Assembly: GCA_019638075.1 (NCBI GenBank)
Contig: JAHBUM010000005.1
Span: 1-36,805, forward strand
DNA from: Flavobacteriales bacterium
Lineage (GTDB): Bacteria; Bacteroidota; Bacteroidia; Flavobacteriales_F; PHOS-HE28
Length of the DNA stretch: 36,805 nucleotides
Direction: 5' to 3'
Below the pieces are notes generated by a model. That model saw only the letters and a list, made by a program, of their open reading frames with translations, ran no database searches and was not told the DNA's origin. Position numbers and translations under genes: made by a program. Numbering within the stretch: the first letter of the stretch is position 1; each line of letters begins with the position of its first letter. Of the stretch, positions 1 through 36,805 are shown piece after piece.

Positions 1-409
1 TGAACAGCGGCCACTTCAGCAGCTCGTACTTGCCCATGAAGAGGAAGTACTCCGGCACCACGTTGTACATCTGGATGATGTCCAGGTAGCTGCCGTGGTT
101 GCAACAGATGATGTACGGCGCCTTGGGTAGCGGCGCGCGCCGTTCCACCCGCAGGGGGATGAGCAGCGCCCATTGCAGGAAGAAGGCCCAGGCGCGCTTG
201 AGCTTGAACGCACGCTGGTATCGTCGTGGCCGGTACAGCAGCACCCTGAACGGGATGTACAGCACCACCAGTGAACCGAAGAACACCAATGCGAAATACA
301 CCTTGTACACACAGCGCAAAGGCAGGAACAGCCACTTGAGCACCGGGGAGCGCCGCTCCTCGCCGGGGATCACGCGGGAGCGTTCGCTGGTATGCACGTC
401 GGCGGCCAT
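1..409 (-). CDS. Lysophospholipid acyltransferase (PlsC/LPLAT family), 3' part missing
   Basis: This gene reads leftward from an ATG at 409 and runs off the window edge, so only about 136 N-terminal residues are visible. A hydrophobic membrane segment lies at about residues 25-55 (FLPLRCVYKVYFALVFFGSL...). The acyltransferase signature NHGSYLDI (NHxxxxD) follows near residue 105, so the family assignment is good. Such enzymes transfer an acyl chain to lysophosphatidic acid or another lysolipid at the inner membrane; the exact substrate cannot be told without the rest of the protein. The gene is divergent from trpS. A TAATTTCG promoter box lies 12 nt upstream of the start. The start is chosen because it follows that box directly and no Shine-Dalgarno sequence is seen. 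Confidence 0.85.
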   Translation of the reverse strand, partial: MAADVHTSERSRVIPGEERRSPVLKWLFLPLRCVYKVYFALVFFGSLVVLYIPFRVLLYRPRRYQRAFKLKRAWAFFLQWALLIPLRVERRAPLPKAPYIICCNHGSYLDIIQMYNVVPEYFLFMGKYELLKWPLF

Positions 410-421
410 GGAAAAGGAGGG

Positions 422-429
422 CGAAATTA
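422..429 (-). promoter_or_regulatory. -7 box TAATTTCG for the acyltransferase gene
   Basis: Read on the minus strand this is TAATTTCG, matching the TAnnTTYG pattern that recurs before genes in this window. It ends 12 nt before the ATG at 409. Confidence 0.55.
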
Positions 430-478
430 GTCGCGTGGCCATGCGCCGGACGGCGGTGGGCACCCGGCTAACTTCGCG

Positions 479-486
479 GCCCCTAC
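479..486 (+). promoter_or_regulatory. -7 box TAACTTCG for trpS
   Basis: This box matches TAnnTTYG and ends 25 nt before the trpS ATG. With the box at 422-429 it forms a divergent promoter pair in a 102-bp intergenic gap. Confidence 0.55.
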
Positions 487-511
487 GCCGATCCATTCCC
501 GGCGGTACGCC

Positions 512-1489
512 ATGGCACGCATCCTCACCGGCATCCAGAGCACCGGCATCCCCCACCTGGGCAACATCCTCGGGGCCATCAAGCCCGCCATCGCCCTCAG
601 CCAGGACGCGAAGAACGAATCGTTCCTCTTCATCGCCGACCTGCACAGCCTCACGCAGATCAAGGATGCCGCCGTGCTGCGCGAGAACACGTACGGCGTG
701 GCGGCCGCATGGCTGGCCTGTGGCCTCGATCCGCAGCGCACCGTGTTCTACCGCCAGAGCGACGTGCCCATGGTGACCGAGCTGACCTGGTACCTTAGCT
801 GCTTCTTCCCCTACTCGCGCCTAGCGCTGGCCCACAGTTTCAAGGACAAGGCCGACCGGCTGGAGGACGTGAACGGCGGCCTCTTCACCTACCCCATGCT
901 GATGGCGGCGGACATCCTGCTGTACGATGCCGAGCGGGTGCCGGTGGGCAAGGACCAGTTGCAGCACCTGGAGATCACGCGCGACGTGGCCGAGCGTTTC
1001 AACCACCACATCGGTGAGACCTTCGTGGTGCCCGCACCGAAGATCGATGAGCAGGTGATGATAGTGCCCGGCACCGATGGGGAGAAGATGAGCAAGAGCC
1101 GCAACAACACCATCCAGCTCTTCGCCCCGGAAAAGGAACTGAAGCAGCAGGTGATGGGCATCGTCACCGACAGCACACCGCTGGAGGCACCGAAGGACCC
1201 GGACAAGGATAACGTGTTCGCCATCTTCAAACTGGTGGCCCCTGCTGATGCCGTGCAGACCATGCGCGACAACTACCTGCGCGGCGGCTACGGCTACGGC
1301 CATGCCAAGAAGGAACTGCTGGCCGCCCTGCTCGACGGGTTCGCAGAAGAGCGCAGGCGCTTCGCGGAGCTGATGGCCGACCGTGGCGAACTGGACGCAC
1401 AACTGCGCATAGGCGCGGAAAAGGCCGCAACCGTGGCGCGCGGCGTGCTGGACCGGGTGCGCTCCAAAGTGGGCTACGGGCGCGCGTGA
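512..1489 (+). CDS. trpS: Tryptophanyl-tRNA synthetase
   Basis: This is a class I aminoacyl-tRNA synthetase that charges tRNA-Trp with tryptophan in the cytoplasm. The protein is 325 residues, the usual bacterial TrpS length. The N-terminus MARILTGIQSTGIPHLGN carries the HIGH-type motif at residues 14-17 (PHLG). The KMSKS loop is intact at residues 192-196 (GEKMSKSRNN), and the middle of the protein shows the family's DQLQHLEITRDVA segment. No truncation or frameshift is visible. The ATG at 512 is chosen because the conserved N-terminal strand starts within a few residues of it. Confidence 0.97.
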   Translation: MARILTGIQSTGIPHLGNILGAIKPAIALSQDAKNESFLFIADLHSLTQIKDAAVLRENTYGVAAAWLACGLDPQRTVFYRQSDVPMVTELTWYLSCFFPYSRLALAHSFKDKADRLEDVNGGLFTYPMLMAADILLYDAERVPVGKDQLQHLEITRDVAERFNHHIGETFVVPAPKIDEQVMIVPGTDGEKMSKSRNNTIQLFAPEKELKQQVMGIVTDSTPLEAPKDPDKDNVFAIFKLVAPADAVQTMRDNYLRGGYGYGHAKKELLAALLDGFAEERRRFAELMADRGELDAQLRIGAEKAATVARGVLDRVRSKVGYGRA

Positions 1490-1504
1490 CGGGGAATGCG
1501 CACC

Positions 1505-1512
1505 TACTTTTG
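1505..1512 (+). promoter_or_regulatory. -7 box TACTTTTG for the 1535-3518 operon
   Basis: TACTTTTG matches TAnnTTTG and ends 22 nt before the ATG at 1535. It probably drives the membrane protein, cytochrome c and hflX, which follow with almost no gaps. Confidence 0.55.
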
Positions 1513-1534
1513 ACCGATAGTCCGGCGAGTTCCC

Positions 1535-1975
1535 ATGGAGAATCCGTTCCTCACCTTCCTGCACAGCCTGCTGCGATACGGCCTGCTGCTCACGGTGGGG
1601 GCGGCGGGGTTCCTGAGCCTGCGGGGGTGGCTGCAACAGCGCCCCATCCTCACCTACGAGCGTATGCTCACCATCGCGGCGATGACGCTGGCGCACGTGC
1701 AACTGGCCGTTGGCTTCATCCTGTACGCGATCAACTTCAGCGAATTCAGCCGCATGCGTGGCGATGTGGGCCGCTTCTGGAAGATGGAGCACGTCGGCGC
1801 AATGGTCATCGCGGTGGCGTTGATCACCATCGGGCGGATCAGCTCCAAGCGCGCGCAGGACGAGGTGGTGAAACAGAAGCGCATCGCCATCTACTACCTG
1901 ATCGCGCTGGCACTGATGTTGTGGGCCACCCCATGGCCCTTCACCCACGTGGGCCACGGCCGCGGATGGCTCTGA
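1535..1975 (+). CDS. Four-TM membrane protein with conserved-looking histidines
   Basis: The protein has 146 residues and four predicted membrane segments, at about 5-28, 43-66, 85-103 and 116-132. Histidines lie in or beside the helices: H10 (FLHSLLRYG), H54 (AHVQLAVGFILY), H86 (KMEHVGAM), and H138 and H141 near the C-terminus. This layout resembles small b-type cytochrome or cytochrome-b561-like proteins, and the next gene encodes a cytochrome c, so a redox role is plausible. No residue proves heme binding, and the assignment is inference. The stop codon lies two bases before the chosen start of the cytochrome c gene, which indicates a shared transcript. Confidence 0.75.
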   Translation: MENPFLTFLHSLLRYGLLLTVGAAGFLSLRGWLQQRPILTYERMLTIAAMTLAHVQLAVGFILYAINFSEFSRMRGDVGRFWKMEHVGAMVIAVALITIGRISSKRAQDEVVKQKRIAIYYLIALALMLWATPWPFTHVGHGRGWL

Positions 1976-1977
1976 AC

Positions 1978-2298
1978 ATGACACGAAGCCTGCTCTTCTC
2001 CATCGTGCTGCTGGTGTTCGCCTGCGGCAGCGCGAACAGTTCCAATGACACGATGGAAGCAGACCGATCGTCGGGCCGGGCGGTGTACAACATGAACTGC
2101 GCCCTATGCCATGGCCGCGACGGCAGGGCGGGGATCAACGGCGCGAAGGACCTTACGGCCTCCACCCTCACGAAAGAGGAGATGCAGGCGATCGTGCGCA
2201 ACGGCAGAGGGGTGATGGCACCATACAAGAACGTACTTACCGCGAAGGAGATCGACGCGGTGGTGGAACACGTGCGCACACTCGGCAAGGCGAAATGA
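1978..2298 (+). CDS. Small c-type cytochrome lipoprotein
   Basis: The protein has about 106 residues. It begins with a hydrophobic signal peptide (MTRSLLFSIVLLVFAC) ending in a cysteine that can serve as a lipobox, so it is probably a lipoprotein exposed in the periplasm. The single heme-binding motif CALCH (CxxCH) follows, and a likely axial methionine sits in GRGVMAPYKN, as in class I monoheme cytochromes. The C-terminal helix (TAKEIDAVVEHVRTL) is typical of the fold. It should carry electrons between membrane or periplasmic partners. An alternative in-frame ATG lies at 1966, overlapping the previous gene. The stop overlaps the hflX start as ATGA. Confidence 0.85.
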   Translation: MTRSLLFSIVLLVFACGSANSSNDTMEADRSSGRAVYNMNCALCHGRDGRAGINGAKDLTASTLTKEEMQAIVRNGRGVMAPYKNVLTAKEIDAVVEHVRTLGKAK

Positions 2299-3518
2299 TC
2301 GACCCATCGGAGCTGAAGAACAAGGCGGAGAGCGCGGTGCTCATCGGCCTGATCACCGACCGTCAGGATGCGGCACAGGTGGCCGAATACCTTGACGAAC
2401 TCGAGTTCCTCGCCACCACGGCGGACATCACCACATTGAAACGCTTCACCCAAAAACTGCACCAGCCCGATGGCCGCACCTACATCGGCAGCGGCAAGCT
2501 GGCGGAAGTGAAGGCGTGGATGAAGGACAACGGCGCGGACTCGGTGATCTTCGATGATGAACTCTCCGCCGCCCAGCAACGCAACCTCGAAAAGGAACTG
2601 GGCACACCCGTACTGGACCGGCCGCGCCTGATCTTGGACATCTTCGCACGCAGGGCACGCACGGCGCACGCAAAAACACAGGTGGAACTGGCGCAGTACG
2701 AATACATGCTGCCGCGCCTCACCAAATTGTGGACACACTTGGAACGGCAGCGCGGCGGCACCGGCACGCGTGGTGGCGCCGGTGAAAAGGAGATCGAAAC
2801 GGACCGCCGCTTGATCCGCGACCGCATCGCACTTCTCAAAGGCCAGTTGAAGCAGATAGACCGGCAGATGGCAACGCAGCGCGGCAACCGGGGCAAGCTG
2901 GTGCGCGTGGCGGTGGTGGGCTACACCAACGTGGGCAAGAGCACATTGATGACGTTGATGAGCAAGACCGAGGTCTTCGCCGAGAACAAGCTCTTCGCCA
3001 CGCTGGACACCACGGTGCGCAAGATCGTGCTGGGCAACCTGCCGTTCCTGATGAGCGACACGGTGGGCTTCATCCGCAAGCTGCCCACGCAGCTGATCGA
3101 GAGTTTCAAGAGCACGCTGGACGAAACACGTGAGGCCGACCTGCTGCTGCACGTGGTGGACATCAGCCACCACAATTTCGAGGAACAGTACGAGACCGTG
3201 CGCCAGACCTTGAACGAGATCGGCGCAGGCGACAAGCCGGTGATCGTGGTCTTCAACAAGATCGACGCCTACCGCCCTGCGGACCATGACCCCGACGACC
3301 TTGCACCGAAACGGGAGGACCAATACACGCTGGAGGAATTGAAGGCCACATGGATGGCCCGGATGAGCGGTGATGATGTCATCTTCATCAGCGCCGCGCA
3401 GCGCAACAATATCGACGGGCTGCGGAAACTGTTGTACGACCGCGTGAAAGCGATCCACACGGCGCGCTACCCGTACGAGAGCGATCTGCTGTTCAAGGAC
3501 AGCTACGAGGAGGAATGA
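2295..3518 (+). CDS. hflX: GTPase HflX
   Basis: HflX is a ribosome-associated GTPase that binds the large subunit and helps rescue or split stalled ribosomes under stress. The protein has 407 residues. An N-terminal HflX domain (about 20-125, including GRTYIGSGKLAEVK) is followed by an Arg/Lys-rich coiled coil (about 130-195, LWTHLERQRGGTGTRGG). The G domain has G1 at 209-216 (GYTNVGKS), G3 at 255-259 (DTVGF) and G4 at 321-324 (NKID). All nucleotide-binding motifs are intact. The ATG overlaps the cytochrome stop by four bases, suggesting translational coupling. A repeat island follows the gene. Confidence 0.96.
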   Translation: MIDPSELKNKAESAVLIGLITDRQDAAQVAEYLDELEFLATTADITTLKRFTQKLHQPDGRTYIGSGKLAEVKAWMKDNGADSVIFDDELSAAQQRNLEKELGTPVLDRPRLILDIFARRARTAHAKTQVELAQYEYMLPRLTKLWTHLERQRGGTGTRGGAGEKEIETDRRLIRDRIALLKGQLKQIDRQMATQRGNRGKLVRVAVVGYTNVGKSTLMTLMSKTEVFAENKLFATLDTTVRKIVLGNLPFLMSDTVGFIRKLPTQLIESFKSTLDETREADLLLHVVDISHHNFEEQYETVRQTLNEIGAGDKPVIVVFNKIDAYRPADHDPDDLAPKREDQYTLEELKATWMARMSGDDVIFISAAQRNNIDGLRKLLYDRVKAIHTARYPYESDLLFKDSYEEE

Positions 3519-3559
3519 TGGGCAGCATGGACGGAACGGCCTCAGGCCCGTGTTAGAAC

Positions 3560-3717
3560 CTATTTGCAATACGGGCCGGGCGAAGAAGTATAGGAGCCAA
3601 GAAATGGAGCAATGGAGGAATGAAGCAAAGGCGCATCTGAAGAACGTCCGCGCCATGCTTGATAAGCTCGCTGGTACCACCCTTTGCTCCATTCCTCCAT
3701 TGCTCCCATTGCTCCAT
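3560..3717. repeat. Repeat island E1: inverted GGAGSAAT-unit arms
   Basis: This island fills most of the hflX-pbp1A gap (3519-3769). The left arm, 3604-3631, is made of degenerate octamers (GGAGCAAT, GGAGGAAT, GAAGCAAA). The right arm, 3681-3717, reads the same units on the other strand and contains the exact reverse complement of GAGCAATGGAGGAATG. About 26 bp pair with one mismatch around a 49-nt spacer. A 21-nt stretch at 3560-3580 (beginning CTATTTGCAATACG) recurs with three differences at 23883-23903 in island E6. No ORF or known mobile-element gene lies inside. The function is unknown. Confidence 0.8.
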
Positions 3718-3769
3718 TCGTCCTGACCCTACCCACTCCTTTTGCGAACAGCTTCTTAGAACAGGACCG

Positions 3770-6040
3770 ATGGCCGCGAAACGCAGACCAGCCAAGAGGA
3801 AGGGGAAGAAAGCGAAAGGCGGAAGCCTGCCGTGGCTCAGGATCGCGCTCATCTCCGTCGCATTGGTGTTCATCGCCTTCTTCTCGCTGATGCAAGCCGT
3901 GCGCAGCGGCGCATTCGGCGATCTGCCTTCCGAAGAAGAGCTTGCTTCCATCCAGCACGAACAGGCCACACTGGTGTTGGATCGCGATGGCAGGCTGATC
4001 GGGAAACTCTTCGCCGAGGACCGCACCAACGTACGCTACACCGACCTGCCGAAGCATCTGGTGAACGCATTGGTAGCCACGGAGGATGCCCGCTTCTTCA
4101 GCCACCAGGGCGTGGATGGCCGCAGCTATGTGCGTGTGTTCTTCCGCACACTGCTGGGGCGCGACAGGAGCGGTGGCGGCGGCAGCACCATCTCGCAGCA
4201 GATCATCAAGAACCTATACGGGCGCGGGCGGCACGGCCTGCTCACCGTGCCCGTGAACAAGATGAAGGAAGCCTTGGTGGCACAGCGCCTTGAGCGGATA
4301 TTGAAGAAGGAGGATGTGCTCCTGCTCTACTTCAACTCGGTGCCCTTCGGTGAGAACACCTTCGGCATCGAAGCCGCCGCGCAACGCTATTTCGGCAAAC
4401 CGGCGAAACGGCTCAACATCCAGGAGAGCGCCGTGCTCGTGGGCATGCTGAAGGCGAACACGAGCTACAATCCGCGCCTGCATCCCGAGGCATCCAAGAA
4501 CCGCCGCGATCAGGTGTTCGCACAGATGCAACGCAACGGCGACCTGACCGGACATCAGGTGGACAGCCTGAAAGCACTGCCGCTCGTGCTGAACTACAGC
4601 GGCGGCGATGCACTGGACCTCTATGGCTACTTCGTGCGGCACGTGAAGAACGAGGCGCTCGCGATCCTGAAGGAACTGAAGAAGAGCGACGGCACGCCGT
4701 ACGACATCGAGAAGGACGGCCTGCGGATCACCACCACGCTCGATGCCGACCTGCAACGCATGGCGCACATCGCGGCACACCAGCACCTGGCCGCCATGCA
4801 GCCCAAGCTGGATGCGGAACTGAAGGCACGGAAAGCGCGCGGCAACTGGGAGAGGGGCATGGAGCGCAAGGGCGGCGCGAAGTGGAGGAAGAACGCGCGT
4901 GGGATCAGCGAGGTGTACGACCACGCGGCGCGCAGGCTGGACACGCTCACCTATCGCGACAGCCTATGGCACTACCACAAACTGCTGAACGGCGCGGTGC
5001 TGATGATGGAGCCGAACAGCGGAGCCGTACGCGCCTGGGTGGGCGGCAACGATCACCGGTATCTGCCGTACGATCTTGTCACGGCGCGCAGGCCTATCGC
5101 CAGCACGATCAAACCCGTGGTGTATGCCGCCGCATTGGAGCGCGGCCTGCACCCCTGCACCTACCTCGACAACGACCGCAAGACCTACGCGGAGTTCGAC
5201 GGCTGGGCACCGGACAACTTCGACAAGGACACCACCGGCGGACAAGTGGCGATGTGGTACGCACTGACGAAAAGCATGAACCGCCCCACGGTGGACCTGT
5301 ACTTCCGCACCGGCGCGGACACGGTGCGCAGCACGATGGCGGCGCTCGGCCTTCCCACCAAGGATGCGGACAAACCCGCGATGTCGCTCGGTGCCACGGA
5401 CATCGCCCTGAAGGAGATCGTACCGGCGTTCGGGGCCTTCGCCATGCAGGGGCGCATGGTGAAGCCGCAGTACATCGCGAGCATCACCGATGCGCATGGC
5501 AGGGAGCTTTATCAGGCGAAGAGACCCAAGGCCGTTCAAGCCATTTCCGAGAACACCGCCGCCGATGTAACGGCCATGCTGCAAAGCGCGATCGACCAGG
5601 GCACCGACGGGCCACTGCGCTCGCGCTTCGGTGTCACCAGCCCCATCGCGGGCAAGACCGGCACCTCGCAGGACTACGGCGATGCGTGGTTCGTGGCGTA
5701 CACACCGGGACTGGTCATCGGCACCTGGGTGGGCGCCTTCGACAACTCCGTACACTTCAGCAGTTCACAAGGGACCGGCGGCAGCCTCGCACTCCCGATC
5801 GCGGGCAAAGTGCTGAAGCAGGTGGAACAGTCGCCGGAGCTGCGGCAACGCTACATCCGTCCATTCGTGTGGCCCGCCGATCACACGCCCGATCTGGAGT
5901 GCAGGCCCCGCCGCGATCCGGACTTCATCGAGCGCCTGATCCATGATGCGTTCGGCGGGCGGAAGGAACGGCAGACCGACACCACCGGCACCGAGCGCCG
6001 CAACATCTTCGACCGGCTGTTCAAAGGGAAGAAGGACTAA
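3770..6040 (+). CDS. Penicillin-binding protein 1A (bifunctional class A PBP)
   Basis: This is a bifunctional peptidoglycan synthase of 756 residues, anchored in the inner membrane and active in the periplasm. A very basic cytoplasmic tail (residues 1-20) precedes one TM helix (about 23-43). The GT51 glycosyltransferase domain has the catalytic Glu at about 105 in EDARFFSHQGVDG, then GGSTISQQIIKNLYG. The transpeptidase domain has all three motifs: S445 in STIK, SMN at 502-504 and KTGTS from K629. The chosen ATG at 3770 gives the normal short basic tail; upstream in-frame codons fall in the repeat island. The stop overlaps the convergent acyltransferase gene by four bases, leaving no room for a terminator. 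Confidence 0.96.
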   Translation: MAAKRRPAKRKGKKAKGGSLPWLRIALISVALVFIAFFSLMQAVRSGAFGDLPSEEELASIQHEQATLVLDRDGRLIGKLFAEDRTNVRYTDLPKHLVNALVATEDARFFSHQGVDGRSYVRVFFRTLLGRDRSGGGGSTISQQIIKNLYGRGRHGLLTVPVNKMKEALVAQRLERILKKEDVLLLYFNSVPFGENTFGIEAAAQRYFGKPAKRLNIQESAVLVGMLKANTSYNPRLHPEASKNRRDQVFAQMQRNGDLTGHQVDSLKALPLVLNYSGGDALDLYGYFVRHVKNEALAILKELKKSDGTPYDIEKDGLRITTTLDADLQRMAHIAAHQHLAAMQPKLDAELKARKARGNWERGMERKGGAKWRKNARGISEVYDHAARRLDTLTYRDSLWHYHKLLNGAVLMMEPNSGAVRAWVGGNDHRYLPYDLVTARRPIASTIKPVVYAAALERGLHPCTYLDNDRKTYAEFDGWAPDNFDKDTTGGQVAMWYALTKSMNRPTVDLYFRTGADTVRSTMAALGLPTKDADKPAMSLGATDIALKEIVPAFGAFAMQGRMVKPQYIASITDAHGRELYQAKRPKAVQAISENTAADVTAMLQSAIDQGTDGPLRSRFGVTSPIAGKTGTSQDYGDAWFVAYTPGLVIGTWVGAFDNSVHFSSSQGTGGSLALPIAGKVLKQVEQSPELRQRYIRPFVWPADHTPDLECRPRRDPDFIERLIHDAFGGRKERQTDTTGTERRNIFDRLFKGKKD

Positions 6041-7131
6041 CCGGCCTTCGCTCCACCGAGGATCCGCGCCGAGAACCCATCGCGCAGCGCCATGAAGGGC
6101 CGCTCCCAGTAGCGGTACACCACGGCCGCGAGCGCGATGCACAGCACCCAGTACCCCGCATAGATGATGAGCGACCCGCCTGCGAACAGGTCGAGATACC
6201 GGCCGAGGTAATAGACGGGAAGGTGTACGAGGTAAAGCGCGTAGGATATGCGGCTGATGAAAGTGATCGGAGCTGACCAGCCTGCGGCGCTCCACTGCGC
6301 CAGCGTGGGAAGCAGCATGGACGTGGCCCCCGCGAACGCCGTGAAATGGACGTTCGCGATGAACCGCAGATCCTCAAGGTCCATCACACTGTAAAGCACA
6401 GCCAGCGCAGCCGCACCCACCACGCACAGGGCATGGCGCCACCTGTGCAATGGAGCGGGCATGTAGTGTGCAAGCCAGGCCATGAGCACACCCCACGCGA
6501 TGGCATCCAGCCGATGGATCACCAGCATGCCGACATAGGCGTTGAACAGGGCTGGCGATGGCACGGAGCCGACCACCTGGCTCCGCAGGATCGGGGGCAT
6601 CACAAGCATCACCAGCGCCGCCGCGAGGAAGGCCCACTTCACCCGCAGCAGCCATGCGAACGCCGCCAGCAGCAATGGGAGCAGCAGGTAGAACCACTCC
6701 TCCACCGCCAGTGACCACGACTCCACGAAGAGCAGATCTACGTGGACATGGAAGTTCTGGAGGAAGACGAAGAAGGCCAGCAGGTTCACGTTCAGGATGC
6801 CGTGTATCACACCCAGGTGTACGAGTACGATGTTGACGCCCAGGAACAGGTAGTAGTTGGGCAATGTGCGCAACCAGCGTCGCTGCCAGAAATCCAGCAT
6901 GCGCAGCCACCACGCCATACCGGGCCGGGAGAACGTGCGCAGTGCGATGCCACCGACCAGGTATCCGCTCAGGACGAAGAAGAGGCCCACCCCATCGCGG
7001 GCCAGCATGGCAGGCTCTTCAGGCCAATACGCGGGCAGCACGTAGACCGAATGCCCATAGACCACCAATGCGATGGCAACGGCGCGCATCAGGTCCAGGC
7101 CGAAGATCCGCGGGTGCTCCGATCCCTGCAT
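6037..7131 (-). CDS. Acyltransferase-3 family integral membrane protein
   Basis: The protein has about 364 residues with many hydrophobic helices. It starts with the acyltransferase-3 signature region GLDLMRAVAIALVVYGHSVYV, where the His of YGHS is the expected catalytic residue, followed by GVGLFFVLSGYLVGG. Proteins of this family O-acylate polysaccharides, lipid headgroups or peptidoglycan using an acyl donor at the membrane. The substrate cannot be predicted; proximity to a PBP gene suggests cell-envelope work, but the two genes are convergent and not an operon. A longer start at 7194 is rejected because the -7 box at 7137-7144 lies between it and the conserved N-terminus. Confidence 0.88.
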   Translation of the reverse strand: MQGSEHPRIFGLDLMRAVAIALVVYGHSVYVLPAYWPEEPAMLARDGVGLFFVLSGYLVGGIALRTFSRPGMAWWLRMLDFWQRRWLRTLPNYYLFLGVNIVLVHLGVIHGILNVNLLAFFVFLQNFHVHVDLLFVESWSLAVEEWFYLLLPLLLAAFAWLLRVKWAFLAAALVMLVMPPILRSQVVGSVPSPALFNAYVGMLVIHRLDAIAWGVLMAWLAHYMPAPLHRWRHALCVVGAAALAVLYSVMDLEDLRFIANVHFTAFAGATSMLLPTLAQWSAAGWSAPITFISRISYALYLVHLPVYYLGRYLDLFAGGSLIIYAGYWVLCIALAAVVYRYWERPFMALRDGFSARILGGAKAG

Positions 7132-7136
7132 CGGGG

Positions 7137-7144
7137 TGAAAGTA
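7137..7144 (-). promoter_or_regulatory. -7-like box TACTTTCA for the acyltransferase-3 gene
   Basis: On the minus strand this reads TACTTTCA, one base off TAnnTTYG, five nt before the ATG at 7131. The spacing matches other near-leaderless genes here. Confidence 0.4.
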
Positions 7145-7150
7145 GCGGTG

Positions 7151-9001
7151 CTATGCGAACGCCTGCATGTCGCACAGGCGCCGGTACTGCCCACCTGCCG
7201 CGTACAGTTCGTTGTGCGTACCGCGTTCGATGATGCGTCCCTGTTGCATCACGCAGATCTCATCACAATGCTGGATGGTGCTCAAGCGGTGCGCGATCAC
7301 GAGGCTCGTGCGGCCTTCGAGCATCTTGTACAGGGCATCCTGCACCAAGCGTTCGCTCTCGGTATCCAAGGCGCTCGTCGCTTCGTCAAGGATCAGGATC
7401 GGCGGATTCTTCAGCACCGCGCGTGCGATGCTGATCCGTTGCTTCTGGCCGCCGCTCAGGCGGTTGCCGCCATCGCCGATGTTGGTCTGGTAGCCATCCT
7501 CCAACTGTGCGATGAACTCGTGGGCATTGGCGATCCGTGCCGCGCGTTCGATATCGGCCTGGGCCACACCGGGTGCGCCGAAGGCGATGTTGTTCGCCAC
7601 CGTGTCGTTGAACAGGATGCTGTCCTGCGTGACGATGCCCATCAGCGCACGGATGTCGTTGATCCGCAGATCGCGGAGGTCCACGCCATCGAGCAGCACC
7701 TGTCCATCGGAGACATCGAAGAAGCGCGGGAGCAGGCCGGCCATCGTGGTCTTCCCGCTTCCGCTAGTGCCCACCAGCGCCACGCTCCTGCCCTTGGGGA
7801 TCGTGAGCCGGATATCCTGCAGCACGGCCTTCCGTTCGCGGCTGGCCGTATCCTTCGGTGCGGCCTCGTAGGCGAAGGTGACATCGCGGAACTCGATGCG
7901 GTCATGGAACCCATCGATCGGCTTCGCTCCGGGCTTCTCTTTCACCGTGTTCTCCACTGCGAGCAGATCGAACAACCGCTGACCGCTCGCCGATCCGCGC
8001 ACGATGGCCGAGTAGCCCTGCGAGAAGCTCTTCAACGGTGGCAGCAGTTGCGAGAAGATGATGATGAAGCCGAGGAAGCTGTCGCCGGTCAACGTTGCAT
8101 CTGGTCCCAGCACGTAGTACCCGCCGAGGTAGGCGATGGTGGCCATCACCGCGGCACCAAGCGTTTCGCTCAGAGGCGATGCGATGTCCTGCCGGTTCAG
8201 CATGGCGATGCTGCTGCGGGTTAGCATCTCGTTCTCGCGTGCGAAACGCCGACTCATGTCCGCTTCGCCATTGAACGCCTTGATCACGCGGATGCCGGTC
8301 AGCGTCTCCTCCACACGCGCCAGCAGGTCGGCGTTCTTCTCCTGCACGCGAGTGCTCTTGCGCTTGAGGCTCTTGCTGATGCGGCCGATCAACAGGCCGC
8401 TGACGGGCAGCAGCAGCAATGCGATCAGCGTGAGCTGCGGTGCGATGGTGATCATGGACAGCAAGAAGAGCAGGATCGCCACCGGCTCGCGGAAGATCAT
8501 CTCGATGTAGTACATCACCGAATACTCGATCACGTGCATATCGCTCGTGATCAACGCCAGCAGATCGCCCTTGCGCTCGCCGCTGTGGTAGCGCAGGGGC
8601 AGTTCCAGCATCTTGTCGTACACCGCCGCGCGGATGTCGCGCACGATGTAGTTACGGAAGCTGCAGATGGCTACAACGGCGAGGTAACGGAACAGGTTCT
8701 TGATCAGGAAGATCACCACCACGGCGATGCTGATGGTGAGCAGCGCGCCCATCTGCCCGCTGTGTTCGATCAACTGCGTGAGACCCCAGTTGAAGGTGCC
8801 TTCAAGTCCTTCGCGGGTCCAAAGATCGGCGGGACGCATATGCACGGGCTTCACCTGCCCCAGCAGCAGGCGCAGAAAGGGGATGAAGAGCAGCAGCGAC
8901 GCCAGATGGAAGACCGTGGCCAGCAGATTGAAGACCACGTTCAGCACCGCATACCGGCGATAAGCCTTGCCATAGCGGAGTATCCGGAAGAAGTTGCGCA
9001 T
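7151..9001 (-). CDS. MsbA-like ABC exporter (fused membrane and ATPase domains)
   Basis: This half-size exporter of 616 residues should work as a homodimer in the inner membrane. The N-terminal half has about six TM helices (for example VLNVVFNLLATVFHLASLLLFIPFL at 20-45) with an ABC_membrane fold. The C-terminal ATPase has Walker A GTSGSGKTT (Lys at about 417), signature LSGGQ from about 515, Walker B ILILDEATSALD and the H-loop IAHRLSTI. Bacteroidota proteins of this type are usually annotated as MsbA-like lipid or multidrug exporters; which cargo is moved cannot be read from the sequence. The start at 9001 is chosen because the upstream extension overlaps rbfA and a -7 box lies 11 nt before this ATG. 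Confidence 0.93.
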   Translation of the reverse strand: MRNFFRILRYGKAYRRYAVLNVVFNLLATVFHLASLLLFIPFLRLLLGQVKPVHMRPADLWTREGLEGTFNWGLTQLIEHSGQMGALLTISIAVVVIFLIKNLFRYLAVVAICSFRNYIVRDIRAAVYDKMLELPLRYHSGERKGDLLALITSDMHVIEYSVMYYIEMIFREPVAILLFLLSMITIAPQLTLIALLLLPVSGLLIGRISKSLKRKSTRVQEKNADLLARVEETLTGIRVIKAFNGEADMSRRFARENEMLTRSSIAMLNRQDIASPLSETLGAAVMATIAYLGGYYVLGPDATLTGDSFLGFIIIFSQLLPPLKSFSQGYSAIVRGSASGQRLFDLLAVENTVKEKPGAKPIDGFHDRIEFRDVTFAYEAAPKDTASRERKAVLQDIRLTIPKGRSVALVGTSGSGKTTMAGLLPRFFDVSDGQVLLDGVDLRDLRINDIRALMGIVTQDSILFNDTVANNIAFGAPGVAQADIERAARIANAHEFIAQLEDGYQTNIGDGGNRLSGGQKQRISIARAVLKNPPILILDEATSALDTESERLVQDALYKMLEGRTSLVIAHRLSTIQHCDEICVMQQGRIIERGTHNELYAAGGQYRRLCDMQAFA

Positions 9002-9012
9002 CGTGCGGCCCG

Positions 9013-9020
9013 CGAAGGTA
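9013..9020 (-). promoter_or_regulatory. -7 box TACCTTCG for the ABC exporter
   Basis: Read on the minus strand this is TACCTTCG, ending 11 nt before the ATG at 9001. It is back-to-back with an identical box for rbfA at 9043-9050 in a 57-bp gap. Confidence 0.6.
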
Positions 9021-9042
9021 GGACCACTCGCAGGCACCGCCC

Positions 9043-9050
9043 TACCTTCG
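9043..9050 (+). promoter_or_regulatory. -7 box TACCTTCG for rbfA
   Basis: TACCTTCG ends 8 nt before the rbfA ATG at 9059, so the mRNA should have at most a few leader bases. Confidence 0.6.
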
Positions 9051-9058
9051 CCGCTGAA

Positions 9059-9400
9059 ATGGACAGCGTAAGACAGAACAAGGTGAACAGCCTGTTGCAG
9101 AAGGAACTGGCGGTCATCTTCCAGCAGGAGGCCCGCAACCTGTTGCCCGGCGGCCTCATCACGGTATCGGCCGTGCGCGTGAGCCCCGACCTCGGTATCG
9201 CCAAGGTGTTCCTCAGCCTGTTCCCGGTGAAGGACAAGAAGGCGGTGATCGAAGTGATCAAAGCGCAGGCCCACCGGTTGCGCGGGCAGCTCGGCACGCG
9301 CATCGGCAAGCAGATGCGCGTGGTGCCGGAACTGCTGTTCTATGTGGACGATTCGCTGGACCGTGCCGAGGAGATCGACAAGTTGTTGAAAGGTGAGTGA
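9059..9400 (+). CDS. rbfA: Ribosome-binding factor A
   Basis: RbfA binds the free 30S subunit and helps maturation of the 16S rRNA 5' end; it matters for growth in the cold. The protein has 113 residues, the normal size. The start MDSVRQNKVNSLLQKELAVIFQQE and the core ITVSAVRVSPDLGIAKVFLSLF match the single type-II KH fold. The C-terminal segment ELLFYVDDSLDRAEEIDKLL is the family's conserved end. Start choice is firm because the conserved helix begins at once and a -7 box lies just upstream. The 113 bp between this gene and the methyltransferase gene contain nothing recognisable. Confidence 0.95.
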   Translation: MDSVRQNKVNSLLQKELAVIFQQEARNLLPGGLITVSAVRVSPDLGIAKVFLSLFPVKDKKAVIEVIKAQAHRLRGQLGTRIGKQMRVVPELLFYVDDSLDRAEEIDKLLKGE

Positions 9401-9513
9401 AAGGTGTGCAACCCAGCGGAATATTCGGGATCGCACCCGTAGCGTCGACCCAGTGCCTTCGCCGAAGCATAGCGTAGGAGGAACGGGGCGACCAATGATA
9501 CCAAGCCAATAGC

Positions 9514-10332
9514 ATGCAGTACGACCCCGTGAAGCGCCGGTTGGGCGTCGTCTTCAACCGCACGCCGCTCCTGCGCAAGCTGTTCTACAAGCTGCTCGAC
9601 CTGCTGCTGCTGCGTTGCTGGCACATCCAGCGCGAACTGCGGAAATGGATCGCGGAACGCGCGCAGCAGAACAAGCCCGTCACCGCGATCTATGATGCTG
9701 GCGCCGGTTTCGGACAGTACACCTACTGGCTCAGCGGCAAGCTCCCCATAGCGAGCATCACGGCCATCGACGTGAAGGAGGAACAGGTCGCGGATTGCAA
9801 TGCGTTCTTCCAGCGGATCGGCCGACCACAGGTGAAGTTCGAGGTGGGCGATGTCACCAAGTTCCAGCAGCCGGGTGCCTTCGACCTCGTGGTGTGCGTG
9901 GACGTGATGGAGCACATCCTGGAGGACGAGGCCGCGCTGCGCTGTTACAGCACTTCGCTGAAGGCGGGCGGCATGCTCATCATCAGCACGCCGAGCGACC
10001 AAGGGGGAAGCGATGTGCATGAAGAAGGGGAAGGCTCCTTCATCGAAGAGCACGTGCGCGACGGCTACAACATCGACGACATCAAGGCGAAGGCGCTGCG
10101 CAACGGCTTCAGCAAGGTGGAGACACGATACAGCTATGGCCCACCGGGCAAGGTCAGCTGGAAGCTCAGCATGAAGTGGCCGCTGCTGATGCTGCAGGCC
10201 AGCAAGCTCTTCTTCATCGTGCTGCCGTTCTACTACCTCATCGCCTACCCCATCGCCTTCGTGCTGAACATGGCCGATGTGCGGATGACGCACCGAACGG
10301 GAACGGGGCTGATCGTGAAGGGGTGGAAGTGA
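9514..10332 (+). CDS. Class I SAM-dependent methyltransferase
   Basis: The protein has 272 residues. A Rossmann-like methyltransferase core carries motif I at about 61-69 (DAGAGFGQY), a motif II acidic residue in AIDVKEEQ, and motif IV around FDLVVCVDVMEHI. The first 50 residues are basic and helical (RRLGVVFNRTPLLRKLFYKLLDLLLLRC). A C-terminal hydrophobic stretch at about 225-250 (LFFIVLPFYYLIAYPIAFVL) suggests membrane association, which is common in ubiquinone- or lipid-type methyltransferases. The substrate is not identifiable. It lies downstream of rbfA on the same strand but 113 bp away, so co-transcription is uncertain. Confidence 0.88.
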   Translation: MQYDPVKRRLGVVFNRTPLLRKLFYKLLDLLLLRCWHIQRELRKWIAERAQQNKPVTAIYDAGAGFGQYTYWLSGKLPIASITAIDVKEEQVADCNAFFQRIGRPQVKFEVGDVTKFQQPGAFDLVVCVDVMEHILEDEAALRCYSTSLKAGGMLIISTPSDQGGSDVHEEGEGSFIEEHVRDGYNIDDIKAKALRNGFSKVETRYSYGPPGKVSWKLSMKWPLLMLQASKLFFIVLPFYYLIAYPIAFVLNMADVRMTHRTGTGLIVKGWK

Positions 10333-10393
10333 GGTGGTCTGCAACTACGCCATGAGCCCGCCCAGAGCATGATCGCCTGACCCGCCGCAACGA

Positions 10394-11647
10394 TCAACGC
10401 CGATCGCGCACCTCCGGCAACGTGTTCACTCCCGGATCGACATACACGGCCCTGATCTCCCGCAGCCGGTAGGACACCGCAGCCGTGGTGGTGTACGCTG
10501 GTATTAGGAAATTCAACACCCATGCGAGGAACAGGAGCGCCACCGCCCTGTTCCGGCCCACGCGCACGCCAAGCACCACCACACCGATGACCATGGCCGG
10601 AAAGGCCCAGCACAGCATGCGCGTGGTATCGAAGGCGATGAGCAACGTGAAGCTCACCGATACCATCAGCAGCAGCGCCCAGTGGAACCGCCCGTCGCGA
10701 AGGCCACCCATGAAGAGCAGCACGGCAAGCACCACCCCATGCAGGCGGAACGCGGCGAAGGCGCCGGCCATGGTCGCCAGCGGGCCAACAGCGAGGCACG
10801 CCGCCACGTTCTCCCGGCTGAAGTAGAACGATGTGGAAAGCGCACTGGCATCGTGCCGCAACGCCCACCAGCGGTAGCATGCGTATGGCAGCAGCAGCAA
10901 CGCGAGAATGAGGGATCGTCGCACCCCGGTCCGCCATGGTACCGCGCCCTGAACACCGGCCACGAGCCACGCCGGCAGCAGGAAAGCGGAGGCATCGTGT
11001 GCCATCACCCCCAGCGCCATGAACGCACAGGACACGAACGGGCGTCGGATGTGCAAGAGCGCCATGCCGCACATGAAATAGCCGACCACATCCACCAGGC
11101 CCGGTGCTGCCAGCGCTTGCAGGCCTACCGGAGAGAACACGATGGCGAGCATGGCGCAGAAGGCCAGTGTGGGTGGAGCGCCCTCCCTCCTGCACCACAC
11201 GTTCACCAGTGCCACAAGGCCGACGAGGAAGAACCACGGCACGAACACGAAGAGCGGTCCGCGCAGGTGAAGCACCCACCCGATCAACGGCGCAAGGATC
11301 CGGTTCCGCAGGAAATTCGCGCTGTCCACATCCCACGGTGCCTCGGACAGACTTGCGTACAGCAGCCCGTGCGACCAGGGTTCCGTGCCGCCATTCACGT
11401 GGATGTATGCCCACAGGACCAGCAGCAGCGCGATCACCAACGAGCCGGTCCACAAGCCCACGCGTGCATACCACCGGAGCAGGAGCGAATCAGCGGTATC
11501 CAGGAACGCACCGAACCGATGCACGGGCGGACCCGGCCTGAAGCCGCGTACCCACCTGCCATCGGCGTACAGAACGGCGATGCAGGAGACCGCACCCACC
11601 GCCACCACGAGCGGCAGCACGACCCGAAGTGCTAAATGCAGGTCCAT
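10394..11647 (-). CDS. Polytopic membrane protein, tandem paralogue 2
   Basis: The protein has 417 residues with roughly ten hydrophobic helices and no recognised catalytic domain. It is clearly paralogous to the protein encoded next to it at 11734-12966. Both start MDLH-AL, both carry WYARxGxWxGSL and VNGGTEPxSHG, then FRNRILAPLIGWVLHLRG (NFLRNRIL here), VNVWCRREGA, MAHxAS, and LLIAFDTTRMLCWAFP. The general layout, with a conserved extracytoplasmic loop after helix 2 and many helices, would fit a GT-C-like lipid-linked glycosyltransferase, but this is speculation. The ATG at 11647 is chosen by alignment of its N-terminus with the paralogue. Residues upstream of it in the same frame are a shadow of the paralogue's coding sequence. 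Confidence 0.8.
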   Translation of the reverse strand: MDLHLALRVVLPLVVAVGAVSCIAVLYADGRWVRGFRPGPPVHRFGAFLDTADSLLLRWYARVGLWTGSLVIALLLVLWAYIHVNGGTEPWSHGLLYASLSEAPWDVDSANFLRNRILAPLIGWVLHLRGPLFVFVPWFFLVGLVALVNVWCRREGAPPTLAFCAMLAIVFSPVGLQALAAPGLVDVVGYFMCGMALLHIRRPFVSCAFMALGVMAHDASAFLLPAWLVAGVQGAVPWRTGVRRSLILALLLLPYACYRWWALRHDASALSTSFYFSRENVAACLAVGPLATMAGAFAAFRLHGVVLAVLLFMGGLRDGRFHWALLLMVSVSFTLLIAFDTTRMLCWAFPAMVIGVVVLGVRVGRNRAVALLFLAWVLNFLIPAYTTTAAVSYRLREIRAVYVDPGVNTLPEVRDRR

Positions 11648-11733
11648 TGCAGGAGCAGGATCTTCACGCCCGGTTCTATTGACCGGTCGTGGGCCCTGCG
11701 ATGATACGGATATGCACGGGACAAGTGCGGTGG

Positions 11734-12966
11734 TCAGCACGTGGACGTGAGCGGAGACTCCTTCACATGATCCCTGATGTTGTTGAGACGGTGTGACTCG
11801 GCCCCCGACGTGGAGTACGGCGCGATGAGGAAGTTCAAGGCCCAGGCCAGCAGGAACAGCGCGGTGGCACGCCTGCGCCCCACGCCCCTGCCCAGTTCCA
11901 CGCCACCAAGCGCCAGCAGCGGGAAAGCCCAGCACAGCATGCGCGTGGTGTCGAAAGCGATGAGCAGCGACAGGCCGACCGTCGCGGACAGCAGCATGGC
12001 CCATTGCGCGCGGCCGTTCCGCAGGCCAGCCCAGAAGAGCGGAACAGCGAGCACAAGCCAGTGCAACCGGAAGACCGCGAAGGCTCCCGCAACAGTAGCC
12101 ATGGGCCCCACGGCGAGGCAGGCCTCCATGTTGCGCCCACTGAAGTAGAGCGCCACCGAAAGCCCTTCACCGGCATGCTGGACCACCCACCAACGGTACG
12201 CGGCATAAGGCACAAGCATCGCCACAAGAAGGAGGATACGCCGGAAGTGCATCCCGAAGGGCACACACCCGACCGCCATGAGCCACGCAGGAATGATGAA
12301 TACCGATGCTTCATGCGCCATCACCGCCAGGGCCATGCAGGCGCACGATACGATCGGATCGCGCACGCGCAGCAACGCCACGGCGATGAGGAAATAGCTC
12401 GCCGTTTCGATGAAGCCGGGCAGTGCCAGGGCGTGCATGGCCACCGGGGAGAAGACCATGCCCAGCGTGATGGACAGAGCGAGCAGGGAACCCGCACCCT
12501 CCCTTCTGCACCACACGTTCACCACCGTGAGAAGGCCCACGAGGAAGAGCCACGGCACCAGCACAAAGAGCGGACCGCGCAGATGCAGCACCCAGCCGAT
12601 CAGCGGCGCGAGGATCCTGTTGCGGAAGGGATTGTCCGTGCCGGTGTCGAACGGAGCCTCGGAAAGCGCGGCATAGCAGATGCCGTGTGAAACAGGTTCC
12701 GTACCGCCATTCACGTAGAAGAACACCACGACCACCAACGCCGCTGCGATGATCAGCGAACCCATCCACACTCCCATCCGCGCATACCACCGCTCCAGGC
12801 GCGCATCAATGACATCCATGGCTGCGGCAATGTGGCGCACGAACGGCCCGGTACCGAGATCCCTTCCCGCCCACCGGCCATGGGCACCCATCACGATGAC
12901 GACGATGAGCGCACCCATCAGCAGCGCGAGCGGTAGCACGACAAAGAGCGCGGAGTGAAGGTCCAT
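11734..12966 (-). CDS. Polytopic membrane protein, tandem paralogue 1
   Basis: The protein has 410 residues with about ten predicted TM helices, starting with MDLHSALFVVLPLALLMGALIVVIVMG. It shares long conserved blocks with the downstream paralogue, for example GGTEPVSHGICYAALSEAPF and RNRILAPLIGWVLHLRGPLF. The function is unknown. The most conserved loop (S-E-A-P...F-R-N-R-I-L) probably faces the periplasm between helices and may be functional. The ATG at 12966 is preferred over 13026 because it aligns with the paralogue start. The gene is separated by 75 bp from the interrupted barrel gene upstream and by 86 bp from paralogue 2, so the three may form one transcript. Confidence 0.8.
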   Translation of the reverse strand: MDLHSALFVVLPLALLMGALIVVIVMGAHGRWAGRDLGTGPFVRHIAAAMDVIDARLERWYARMGVWMGSLIIAAALVVVVFFYVNGGTEPVSHGICYAALSEAPFDTGTDNPFRNRILAPLIGWVLHLRGPLFVLVPWLFLVGLLTVVNVWCRREGAGSLLALSITLGMVFSPVAMHALALPGFIETASYFLIAVALLRVRDPIVSCACMALAVMAHEASVFIIPAWLMAVGCVPFGMHFRRILLLVAMLVPYAAYRWWVVQHAGEGLSVALYFSGRNMEACLAVGPMATVAGAFAVFRLHWLVLAVPLFWAGLRNGRAQWAMLLSATVGLSLLIAFDTTRMLCWAFPLLALGGVELGRGVGRRRATALFLLAWALNFLIAPYSTSGAESHRLNNIRDHVKESPLTSTC

Positions 12967-13041
12967 GATGGGAACGGCATCCTCCGCGACCGTCACGAAG
13001 GATGATGCGAGGATACGCAAAGGCACGGACCCGGCCAGCGA

Positions 13042-13755
13042 TCACCCCACCGCTGGCACCGCTTCCACAGGCGATCCTTCCTGCTGCCTCTTCCGCCCTT
13101 GGTGCAGCACATACCCCACGGTCAGCACCAACTGATCGTTGAACAGCGGCGACATGAACCCATCGCTGTGGTCCTTGACGTCCTGAAGCCCGCGATACGC
13201 GCGGACACCCACATCGAACCGCTCGCACAGGCGAACGCCAGCCTCGGCGACCACGCCCACATCGGTACGCGTCAGCCCAAGCTTCTTGGTGGAGTAGGTA
13301 TGATCCTGCAGGCCAACTCCGATCCATTAACGGTAGGTGGTGAAGGTCCCCTCCCCGGCCATGTACACACTCACTTGGGTGCCCAAGCCGAAGTACACAC
13401 CACACCATCCGGCCCGCACCATCATCGGCAGCCCGATGTAATGCACCCGCCGATCGCCTTCATACGCCTTGTATCCCCGGATCCAATGCTCCTCGTGCCC
13501 GGTGTACGACGACCAGTTCAATCCGGTGGCGAACGAAAGCGGTCCGGACAAAGGATGGCTGGCCGCGATGCCGAGGATCCATCCCGTGCGGTGGCCCACC
13601 TCTTGGAACTCGCCACGGCTCACGGCAGGCCGAAGATCCGTCCGCATCCGGGACAGCCCGGCACCGGCGAACGTCTGGACCTCCCATTGGGCCGCGACCG
13701 ATCCCATCAGCAGAAGACCGATCCAAATGACGATGATGCGTGATCCGTTACGCAT
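13042..13755 (-). pseudogene. Outer-membrane beta-barrel protein interrupted by an in-frame TAA
   Basis: One reading frame runs from ATG 13755 to TGA 13042 (238 codons) and is broken only by TAA at 13327-13329 (codon 143). The first part has a signal peptide (MRNGSRIIVIWIGLLLMGSVAAQ) and alternating strands such as GWILGIAASHPLSGPLSFATGLNW. The part after the stop continues in the same frame with WIGVGLQDHTYSTKKLGLT, VGVVAEAGVRLCERFDVGVR and QLVLTVGYVLH, which are typical barrel strands. The full length, about 237 residues, suits an 8-10 strand porin-like barrel. Either the gene carries a recent nonsense mutation, or the base is a sequencing error, or the stop is read through. The part after the stop is well preserved, so the event looks recent. 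Confidence 0.75.
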
Positions 13756-13776
13756 GGCTGGTGCGATGTTGTTGAA

Positions 13777-13784
13777 CGAAGATA
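13777..13784 (-). promoter_or_regulatory. -7 box TATCTTCG for the barrel gene
   Basis: Read on the minus strand this is TATCTTCG (TAnnTTYG), ending 21 nt before the ATG at 13755. It may also serve the two membrane-protein genes downstream. Confidence 0.5.
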
Positions 13785-13883
13785 TTCGGATCCGCTTGAT
13801 CGTGTACGAGTGCGAGGGTGACAGAGTGCAAGAGATGGAGAACGCCTGCCGAGGTTGAAAAACCGGATCTTCGCACCGTTCCC

Positions 13884-15101
13884 ATGAACCTCCCGCTCCT
13901 CTTCGCCCGCCGCTACCTCTTCGCCAAGCGGAGCACCAACGCCATCAACATCATCACGGCCATCAGCATCGTGGTGATCGCGGTAGTCACTGCGGCGATG
14001 GTGGTGGTGCTGAGCACGCTCAACGGCATATCCGATCTCGTTGATACGATCTACAGCCCGTTCGATCAGGACATCACCATCACGCCAGCGGAGGGCAAGA
14101 CCTTCGAGCGCGGCACCGTGGACCTGGAACGCGTGCTGGCGATGCCCGCCGTGAAGAACACCAGCTGGGTGATCGAAGAGAATGTACTGCTGCGCAGTGG
14201 CGACCAACGCATGGTGGCGACCATGAAGGGCGTGGAGCCACGATACCTCGGCATGAGCCGCATGGCGCGTTACATGTACAGCGGCGAACCCACGTTCGAG
14301 GGGCTGACCGGCCCTGCGGCGTTGCTGGGCGTAGGGCTGAAGGCCGAACTGGGCGTACCGCTGGATGACGGTGTGTTCCAAGCCTTGGAGATCAGCGCAC
14401 CGATCCGCGGCCGCAAGCTGAGCAAGTACCAGCAGCGTGCCTTCGAGACGGTGGCGATCGCCGTGCGCGGGGCTTTCAGCATGAACCTCGATTTCGACAT
14501 GAAGTACGCGCTGGTGCCCTTGAGCACTGCGGCTGAAGTGCTGCACTACGACAGCGCGGTCACAGCCTTGGAGATCGAGCTCACCGACAAGAAGCACATG
14601 GACAACACCGCCGATGAACTGCGCGCGCAGCTCGGCCCCGCCTTCACCGTGAAGACGCGCTACCAGAAGAACGCGCTGATGTACCAGACCAACGCGAGCG
14701 AGAAGGTGTTCACGTTCGTGGTGCTCAGTTTCATCGGCCTTATCGGCGCGTTCAACATCATCGCCTCGCTCACCATGATGATGATCGAGAAGCGCCGCGA
14801 CATGGGCACGCTCGCGGCGATGGGCGCCATGCCTTCAACAGTGCGCGGCATCTTCTTCGGCGAAGGGCTGCTGATCGTGGTGGTGGGCATCGCCGTGGGC
14901 CTGTTGTCCGGCCTCGGGATCTGCCTGGCACAACAACACTTCGGTTTCGTACAACTCAGCGATTCCGTGGTCGACGCCTATCCGGTGCATGTGATGGGCA
15001 CCGATCTGGTCATCATCGCCATCGCCGTGTTCGCGATCGGGCTCGCAGCCTCGTGGATCCCGTTGCGCATGTTGAGCAAGCGTTTCCTGCGGTCGGGGTA
15101 A
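13884..15101 (+). CDS. LolC/LolE-like ABC transporter permease (FtsX family)
   Basis: The protein has 405 residues with the FtsX/MacB layout. TM1 is at about 22-45 (INIITAISIVVIAVVTAAMVVVL), followed by a large periplasmic MacB-like domain (about 46-270) and three C-terminal helices starting at VFTFVVLSFIGLIGAFNIIASL. The conserved cytoplasmic loop EKRRDMGTLAAMGA lies between TM2 and TM3 and contacts the ATPase partner. By family it should take part in lipoprotein release from the inner membrane or a related mechanical step; no ATPase gene is adjacent. The ATG at 13884 starts MNLPLLFARRYLFAKRS, the usual N-terminus of these permeases, so the longer frame from 13818 is rejected. Confidence 0.92.
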   Translation: MNLPLLFARRYLFAKRSTNAINIITAISIVVIAVVTAAMVVVLSTLNGISDLVDTIYSPFDQDITITPAEGKTFERGTVDLERVLAMPAVKNTSWVIEENVLLRSGDQRMVATMKGVEPRYLGMSRMARYMYSGEPTFEGLTGPAALLGVGLKAELGVPLDDGVFQALEISAPIRGRKLSKYQQRAFETVAIAVRGAFSMNLDFDMKYALVPLSTAAEVLHYDSAVTALEIELTDKKHMDNTADELRAQLGPAFTVKTRYQKNALMYQTNASEKVFTFVVLSFIGLIGAFNIIASLTMMMIEKRRDMGTLAAMGAMPSTVRGIFFGEGLLIVVVGIAVGLLSGLGICLAQQHFGFVQLSDSVVDAYPVHVMGTDLVIIAIAVFAIGLAASWIPLRMLSKRFLRSG

Positions 15102-15112
15102 CGGGGCAGTTT

Positions 15113-15482
15113 CCGGTTGTCGGTTGTCAGTTATCAGTTGTCAGTTGACAGTCTCCTTGGTGGTGGCTCCTTGGTGGGACAAAGCTTCAATAGACCTCCG
15201 TCCTAATTCGATCCAACCACGGATGAACTCCGATCGACACGGATCGATGGCTGCGGCATCTGTGTCCATCTGTGTTCATCTGTGGTTCAAAAACCGTTGC
15301 TCCGCCACAGGCGGAGCAATTAGGACGGAGCTCTAATGCTCAAACTCCAAAGCCGCTTTGAGCTTGGAACTTGAGCCTTGTAGCTTGAAGCTTTGGTGCC
15401 GCAGCACGGAAATGATCCGTTCCGTGCAGGAGCCACGGACGCAGGCATTTCCTGACAACTGACCACTGGCAACTGACAACCG
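15113..15482. repeat. Repeat island E2: nested inverted repeats between convergent genes
   Basis: The whole gap between the permease stop and the dusB stop is a nested repeat structure. The outer left arm (15113-15151) is tandem AGTTGTC-like heptamers, and the outer right arm (15452-15482) is their inverted copy. Inside lie several more pairs. CTCCGTCCTAATT at 15196-15208 pairs perfectly with 15318-15330. A 30-nt segment at 15215-15244 pairs imperfectly (5 mismatches) with decamer repeats CATCTGTGTN at 15257-15287. TTGCTCCGCC at 15297-15306 pairs with 15310-15319 over a 3-nt loop. GCTCAAA at 15338-15344 pairs with 15357-15363. CACGGAA at 15405-15411 pairs with 15420-15426. No coding region is convincing here. 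Confidence 0.85.
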
Positions 15483-15483
15483 C

Positions 15484-16473
15484 CTACACCACCGCCAGCG
15501 CGTACATCCCCTTCACCTCGTCGAGGATCGCCTCCAGCACTGCGGGATCCTTCTCAGTACACAGGCGCAACCGCACCTCCTTCACGTTCGGCAAGCCCTT
15601 CAGGTAATTGCCGTAATGACGGCGCATCTCCACCACGCCTTCCCACGGCCCTTTCCAAAGCAATGAACTGCGCAGGTGCTCGCGCGCGGCTTCCACACGG
15701 TCGGCCACCGAAGGCGCGGGCAGGTGCTCGCCCGTGGCGATGAAATGCTTGATCTCGTTGAAGATGAACGGATGGCCGATGCTGGCACGACCGATCATGA
15801 TGCCATCCACACCGTAGCGGGCGCGGTATTCCACGGCCTTCTCCGGGCTGTCGATGTCGCCGTTGCCGAAGATGGGGATGTGGATGCGCGGGTTGTTCTT
15901 CACCTCACCGATCAAGGTCCAATCCGCAGGGCCCTTGTAGAGCTGCGCGCGGGTGCGCCCGTGGATGCTCAGGGCTTGGATGCCCACGTCCTGCAGGCGT
16001 TCGGCCACTTCCATGATGTTCTTCGTGGCATCGCTCCAGCCGAGGCGCGTCTTCACCGTCACGGGCAGCTTCACGGCCTTCACCACCTTCTCGGTGAGGC
16101 GCACCATCTTGTCCACGTCCTGCAACAAACAGGCTCCGGCGCCCTTGTCCACCACCTTCTTCACCGGGCAGCCGTAGTTGATGTCGATCAGGTCGGGGCC
16201 GGCGGCCTCGGCGATGCGGGCGGCCTCTTCCATGGCATCCTCACTTCCGCCGAACAGCTGGATGCCCACCGGCCGCTCGTACTCGAAGATATCCAGCTTC
16301 TTCAGCCCCTTCGCAGCCTTGCGGATCAGCCCTTCGCTGCTGATGAACTCGGTGTACATCAGGTCGGCGCCGTGCTTCTTGCACAAGGCCCGGAACGGCG
16401 GGTCGCTCACGTCCTCCATGGGGGCGAGGAGCAGCGGGAATTCCGGGAGGGTGATGGGGCCGATGCGGGGCAT
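15484..16473 (-). CDS. dusB: tRNA-dihydrouridine synthase (DusB type)
   Basis: This FMN enzyme reduces specific uridines of tRNA to dihydrouridine in the cytoplasm. The protein has 329 residues. The TIM-barrel start LLLAPMEDVSDPPFRALCKKHGADLMYTEF carries the FMN-binding and family motif. The active-site Cys is C102 in DINYGCPVKKV. The phosphate-binding IFGNGDI and GIMIGRASIGHPFIF segments follow, and the C-terminal helical RNA-binding domain ends with the RRHYGNYLKG region. All are intact. The start is at 16473 (MPRIGPITLPEF); the longer frame crosses the antitoxin gene on the other strand and the -7 box at 16482-16489, so it is rejected. Confidence 0.94.
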   Translation of the reverse strand: MPRIGPITLPEFPLLLAPMEDVSDPPFRALCKKHGADLMYTEFISSEGLIRKAAKGLKKLDIFEYERPVGIQLFGGSEDAMEEAARIAEAAGPDLIDINYGCPVKKVVDKGAGACLLQDVDKMVRLTEKVVKAVKLPVTVKTRLGWSDATKNIMEVAERLQDVGIQALSIHGRTRAQLYKGPADWTLIGEVKNNPRIHIPIFGNGDIDSPEKAVEYRARYGVDGIMIGRASIGHPFIFNEIKHFIATGEHLPAPSVADRVEAAREHLRSSLLWKGPWEGVVEMRRHYGNYLKGLPNVKEVRLRLCTEKDPAVLEAILDEVKGMYALAVV

Positions 16474-16481
16474 GGAAGCCG

Positions 16482-16489
16482 CGAATTTA
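16482..16489 (-). promoter_or_regulatory. -7 box TAAATTCG for dusB
   Basis: Read on the minus strand this is TAAATTCG, ending 8 nt before the dusB ATG. It shares a 48-bp gap with the antitoxin promoter. Confidence 0.55.
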
Positions 16490-16509
16490 CGGGGATGGGC
16501 GGGTGTGGT

Positions 16510-16517
16510 TACCTTTG
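16510..16517 (+). promoter_or_regulatory. -7 box TACCTTTG for the antitoxin gene
   Basis: This is a perfect TAnnTTTG box ending only 4 nt before the ATG at 16522, so the mRNA is predicted to be leaderless. Confidence 0.6.
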
Positions 16518-16521
16518 GGGT

Positions 16522-16722
16522 ATGGACGCCAGAGGACACACGGTCACGAAAAAGGCGCTGCTGAAGAGCGTGCGTGAAATGCCGGACCGCGTGTCCGTGG
16601 AGCAATTGATCGACCGCCTACTGCTTCTGAGCAAGATCGAGCGGGGCCTTGAGCAATCCGCTAAAGGTGAGGTCTACACCACGGAAGAGGCCCGGAAGCG
16701 TTTGCGGAAATGGTCGAAGTGA
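16522..16722 (+). CDS. Antitoxin-like small protein of a ParE-type module
   Basis: The protein has 66 residues and is charged and helical (VTKKALLKSVREMPDRVSVE, then LIDRLLLLSKIERGLEQSAKGE). The C-terminal part VYTTEEARKRLRKW resembles the tail that wraps the toxin in many ParD/RelB-type antitoxins. Its 3' end overlaps the start of the downstream ParE-like frame by 13 bases, the usual antitoxin-toxin arrangement. The N-terminal half is clearly similar to the protein at 17038-17304. Antitoxins of this type neutralise the toxin and often repress their own operon. The family assignment comes from context and general sequence character rather than a diagnostic motif. Confidence 0.7.
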   Translation: MDARGHTVTKKALLKSVREMPDRVSVEQLIDRLLLLSKIERGLEQSAKGEVYTTEEARKRLRKWSK

Positions 16723-17026
16723 AGTGGACCCACGATGCGATCGGCGATATTAATGGGTCGCCGAGTACATCACCCGAGACTCCCCAAGGTCCGCCATACT
16801 GATCATGGAGCGCTTCTTCGAATGCGCGGACCTACTGGAGAAGAACCCACGCCGGGGAAGACCGGTGCGGGAGGTCGGCATTGATACGATACGCCAACTC
16901 ACCGTGAGCAGCTACCGGCTCATCTACTTCATCGTGGACGAGGAGCGTATCGACGTACTGGCCGTCCATCATCAGAAGCGCCAGCTACCGCGAACGCTGA
17001 TCACGAGGCGGATGCGGAAGCGGTAG
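16710..17026 (+). pseudogene. ParE/RelE-superfamily toxin with a single-base frameshift
   Basis: From ATG 16710 the frame reads MVEVKWTHDAIGDIN, a typical ParE beginning, then runs to a stop soon after. Shifting frame at the GGG run 16755-16757 restores VAEYITRDSPRSAILIMERF, then FFECADLLEKNPRRGRPVRE and IRQLTVSSYRLIYFIVDEER with the final VLAVHHQKRQLP. Together these give the complete fold of a ParE-like toxin of about 105 residues, including the basic GRPVRE and YRLIYFI motifs. One base appears to be missing near 16755, so the toxin is either inactivated, or a homopolymer sequencing error is present. The intact antitoxin remains upstream. Confidence 0.8.
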
Positions 17027-17037
17027 GAACAAGAGGC

Positions 17038-17304
17038 ATGTCCGGATGCAAAGAAGCGGTCGTCAGCAAGAAGGTCCTGCTGAGGCATTTGAAAGAGTTG
17101 CCCGAACGCGTGCCCGTGGATGAGGTCATCGATCTGATCATGGGGTTGAGCGAGCATGCGCCGAACCCGGAGCGGCCGACCAAGCAGAAGGACGCGTTGA
17201 ACGCAACAAGCTATCTGCTATCGACCCCGGCGAACCGTAGACGGCTCATGCGGTCCATCAGGCAGTTGCGCGGAGGGGGATGGCAAGGTCGCGGGGAGCA
17301 GTGA
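17038..17304 (+). CDS. Orphan antitoxin-like protein, paralogue of the 16522 gene
   Basis: The protein has 88 residues. Its N-terminal half (VVSKKVLLRHLKELPERVPV, then DEVIDLIMGLSEH) aligns with the antitoxin at 16522-16722 (TVTKKALLKSVREMPDRVSV, then EQLIDRLLLLSKI). The C-terminus LLSTPANRRRLMRSIRQLRGG resembles the C-terminal toxin-binding end of Phd/YefM-type antitoxins, which usually pair with a YoeB-like toxin. No toxin gene follows; only 60 bp separate it from a tRNA gene. It may protect against the neighbouring toxin or a toxin elsewhere, or be a remnant. The start ATG lies 11 nt after the toxin frame stop. Confidence 0.65.
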   Translation: MSGCKEAVVSKKVLLRHLKELPERVPVDEVIDLIMGLSEHAPNPERPTKQKDALNATSYLLSTPANRRRLMRSIRQLRGGGWQGRGEQ

Positions 17305-17345
17305 GCGCCATCAGGTGCCGTTGGGCTGGATCGCGGGCTATCCAC

Positions 17346-17353
17346 TACTTTCG
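17346..17353 (+). promoter_or_regulatory. Promoter box TACTTTCG of the tRNA-Ser gene
   Basis: TACTTTCG ends 11 nt before the first tRNA base. A TTG at 17321-17323, 22 nt upstream of the box, is a plausible -33 element. Confidence 0.6.
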
Positions 17354-17364
17354 CGGCCCCATCT

Positions 17365-17451
17365 GGAGAGATGGCCGAGTGGTTTAAGGCGCACGCCTGG
17401 AAAGTGTGTTTACTCGAAAGGGTAACGGGGGTTCGAATCCCTCTCTCTCCG
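17365..17451 (+). tRNA. tRNA-Ser (anticodon GGA)
   Basis: The acceptor strands GGAGAGA (17365-17371) and TCTCTCC (17444-17450) pair perfectly and are followed by discriminator G. The D-loop contains GGCCGAGTGGTTTAAGGC, the anticodon loop reads CTGGAAA with anticodon GGA, and a long variable arm marks a class II tRNA. The T-arm has GGTTCGAATCC. CCA is not encoded. The length of 87 nt fits tRNA-Ser. Confidence 0.95.
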
Positions 17452-17453
17452 CA

Positions 17454-17480
17454 AACAGCCCTGCGAAAGCGGGGCTTGTT
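17454..17480. terminator. Hairpin between convergent tRNA-Ser and ansA
   Basis: AACAGCCCTGC, loop GAAA and GCGGGGCTTGTT form a GC-rich stem with one G-T pair and a bulge. On the minus strand it is followed by TGTTTGC, so it best fits a terminator for ansA. It may also end the tRNA transcript. Confidence 0.55.
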
Positions 17481-17483
17481 CGT

Positions 17484-18515
17484 TCAAAGCGCGGTCACCT
17501 CCCCGCAAAGCGCCTCCCGCATACCGCGCTCCAGTTCCAAGGGATCCCTTGTCCGCCCCAGCAAACACATCGCCTTGGTAAGCGTGGCCTCCACGGTCAT
17601 ATCACCGCAGGGCACCACGCCCATTTCGGCCAGCGCACGGCTGGTGGCATAGCGGCCCTGCTCCACCCGGCCGCCGATGCACTGGGTCACGTTCAGCAGG
17701 ATCACGCCCTTCTGTCGTGCTTCGCGCAACGCATCCAATAGGTCGGGATCCGTTGGCGCGTTGCCGCTGCCGAAGGTGGTGAGCACCACCATGCGCAGAT
17801 CGGGTTGGGTGAGGGCATGGCCCACCCATGCGCCGCGTATGCCGGGGAACATGCGGATCACGGCCACGGCGTCGTCCACCTTGTCATGCACCACCAGCGG
17901 GCCGCTGCGGTGGGGCAGGATGGCCGGGCGATCGTAGCGGATGTGTACGCCGGCCTCGGCAAGGGTGGGGTAGTTGGGCGAGCGGAAGGCCTCGAAGCGT
18001 TCGGCATGCACCTTCACCGTGCGGTTGCCGCGCATCAGCCGGTACTCGAAATAGACCGCCACCTCGGGCACCATGGCACGGCCCTGCTCGTCCTTCGCTG
18101 CTGCGATCTCGATGGCCGTGATCAGGTTCTCCTTCGCATCGGTGCGGATGGTGCCGATGGGCAGCTGCGATCCGGTGAGGATCACCGGCTTGTTCAGCCC
18201 TTCGAGCAGATAGCTGAGCGCACTGGCGGTGTAGGCCATGGTGTCGCTGCCGTGCAGCACCACGAAGCCATCGTAGGCATCGTAGTTGGTGCCGATGATC
18301 TTCGCGATGCGCACCCAGTCGGCCGGGCGCATGTCGCTGCTGTCGATCGGGGTTTCAAAGGACTCCGAACCCAGCCGCACGTTCATGCGGTCCAGCTCGG
18401 GCACCTGTTCCTCCAGGTGCGCAAGGTCCATCGGGCGCAGGGCACCGGTGCGCGGATCGGCGAGCATGCCGATGGTGCCGCCGGTGTAGATGATGAGGAC
18501 GGAGCGTTGGCTCAT
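17484..18515 (-). CDS. ansA: Type I L-asparaginase
   Basis: This cytoplasmic-type asparaginase hydrolyses asparagine to aspartate and ammonia. The protein has 343 residues with no signal peptide. The first catalytic Thr is in IIYTGGTIGML (residues 9-18). The second catalytic motif is VVLHGSDTMAYTASALSYLL, and the family's KPVILTGSQLPIGTIRTDA segment follows. The C-terminal domain contains TFGSGNAP. All catalytic elements are present. The stop TGA overlaps nothing downstream, while the start ATG overlaps the tatD stop (ATGA), so tatD and ansA are one transcript. The longer frame into tatD is a shadow. Confidence 0.94.
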   Translation of the reverse strand: MSQRSVLIIYTGGTIGMLADPRTGALRPMDLAHLEEQVPELDRMNVRLGSESFETPIDSSDMRPADWVRIAKIIGTNYDAYDGFVVLHGSDTMAYTASALSYLLEGLNKPVILTGSQLPIGTIRTDAKENLITAIEIAAAKDEQGRAMVPEVAVYFEYRLMRGNRTVKVHAERFEAFRSPNYPTLAEAGVHIRYDRPAILPHRSGPLVVHDKVDDAVAVIRMFPGIRGAWVGHALTQPDLRMVVLTTFGSGNAPTDPDLLDALREARQKGVILLNVTQCIGGRVEQGRYATSRALAEMGVVPCGDMTVEATLTKAMCLLGRTRDPLELERGMREALCGEVTAL

Positions 18516-19279
18516 CGGTGGAAGATGCGTTCGGCGTTGGCTGTGGTGATGGTCGCGATCTCTGCCACAGTGCGGTCCGTTGCCAGCGCCAGCTTCTCGG
18601 CGATGATGGGGATGTACGCGCTCTCGTTGCGTTTGCCGCGATAGGGCACCGGCGCGAGGTAGGGAGCGTCGGTCTCCAGCATACAATGCTCCGGGCCGAC
18701 CGCCTGCATCGTCTCGAACAGGCCGCCCTTCGGGTAGGTGATCACCCCGCCGATGCCCAGCATGAAGCCGCCCAGCGCGATGATGCGCTGCGCCTGTTCG
18801 GGCGTGCCGGTGAAGCAGTGGAACACGCCGCGCAGCTCGGGGCCGTTCTCGGCTTCCACGATGGCGATGGTCTCCTCGAAGCTCTCGCGGCAATGGATCA
18901 CCACGGGCAGGTCCAGCTCCTTGGCCCACAGCACTTGCAGGCGGAAGGCCTCGCGCTGCTGGGCCAGCCATGTCTTGTCCCAGTGCAGATCGATACCGAT
19001 CTCTCCCACGGCATGATAGCGCCCGGTATGCAGCAGGCGCTCCACTTCGGACAGGTCCTTCGCGGGGTATTCGCCCACGCTGCATGGGTGCAACCCCATC
19101 ATGGGCAGGCACACATCGGGGAAGGCATCTGCAAGAGCGTGCATCGGCCCCACGCTCTCCATGTCGATGTTGGGCAGCATCAAGCGGCTCACGCCCGCAT
19201 CCAGCGCGCGCCGCACCATCTCATCGCGATCCGGATCGAACTGCTTATGGTAGAGGTGGCAGTGGGTGTCGATGAACAT
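18512..19279 (-). CDS. TatD family metal-dependent hydrolase (DNase-like)
   Basis: The protein has 255 residues and forms an amidohydrolase-like TIM barrel. The metal-binding HxH is at residues 6-8 (FIDTHCHLYH). Later ligands are seen in VGEIGIDLHW (Glu), VIHCRES (His), VFHCFTGT (His) and LETDAPYLAP (Asp). TatD proteins have DNase activity on DNA ends and act in repair, and some are D-aminoacyl-tRNA deacylases; the exact role here is inferred. The start at 19279 directly precedes the HxH strand; the extended frame would translate the CATGTG repeat island, so it is rejected. The stop overlaps the ansA start. Confidence 0.93.
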   Translation of the reverse strand: MFIDTHCHLYHKQFDPDRDEMVRRALDAGVSRLMLPNIDMESVGPMHALADAFPDVCLPMMGLHPCSVGEYPAKDLSEVERLLHTGRYHAVGEIGIDLHWDKTWLAQQREAFRLQVLWAKELDLPVVIHCRESFEETIAIVEAENGPELRGVFHCFTGTPEQAQRIIALGGFMLGIGGVITYPKGGLFETMQAVGPEHCMLETDAPYLAPVPYRGKRNESAYIPIIAEKLALATDRTVAEIATITTANAERIFHR

Positions 19280-19285
19280 CGGCAA

Positions 19286-19293
19286 CGAAGGTA
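19286..19293 (-). promoter_or_regulatory. -7 box TACCTTCG for tatD-ansA
   Basis: Read on the minus strand this is TACCTTCG, ending 6 nt before the tatD ATG at 19279. Confidence 0.55.
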
Positions 19294-19302
19294 GGGGGAG
19301 GG

Positions 19303-19570
19303 CATGTGAACATGTGCTCATGTGGCCATGCGGGCATGTGTCCATGTGTCCATGTGCTCATGTGGCCATGACGCTCCTGCCGATGTCGTCTGAACCGACC
19401 AGCACAGCAGCTACCACCACGAAGGCATTCCATGGACACATGGACACATGAAACTTCCTCCACGCCTGCTTGTGACCGCCGTCAGGCATTCCATTGACAC
19501 ATGAAACTCTCCGCCTCGGCTACATTTGACCGCGATCGGGCACATCATGGTCACATGCCCACATGGTCAC
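19303..19570. repeat. Repeat island E3: CATGTGNN octamers, inverted and partly duplicated
   Basis: This island fills the divergent gap between tatD and the GT9 gene. From 19303 to 19370 about eight octamers CATGTGNN run in tandem. Inverted units recur at 19431-19450 (two copies of CATGGACA) and at 19541-19570 (TCACATGCCCACATGG). Two related segments starting AGGCATTCCAT lie at 19423-19460 and 19484-19514 and look like a diverged direct duplication. The promoter box of the GT9 gene lies within the second copy's downstream flank. No ORF is convincing here. Confidence 0.8.
19521..19528 (+). promoter_or_regulatory. -7 box TACATTTG for the GT9 gene
   Basis: This is a perfect TAnnTTTG box inside repeat island E3, 69 nt before the ATG at 19598. 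TTGAC at 19494-19498 lies upstream and could be a -33 element, though the spacing is slightly long. Confidence 0.5.
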
Positions 19571-19597
19571 AACCTGTCCCGGTTACGGGATGTCCAT

Positions 19598-20689
19598 ATG
19601 AAGTTGCTCATCCTCCGCTTCTCGTCCATCGGCGACATCGTGCTCACCAGCCCGGTGCTGCGGTGCGTGAAGCAACAACTGAAGGATGTGGAACTGCATT
19701 TCGCCACGAAAGCCGCCTTCGCCGATCTCGTGCGCTTCAACCCGCATGTGGACAAGGTGCATGAATTGCGCGATGACCTCGGCGCGTTGATCGCGCAATT
19801 GAAGGCGGAGCGGTTCGATGCCGTCATCGATCTGCACCACAACCTGCGCACCGCGCGGGTGAAACGGGCGCTTGGCGTGAAGGCGCACAGCTTCCCGAAG
19901 CTCAACATCGAGAAGTGGCTGATGGTACACTTCAAGATGAACCGCCTGCCGAGGCAGCACATCGTGGACCGCTACATGGGCACGGTCGCGAGCCTCGGTG
20001 TGAAGAACGACGGACAGGGGTTGGACCTCTTCATCCCACCGGATCGCGAGGTGGAATTGGGCACACTCCCCGCTGCGCACCAAGCCGGGTATACCGCGCT
20101 CGCCATCGGCGCGGCACACGCCACCAAGCGCCTGCCACCGCACAAGTTGATCGAGCTCGCCGCGCTGATCGAAGGCCCCATCGTCCTCATCGGCGGGAAG
20201 GAGGACCAAGCCGTTGCCCGGTCGATCGTTTCGGCCACGGGCGGGCGGGTGTTCGATGCCACGGGCCGGTACGACATCCTCGGCAGCGCATCACTCATCC
20301 GGCAGGCCCGCCGCGTGATCGCGCACGACAGCGGTGCCATGCACATCGCCTGCGCGTTCGCCAAAACCTCCGCAGGGTCTCTCGCCCCAACCTCCGCAGG
20401 GTCTCCCGACGAAGGAGGGGACCCTGCGGGGATGATACCGCAGGGTCCTCTGCGGGAGACCCTGCGGAGGTCTGAGGTCATGGAAGTGATGAGCATCTGG
20501 GGCAACACCGTTCCTGCGTTCGGCATGGGGCCGTACATCCCCACGCATCCTGAGCGCGCACGCATCGCGCAGGTGAACGTGGGCTGCCGTCCTTGTTCCA
20601 AGATCGGCTATGAACATTGCCCACAGGGACATTTCCGGTGCATGGAGGATCAGGACCTTCGCGCTATCGCCACTTTCGCGGACGCATGA
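19598..20689 (+). CDS. Glycosyltransferase family 9 (heptosyltransferase-like) with an in-frame repeat insertion
   Basis: The protein has 363 residues with the GT9 fold. The start MKLLILRFSSIGDIVLTSPV is the family N-terminus. The acceptor-side segment DLHHNLRT follows, then the C-terminal nucleotide-sugar region with AIGAAHATKRLPPHKLIELA and VIAHDSGAMHIACAFAK. The usual continuation SIWGNTVPAFGMGPY comes about 37-40 residues later than expected. The interval, about residues 257-297, is encoded by a palindromic repeat (20366-20471) that keeps the frame open. Enzymes of this family usually add heptose to LPS core. The insertion lies in a loop between the donor-binding HDSG segment and the next strand, so activity may or may not survive. 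The start at 19598 excludes the repeat-derived N-terminal extension. Confidence 0.9.
   Translation: MKLLILRFSSIGDIVLTSPVLRCVKQQLKDVELHFATKAAFADLVRFNPHVDKVHELRDDLGALIAQLKAERFDAVIDLHHNLRTARVKRALGVKAHSFPKLNIEKWLMVHFKMNRLPRQHIVDRYMGTVASLGVKNDGQGLDLFIPPDREVELGTLPAAHQAGYTALAIGAAHATKRLPPHKLIELAALIEGPIVLIGGKEDQAVARSIVSATGGRVFDATGRYDILGSASLIRQARRVIAHDSGAMHIACAFAKTSAGSLAPTSAGSPDEGGDPAGMIPQGPLRETLRRSEVMEVMSIWGNTVPAFGMGPYIPTHPERARIAQVNVGCRPCSKIGYEHCPQGHFRCMEDQDLRAIATFADA
20366..20471. repeat. Repeat E4: nested palindrome inside the GT9 coding sequence
   Basis: The core CCGCAGGGTC occurs five times in mixed orientation. An 18-bp perfect inverted repeat joins 20390-20407 (ACCTCCGCAGGGTCTCCC) with 20454-20471. 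An inner 11-bp perfect pair is at 20419-20429 and 20438-20448. An extra direct copy of the left arm lies at 20366-20381. The element is translated in frame within the glycosyltransferase. Confidence 0.9.
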
Positions 20690-21048
20690 GCTGGGACATC
20701 TACATCCAAGACCTTCCCGACGTGCCGTCGATCAACGATGTGCCCGCCACGCACCGGCCACAGCCCATCGGCGAACGGTCGTACATCATCGCGAAGATCA
20801 AGGAGGCGGTGCCCTTCGCCGAAGAGCAGGACCGCGACTGGCTCTTCATCCGCCAGCCGGGATACGACATCAGCCTGCAACTGCATATCGAAGGCGTGGA
20901 TACCGTACGCTACGTGGTGGCCCATGTACACGGCGGCGACCAGAGCGCGGTGTGCGTGGCGGCCATTGTGCGAACGTTGGGCCTGCGGGCGCACGATACC
21001 GAGACCGGCGAACTGTTCGATGGCAGCAGCCTGGACGAAAGTCTGTGA
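20686..21048 (+). CDS. Small conserved-looking protein of unknown function
   Basis: The protein has 120 residues, starts MSWDIYIQDLPDVPSINDVP and has no signal peptide or TM helix. I do not recognise a named family. The composition is acidic. The middle part (DWLFIRQPGYDISLQLHIEG and VDTVRYVVAHVHGG) looks like paired beta-strands, and it ends with AAIVRTLGLRAHDTETGELF. The ATG overlaps the GT9 stop as ATGA, so it is probably translated with that gene. The overlap and normal codon use support it as real. Its 3' end directly abuts the AGTTGTC-type arm of island E5. Confidence 0.75.
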   Translation: MSWDIYIQDLPDVPSINDVPATHRPQPIGERSYIIAKIKEAVPFAEEQDRDWLFIRQPGYDISLQLHIEGVDTVRYVVAHVHGGDQSAVCVAAIVRTLGLRAHDTETGELFDGSSLDESL

Positions 21049-21192
21049 GCAGTTGCCGGTTTTCAGTTGTCAGGATGCGATCGGCGATGTCCGGTGCTAT
21101 GTCGAACGGCCGTAGATACCTAAAGGCCATCGGCTACCACAACCACCATAAGCGCCGAAACTGACAACTGCGAACCGACAACCGACAACTGC
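21049..21192. repeat. Repeat island E5: AGTTGTC-type inverted arms between convergent genes
   Basis: The left arm (21049-21074) starts directly after the TGA of the small gene with GCAGTTGCCGG and ends CAGTTGTCAGG. The right arm (21161-21192) is the inverted counterpart, ending 4 nt before the thioesterase stop. The core of about 86 nt holds no recognisable gene. Both convergent transcripts would therefore end in the same GTTGTC-type sequence. Confidence 0.8.
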
Positions 21193-21196
21193 CCCC

Positions 21197-21712
21197 CTAC
21201 TCGAAAAGCGCCTTCAGTTCATTGGCATCCTGTGCCTTCATCTTGCCACTGAGGATCAACCGCAATTGGCGGCGGCGCAACGCACCATCGTACCGCTTCT
21301 GCTCCTCCTCGTTCTGGGGCACCACGTCGGTGACGGCGCACGAGCGGCCCGCCTGATCGATGGCCACGAAGGTGTAGATGGCGCTGTTCGCCATGATCTT
21401 CTCGCCGGTCATCTGGTCCTCCACCCACACATCGGCCCACACCTCCATGCTCGATCCGAAGCCGCGGCTCACGTGGCTCTTGATGGTCACGAAATCACCC
21501 AGCTTGATCGGCCGGTCGAAACCCACGTGGTTCACCGCCACCGTCACCGCCAGCCGCTTGCAATGCCGGTGCGCACTGATGGCGCAATTGATGTCGAGCC
21601 ATTTCAGCAGTTGCCCGCCGAAGAGATTGCCCAGCGTGTTGGTGTCGTTGGGCAGTACGAGGTGTGTGGTCTCCGCGTAGCTCTCCGTAGTGGGTTTGGG
21701 CGTTTTGGTCAT
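21197..21712 (-). CDS. Hotdog-fold acyl-CoA thioesterase
   Basis: The protein has 171 residues with a single hotdog domain of the acyl-CoA hydrolase (BACH/YciA-like) type. The signature NTLGNLFGGQLLKWLDINCA spans about residues 25-44, with the catalytic Asp in WLD. Later strands VAVNHVGFDRPIKLGDFVTI and SSMEVWADVWVED are conserved. Such enzymes hydrolyse acyl-CoA to fatty acid and CoA in the cytoplasm. The C-terminal 45 residues form a charged helical tail. The start follows a -7 box by only 7 nt. It is convergent with the small protein gene and divergent from the HemJ-like gene. Confidence 0.9.
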   Translation of the reverse strand: MTKTPKPTTESYAETTHLVLPNDTNTLGNLFGGQLLKWLDINCAISAHRHCKRLAVTVAVNHVGFDRPIKLGDFVTIKSHVSRGFGSSMEVWADVWVEDQMTGEKIMANSAIYTFVAIDQAGRSCAVTDVVPQNEEEQKRYDGALRRRQLRLILSGKMKAQDANELKALFE

Positions 21713-21719
21713 TGCGGCG

Positions 21720-21727
21720 CGAAGGTA
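21720..21727 (-). promoter_or_regulatory. -7 box TACCTTCG for the thioesterase gene
   Basis: Read on the minus strand this is TACCTTCG, ending 7 nt before the ATG at 21712. The divergent gap is only 56 bp. Confidence 0.6.
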
Positions 21728-21756
21728 GCGGGCGGGAAGGGGTGTAATTGCTGATC

Positions 21757-21764
21757 TACCTTTG
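21757..21764 (+). promoter_or_regulatory. -7 box TACCTTTG for the HemJ-like gene
   Basis: This is a perfect box ending 4 nt before the ATG at 21769, the same spacing and nearly the same sequence as at the antitoxin gene (16510-16522). Confidence 0.6.
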
Positions 21765-21768
21765 GGTC

Positions 21769-22332
21769 ATGCCCATCGCCGAGATCCCCGCCCTCCTGAA
21801 AGCGTTGCACCTGTTCGCGCTCATCGTCTTCTTCGCGGGCACCTTCCACATCGTGCGGCTGTTCGTGGCGCATCGCGAGGCCATGGCGAAGTGGGAGCCG
21901 GACCGCAAGATCCTCCTCGACCAGTTCAGCGGCATGGAGCGGCGCGCGCTGTTCTTCGTGATCTGGCCCGCGCTCATCGCGTTCGCGGTGCTCGGCGGCT
22001 GGATCCTTGCCATCAGGCCCGCTTTGCTGAAAGTGCCGTTCATGCAGGTGCTCTTCGGCTACATGGCCCTGCTGGCGGCCTATCATTTCTCCGTGCATCG
22101 CATACACACCCTGCTGAAGCGCGGCGAAGTGCAATGGTCCGCGTTCCAGCTCTCGCTTTGGGCGCAGGGTGCCACCCTGCTGCTTTTCGTGCTGGTGGTG
22201 CTGCTCATCTTCCGCGAACAGATGGGCTGGGTATGGGGTTCGCTGGGCCTGCTTGTCGTGGGCGCGGTGGTGATGTTGGTGATGAGCGGACTGCGCAGGA
22301 ACACACCGGCGCCAACGAAGGAGGATGCTTGA
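21769..22332 (+). CDS. HemJ/CopD-like four- to five-TM membrane protein
   Basis: The protein has 187 residues. The first helix KALHLFALIVFFAGTFHIVR, then LFVAHREA, resembles the N-terminus of HemJ, the protoporphyrinogen IX oxidase of many bacteria, including the conserved His in the KALH segment. The next segment SGMERRALFFVIWPALIAFA and the HFSVHRIH motif also fit. If it is HemJ it catalyses the penultimate step of heme synthesis in the inner membrane. CopD-family proteins look similar, so the call is not certain. The ATG at 21769 is preferred to 21748 because the -7 box overlaps the longer N-terminus. The 3' end overlaps the peroxiredoxin start by 8 bases. Confidence 0.7.
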   Translation: MPIAEIPALLKALHLFALIVFFAGTFHIVRLFVAHREAMAKWEPDRKILLDQFSGMERRALFFVIWPALIAFAVLGGWILAIRPALLKVPFMQVLFGYMALLAAYHFSVHRIHTLLKRGEVQWSAFQLSLWAQGATLLLFVLVVLLIFREQMGWVWGSLGLLVVGAVVMLVMSGLRRNTPAPTKEDA

Positions 22333-22780
22333 GATCGGCACACCCGCGCCCGACTTCGACCTGACCGATCAGGATGGCCGCCCCGTGCGGCTGGGCGATC
22401 TCAAGGGCCACAACGTGGTGCTCTTCTTCTACCCGAAGGACAACACGCGCATCTGCACGCTGGAGGTGTGCGCCTTCCGCGATGCACATGAGGGCATGAT
22501 CGGACTTGATGCGGTGGTGTTCGGCATCAGCAGCGATGGCACGTCCTCGCACCGCGCGTTCGCCGACCGTTGGAGCCTTCCCTACCGCTTGTTGTCCGAT
22601 ACCGATGGTGCGGTGCGCAAGACCTTCAAGGTGAACAGGACGCTGGGGCTGTTCCCCGGCCGCGTCACCTACGTGATCGATCGCGCAGGCATCATCCGCG
22701 CAGCGGTGAACGATCCGTTGAGCGCCTCACGCCACGTGCGCGAAGCATTGGCTGCGCTGAGTGATCAGAGCACGTCGTAG
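22325..22780 (+). CDS. Thiol peroxidase, BCP/PrxQ family peroxiredoxin
   Basis: The protein has 151 residues with a thioredoxin-like fold. The peroxidatic Cys is C44 in FFYPKDNTRICTLEVC and a probable resolving Cys is C49, five residues later, as in PrxQ. The usual PxGCT motif reads RICT here, a mild variation beside the catalytic residue. It reduces hydroperoxides in the cytoplasm with thioredoxin as electron source. The start overlaps the HemJ-like gene, so the two are one operon. The stop overlaps the convergent propeller gene by 16 bases. Confidence 0.92.
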   Translation: MLEIGTPAPDFDLTDQDGRPVRLGDLKGHNVVLFFYPKDNTRICTLEVCAFRDAHEGMIGLDAVVFGISSDGTSSHRAFADRWSLPYRLLSDTDGAVRKTFKVNRTLGLFPGRVTYVIDRAGIIRAAVNDPLSASRHVREALAALSDQSTS

Positions 22781-23409
22781 AACAGCACGCGGCCGTCGTC
22801 CGTGCCGATCAGGAGCTGGTTCTCCCACAGCAGCAGCGGTGCCTGATGGTGCTGGTCCTTGTTCTCGGGGAAGGTGATCGTGCGTGTCACCTTGCCATCG
22901 GCATCCACGAACTCCACCACGCCCTTCTTCGCGGCGCGCACGGTCACATCACCCAGCTTCACCTCCTTCTGCTGGTAGAAGCGGTCGAAGGCCGAGTTGG
23001 ACATCTCCAAGCCCATCGCCTTCACGGCGCGTGGGTCGGGGATCCAGCGGTGCGGTGTGAGCACCTTCTCCTGTTTGCCGTTCGCCGCGCTCCACACGGT
23101 GCGCTTGCCACTGGGGCCGATCAGCACCACGAACTCGCCGTTATCGTTGAAGCCAGCGTGGTACACAGCGGTGGCGCCATCCTCACTGTATGGGAAAGCG
23201 AAGATCTTCTTGCCGCTCTCGATCTCGTGCAGCACGGCGCCGTTGTTGGTGCCCACCAGCACGCGGTCGTTCTTGGGTGCGATGGCGAGCGCCGTCACTT
23301 CGGCCTTCCCGGTCCTGATGGTCCTTGAAGGGGTTTCGGTAACGGATTGTGCAGCGGCAAGCTGCACCACGGCGGCCATGGCGGCCAGCAGCAATACACG
23401 AATGGTCAT
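22765..23409 (-). CDS. Secreted WD40/PQQ-like propeller protein of unknown role
   Basis: The protein has 214 residues with a cleavable signal peptide (MTIRVLLLAAMAAVVQLAAAQ). The body shows propeller-like repeats such as VTALAIAPKNDRVLVGTNNG, AVYHAGFNDNGEFVVLIGPS and LLLWENQLLIGTDDGRVLFY. It is too short for a full seven-blade propeller, so it may form part of one or oligomerise. The function is unknown. The start at 23409 is chosen because it gives the signal peptide; the upstream extension is a shadow of the next gene. The gene for a DUF7793-like protein ends 2 bp upstream. Confidence 0.75.
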   Translation of the reverse strand: MTIRVLLLAAMAAVVQLAAAQSVTETPSRTIRTGKAEVTALAIAPKNDRVLVGTNNGAVLHEIESGKKIFAFPYSEDGATAVYHAGFNDNGEFVVLIGPSGKRTVWSAANGKQEKVLTPHRWIPDPRAVKAMGLEMSNSAFDRFYQQKEVKLGDVTVRAAKKGVVEFVDADGKVTRTITFPENKDQHHQAPLLLWENQLLIGTDDGRVLFYDVL

Positions 23410-23411
23410 GG

Positions 23412-23825
23412 TCAGGCTTGTTCGATGAGATGATGCTGTTCCATCAACCATGCCAAAGCTTTCTCCTTGTCGGGGAACATCTGGATGGGACGGTGCGGTC
23501 TGTTGTGGCGCACGAACACGTTGGCAGCGAGCTGGTGGCCGAAGTCGCGCACCACGATGGCGTCGGCGGCGATGTAGCGGCACGAGATCTCGGACGAGGC
23601 ATGGGCGCGGGCCTCGCCGGTCATGGTGGTGCCTTCGCCCACCGACACCATCAGCAATGCCTTGCGGCCGTTGCGTTCCCGCTCGATCACATCGAACATC
23701 GCCTGCACTTCTTCGGGTTGCACCAGATGGCCGTCCTTGAAGTGCGTATGCACGATATCACCGTCAAGGAACGCCACGGTACAGGCATCAAGCTCCACTA
23801 CATGCATCGTTGCCATCATGTCCAC
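23412..23825 (-). CDS. DUF7793/SpoIIAA-like small cytoplasmic protein
   Basis: The protein has 137 residues. It contains VAFLDGDIVHTHFKDGHLVQ near the N-terminus, then ALLMVSVGEGTTMTGEARAH and AADAIVVRDFGHQLAANVFV, and ends FPDKEKALAWLMEQ. The pattern of a beta-alpha fold with a C-terminal 'F-P-D-K-x-x-A-x-x-W-L' helix resembles SpoIIAA/STAS-like proteins common in Bacteroidota. No enzyme motif is seen and the function is unknown. The start at 23825 lies 4 nt after a -7 box. Together with the propeller gene it forms a two-gene operon. Confidence 0.75.
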   Translation of the reverse strand: MDMMATMHVVELDACTVAFLDGDIVHTHFKDGHLVQPEEVQAMFDVIERERNGRKALLMVSVGEGTTMTGEARAHASSEISCRYIAADAIVVRDFGHQLAANVFVRHNRPHRPIQMFPDKEKALAWLMEQHHLIEQA

Positions 23826-23829
23826 GGTA

Positions 23830-23837
23830 CGAAGTTA
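23830..23837 (-). promoter_or_regulatory. -7 box TAACTTCG for the DUF7793-like operon
   Basis: Read on the minus strand this is TAACTTCG, ending 4 nt before the ATG at 23825. Confidence 0.55.
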
Positions 23838-23882
23838 AGACCTCGCGAAGGCGGGGCGGTCACAAGGTCTGGGACTGATGCG

Positions 23883-24219
23883 CTATTTGCGATACGAGGC
23901 GGGTGGCGTGGTGAGGGAGGCTCAGTTGTCAGTTATCAGTTGTCAGTTGTCAGGAATGCCTTCTGCCGTGGCTTCTGCACGAATACCACCCAGCAGCCAT
24001 GCCTCATGCCTACGGCAGACAAGTCCGGCCTTGCTTCGCCGTAGCGGCTACCGTGCCTGCGCGTAGCCGCTTCGGCGAAGGCAAGGCACGCAGGCACAGC
24101 AGGCAGGTGCCCATGAAGAAGCCATGCCTACGGCCTTGCTTCGCCGTAGCGGCTTCGCGAAGGCACAGCAGGCAAGCCTGACAACCGGCAACTGACAACC
24201 GACAACCACCTCCCTCACC
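23883..24219. repeat. Repeat island E6: nested inverted repeats reaching into the HU-like/SPOR stop codon
   Basis: The gap of about 390 bp is almost all repeat. An outer perfect pair, GGTGAGGGAGG at 23910-23920 and its complement at 24209-24219, includes the TGA of the HU-like/SPOR gene. Inside are AGTTGTC heptamers on the left (23922-23954) and their inverse on the right (24178-24207). A 24-bp near-perfect hairpin lies at 24028-24051/24063-24087, with TTCGCCGTAGCGG-type units. A 23-bp exact direct copy of 24027-24049 lies at 24132-24154. The first 21 nt (23883-23903) resemble 3560-3580 in island E1. Confidence 0.85.
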
Positions 24220-25237
24220 GCACCAGCAACCACGCCTGTCCCACGCCATCGCGGCGCACGGAAGCCAGCGCCTCCAAGGCCTCCTGGCGATCGGCATAGC
24301 TGCCGTAGGCCACGGGGTGCAGCTCGCCGTAGCGGGGCAGTCGCGTGGCATGGTAGCCCTTGTCCTGCAATTCCTTCAGCAGGCGCTCGGCGTTCTCAGG
24401 CTGCGCAAAACAGCCACCCACCACGTGGAAACGCAGGCGCATCGCGGACTTCGCAGTGATCGCCACGGCGGTGGTGTCAGCGGGTGCCTCACCGAGGTCC
24501 ACCGTAAGGGAAACGCTGTCGTTATCGGTGAGTGGCAGGGTCTGCACACCGAAGCTGCCTTCGGGCAGCGCGAACACCGATGCGCGGGCCTGCATGGCAG
24601 GTACCGGCTCTGCGCTGGGGCTGTAGGTGGCCGCAGGGCGCGGGCCGAACGCGAAGGCATCGGTGCCGCCGTTGAGGCCGATGTAGCCGATCACCGCGCC
24701 GCTGGCGAGCAGCAGGGCCACCGCCGCGGCTGCGGCCCAGTTGCGCGAGCGCGGCTGCGGCACCGGCGCGGCAGGCAGCGGTGTCGGCAGCGGGATCACG
24801 CGCGGTTCTGCGGCGATGCGCACCACGGGTGTGGCGGCAACGGGGCGCAGGCCGAAGGCTTCCTTCAGGAAATTGGCCCGGTCGTCGGGGTCGAACTGCA
24901 GGTTGCGCTGCACATCGCGGTAGAAGATGCCGATGCGCGGGATCTCCACGCGGCCCGTGGCGTCCAGTTGCTCGCGCCACACACCCACTTCCCGGTCTAT
25001 CAGCGCGTTGGCCGCTGCGAACCCGATGCCATCGCGCTGGGCAAGGTGGTCGGTGAGCAGGCCATCGTTGCGCAGCAGGTGGCGGTTGAAGCCGACCTCC
25101 TTGCTGGGCGGATGGATCAACTGCCGCGTCTCGTCCAAGCGGGCCGGGCGGTATTGCGCCAAAAAGCCGCCCCAGCCGGGCACGATCACACAATCGTGTT
25201 CGAAAAGCAGATGATGAAGGTCGCGTTCGAGGCCCAT
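24215..25237 (-). CDS. HU-like (CCDC81-type) and SPOR domain protein
   Basis: The protein has 340 residues. The N-terminal part MGLERDLHHLLFEHDCVIVP, then GWGGFLAQYRPARLDE, and a second similar module (VWREQLDATGRVEIPRIGIF) match the HU-like DNA-binding-fold domains found in Bacteroidota HU-CCDC81-SPOR proteins. A Pro-rich stretch precedes one TM helix at about 177-197 (WAAAAAVALLLASGAVIGYI). The C-terminal SPOR domain (about 265-340, FHVVGGCFAQPENAERLLKE) binds denuded peptidoglycan. The protein is probably a cell-division or envelope factor linking cytoplasm to septal wall. The start at 25237 is the conserved N-terminus; the longer frame is repeat-derived. Confidence 0.88.
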   Translation of the reverse strand: MGLERDLHHLLFEHDCVIVPGWGGFLAQYRPARLDETRQLIHPPSKEVGFNRHLLRNDGLLTDHLAQRDGIGFAAANALIDREVGVWREQLDATGRVEIPRIGIFYRDVQRNLQFDPDDRANFLKEAFGLRPVAATPVVRIAAEPRVIPLPTPLPAAPVPQPRSRNWAAAAAVALLLASGAVIGYIGLNGGTDAFAFGPRPAATYSPSAEPVPAMQARASVFALPEGSFGVQTLPLTDNDSVSLTVDLGEAPADTTAVAITAKSAMRLRFHVVGGCFAQPENAERLLKELQDKGYHATRLPRYGELHPVAYGSYADRQEALEALASVRRDGVGQAWLLVR

Positions 25238-25247
25238 GATCCGGCGT

Positions 25248-25255
25248 GCAAGATA
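25248..25255 (-). promoter_or_regulatory. Possible -7 box TATCTTGC for the HU-like/SPOR gene
   Basis: On the minus strand this reads TATCTTGC, a variant of the box with TTGC in place of TTYG, 10 nt before the ATG at 25237. It is weaker than the others. Confidence 0.3.
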
Positions 25256-25284
25256 GCGGGGAGGAAGGGAAATGCAGTAGCTCA

Positions 25285-25380
25285 GAGTAGCGAGTGGCGA
25301 GTAGGCGAGTGGCGAGTACCGCGTGATGGAAGCTGCGGTACTCGCCACTCGCCTACTCGCCACTCATGTCCTCGCTACTC
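25285..25380. repeat. Repeat E7: perfect 31-bp hairpin containing the kdsB stop codon
   Basis: Units of GAGTGGC/GAGTAGGC run from 25285 to 25322, and the exact reverse complement of 25292-25322 is at 25335-25365, leaving a 12-nt loop. An outer GAGTAGC unit is matched at 25374-25380. The kdsB stop codon (25364-25366) lies at the base of the stem, and the last kdsB codons (RVART) are themselves written in the repeat unit. No U-tract follows the stem. Confidence 0.9.
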
Positions 25381-26119
25381 TCCTCCTTGCTTCCTCCAGA
25401 TCGGCCGGGGTGTCCACGCAGAACGAAGGGTGTTCCGTAAGGCCCACGCGCACGTTGTAGCCGTTCTCCAACCAGCGCAACTGCTCCAGCGATTCGGCCA
25501 GTTCGAGGCTTGACGGGCTGAGCTTCACCAGGTTGGCGAGCACATCGGCACGGTAGGCGTACAGGCCGATGTGCTTCAGGAAGCGGAACGCCGTGTGGCG
25601 CGGGCCGGTGGTGTGGTTGCGCAGCACGGGGATCGCCGCGCGGCTGAAATACAGGGCATCGCCATGGATGTCGGTGGTGATCTTCACCTTGCCGGGATCG
25701 TCGAGATCGCGGTCGTCGGTGAGGTGGTGCGCAAGGGTGGCCAGTCCGCCGGGGGCTGCGGCCAGCGTAGCGCACAATTCGTCGATCTGCGCAGGCACGA
25801 GGAAGGGTTCATCGCCTTGGATGTTCACCACGGCATCGAAGTTCTCCGCCCCCATCAATGTCAGTGCCTCGTGGCAGCGGTCGGTGCCGCTGGGGTGTTG
25901 TGTGCCGGTCATCACCACGCGGCCACCGGCAGCGGCCACATGGTCGAAGATGCGTTCATCATCCGTGGCCACCACCACTTCATGCAGCGCGGTGGCCTGT
26001 TGCGCGCGGTCGAGCACACGCAGGATCATGCTGCGGCCACCGATGTCGGCCAGCGGCTTGGCGGGCAGGCGGGTGCTGGCGTAGCGGGCGGGGATGATGC
26101 CGAGGATGCGGAGGCTCAT
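25364..26119 (-). CDS. kdsB: 3-deoxy-manno-octulosonate cytidylyltransferase (CMP-KDO synthetase)
   Basis: KdsB activates KDO with CTP to form CMP-KDO for lipopolysaccharide core synthesis in the cytoplasm. The protein has 251 residues. The nucleotide-binding start LRILGIIPARYASTRLPAKP is typical. The family motifs VVVATDDERI, MTGTQHPSGTDRCHEA, VNIQGDEPFL and FRFLKHIGLYAYRADVL are all present. The C-terminus (FCVDTPADLEEARRRVART) is normal up to the last five residues, which are encoded by a GAGTAGC repeat unit. The start at 26119 is within a duplicated 34-bp segment. Presence of kdsB and a heptosyltransferase-like gene points to an LPS-bearing outer membrane. Confidence 0.95.
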   Translation of the reverse strand: MSLRILGIIPARYASTRLPAKPLADIGGRSMILRVLDRAQQATALHEVVVATDDERIFDHVAAAGGRVVMTGTQHPSGTDRCHEALTLMGAENFDAVVNIQGDEPFLVPAQIDELCATLAAAPGGLATLAHHLTDDRDLDDPGKVKITTDIHGDALYFSRAAIPVLRNHTTGPRHTAFRFLKHIGLYAYRADVLANLVKLSPSSLELAESLEQLRWLENGYNVRVGLTEHPSFCVDTPADLEEARRRVART

Positions 26120-26248
26120 GGCGGTCACAGATTCAGGCTCAACTGCGTCGGCAGTTATCAGTTGTAGTGGTTGTCACTGCGAGCGAAGTGAAGCAGAGTT
26201 GTCAGAATGCTTCCGGCTCATGCGTGTCACAGGTTCAGGCTCAATTGC
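26113..26248. repeat. Repeat E8: inserted 68-nt core flanked by diverged 34-bp direct repeats
   Basis: Two 34-nt segments, 26113-26146 and 26215-26248, agree at 29 positions (both start GGCTCATG and contain TTCAGGCTCAA). The first includes the kdsB start, the second the last codons of the TonB receptor. Between them lie AGTTGTC-like units (26150-26165, 26197-26205) and GTCACTGCGAGCGAAGTGAAG at 26173-26193, a string resembling dispersed repeats common in bacteria. The layout suggests an insertion that duplicated the ancestral gene junction. Confidence 0.75.
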
Positions 26249-28605
26249 ACTTGCATGGTGCGCGGGGCTTCGATGGCGAGCGGGCGCATGGAATACTCGC
26301 GGTTCATCACGTTGTTCATGATGAAGGCCGCGCGCACCTGTGGCGTGATGTCGATGCCGATGCGGGCGTCGATGATGGTATCGCCCGTACGGTGGGTGTC
26401 CATCCACTCGTGTACGCCGGTGCGCAGGAACCCGCTGTCATCCAGCGTTACGAACGCCTTGTCGATGTTGCGCACGTGGCTGTTGTAGCGCACACTTCCG
26501 CCGATGAGGATCCGCTTGTACTGTGCCTGCAGATCCAGCCGGAAGAGCTGCCTTACGCGGAACTTCAGCACGTGGTCCGTGGTATCGAAGCTCGTGTTCG
26601 CGTAGGTGGATGGCGCGAACGTGGAACCCGGTACGGGGCTGGCGTAGACGTGGTGCGGCGTGGTGCTTATCGGCAGCGTGTTGGTGTAGCCCATCAACGT
26701 GGTCAGCTCCACGGCCCCGATCTTCCCCCTGCCGGTCACCTCCAGTTCCCAGCCGGTCACGCGCGCGCCACCGGTGTTCACGCTCTTGAAGCCGAACGAA
26801 CTGATCTGCGCGCCCGGCCCCCATTGCCCGAAGGTGAACTCCACGTAGTTCTCGAAATCCTGCTGGAACACCACGGCATCCACGTAGCCCATGAAGCTGC
26901 CGATCTTGAAGCCCTGCTTGATGCCGCCTTCCACGTTCCAGCTCTTCTCCGGCGCAAGGTGCGGGTTGGGGAACACCTGCAGCATGCCCACGTTGGTGCG
27001 GATGAACCGCTCGCCGATGGTGGGGAAGCGGAAGCCCTGCCCATAGCTCGCCCGCAGATAGGTGGCGCGCAACACCTGATACGTGGCCCCCGCGCGGAAG
27101 ACAGGCTGCGCTGCCTCGGTATCCTCCACCACGAACCGCTCGTAGCGCACACCGGCGCTCAACGCCAGCTTGTCGAAGAGCTTCTTGTCCAATTGCAGAT
27201 AGGCACCTGTGTTCAGCGCCTCGTTGCGGGGATCGCCATCGGCATTGCCCACGTACAGCTCGGCCTCGGAACGCACCCTGCGACCAAGGATGCCTGCGGT
27301 GGCCACCGTTTCGCCGAAGAGGTTGAACCGCTGCTGCACCTGATACTCGGCATGCAGTGTGGTGTTGCTGTTGCCCTGTCCGTTGTCGTTGTCGAACACC
27401 TGCCGGTGCATGCGTGTACGCAGGGTGTGGCGCGTACCTTTCTTCGAGAGGTAGTCCACGAACGGGTCCACGTAGAACTGTGTGCCGCGCGTGCGGGTCA
27501 CGGTGCCGGGACTTGGGCGGTAGAGGCCCTCGCCGATGTTGTTCCAGATGAACACGCTGGTGCTGCGGCTCTTCATCGCGTTGGCGTTGATGCCGTAGCT
27601 GAGGCCCTTCACCTTCCCATTGCGCCAGCGCGTGCCGATGTTGAAGCGCACCCGGTTGTCGTAGCCGCCGGGGCCGGTGCGCAGAGGATCCCTTCGGATG
27701 CTGTCCGCCGGGATGGGTTCGGGGCCGACGTAGCCGTTATCCGCGAACGCATTGCCACCCAGCACAAGATCGAACTTCCCGAACTGCCGCGCGTGGCTGA
27801 AGCTGGCGCCGGAGACCATCGGGTTGTTGTCGCCCCACCAGCGGGCGGCGGCATTGGCGGGCGCATCGTAGGAACCGGAGAACACCGTGGCCTTGGTGGT
27901 GGGCGTTTCACGCGGGTAGGCGGTGCGCACGTTGATGACACCGCTAAGGGCCGCGCTGCCGTACAGCACGCTGCTGGCGCCCTTGATCACCTCGATCTGT
28001 TCTAGGTTCTCGATCGGCAGGAAGCTCCAGTTCGGTCGGCCGATGTCGCCGCTCAGAATGGGCACATCATCCACCAGCACCTGCACGCGGCTGCCCGCTC
28101 CGTAGCTGAAGCCGCTGCCCGCGCGGATCTGCGGCTCCTCGTCCACGATCACCACGCCGGGCACCTGATCCAGCGCATCGCTCAGGCTTACGATGTTCTT
28201 GTTGCGGATCAGGTCCGGCTTTATCACGCTGAGCGATTGCGTCACTTCGCCCACACGCTGCTCGAACCGGCCCGCACTGATCACCACCATGTCCAGCTGC
28301 GCCACAGAAGGGCGCAGGCGCACGTCGAGGGTCCATGAGCCAGCTTCCGACAAGACCACCCGGCGCGTCACGGCGGTGTAGCCCACGCTGGAGAAGGTGA
28401 TGGTGTACTCCCCGAAGGGCAGCGGCATGCTGTACGCGCCCGACGGATCGGTGGCCACACCCCTGCCCGGCGCATGGGTCACGTGTACCCCGAAAAGCGA
28501 CTCACCGCTCAGGCTGTCGCGCACCATACCCTTCAACAGGGAGGTCTGCGCTGTGGCGGAAAACACTCCCACAAGCGCGAAGCATGCTACGATCAGCCTC
28601 GTCAT
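26227..28605 (-). CDS. TonB-dependent outer-membrane receptor
   Basis: The protein has 792 residues. The signal peptide MTRLIVACFALVGVFSATAQ is followed by a carboxypeptidase-regulatory-like domain (about 24-105, LLKGMVRDSLSGESLFGVHV). The TonB plug comes next (about 115-235), with IRAGSGFSYGAGSRVQVLVD, DVPILSGDIGR and LEQIEVIKGASSVLYGSAAL. A 22-strand barrel fills the rest and ends in the aromatic/hydrophobic MQVQLSLNL. It should import a siderophore, vitamin or similar large nutrient with energy from TonB; the ligand is not identifiable and no SusD-like partner is adjacent. The start at 28605 gives the best signal peptide. The 3' end lies in repeat E8. Confidence 0.93.
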   Translation of the reverse strand: MTRLIVACFALVGVFSATAQTSLLKGMVRDSLSGESLFGVHVTHAPGRGVATDPSGAYSMPLPFGEYTITFSSVGYTAVTRRVVLSEAGSWTLDVRLRPSVAQLDMVVISAGRFEQRVGEVTQSLSVIKPDLIRNKNIVSLSDALDQVPGVVIVDEEPQIRAGSGFSYGAGSRVQVLVDDVPILSGDIGRPNWSFLPIENLEQIEVIKGASSVLYGSAALSGVINVRTAYPRETPTTKATVFSGSYDAPANAAARWWGDNNPMVSGASFSHARQFGKFDLVLGGNAFADNGYVGPEPIPADSIRRDPLRTGPGGYDNRVRFNIGTRWRNGKVKGLSYGINANAMKSRSTSVFIWNNIGEGLYRPSPGTVTRTRGTQFYVDPFVDYLSKKGTRHTLRTRMHRQVFDNDNGQGNSNTTLHAEYQVQQRFNLFGETVATAGILGRRVRSEAELYVGNADGDPRNEALNTGAYLQLDKKLFDKLALSAGVRYERFVVEDTEAAQPVFRAGATYQVLRATYLRASYGQGFRFPTIGERFIRTNVGMLQVFPNPHLAPEKSWNVEGGIKQGFKIGSFMGYVDAVVFQQDFENYVEFTFGQWGPGAQISSFGFKSVNTGGARVTGWELEVTGRGKIGAVELTTLMGYTNTLPISTTPHHVYASPVPGSTFAPSTYANTSFDTTDHVLKFRVRQLFRLDLQAQYKRILIGGSVRYNSHVRNIDKAFVTLDDSGFLRTGVHEWMDTHRTGDTIIDARIGIDITPQVRAAFIMNNVMNREYSMRPLAIEAPRTMQVQLSLNL

Positions 28606-28613
28606 TACCCGCC

Positions 28614-28621
28614 TATATTCG
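28614..28621 (+). promoter_or_regulatory. -7 box TATATTCG for dprA
   Basis: TATATTCG matches TAnnTTYG and ends 67 nt before the dprA ATG at 28689. Confidence 0.4.
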
Positions 28622-28661
28622 TCCATTCGTATTCAGTGGTTGCCGCCCTTGGGGCTGCGGG

Positions 28662-28669
28662 TAAATGTA
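28662..28669 (-). promoter_or_regulatory. -7-like box TACATTTA for the TonB receptor gene
   Basis: On the minus strand this reads TACATTTA, one base off the consensus, 56 nt before the ATG at 28605. Confidence 0.35.
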
Positions 28670-28688
28670 GAAAAAGGCCCTTCCGGCC

Positions 28689-29795
28689 ATGGGGGATCAG
28701 GAACTCATCCACCGCATCGCGCTCAGCCTGCTCAAAGGCATCGGACCGGTCAACGCGCGCAACCTCGTGGCCTGGTGCGGCGGCGTGGATCCCATCTTCA
28801 CGGACAGGAAACTGAAGAACACGCTGGAGAAAGTGCCGGGTATCGGGCCGAAGCTCATCGCCAGCATCACCGACAGGAAAGTGCTTCCCGCTGCGGAGAA
28901 GGAGCTGGCGTACATCCGCCAGCACAAGCTGCGCGCACTGTTCTATTTGGATGCCGACTACCCACGCCGCCTGAAGCAGGCCGAGGACGCGCCCGTGATC
29001 CTCTTCGTGAAAGGTGCTGCGGAACTGGACACCGAACACATGGTGAGCATCGTGGGCACACGCACGCCCACCGAACACGGCAAGCGCCTGTGCCTGGAAC
29101 TGGTGGAGGGACTGAAGGAATGCAACGCCACCATCGTGAGCGGGCTGGCCTACGGCATCGACATCGTGGCGCACCGGCAGGCATTGAAATGTGACATGCC
29201 CACCATCGGCTGCGTGGCGCACGGGCTGGACCGGCTGTACCCCGGCGAGCATGCCGCCACCGCGAAGGAGATGGAGAAGAACGGCGCCCTTGTGACGGAG
29301 CTCACCAGCGGCAGCCCCTTCGCGCCCGGCAACTTCCCCGCGCGCAACCGGGTGATCGCAGGCCTGAGCGATTGCACCATCGTGGTGGAGAGCGGACCGA
29401 AAGGGGGCAGCCTCATCACCGCTGACATCGCCAGCAGCTACGACCGCGAGGTGTTCGCCTACCCCGGCCGCCCCACCGATGCGCGCAGCGAGGGCTGCAA
29501 CAAACTGATACAGCAGAACAAGGCCGCCCTCATCACCAGCGCGAAGGATGTGATCACACTGATGGAGTGGCTGCCGAAGAAGAAGAAAGCACCCGTGCAG
29601 GCCGCGCTCTTCACCGACCTGATGCCCGACGAGCAGACCTTGGCGGACCTCATCAAGGCGCAGGGAAGCGCCCACATCGACGACCTCTGCGCGCGCAGCG
29701 CCTGGACGCAGGGCAAGGTGGCGGGCCTGCTGCTGAACATGGAGTTCAACGGCGTGGTAAGGAGCCTGCCGGGGAAGCTGTATCAGCTGAATTGA
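28689..29795 (+). CDS. dprA: DNA-processing protein DprA
   Basis: DprA binds incoming single-stranded DNA during natural transformation and loads RecA on it. The protein has 368 residues. The N-terminal helix-hairpin-helix-like region (LLKGIGPVNARNLVAWCGGV, then VPGIGPKLI) covers residues 13-60. The Rossmann-fold core has VSIVGTRTPTEHGKRL, SGLAYGIDIVAHRQAL, FPARNRVIAGLSD and GSLITADIA. The C-terminal winged-helix domain (about 310-368) ends SLPGKLYQL. All family motifs are present, so the strain may be competent. The gene is divergent from the TonB receptor gene. Confidence 0.95.
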   Translation: MGDQELIHRIALSLLKGIGPVNARNLVAWCGGVDPIFTDRKLKNTLEKVPGIGPKLIASITDRKVLPAAEKELAYIRQHKLRALFYLDADYPRRLKQAEDAPVILFVKGAAELDTEHMVSIVGTRTPTEHGKRLCLELVEGLKECNATIVSGLAYGIDIVAHRQALKCDMPTIGCVAHGLDRLYPGEHAATAKEMEKNGALVTELTSGSPFAPGNFPARNRVIAGLSDCTIVVESGPKGGSLITADIASSYDREVFAYPGRPTDARSEGCNKLIQQNKAALITSAKDVITLMEWLPKKKKAPVQAALFTDLMPDEQTLADLIKAQGSAHIDDLCARSAWTQGKVAGLLLNMEFNGVVRSLPGKLYQLN

Positions 29796-31250
<1,455 letters not shown>

Positions 31251-31273
31251 GGGCCGGCAATGGAAGAACGAGG

Positions 31274-31302
31274 GGGCCATCTCTTGCGAGGTGGCCCTTT
31301 TG
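31274..31302 (+). terminator. Intrinsic terminator of gdhA
   Basis: GGGCCATCTC and GAGGTGGCCC form a 10-bp stem (one T-G pair) over a TTGC loop, followed by TTTT. It lies 24 nt after the gdhA stop. Confidence 0.85.
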
Positions 31303-31427
31303 CTTGGAATGTGCGGGGAGTACTGTTCAAGAGATCGCTCCACCACCGATCGTTCACATACGCCCACCCTTCCCGATGTACGGGTGCGGCTACCGTCCAG
31401 GTGGCCCACAAAGCAACGCCCTGCACC

Positions 31428-32918
31428 ATGAGAACACCTTCCCTCCATCGCCATGCGCTCCTTGTCGCCACCATCGCAGTACTTGTCCACCCGCTTGCCA
31501 CGCGGGCGCAAGACGGCGCGGTGGATCCCGCCTTCACCGCAGGCACCAACGGCAGTGTGAACCACATCGTGCGGCAGCCCGACGGACGCCTGCTCATCGG
31601 TGGTGACTTCACGGAGGTGAACGGCACCGCCCGAGGCAAGGTGGCGCGCCTTCTTGCCGATGGCTCCTTGGACACCGGGTTCGCCACCGGGACCGGCTTC
31701 ACCGGAACCTACCCGGGCGTGCGTGCCCTCGCCCTCACCACCGACGGCAAGGTGCTGGTGGGTGGATCGTTGACGGCGTATGATGGCATCGCTGTGAACC
31801 ACCTGGCCCGGCTGAACAGCGACGGTACGCTCGACAACACCTTCACCACCGGCACCGGACCGAACGGCGAGGTGCGCGCATTGGCCGTTACCGCTGACGG
31901 GCACATTTGGGTGGGCGGCAGCTTCACGCAGTATGCTGGCACGCCCGCCAGCAACCTCGTGCGCCTCAATGCCGATGGCACCGTTGATGCCACCTTTCAA
32001 CCGGTGGGCACCTTCGGCCCGCAGCCAGGCTCCTTCGGGTCGGCGGTGCATGACCTGGCGATCCGCCCCTCCGGCGGTGTGCTCGCCGTGGGCGACTTCG
32101 GCACCTTCAACGGCGACAACCACCGCAACATCATCCAGTTCCTGGCCGATGGCACCGTGGACCCTGGCTTTACCACCGGCTCCGGTGCCTATGGCGGCTA
32201 CCACCTGCGGCTGGACAAGGTGGTGCCAGCACCCGATGGCGGGGTCTATATCGTAGGCGACTTCACCTACTACAACGAGGTGTTCCGCTCGCGCATGGCG
32301 CGCCTGAACGCCGATGGCAGCCTGGACACCACCTTCGACCCCGGTGCCGGACCCACGCAAGGCCCGGTCGCCGCCGGGCCGATCCCCATCACCTGCGCAG
32401 CGGTCCAGCCCGATGGCCGCCTGCTGATCGGCGGCTGGTTCACCCGCATTGCCGACACTCCGATACGCCGCTTGGCGCGGATCCTGCCCACAGGCACCCT
32501 CGATCCCACCTTCGACCCGGGCGCGGGGCCTGTTGACGCGGACCAGTTCGATTACATGGTGGCTGTCCTCGCCATCGAGCAACTGCCGGACGGCGACCTG
32601 ATCGTGGGCGGCACGTTCGACATCTTCGACGGTGCCGCACATGCCAACCTGGTACGCATCCGATCCAACACCGGCACCGGGATCGACGACCACCCAAAAC
32701 CGGAGCTTCACCTGATGGCCGATGCCTCCATGCTGCGTGTGAGTTCCGATGTGCCACCAGCACGGATGCAGCTATTGGACGCCATGGGACGCGCCGTGCG
32801 CGAGGCCGCCCGCACCGCCGAACTGCCCATCGCCAGCCTTGCCTCAGGGGCCTATGTGCTGCACGTGCATTGGGCCGATGGCAGCCAACAGGCCGTGAAG
32901 TGGGTGAAGGGTTGGTAG
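31428..32918 (+). CDS. Secreted DUF5122-type beta-propeller protein with probable T9SS sorting domain
   Basis: The protein has 496 residues with a signal peptide (about 1-27, ending TRAQ). At least seven repeats of about 50-60 residues follow, each with a pattern such as [33 protein letters not shown] and FDPGAG, which is the DUF5122/delta-60 propeller repeat. The last 75 residues ([14 protein letters not shown], then [12 protein letters not shown] and [15 protein letters not shown] ending KWVKGW) look like a type IX secretion C-terminal sorting domain. It is therefore probably exported to the cell surface or medium; the function is unknown. No clear -7 box is seen in the 177 bp upstream, which hold the gdhA terminator. 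Confidence 0.88.
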
Positions 32919-32960
32919 TGCTTCACGACCACCACCGGAGGCACCTCTTCGGCTGTCCCC

Positions 32961-32995
32961 AAAAAGAAACCCCGCCGACCATGTCGCGGGGTTTC
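32961..32995 (-). terminator. Intrinsic terminator for the bacilliredoxin-like gene
   Basis: GAAACCCCGC (32966-32975) pairs perfectly with GCGGGGTTTC (32986-32995) over a 10-nt loop. On the minus strand the stem is followed by TTTTT. It lies between convergent genes and may also stop the propeller transcript. Confidence 0.8.
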
Positions 32996-33015
32996 CATCC
33001 GTTCAAGCCGCTTGT

Positions 33016-33426
33016 TCAGCAGAACTCGTCGTACGCCATCATCAGGTTGTCGGCGATCATCTCGGCGCTGCGGCCTTCGATGTGGTGGCGCTCAAGGAAG
33101 TGTACCAGCTTGCCATCCTTGAACAGCGCCATGGCCGGGCTGCTGGGCGGGTACGGCAGGAAATGTTTGCGCGCTTGGTTGGTGGCATCGGTGTCCACCC
33201 CGGCGAACACGGTGACCAGATGCGCCGGGCGCTTGGCACCGGTGAGCGAGAGCTTGGCACCGGGGCGGGCGGCACCAGCGGCGCAACCGCACACGCTGTT
33301 CACCACGCACAGCACCGTGCCGGGCTGCATCAGCGCCTTGTCCACTTGTTCGGGGGTCTGCAATTGTTCAAAACCGGCGGAGACCAGGTCGGTCTTCATC
33401 GGGGCTACGAGCTCGGGAGGATACAT
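33016..33426 (-). CDS. Bacilliredoxin-like protein (BrxA/BrxB, YphP/YqiW family)
   Basis: The protein has 136 residues with a thioredoxin-like fold. The family's CGC motif is at residues 46-48 (VVNSVCGCAAGAARPG), and the C-terminus ends with a Cys (MMAYDEFC). Members reduce bacillithiol mixed disulfides on proteins in the cytoplasm, so the cell may make bacillithiol; this is inference from the family. A start at 33474 is possible in frame but lies inside the -7 box (33472-33479); MYPPELVAPMK at 33426 is the usual N-terminus of the family. Confidence 0.9.
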   Translation of the reverse strand: MYPPELVAPMKTDLVSAGFEQLQTPEQVDKALMQPGTVLCVVNSVCGCAAGAARPGAKLSLTGAKRPAHLVTVFAGVDTDATNQARKHFLPYPPSSPAMALFKDGKLVHFLERHHIEGRSAEMIADNLMMAYDEFC

Positions 33427-33471
33427 GGGTTCGATACGCACCGGCGATGAGGTTGAAGCCGATGGGCGGTG

Positions 33472-33479
33472 CAAAGATA
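33472..33479 (-). promoter_or_regulatory. -7 box TATCTTTG for the bacilliredoxin-like gene
   Basis: Read on the minus strand this is TATCTTTG, a perfect TAnnTTTG box, 45 nt before the ATG at 33426. Confidence 0.55.
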
Positions 33480-33485
33480 CTGGGT

Positions 33486-33656
33486 CCGTTGTCGGTTGTC
33501 CGTTGTCAGTAGCGATACTTGAAAGGGTGCGCGTTGCCTGTGACAGCGCATGTGCCTATTCCGCAAGTCGGCGATCCGCGATCGCCGGAATTGCTCCATC
33601 ATTTCACCCACCCTGCCGCCACCAAGGAGACTGACAACGGACATCTGACAACCGCC
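33486..33656. repeat. Repeat island E9: AGTTGTC-type inverted arms after tadA
   Basis: The left arm (33486-33510) is CCGTTGTCGGTTGTCCGTTG plus CAGT, and the right arm (33630-33656) is the inverted set, ending at the base before the tadA stop. A perfect 8-bp hairpin CGGCGATC/GATCGCCG lies at 33569-33587. A 24-nt stretch at 33615-33638, read on the minus strand, matches 15144-15167 in island E2 with two differences (shared part CAGTCTCCTTGGTGG). No coding region is seen. Confidence 0.8.
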
Positions 33657-34106
33657 TCACAACGCCCTCTTCCGCCTGAAGAACGCCTTCAGCAGATCCG
33701 CGCATTCGGCTTCGAGCACGCCGCCGGTCACCTGGGTCTTCGGGTGCAGCAGCGCGCCACCGATGCGGCGGTAGCCGGCCTTCTCATCGAACGCACCGAA
33801 CACCACGCGGCCCAATTGCGCCCAGTGCATCGCCCCGGCGCACATCACGCAGGGTTCCAGCGTCACGTACAGCGTGCAATCCTTCAGGTACTTGCCACCG
33901 ATGTGCCCGGCGGCGGCGGTGATGGACTGCATCTCGGCATGCGCCGTCACATCGTTCAGGCGTTCGGTGAGGTTGTGGCCGCGCGCGATGATGCGGTCGT
34001 TGCACACCACCACCACGCCCACGGGCACCTCGTCGGCCTTGAACGCCTGCTCGGCCTCCTTCAGGGCCTGGCGCATGTAATGTTCGTCGCTCGTCTCCAG
34101 CATCAT
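33657..34106 (-). CDS. tadA: tRNA-specific adenosine deaminase
   Basis: TadA converts the wobble adenosine of tRNA-Arg(ACG) to inosine in the cytoplasm. The protein has 149 residues. The zinc site has HAE at about 56-58 (VTAHAEMQSI) and PCVMC at 85-89 (LEPCVMCAGAM), with the proton-shuttling Glu in HAE. The core DEVPVGVVVVCNDRIIARGH and AQLGRVVFGAFDEKAG are typical. Two start codons (34106 and 34103) overlap the recJ stop, so the gene is translationally coupled to recJ. The stop directly abuts the GTTGTC arm of island E9. Confidence 0.93.
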   Translation of the reverse strand: MMLETSDEHYMRQALKEAEQAFKADEVPVGVVVVCNDRIIARGHNLTERLNDVTAHAEMQSITAAAGHIGGKYLKDCTLYVTLEPCVMCAGAMHWAQLGRVVFGAFDEKAGYRRIGGALLHPKTQVTGGVLEAECADLLKAFFRRKRAL

Positions 34107-35869
34107 GCGGTGGTGGCAGCGTGGGTCTCGGGCTCGTTCACCAGCACGTTCTTCACCTCTGACTTGATGTCCTTGATGTTCAGTTGCAGGGTGACGCGGC
34201 CGTTCCATTCGTTCTCTTCCAACGTATAGAGCACGCTGAAGGGTTCGCCGCTCTTCACCCGTTCGAAGTGTCCGCCCATGCGGAACCCGATGGCATCGAA
34301 CGTGGGGCCTTGTGTGCCCGCCATGCGCAGGCTCATCTTCAGGTGATCGTCGCCCACGATGCGCGCGTTGCCCGTATCCACCACACCGCGCGTAAGGAAC
34401 ACGGGCTTCATGTTGCCAGGGCCGAAGGGCGCCATGTGGTGCAGGATGCGCGCGAGGCGATCGTCGAGGTCCGCAAGCCGCACCTCGGCATCCACTTCCT
34501 CCTCCGGTGTGCGCAGCGCGGGATCCAGCGTGGCGCGCACCACCTCATCGAAACGCGCGCGGAAAGCCTCCACGTTATCCAACGGCATCGTCAAACCAGC
34601 GGCGTAGGTATGGCCGCCGAACTGCTCCAGCAGGTCGCTGCACGCATTGATGGCCTCGTACACATCGAAGCCCTTCACGCTGCGCGCGCTGCCCACCGCC
34701 CTGCCCTGGCTGGCGGTGAGCACGATGGGGGGCCGGTAGTATTGCTCGATGAGGCGCGATGCCACGATGCCGATCACGCCCTTGTGCCAGTTCTCGTTGA
34801 ACACTACCGTGCTCCACGCCCCGCGCACGAAATCGTCCTGCTCGATGTGGCCGAGCGCCGACTCCGTGATGCTCTTGTCCAGCTCCTGACGCGCCGTGTT
34901 GTTGCCGTCCACGCGTACGCCGATGTGCTCGGCCTGCGCCTGATCCTTCGCCAGCAGCAGCTCCACGGCCTGCCGCCCATGCTCGATGCGCCCCGCCGCG
35001 TTGATGCGCGGCCCGATGATGAACACGAGCTCCGACACGCCGAGCCTCCGCTTCACGTTCGCCATCTGCATCATCACCTTGATGCCCGGCCGGGGATCAT
35101 GGTTCACGCGCTTCAGGCCGAAGTGGGTGAGCACGCGGCTCTCGCCGGTCACAGGCACGATGTCGCAGGCGGTGCTCACGGCCACCAGATCGAGCAGCGG
35201 CTCCAGTTCGGTCAATGCGATGCCGTTGCGCTGTGCGATGCCCTGCGCCAGCTTGAATCCGATGCCGCAGCCGCTGAGTTCCTTGTAGGGATATGGGCAA
35301 TCGTCGCGCTTGGGATCGAGCACAGCCACGGCCTTCGGCAGCGAATCGCCGGGCCGGTGGTGATCGCAGATGATCATGTCGATGCCGCGCTCGTTCGCAT
35401 AGTCCACCTTGTCGATGGATTTGATGCCGCAGTCCAGCGCGATGATCAGCCCCACCTTCTCCTCCGCCGCACGGTCGATCCCTTGGAACGAGATACCGTA
35501 ACCTTCGGTATACCGGTCGGGGATGTAGAAAGTGATGTTGCCGGTGAAGCGCAGCAGGAACGAGTACATCAGCGCCACGGCGGTCGTGCCGTCCACGTCG
35601 TAATCGCCGTACACCATGATGCGCTCGTTGTCGCCAATGGCGCGCTCGATGCGCTCCACGGCGGCCTGCATATCGGCCATCAGGAAGGGGTCGTGCAACT
35701 GCTCCAGCGAAGGGCGGAAAAACGCCGATGCGATCGCGGGCCGGTCGATGCCGCGCTGCACCAGCAGCCGTGCCCCGATGGGCGGGCACTTCTCGTTCGT
35801 CATGCCCTGTACCTCCGCTTCACCGGCCTGCGGCTTCAACCGCCAACGCTTCGTTCGTGCCTCACGCAT
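34103..35869 (-). CDS. recJ: Single-stranded-DNA-specific exonuclease RecJ
   Basis: RecJ is a 5'-3' exonuclease on single-stranded DNA, used in recombination and repair. The protein has 588 residues. The N-terminus (MREARTKRWRLKPQAGEAEV) precedes the DHH domain. Motif I is DYDVDG at 89-94, motif II is in IIALDCGIKS, and motif III is DHH at 169-171 (IICDHHRPGD). The DHHA1 domain has WHKGVIGIVASRLIEQYYRP and the GGHTYAAGLT motif, followed by the OB-fold (about 450-570, MAPFGPGNMKPVFLTRGVVD). All metal-binding residues are in place. The start at 35869 follows a -7-like box by 4 nt. Confidence 0.95.
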   Translation of the reverse strand: MREARTKRWRLKPQAGEAEVQGMTNEKCPPIGARLLVQRGIDRPAIASAFFRPSLEQLHDPFLMADMQAAVERIERAIGDNERIMVYGDYDVDGTTAVALMYSFLLRFTGNITFYIPDRYTEGYGISFQGIDRAAEEKVGLIIALDCGIKSIDKVDYANERGIDMIICDHHRPGDSLPKAVAVLDPKRDDCPYPYKELSGCGIGFKLAQGIAQRNGIALTELEPLLDLVAVSTACDIVPVTGESRVLTHFGLKRVNHDPRPGIKVMMQMANVKRRLGVSELVFIIGPRINAAGRIEHGRQAVELLLAKDQAQAEHIGVRVDGNNTARQELDKSITESALGHIEQDDFVRGAWSTVVFNENWHKGVIGIVASRLIEQYYRPPIVLTASQGRAVGSARSVKGFDVYEAINACSDLLEQFGGHTYAAGLTMPLDNVEAFRARFDEVVRATLDPALRTPEEEVDAEVRLADLDDRLARILHHMAPFGPGNMKPVFLTRGVVDTGNARIVGDDHLKMSLRMAGTQGPTFDAIGFRMGGHFERVKSGEPFSVLYTLEENEWNGRVTLQLNIKDIKSEVKNVLVNEPETHAATTA

Positions 35870-35873
35870 GGGG

Positions 35874-35881
35874 TGAAGGTA
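35874..35881 (-). promoter_or_regulatory. -7-like box TACCTTCA for recJ-tadA
   Basis: On the minus strand this reads TACCTTCA, one base off TAnnTTYG, and ends 4 nt before the recJ ATG. Confidence 0.45.
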
Positions 35882-35897
35882 AGATCGCACCGGGTAT

Positions 35898-36779
35898 CTA
35901 CTCCTTCATCAGCATCTCCCGCGCCGAGGCCAGCCCTTCGCGCGATCGTGCATCCAGTTCGGGCATGCGCAGCCCCATGGCTTCCATCTGCTCACGCACC
36001 AGCCGCCCCACGATGGCGCGCGTTTCCCACTGATCATCGGCGGGCACGATGTACCACGGCGCATGTGGGGCGGCCGTTGCGCCGATGGCTTCGGCATACG
36101 CCTGCTGGTAGGCCTCCCAATGGCCGCGCTCCTTCACATCGCCGGGGCTGAACTTCCAGTTCTTCTTCGGGTCGTCGATGCGTTCCAGGAAGCGTTCCTT
36201 CTGCGCGGCTTTCCCCATGTGCAGAAAGAACTTCAGGATGGTGACACCCTGCGCGGCGAGGTACGCCTCGAAGTTGCGGATGGCCGCATAGCGTTCCTCC
36301 CAGAACGATGCAGGAAGCTTCGCAGGATCCACGCCGGGGATGCGCTGCGCCGCGAGGTATTCGGGATGCACCTTCACCACCAGCACCTCCTCGTAGTGGC
36401 TGCGGTTGTGTACGCCGATCATGCCCTTCGCGGGAACAGCCTTCGCGTGGCGCCACAGGAGGTCGTGCGAAAGCTCCTCCGCGCTGGGTGTCTTGAAGGA
36501 CGTGACCGAGCAGCCCTGCGGGTTAACACCGCTGAGCACATGCTGGATGCAACTGTCCTTGCCTGCGGCATCCATGGCCTGGAAGATCAGCAGCAAGGCA
36601 TGCGAGCCTTGGGCGTACAGCACTTCCTGAAGCTCCGCAATGCGCTTGCGATCCTCTTCCAGCGCCGCCTTGAGCGCCTTCTTGGTGGCCACATCCGGAA
36701 GGTCCGTGGGGTGCTTGTCCAGGTGGATGGGGCCGGAGTGAGCGATGCGGCAGAAGGACAGGTCGGCGTCTTGGTGCAT
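35898..36779 (-). CDS. Polyphosphate kinase 2 family protein
   Basis: The protein has 293 residues. The P-loop-like segment IFQAMDAAGKDSCIQHVLSG (about 66-85) matches PPK2 Walker A, and the conserved lid region GMIGVHNRSHYEEVLVVKVH follows. Later FFLHMGKAAQKERFLERIDD and WKFSPGDVKERGHWEAYQQA are family signatures. PPK2 enzymes use polyphosphate to phosphorylate nucleoside mono- or diphosphates in the cytoplasm; the subclass cannot be fixed by eye. The start at 36779 is the first ATG in frame and gives a normal-length N-terminus. The promoter, if any, is at or beyond the window edge. Confidence 0.9.
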   Translation of the reverse strand: MHQDADLSFCRIAHSGPIHLDKHPTDLPDVATKKALKAALEEDRKRIAELQEVLYAQGSHALLLIFQAMDAAGKDSCIQHVLSGVNPQGCSVTSFKTPSAEELSHDLLWRHAKAVPAKGMIGVHNRSHYEEVLVVKVHPEYLAAQRIPGVDPAKLPASFWEERYAAIRNFEAYLAAQGVTILKFFLHMGKAAQKERFLERIDDPKKNWKFSPGDVKERGHWEAYQQAYAEAIGATAAPHAPWYIVPADDQWETRAIVGRLVREQMEAMGLRMPELDARSREGLASAREMLMKE

Positions 36780-36805
36780 GGGGCGCGTGTCGGGGGCGGC
36801 AAGTT

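Follow-up and report, generated by a model that had tools for sequence, protein, structure and literature searches.

Related palindromic elements

For palindromes that sit in frame within protein genes, Rickettsia is the best-known case; REPs of this kind were reported later from a few further genomes. The Rickettsia palindromic elements (RPEs; Ogata et al. 2000, 2002) are presented, in the passages on them in PMC2229807 and PMC3733652, as in-frame palindromes of 105-146 bp in protein genes, and a Rickettsia Gmk bearing an RPE is active (PMC2229807). REPINs and the REP-associated tyrosine transposases (RAYTs) are described in PMC3116915. Among the REPs tagged with GTAG or CGTC, intragenic dimers encoding 20-30 amino acids occur; the CGTC families, which include members in Bacteroidetes, have no dedicated transposase (PMC3733652). 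A literature search in which most subscription papers were beyond reach returned nothing on elements of this kind from Flavobacteriales.

The element family analysed here shares features with each of these groups. As in the passages on RPEs, its palindromes are dispersed between genes and lie in frame inside conserved, tolerant protein genes. The sequence-only reading had likened the locus to RPEs; this holds as a functional analogy, based on in-frame copies in conserved genes and on the published descriptions of RPEs. The family differs in belonging to another phylum and in being built from 36-38-nt hairpins paired face to face, compared with the 105-146 bp given for RPEs in those passages. 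With REPINs (PMC3116915) it has in common two inverted REP hairpins with a spacer, compensatory changes and a mostly extragenic location, whereas its in-gene share (7/47) is larger. Its size, dimer arrangement and intragenic copies in several species recall the GTAG/CGTC REPs (PMC3733652). In contrast to these, the conserved unpaired end is YARACCT, the stem carries a fixed bulged T and one codon register is preferred. The family is thus outside both described REP tag types. We read it, with a probability of roughly 0.85, as a REP/REPIN-like miniature mobile element whose in-gene survivors were filtered by reading frame and by the presence of a tolerated loop.

Insertion in the GT9 gene

The window is a 36,805-nt stretch of contig JAHBUM010000005.1 from a Flavobacteriales bacterium (GCA_019638075.1). 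It contains, at 19598..20689 on the plus strand, a GT9 (heptosyltransferase-like) gene (Pfam PF01075, 7.7e-15) that carries an insertion. The ORF spans 19526-20689, with a likely start at 19598, and is uninterrupted across the insert. The protein scores 98 bits against NCBIfam TIGR02193, which is under the family cut-off, and the best fold matches of its AlphaFold (AF2) model are GT9 3tov and the WaaC/WaaF heptosyltransferases. Alignment with 29 same-genus homologues places the edges of the inserted stretch within 20366..20485 (+), where 40 codons replace one codon of the relatives. The net gain is 117 nt, or 39 residues, compared with the 37-40 claimed from the sequence alone. The window protein alone has these residues. 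In 29/29 homologues the site is empty, and HDSGAMHIA-AFx[KR]P is joined directly to V-SxWGNT (VxSxWGNT). The alignment thereby bears out the proposed in-frame insertion, and the two segments that it splits are indeed adjacent in these homologues, with ...AFxK(P) meeting VxSxWGNT. The named relatives are Flavobacteriales or Bacteroidota metagenome assemblies, in agreement with the suspected Bacteroidota-like host.

A compound palindrome occupies 20366-20471. It is built from five exact CCGCAGGGTC cores, as counted in the sequence-only reading, at 20370, 20394, 20420 (minus strand), 20438 and 20458 (minus strand); the rest of the window contains none. A perfect arm pair measures 19 bp (20390-20408/20453-20471), accompanied by a 20-nt pair with 95% identity (20366-20385/20452-20471) and an inner 14-nt pair with 93% (20416-20429/20438-20451). 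The nested design noted earlier is thus retained, with slightly corrected arm lengths in place of an 18-bp outer and an 11-bp inner pair. The predicted RNA fold reaches -85.1 kcal/mol (z -7.8), equalled by 0/200 shuffles, and the DNA fold has a z of -7.9 against shuffles.

Covariance model R1 resolves the palindrome into two hairpins. Hairpin 1, a REP unit of the long-loop type CCCGACGAAGGAGGG, lies at 20388..20431 on the plus strand (49.9 bits, E 5e-12), and hairpin 2 lies in the opposite orientation at 20436..20473 on the minus strand (57.7 bits, E 3e-14). Comparison with other copies showed that the spacer between the hairpin cores (20430..20437) is short, with 8 nt versus 15 nt in the copy in the kynureninase gene, and hairpin 2 is therefore read in a different codon register. 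A tandem direct repeat at 20358..20405 (+), consisting of 20358-20381 and 20382-20405 with 92% identity, creates an additional left half-arm and adds 8 in-frame codons. This 24-nt repeat suggests that one arm of the GT9 element was duplicated in tandem, in frame, after insertion.

Structure prediction was performed for the GT9 protein and for the kynureninase, each model having a mean pLDDT of 86. The inserts have low confidence, with a pLDDT of about 33 for GT9 residues 258-292 and about 36-37 for kynureninase residues 266-317 (both AF2). Most of the remaining residues exceed 80, and the inserts are positioned between confident fold elements. Both inserts are thus predicted to be disordered loops.

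An assembly or binning artefact, arising from repeat-induced misjoins, could in principle mimic such an insertion. The genome that contains the window is split into 380 contigs, several of which end near copies. In spite of this, we regard an artefact as very improbable, as the window copy is located mid-contig with both flanks from the same protein, the reading frame is preserved in every in-gene copy, and in-gene copies are found in other assemblies too, including the single-contig genome G010.

The dispersed hairpin family

The core is not confined to the GT9 gene. In the window's own genome CCGCAGGGTC has 77 matches (3 for the reversed control) and ACCTCCGCAGGGTC has 26 (0 for the reversed control). 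Model R1 finds 74 matches in these 3.3 Mb, and matches in 34/35 genomes of the same genus, own genome included, versus 1/23 of other genera. The repeat unit, a hairpin of 36-38 nt, carries YARACCT as its 5' tag, and a T bulges out of its stem. Aligned units follow the pattern AAACCT-CCGCAGGGTC-T-(C..G)-GACCCTGCGG, the bulged T being at a fixed place. The inner stem covaries, with 17 cells changed on both sides compared with 4.4 in shuffles, and sliding the pairing leaves no more than 2 such double-sided changes. The full element, seen at several loci, is a head-to-head arrangement of two hairpins with a length of about 87 or 93 nt, each divisible by three.

These properties agree with the general description of REPs as imperfect palindromes of 20-60 nt that occur in many copies per genome, mostly extragenically, and with that of REPINs as inverted hairpin pairs with a spacer that are able to fold together. 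The genome search recovered copies both inside and between genes, with about 40 of the 47 examined own-genome sites outside clear genes and 7 inside them.

A similarity search against plasmid DNA gave no match. A MITE of a DDE insertion sequence would have terminal inverted repeats together with a target-site duplication. The ends of the element are inverted, and no target-site duplication was consistent across copies; a possible ACCT duplication is present in the kynureninase gene of G030 alone. ACCT was considered as a target rule, as it occurs at the kynureninase insertion point, and was rejected on the basis that it lies directly upstream of just 5/33 and 2/34 outer arms.

On contig C257 (L079), near-identical REP-bearing stretches at 1895-2087 and 4750-4939, about 2.85 kb apart, flank a 759-codon ORF. 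By appearance this is a segmental duplication.

Frame and codon register inside genes

Seven insertions in six genes were found in the own genome. The interrupted genes encode GT9, kynureninase, a 3-hydroxyacyl-CoA dehydrogenase (3HCDH), an XdhC-like protein, a glycosyltransferase and an MtaB-like protein, the last with two insertions. Four were called by a coding test on both flanks, the window copy by homology, and the two MtaB-like insertions by open frame. The MtaB-like pair is less certain, as one is near a contig edge and the other near the C-terminus. No in-gene copy disrupts the reading frame.

Furthermore, 32/34 cores of the in-gene arrays share one codon register, which encodes TSAGS...DPAEV and is used by 7/7 own-genome insertions; several intergenic arrays have mixed registers. 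The non-used frames are frequently stop-free too. Assuming equal choice among stop-free frames and ignoring the relatedness of the copies, the chance of this agreement is about 1 in 430. The peptide of the used frame has an AGPST fraction of 0.62-0.68, a negative net charge and few hydrophobic residues, whereas the other frames yield net charges of +3 to +18 and are more hydrophobic. In-gene copies of relatives (G010 GT2, G019 lipoprotein-like, G030 and G003) mostly use the TSAGS register as well. The exceptions are hairpin 2 of the window copy and, in two relatives, hairpin 1 of the G030 kynureninase and of the G010 GT2.

With its filled and empty sites, repeated same-codon insertion and clear register preference, the set of 35 species in one genus allows one to test whether protein tolerance does no more than filter such elements or has also shaped them, and to look for the enzyme responsible for their movement. 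That this is a Bacteroidota REP family with a protein-compatible register that repeatedly hits the same codons, the element itself being shaped by selection on the peptide, is a tentative proposal that we hold to be rather doubtful.

Another explanation is that the GT9 insert has a selected function, either as an mRNA hairpin for control or as a useful linker. The very stable predicted RNA hairpin inside a coding region and the conservation of the 3HCDH insert across two species are in line with this idea. Against it, the insertions affect six unrelated genes, their length and content vary, they are disordered in the models, and an Rfam search of the element gave nothing that reached its gathering threshold. 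We therefore consider a selected function unlikely.

Two side observations concern in-gene copies. In G019 (L323 1551-1635), the element comes directly after LLASCGGGD, the lipoprotein signal in a putatively secreted protein, and is read in the TSAGS register. On contig C105 (L063 1-110), the MtaB-like gene contains, immediately ahead of the element, another palindromic repeat (GTCATTCCGGGCTTGACCCGGAGTC ... GGAATGACA) that is unrelated to it and across which the frame is open as well.

Probable recurrent insertion at the same codons

Two genes are filled at the same position in more than one species. In the kynureninase gene, the G030 element is located at the same position as that of the own genome, and all other aligned genus members have an empty site. 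The own kynureninase groups with those of G001, G024 and G027, none of which has the insert, and a single-clade insertion shared by the own genome and G030 was rejected (AU p 0.0005). The 3HCDH site is filled in the own genome, G030 and G003 and empty in all other aligned members. Here G030 and G003 are sisters and the own copy stands apart; one shared ancestral insertion was likewise rejected in the clade test (AU p 0.002). The tree search was a fast one, and the clades were tested after a preliminary tree had been inspected. Because same-position inserts occur in non-sister species, repeated insertion at one site seems the simplest reading of these alignments and trees for both genes. Alternatively, the insert may have been transferred between species via short gene conversion; many precise losses are less likely.

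The inserts could also represent an old inherited protein segment that was lost in relatives, with the palindrome as a by-product. Some inheritance is apparent, as the 3HCDH insert is common to the sister species G030 and G003 and related in sequence. Nevertheless, the same DNA unit is found in unrelated genes and between genes, nearly all relatives are without the GT9 and kynureninase inserts, and the AU tests reject the grouping of insert-bearing rows. An ancestral segment is thus highly improbable.

Within the 3HCDH insert (L072, L130, L210), the hairpin DNA is nearly identical across species, with clearly diverged flanking coding sequence. This hints at homogenisation between copies.

Proposed mechanism and candidate enzymes

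The idea of a protein-tolerated mobile element is backed by the dispersal of the family, the frame keeping and the predicted disorder; mobility itself we infer from the distribution and the repeated insertion. The mobile form would be about 87 or 93 nt long and consist of two YARACCT-tagged hairpins opposed head to head. It would have spread within one genus of high-GC Flavobacteriales-like bacteria, the surviving copies being mostly intergenic. Survival inside a gene would require a total length that is a multiple of three and a loop-tolerant site. The TSAGS...DPAEV register would be favoured, its peptide being small, acidic and unstructured and the other two either basic and more hydrophobic or interrupted by stops. 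Following insertion, half-arms would duplicate in tandem, in frame. Half-arm tandem duplications have periods of 17-33 nt across loci, those in the GT9 and kynureninase copies being 24, 27, 30 or 33 nt and in frame, which is compatible with slippage.

Bulged-base hairpins with covariation are typical of the substrates of HUH transposases (IS200/IS605, REP). As the family combines a bulged hairpin and paired inverted units with the lack of an own transposase, it is probably non-autonomous and a substrate for an HUH transposase that acts on single strands. The single-stranded hairpin would then be transposed in trans by a RAYT/IS200-like HUH enzyme.

Processes acting between copies (recombination, gene conversion, replication slippage) may be the main route of spread in place of a transposase; we rate this as the less probable course. 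It could account for the loop types common to different loci, the half-arm duplications and the 3HCDH element DNA that seems less diverged than its flanks, and no cognate RAYT was found in the genus genomes compared. Yet empty sites without homology to other copies demand an insertion mechanism, and the bulged, covarying hairpins are of the HUH substrate type.

HUH-type transposase genes are few in the own genome, namely one true RAYT (contig C126) and one RAYT-like gene (contig C290). The latter scores 47 bits against a cut-off of 80 and has a REP pair directly upstream. A link between it and the family was not borne out in the species comparison, as orthologues in other species are without a nearby REP and copy number does not track the gene. 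Unlike in described REPINs, this REP-RAYT neighbourhood is not kept at orthologues. A link to the C126 RAYT was rejected, as it has GTAG palindromes of its own.

The C126 locus (L069 1190-2060) comprises the RAYT gene (NF047646, 104 bits) followed by five GTAGCCNCAGGCTAC palindromes. With one further copy of GTAGCCNCAGGCTAC only in the own genome, it forms a separate, small GTAG-type REP/transposase unit.

Follow-up and report, generated by a model that had tools for sequence, protein, structure and literature searches.

A hairpin of GAGTRGC-like heptamers overlapping the kdsB stop codon belongs to a dispersed palindromic family that also occupies reading frames of conserved proteins

Rickettsia palindromic elements are in-frame palindromes in conserved proteins, where they are tolerated; to our knowledge they contain no heptamer runs, and by their descriptions they differ in sequence and size from the GAGTRGC family reported here. 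According to the available part of PMC6649704, these elements lose arm identity over time, and template switching is proposed there for coding palindromes; template switching between inverted repeats homogenizes their arms and changes proteins (PMC8604942, available text). Tandem heptamers are described from Xanthomonas, where, in the accessible sections of PMC4692102, GGGANTN repeats are degenerate, often form two inverted convergent arrays able to form a hairpin, and lie in intergenic DNA at a mean of 28 nt past the upstream gene with few in divergent gaps. The same sections place them mostly at the same position across species, with length changed. REPs also follow genes, supply TAG stops, and have copies within genes, for example DnaE2 (PMC3733652, in the part available). 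A search of titles and abstracts returned no report of a GAGTRGC-type hairpin, which is no proof of absence.

The hairpin analyzed here lies in a window—the whole stretch of DNA studied—of 36,805 nucleotides from a Flavobacteriales bacterium (GCA_019638075.1, contig JAHBUM010000005.1), with the following features:

24215..25237, minus strand: next downstream gene, encoding two HU-CCDC81 domains and a SPOR domain (domain search)
25260..25267, plus strand: GGAGGAAG, complement of CTTCCTCC at 25390-25397 (kdsB codons); extension of the palindrome
25284..25291, plus strand: far-side outer GAGTAGC unit
25292..25322, plus strand: second stem arm (3' arm in the kdsB sense)
25323..25334, minus strand: 12-nt loop AGCTTCCATCAC, a member of the CCATCA loop family common to other copies in the same genome
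25335..25365, minus strand: stem arm (5' arm in the kdsB sense), GAGTGGC GAGTAGG C GAGTGGC GAGT ACCGC
25364..25366, minus strand: kdsB stop TGA, overlapping the stem base, with GT next (TGAGTGGC)
25364..26128, minus strand: kdsB (3-deoxy-manno-octulosonate cytidylyltransferase), from the ORF list; Pfam CTP_transf_3, E 8.7e-54
25366..25373, no strand assigned: 8-nt bulge on one side of the stem (minus-strand sequence GAGGACAT), which breaks the pairing of the outer unit
25374..25381, minus strand: outer GAGTAGC unit encoding part of RVART, complementary to 25284-25291

The geometry anticipated by the original prediction was borne out: the 31-nt arms (25292-25322 and 25335-25365) are 100% complementary around a 12-nt loop, and the kdsB TGA (25366-25364, minus strand) overlaps the outermost stem pair. 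Because the TGA is followed by GT, the kdsB stop and the first arm unit have bases in common. Pairing exceeds this stem, with eight further pairs (25284-25291 with 25374-25381) past the 8-nt bulge at 25366-25373 and an additional outer stem (25260-25267 with 25390-25397) that takes in kdsB codons. The final codons (aga gta gcg agg aca, encoding RVART) do traverse GAGTAGC at 25374-25380 on the minus strand, as had been proposed; the accompanying view of GAGTAGC as the repeat unit did not hold, the arms being mostly GAGTGGC and GAGTAGG, with GAGTAGC as the outermost unit only. The predicted fold of the kdsB strand has an energy of −100.7 kcal/mol, whereas shuffled sequences average −51.75 (z = −12.0; 0/200 shuffles as good), and no terminator match was found at the hairpin. 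Plain GAGTAGC is not enriched in the window (3 found versus 1.94 expected); unlike that heptamer, the hairpin and its genome-wide family are beyond chance.

The kdsB hairpin belongs to a family of dispersed elements with arms built from successive GAGTRGC-like heptamers. Across the genome that contains the window (G000; 3.32 Mb, 380 contigs), a unit pattern allowing mismatches matched at 35 places on the plus strand and 28 on the minus strand, and the reversed control pattern at none. Extraction of elements from the window, 20 G000 stretches, and 40 stretches of relatives around such places yielded 61 inverted elements whose perfect stem is 7 or longer (12 or longer in 55 of them), together with 8 clusters lacking such an inverted repeat. 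The hairpin pattern occurs in 18/45 genomes of the genus, with the highest counts in G000 (29) and G042 (27), counted per strand with overlapping matches included. A stricter array pattern occurs in 19/98 genomes including G000, all of the same genus, and in 0/53 outside it.

Several further forms were observed. Many heptamer hairpins have at their tip a second type of apex, based on CTCCGAGCGAAGCCGAGGAG; an exact match to the 20-mer is present in 9/311 loci, and copies in the window's own genome include L087:5741-5818, L088, L092, L095, L100, L103, and L104. Relatives also carry long one-sided GAGTGGC/GAGTGGG arrays with no partner arm, up to about 500 bp (L231:2408-2925, L254:2382-2569). At a single gene junction, which we take from the peptides to be paaA-paaB, a heptamer hairpin is present in several genomes with arms and loop changed (L102, L117, L251). 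A phage or plasmid vehicle was considered and rejected, the 97-nt element having no match in phage and plasmid collections at E 0.01.

Element positions relative to genes were measured on calls from a codon model trained on the window, which missed the coding copy at L242. Gene 3' ends facing an element lie at a median of 9 nt from it (n = 44; 30 within 15 nt and 11 overlapping), and gene starts facing an element at a median of 39 nt (n = 38). Six genes have C termini written by the array, such as GRVASGE, KGVASSE, and KKVASDE. Stops of the form GAG-TAG/TAA/TGA, or TGA directly followed by GT, terminate 16/39 facing ends within 60 nt versus 18/247 others (P = 2.8e-7), a comparison in which some of the 16 are mutually orthologous (L226, L227), so that events are fewer than counts. 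Overlap of arrays elsewhere with stop codons, which had been suggested as a check on the kdsB locus, was found. Elements are depleted from divergent gaps (4/40 versus 42/143, P = 0.013, with L242 counted as coding).

Seventeen elements lie within open frames of conserved proteins, identified by family search and, for L229, L233, L253, and L259, by orthology:

LpxB: L089, L240, L242
RadA: L096
LdcA: L099, L229, L233, L253, L259
WbqC-like protein: L222, L235
RsgA: L232
DnaE: L237, L239, L249
IcmF: L256
Glycosyltransferase: L236

GAGTGGC is stop-free in every phase on both strands, and the predicted peptides of the in-frame inserts are EWRVASG and LATRHSP. The LdcA insert falls between two Pfam domains (the first ends at 163, the second begins at 233), and the RsgA insert occupies 31 residues where the solved homologue 1u0l has 5; for DnaE, the alignment shown against the PDB ends before the insert. 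In ldcA, the gap is a multiple of 3 in all 26 loci read (of 30); 9 of these gaps contain GAGTRGC palindromes and 4 others contain palindromes of a different unit, scored by eye. Mapped on the KdsB tree, ldcA insert origins require 3 changes versus a shuffled mean of 3.6. The insert may reflect one old event followed by losses, in which case the evidence on site choice comes from fewer events than there are loci.

Palindromes of other units were also seen in coding DNA. The ldcA linkers of G009, G044, G010, and G007 (L290, L293, L294, L295) carry GGGCCAC-like and GGTTGCC-like palindromes. GGGCCAC hairpins, to which the ldcA insert in G009, G010, and G044 had pointed, were tried as a second family and rejected, the pattern occurring in 0/45 genomes. 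IcmF of G008 (L256:991-4554, residues ~740-780) appears to hold a second palindromic insert of another unit (NGEWSMANGG...SHSPTPIHHSP).

The two arms of an element resemble each other more than they resemble arms elsewhere. Exact-run sharing within a locus reached 502 in the window's own genome against a maximum of 392 in 10,000 permutations with shuffled partners, and 613 versus 534 with shuffled partners in relatives, for elements preselected to have a perfect stem of 12 or more and hence biased toward similarity. When nine copies of the own-genome apex family were aligned, pairing held in 99.3% of cells, and three pairs contained 10 double-change cells (0/500 shuffles). Six equal-length ldcA orthologues show three covarying pairs, with both encoded peptides altered. 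The original prediction took perfect pairing to mean either recent origin or active maintenance; these paired changes fit maintenance better than recency alone. If RNA pairing were selected, G-U mismatches would be expected to exceed A-C mismatches, whereas the 44 oriented elements contain 22 GU, 37 AC, 48 transversions, and 60 gaps. Paired changes without wobble bias favor copying between arms at the DNA level, although selection on RNA would also yield covariation and the missing wobble bias, over 59 transition mismatches, is the sole discriminator.

How the repeat came to kdsB was addressed by comparison with relatives. KdsB is present in 96/98 genomes, and a GAGTRGC unit is found at the end of kdsB in 0/44 genus mates, which indicates that the repeat entered; the core and loop of the kdsB copy have near copies at three further sites in the genome (two at C57, one at C68). 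Between growth out of the gene's own 3' end and entry, the two origins originally proposed, the evidence thus sides with entry. It does not side with the added proposal that the last codons were simply replaced: KdsB ends in [RQ]RVA plus more residues in 8/44 relatives, always in other bases, so that the window's KdsB retains about its ancestral length and part of its residues. In RVA, native residues may persist with their codons rewritten. Relatives encoding the same five C-terminal residues with the same bases had been named as evidence against a link to the repeat; G021 ends in RVANT, and RVA ends are all written in other bases. Downstream, the leader CTATCTTGCACGCC of the 24215..25237 gene is unchanged relative to close relatives. 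Terminal inverted repeats of a known transposase and a target-site duplication would mark a MITE; at kdsB, divergence of the flanks from those of relatives obscures any duplication.

Beyond the documented dispersal, sites, and reading frame of the family, we consider it likely that the hairpin is a non-autonomous, dispersed palindromic element, tolerated at harmless sites and with its arms kept matched by DNA template switching. The element consists of GAGTRGC-like heptamer arms around an apex of a few types. One copy reached the exact kdsB stop in this lineage, where it now supplies that stop with KdsB length about unchanged; other copies sit a few nucleotides from stops or in frame in loops of conserved proteins. 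These sites may be tolerated because a stop-poor, easily translated palindrome would do little harm there. During replication one arm would template the other, as the paired changes without wobble bias suggest, and the RNA hairpin would not itself be the selected thing. The kdsB copy probably has no function of its own, and its outer stem possibly grew in place after entry.

Alternatively, the palindrome could have arisen at its present site out of native kdsB codons through template switching, no copy having come in: the native RVA codons of relatives are GTGGCG-like, near the heptamer, and the outer stem pairs kdsB codons with the 3' flank (GGAGGAAG). A core and loop common to both C57 copies and the C68 copy, and identical units at dozens of unrelated genes, make this origin very unlikely. 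A functional RNA element—a terminator or 3' mRNA stabilizer whose pairing is under selection—would account for the very stable fold, the position just past stop codons, and the depletion from divergent gaps. It is nonetheless unlikely, given that TTTT within 25 nt downstream is found at 0/37 elements, the kdsB hairpin matches no terminator, wobble pairs are not in excess, 17 copies lie within reading frames, and the element is missing from the kdsB end in 44/44 relatives. The G-U counts, the T-tract result, and the copies in reading frames likewise speak against the stalling of nucleases or ribosomes that had been predicted for the stem, as far as sequence patterns can indicate an RNA-level role.

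The remaining alternative, a REP/REPIN proper moved by a RAYT transposase, has the same habits on its side: intergenic placement by stops in co-directional or convergent gaps, stops supplied by the repeat, and copies in DnaE-type genes (PMC3733652, in its available part). Y1_Tnp matches are also present in 33/45 genomes, with 3 in G000. Yet a family array lies near 0/28 Y1_Tnp loci, with only single unit pairs at four; hairpins occur in 15/33 genomes with Y1_Tnp and 3/12 without (P = 0.31); and the arms are heptamer runs of variable length instead of a single tagged 20-40 bp hairpin. An association between RAYT and hairpins hinted at by the stricter array pattern was gone with the hairpin pattern. 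We therefore regard a RAYT-moved REP as improbable and retain the non-autonomous element with template-switched arms.

A scan of named genomes returned at least 109 stretches with hairpins of this form. The matches listed include Flavobacteriales, Saprospiraceae, Chloroflexi, Acidobacteria, Planctomycetota, Kuenenia-named, and other records, many of them metagenome bins with uncertain taxon names. Among the matches listed, frames spanning the element encode an Lhr-type helicase (L141), a PSD1/DUF1553 protein (L175), and a histidine kinase (L181), in which HATPase_c covers 133 residues versus 108 profile positions. L130 (a 1075-aa frame) was dropped as a cross-phylum case after a Pfam search found nothing. 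In Pseudonocardia (L114-L116, L125, and others), a palindrome of 36 bp and fixed sequence (CCGTGAGTGGCGAGTG...) recurs close to gene ends and seems to form its own family; the Pseudonocardia and Nanopelagicales matches look like other fixed elements and were left out.

We put forward tentatively, as a possibility somewhat short of even, that heptamer-armed coding palindromes form a general, unrecognized class of small dispersed DNA across many phyla, in which arm switching, not selection, shapes stretches of conserved enzymes. If so, a translation-tolerant unit would let a palindrome persist inside genes, encoded as EWRVASG/LATRHSP peptides, and the two peptides would be rewritten jointly by template switching that goes on continually between the arms. 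The occurrence of the same heptamer both in Bacteroidota and in Kuenenia-named records (Lhr-type helicase, histidine kinase, PSD1) would then imply that it spread horizontally or has a shared mover, raising the question of what spreads a palindrome with no evident transposase through several phyla. Many natural cases with orthologues would make concerted arm change readable both in DNA and in two peptide stretches per protein, and template switching between inverted repeats would become measurable in bacteria over species time.

Set against described systems, the GAGTRGC family resembles the Xanthomonas GGGANTN repeats in its tandem heptamer runs and inverted pairs near gene ends. The Xanthomonas unit is G-rich and studied as quadruplex-forming, whereas GAGTRGC has no run of three G; the family further differs from those repeats, as the available text presents them, in its frequent in-frame copies in conserved genes and in the arm co-evolution tested here. 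With GTAG/CGTC REPs and REPINs it shares a location at 3' ends, few copies in divergent gaps, supplied stops, and intragenic copies (PMC3733652, available part). Unlike them, it has no single 20-40 bp hairpin with an unpaired GTAG or CGTC tag and no flanking or cognate RAYT (arrays at 0/28 Y1_Tnp loci; hairpin and Y1_Tnp presence not associated over the 45 genomes). The family thus has the habits of known palindromic repeats but lacks the tag and RAYT of REPs, and the T-tract past the stem that marks an intrinsic terminator is seen at 0/37 elements, and none follows the kdsB hairpin. In Nematomorpha mitochondria, perfect palindromes also occur in coding DNA and template switching is proposed; there, in the available part of PMC6649704, both arms encode conserved native protein, whereas the GAGTRGC palindrome is an added insert. 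As in the Rickettsia palindromic elements, in-frame palindromes are found in conserved genes (17 elements; 26/26 ldcA gaps in frame), but where the same part of that source describes arm identity as lost in Rickettsia, the GAGTRGC arms co-vary.
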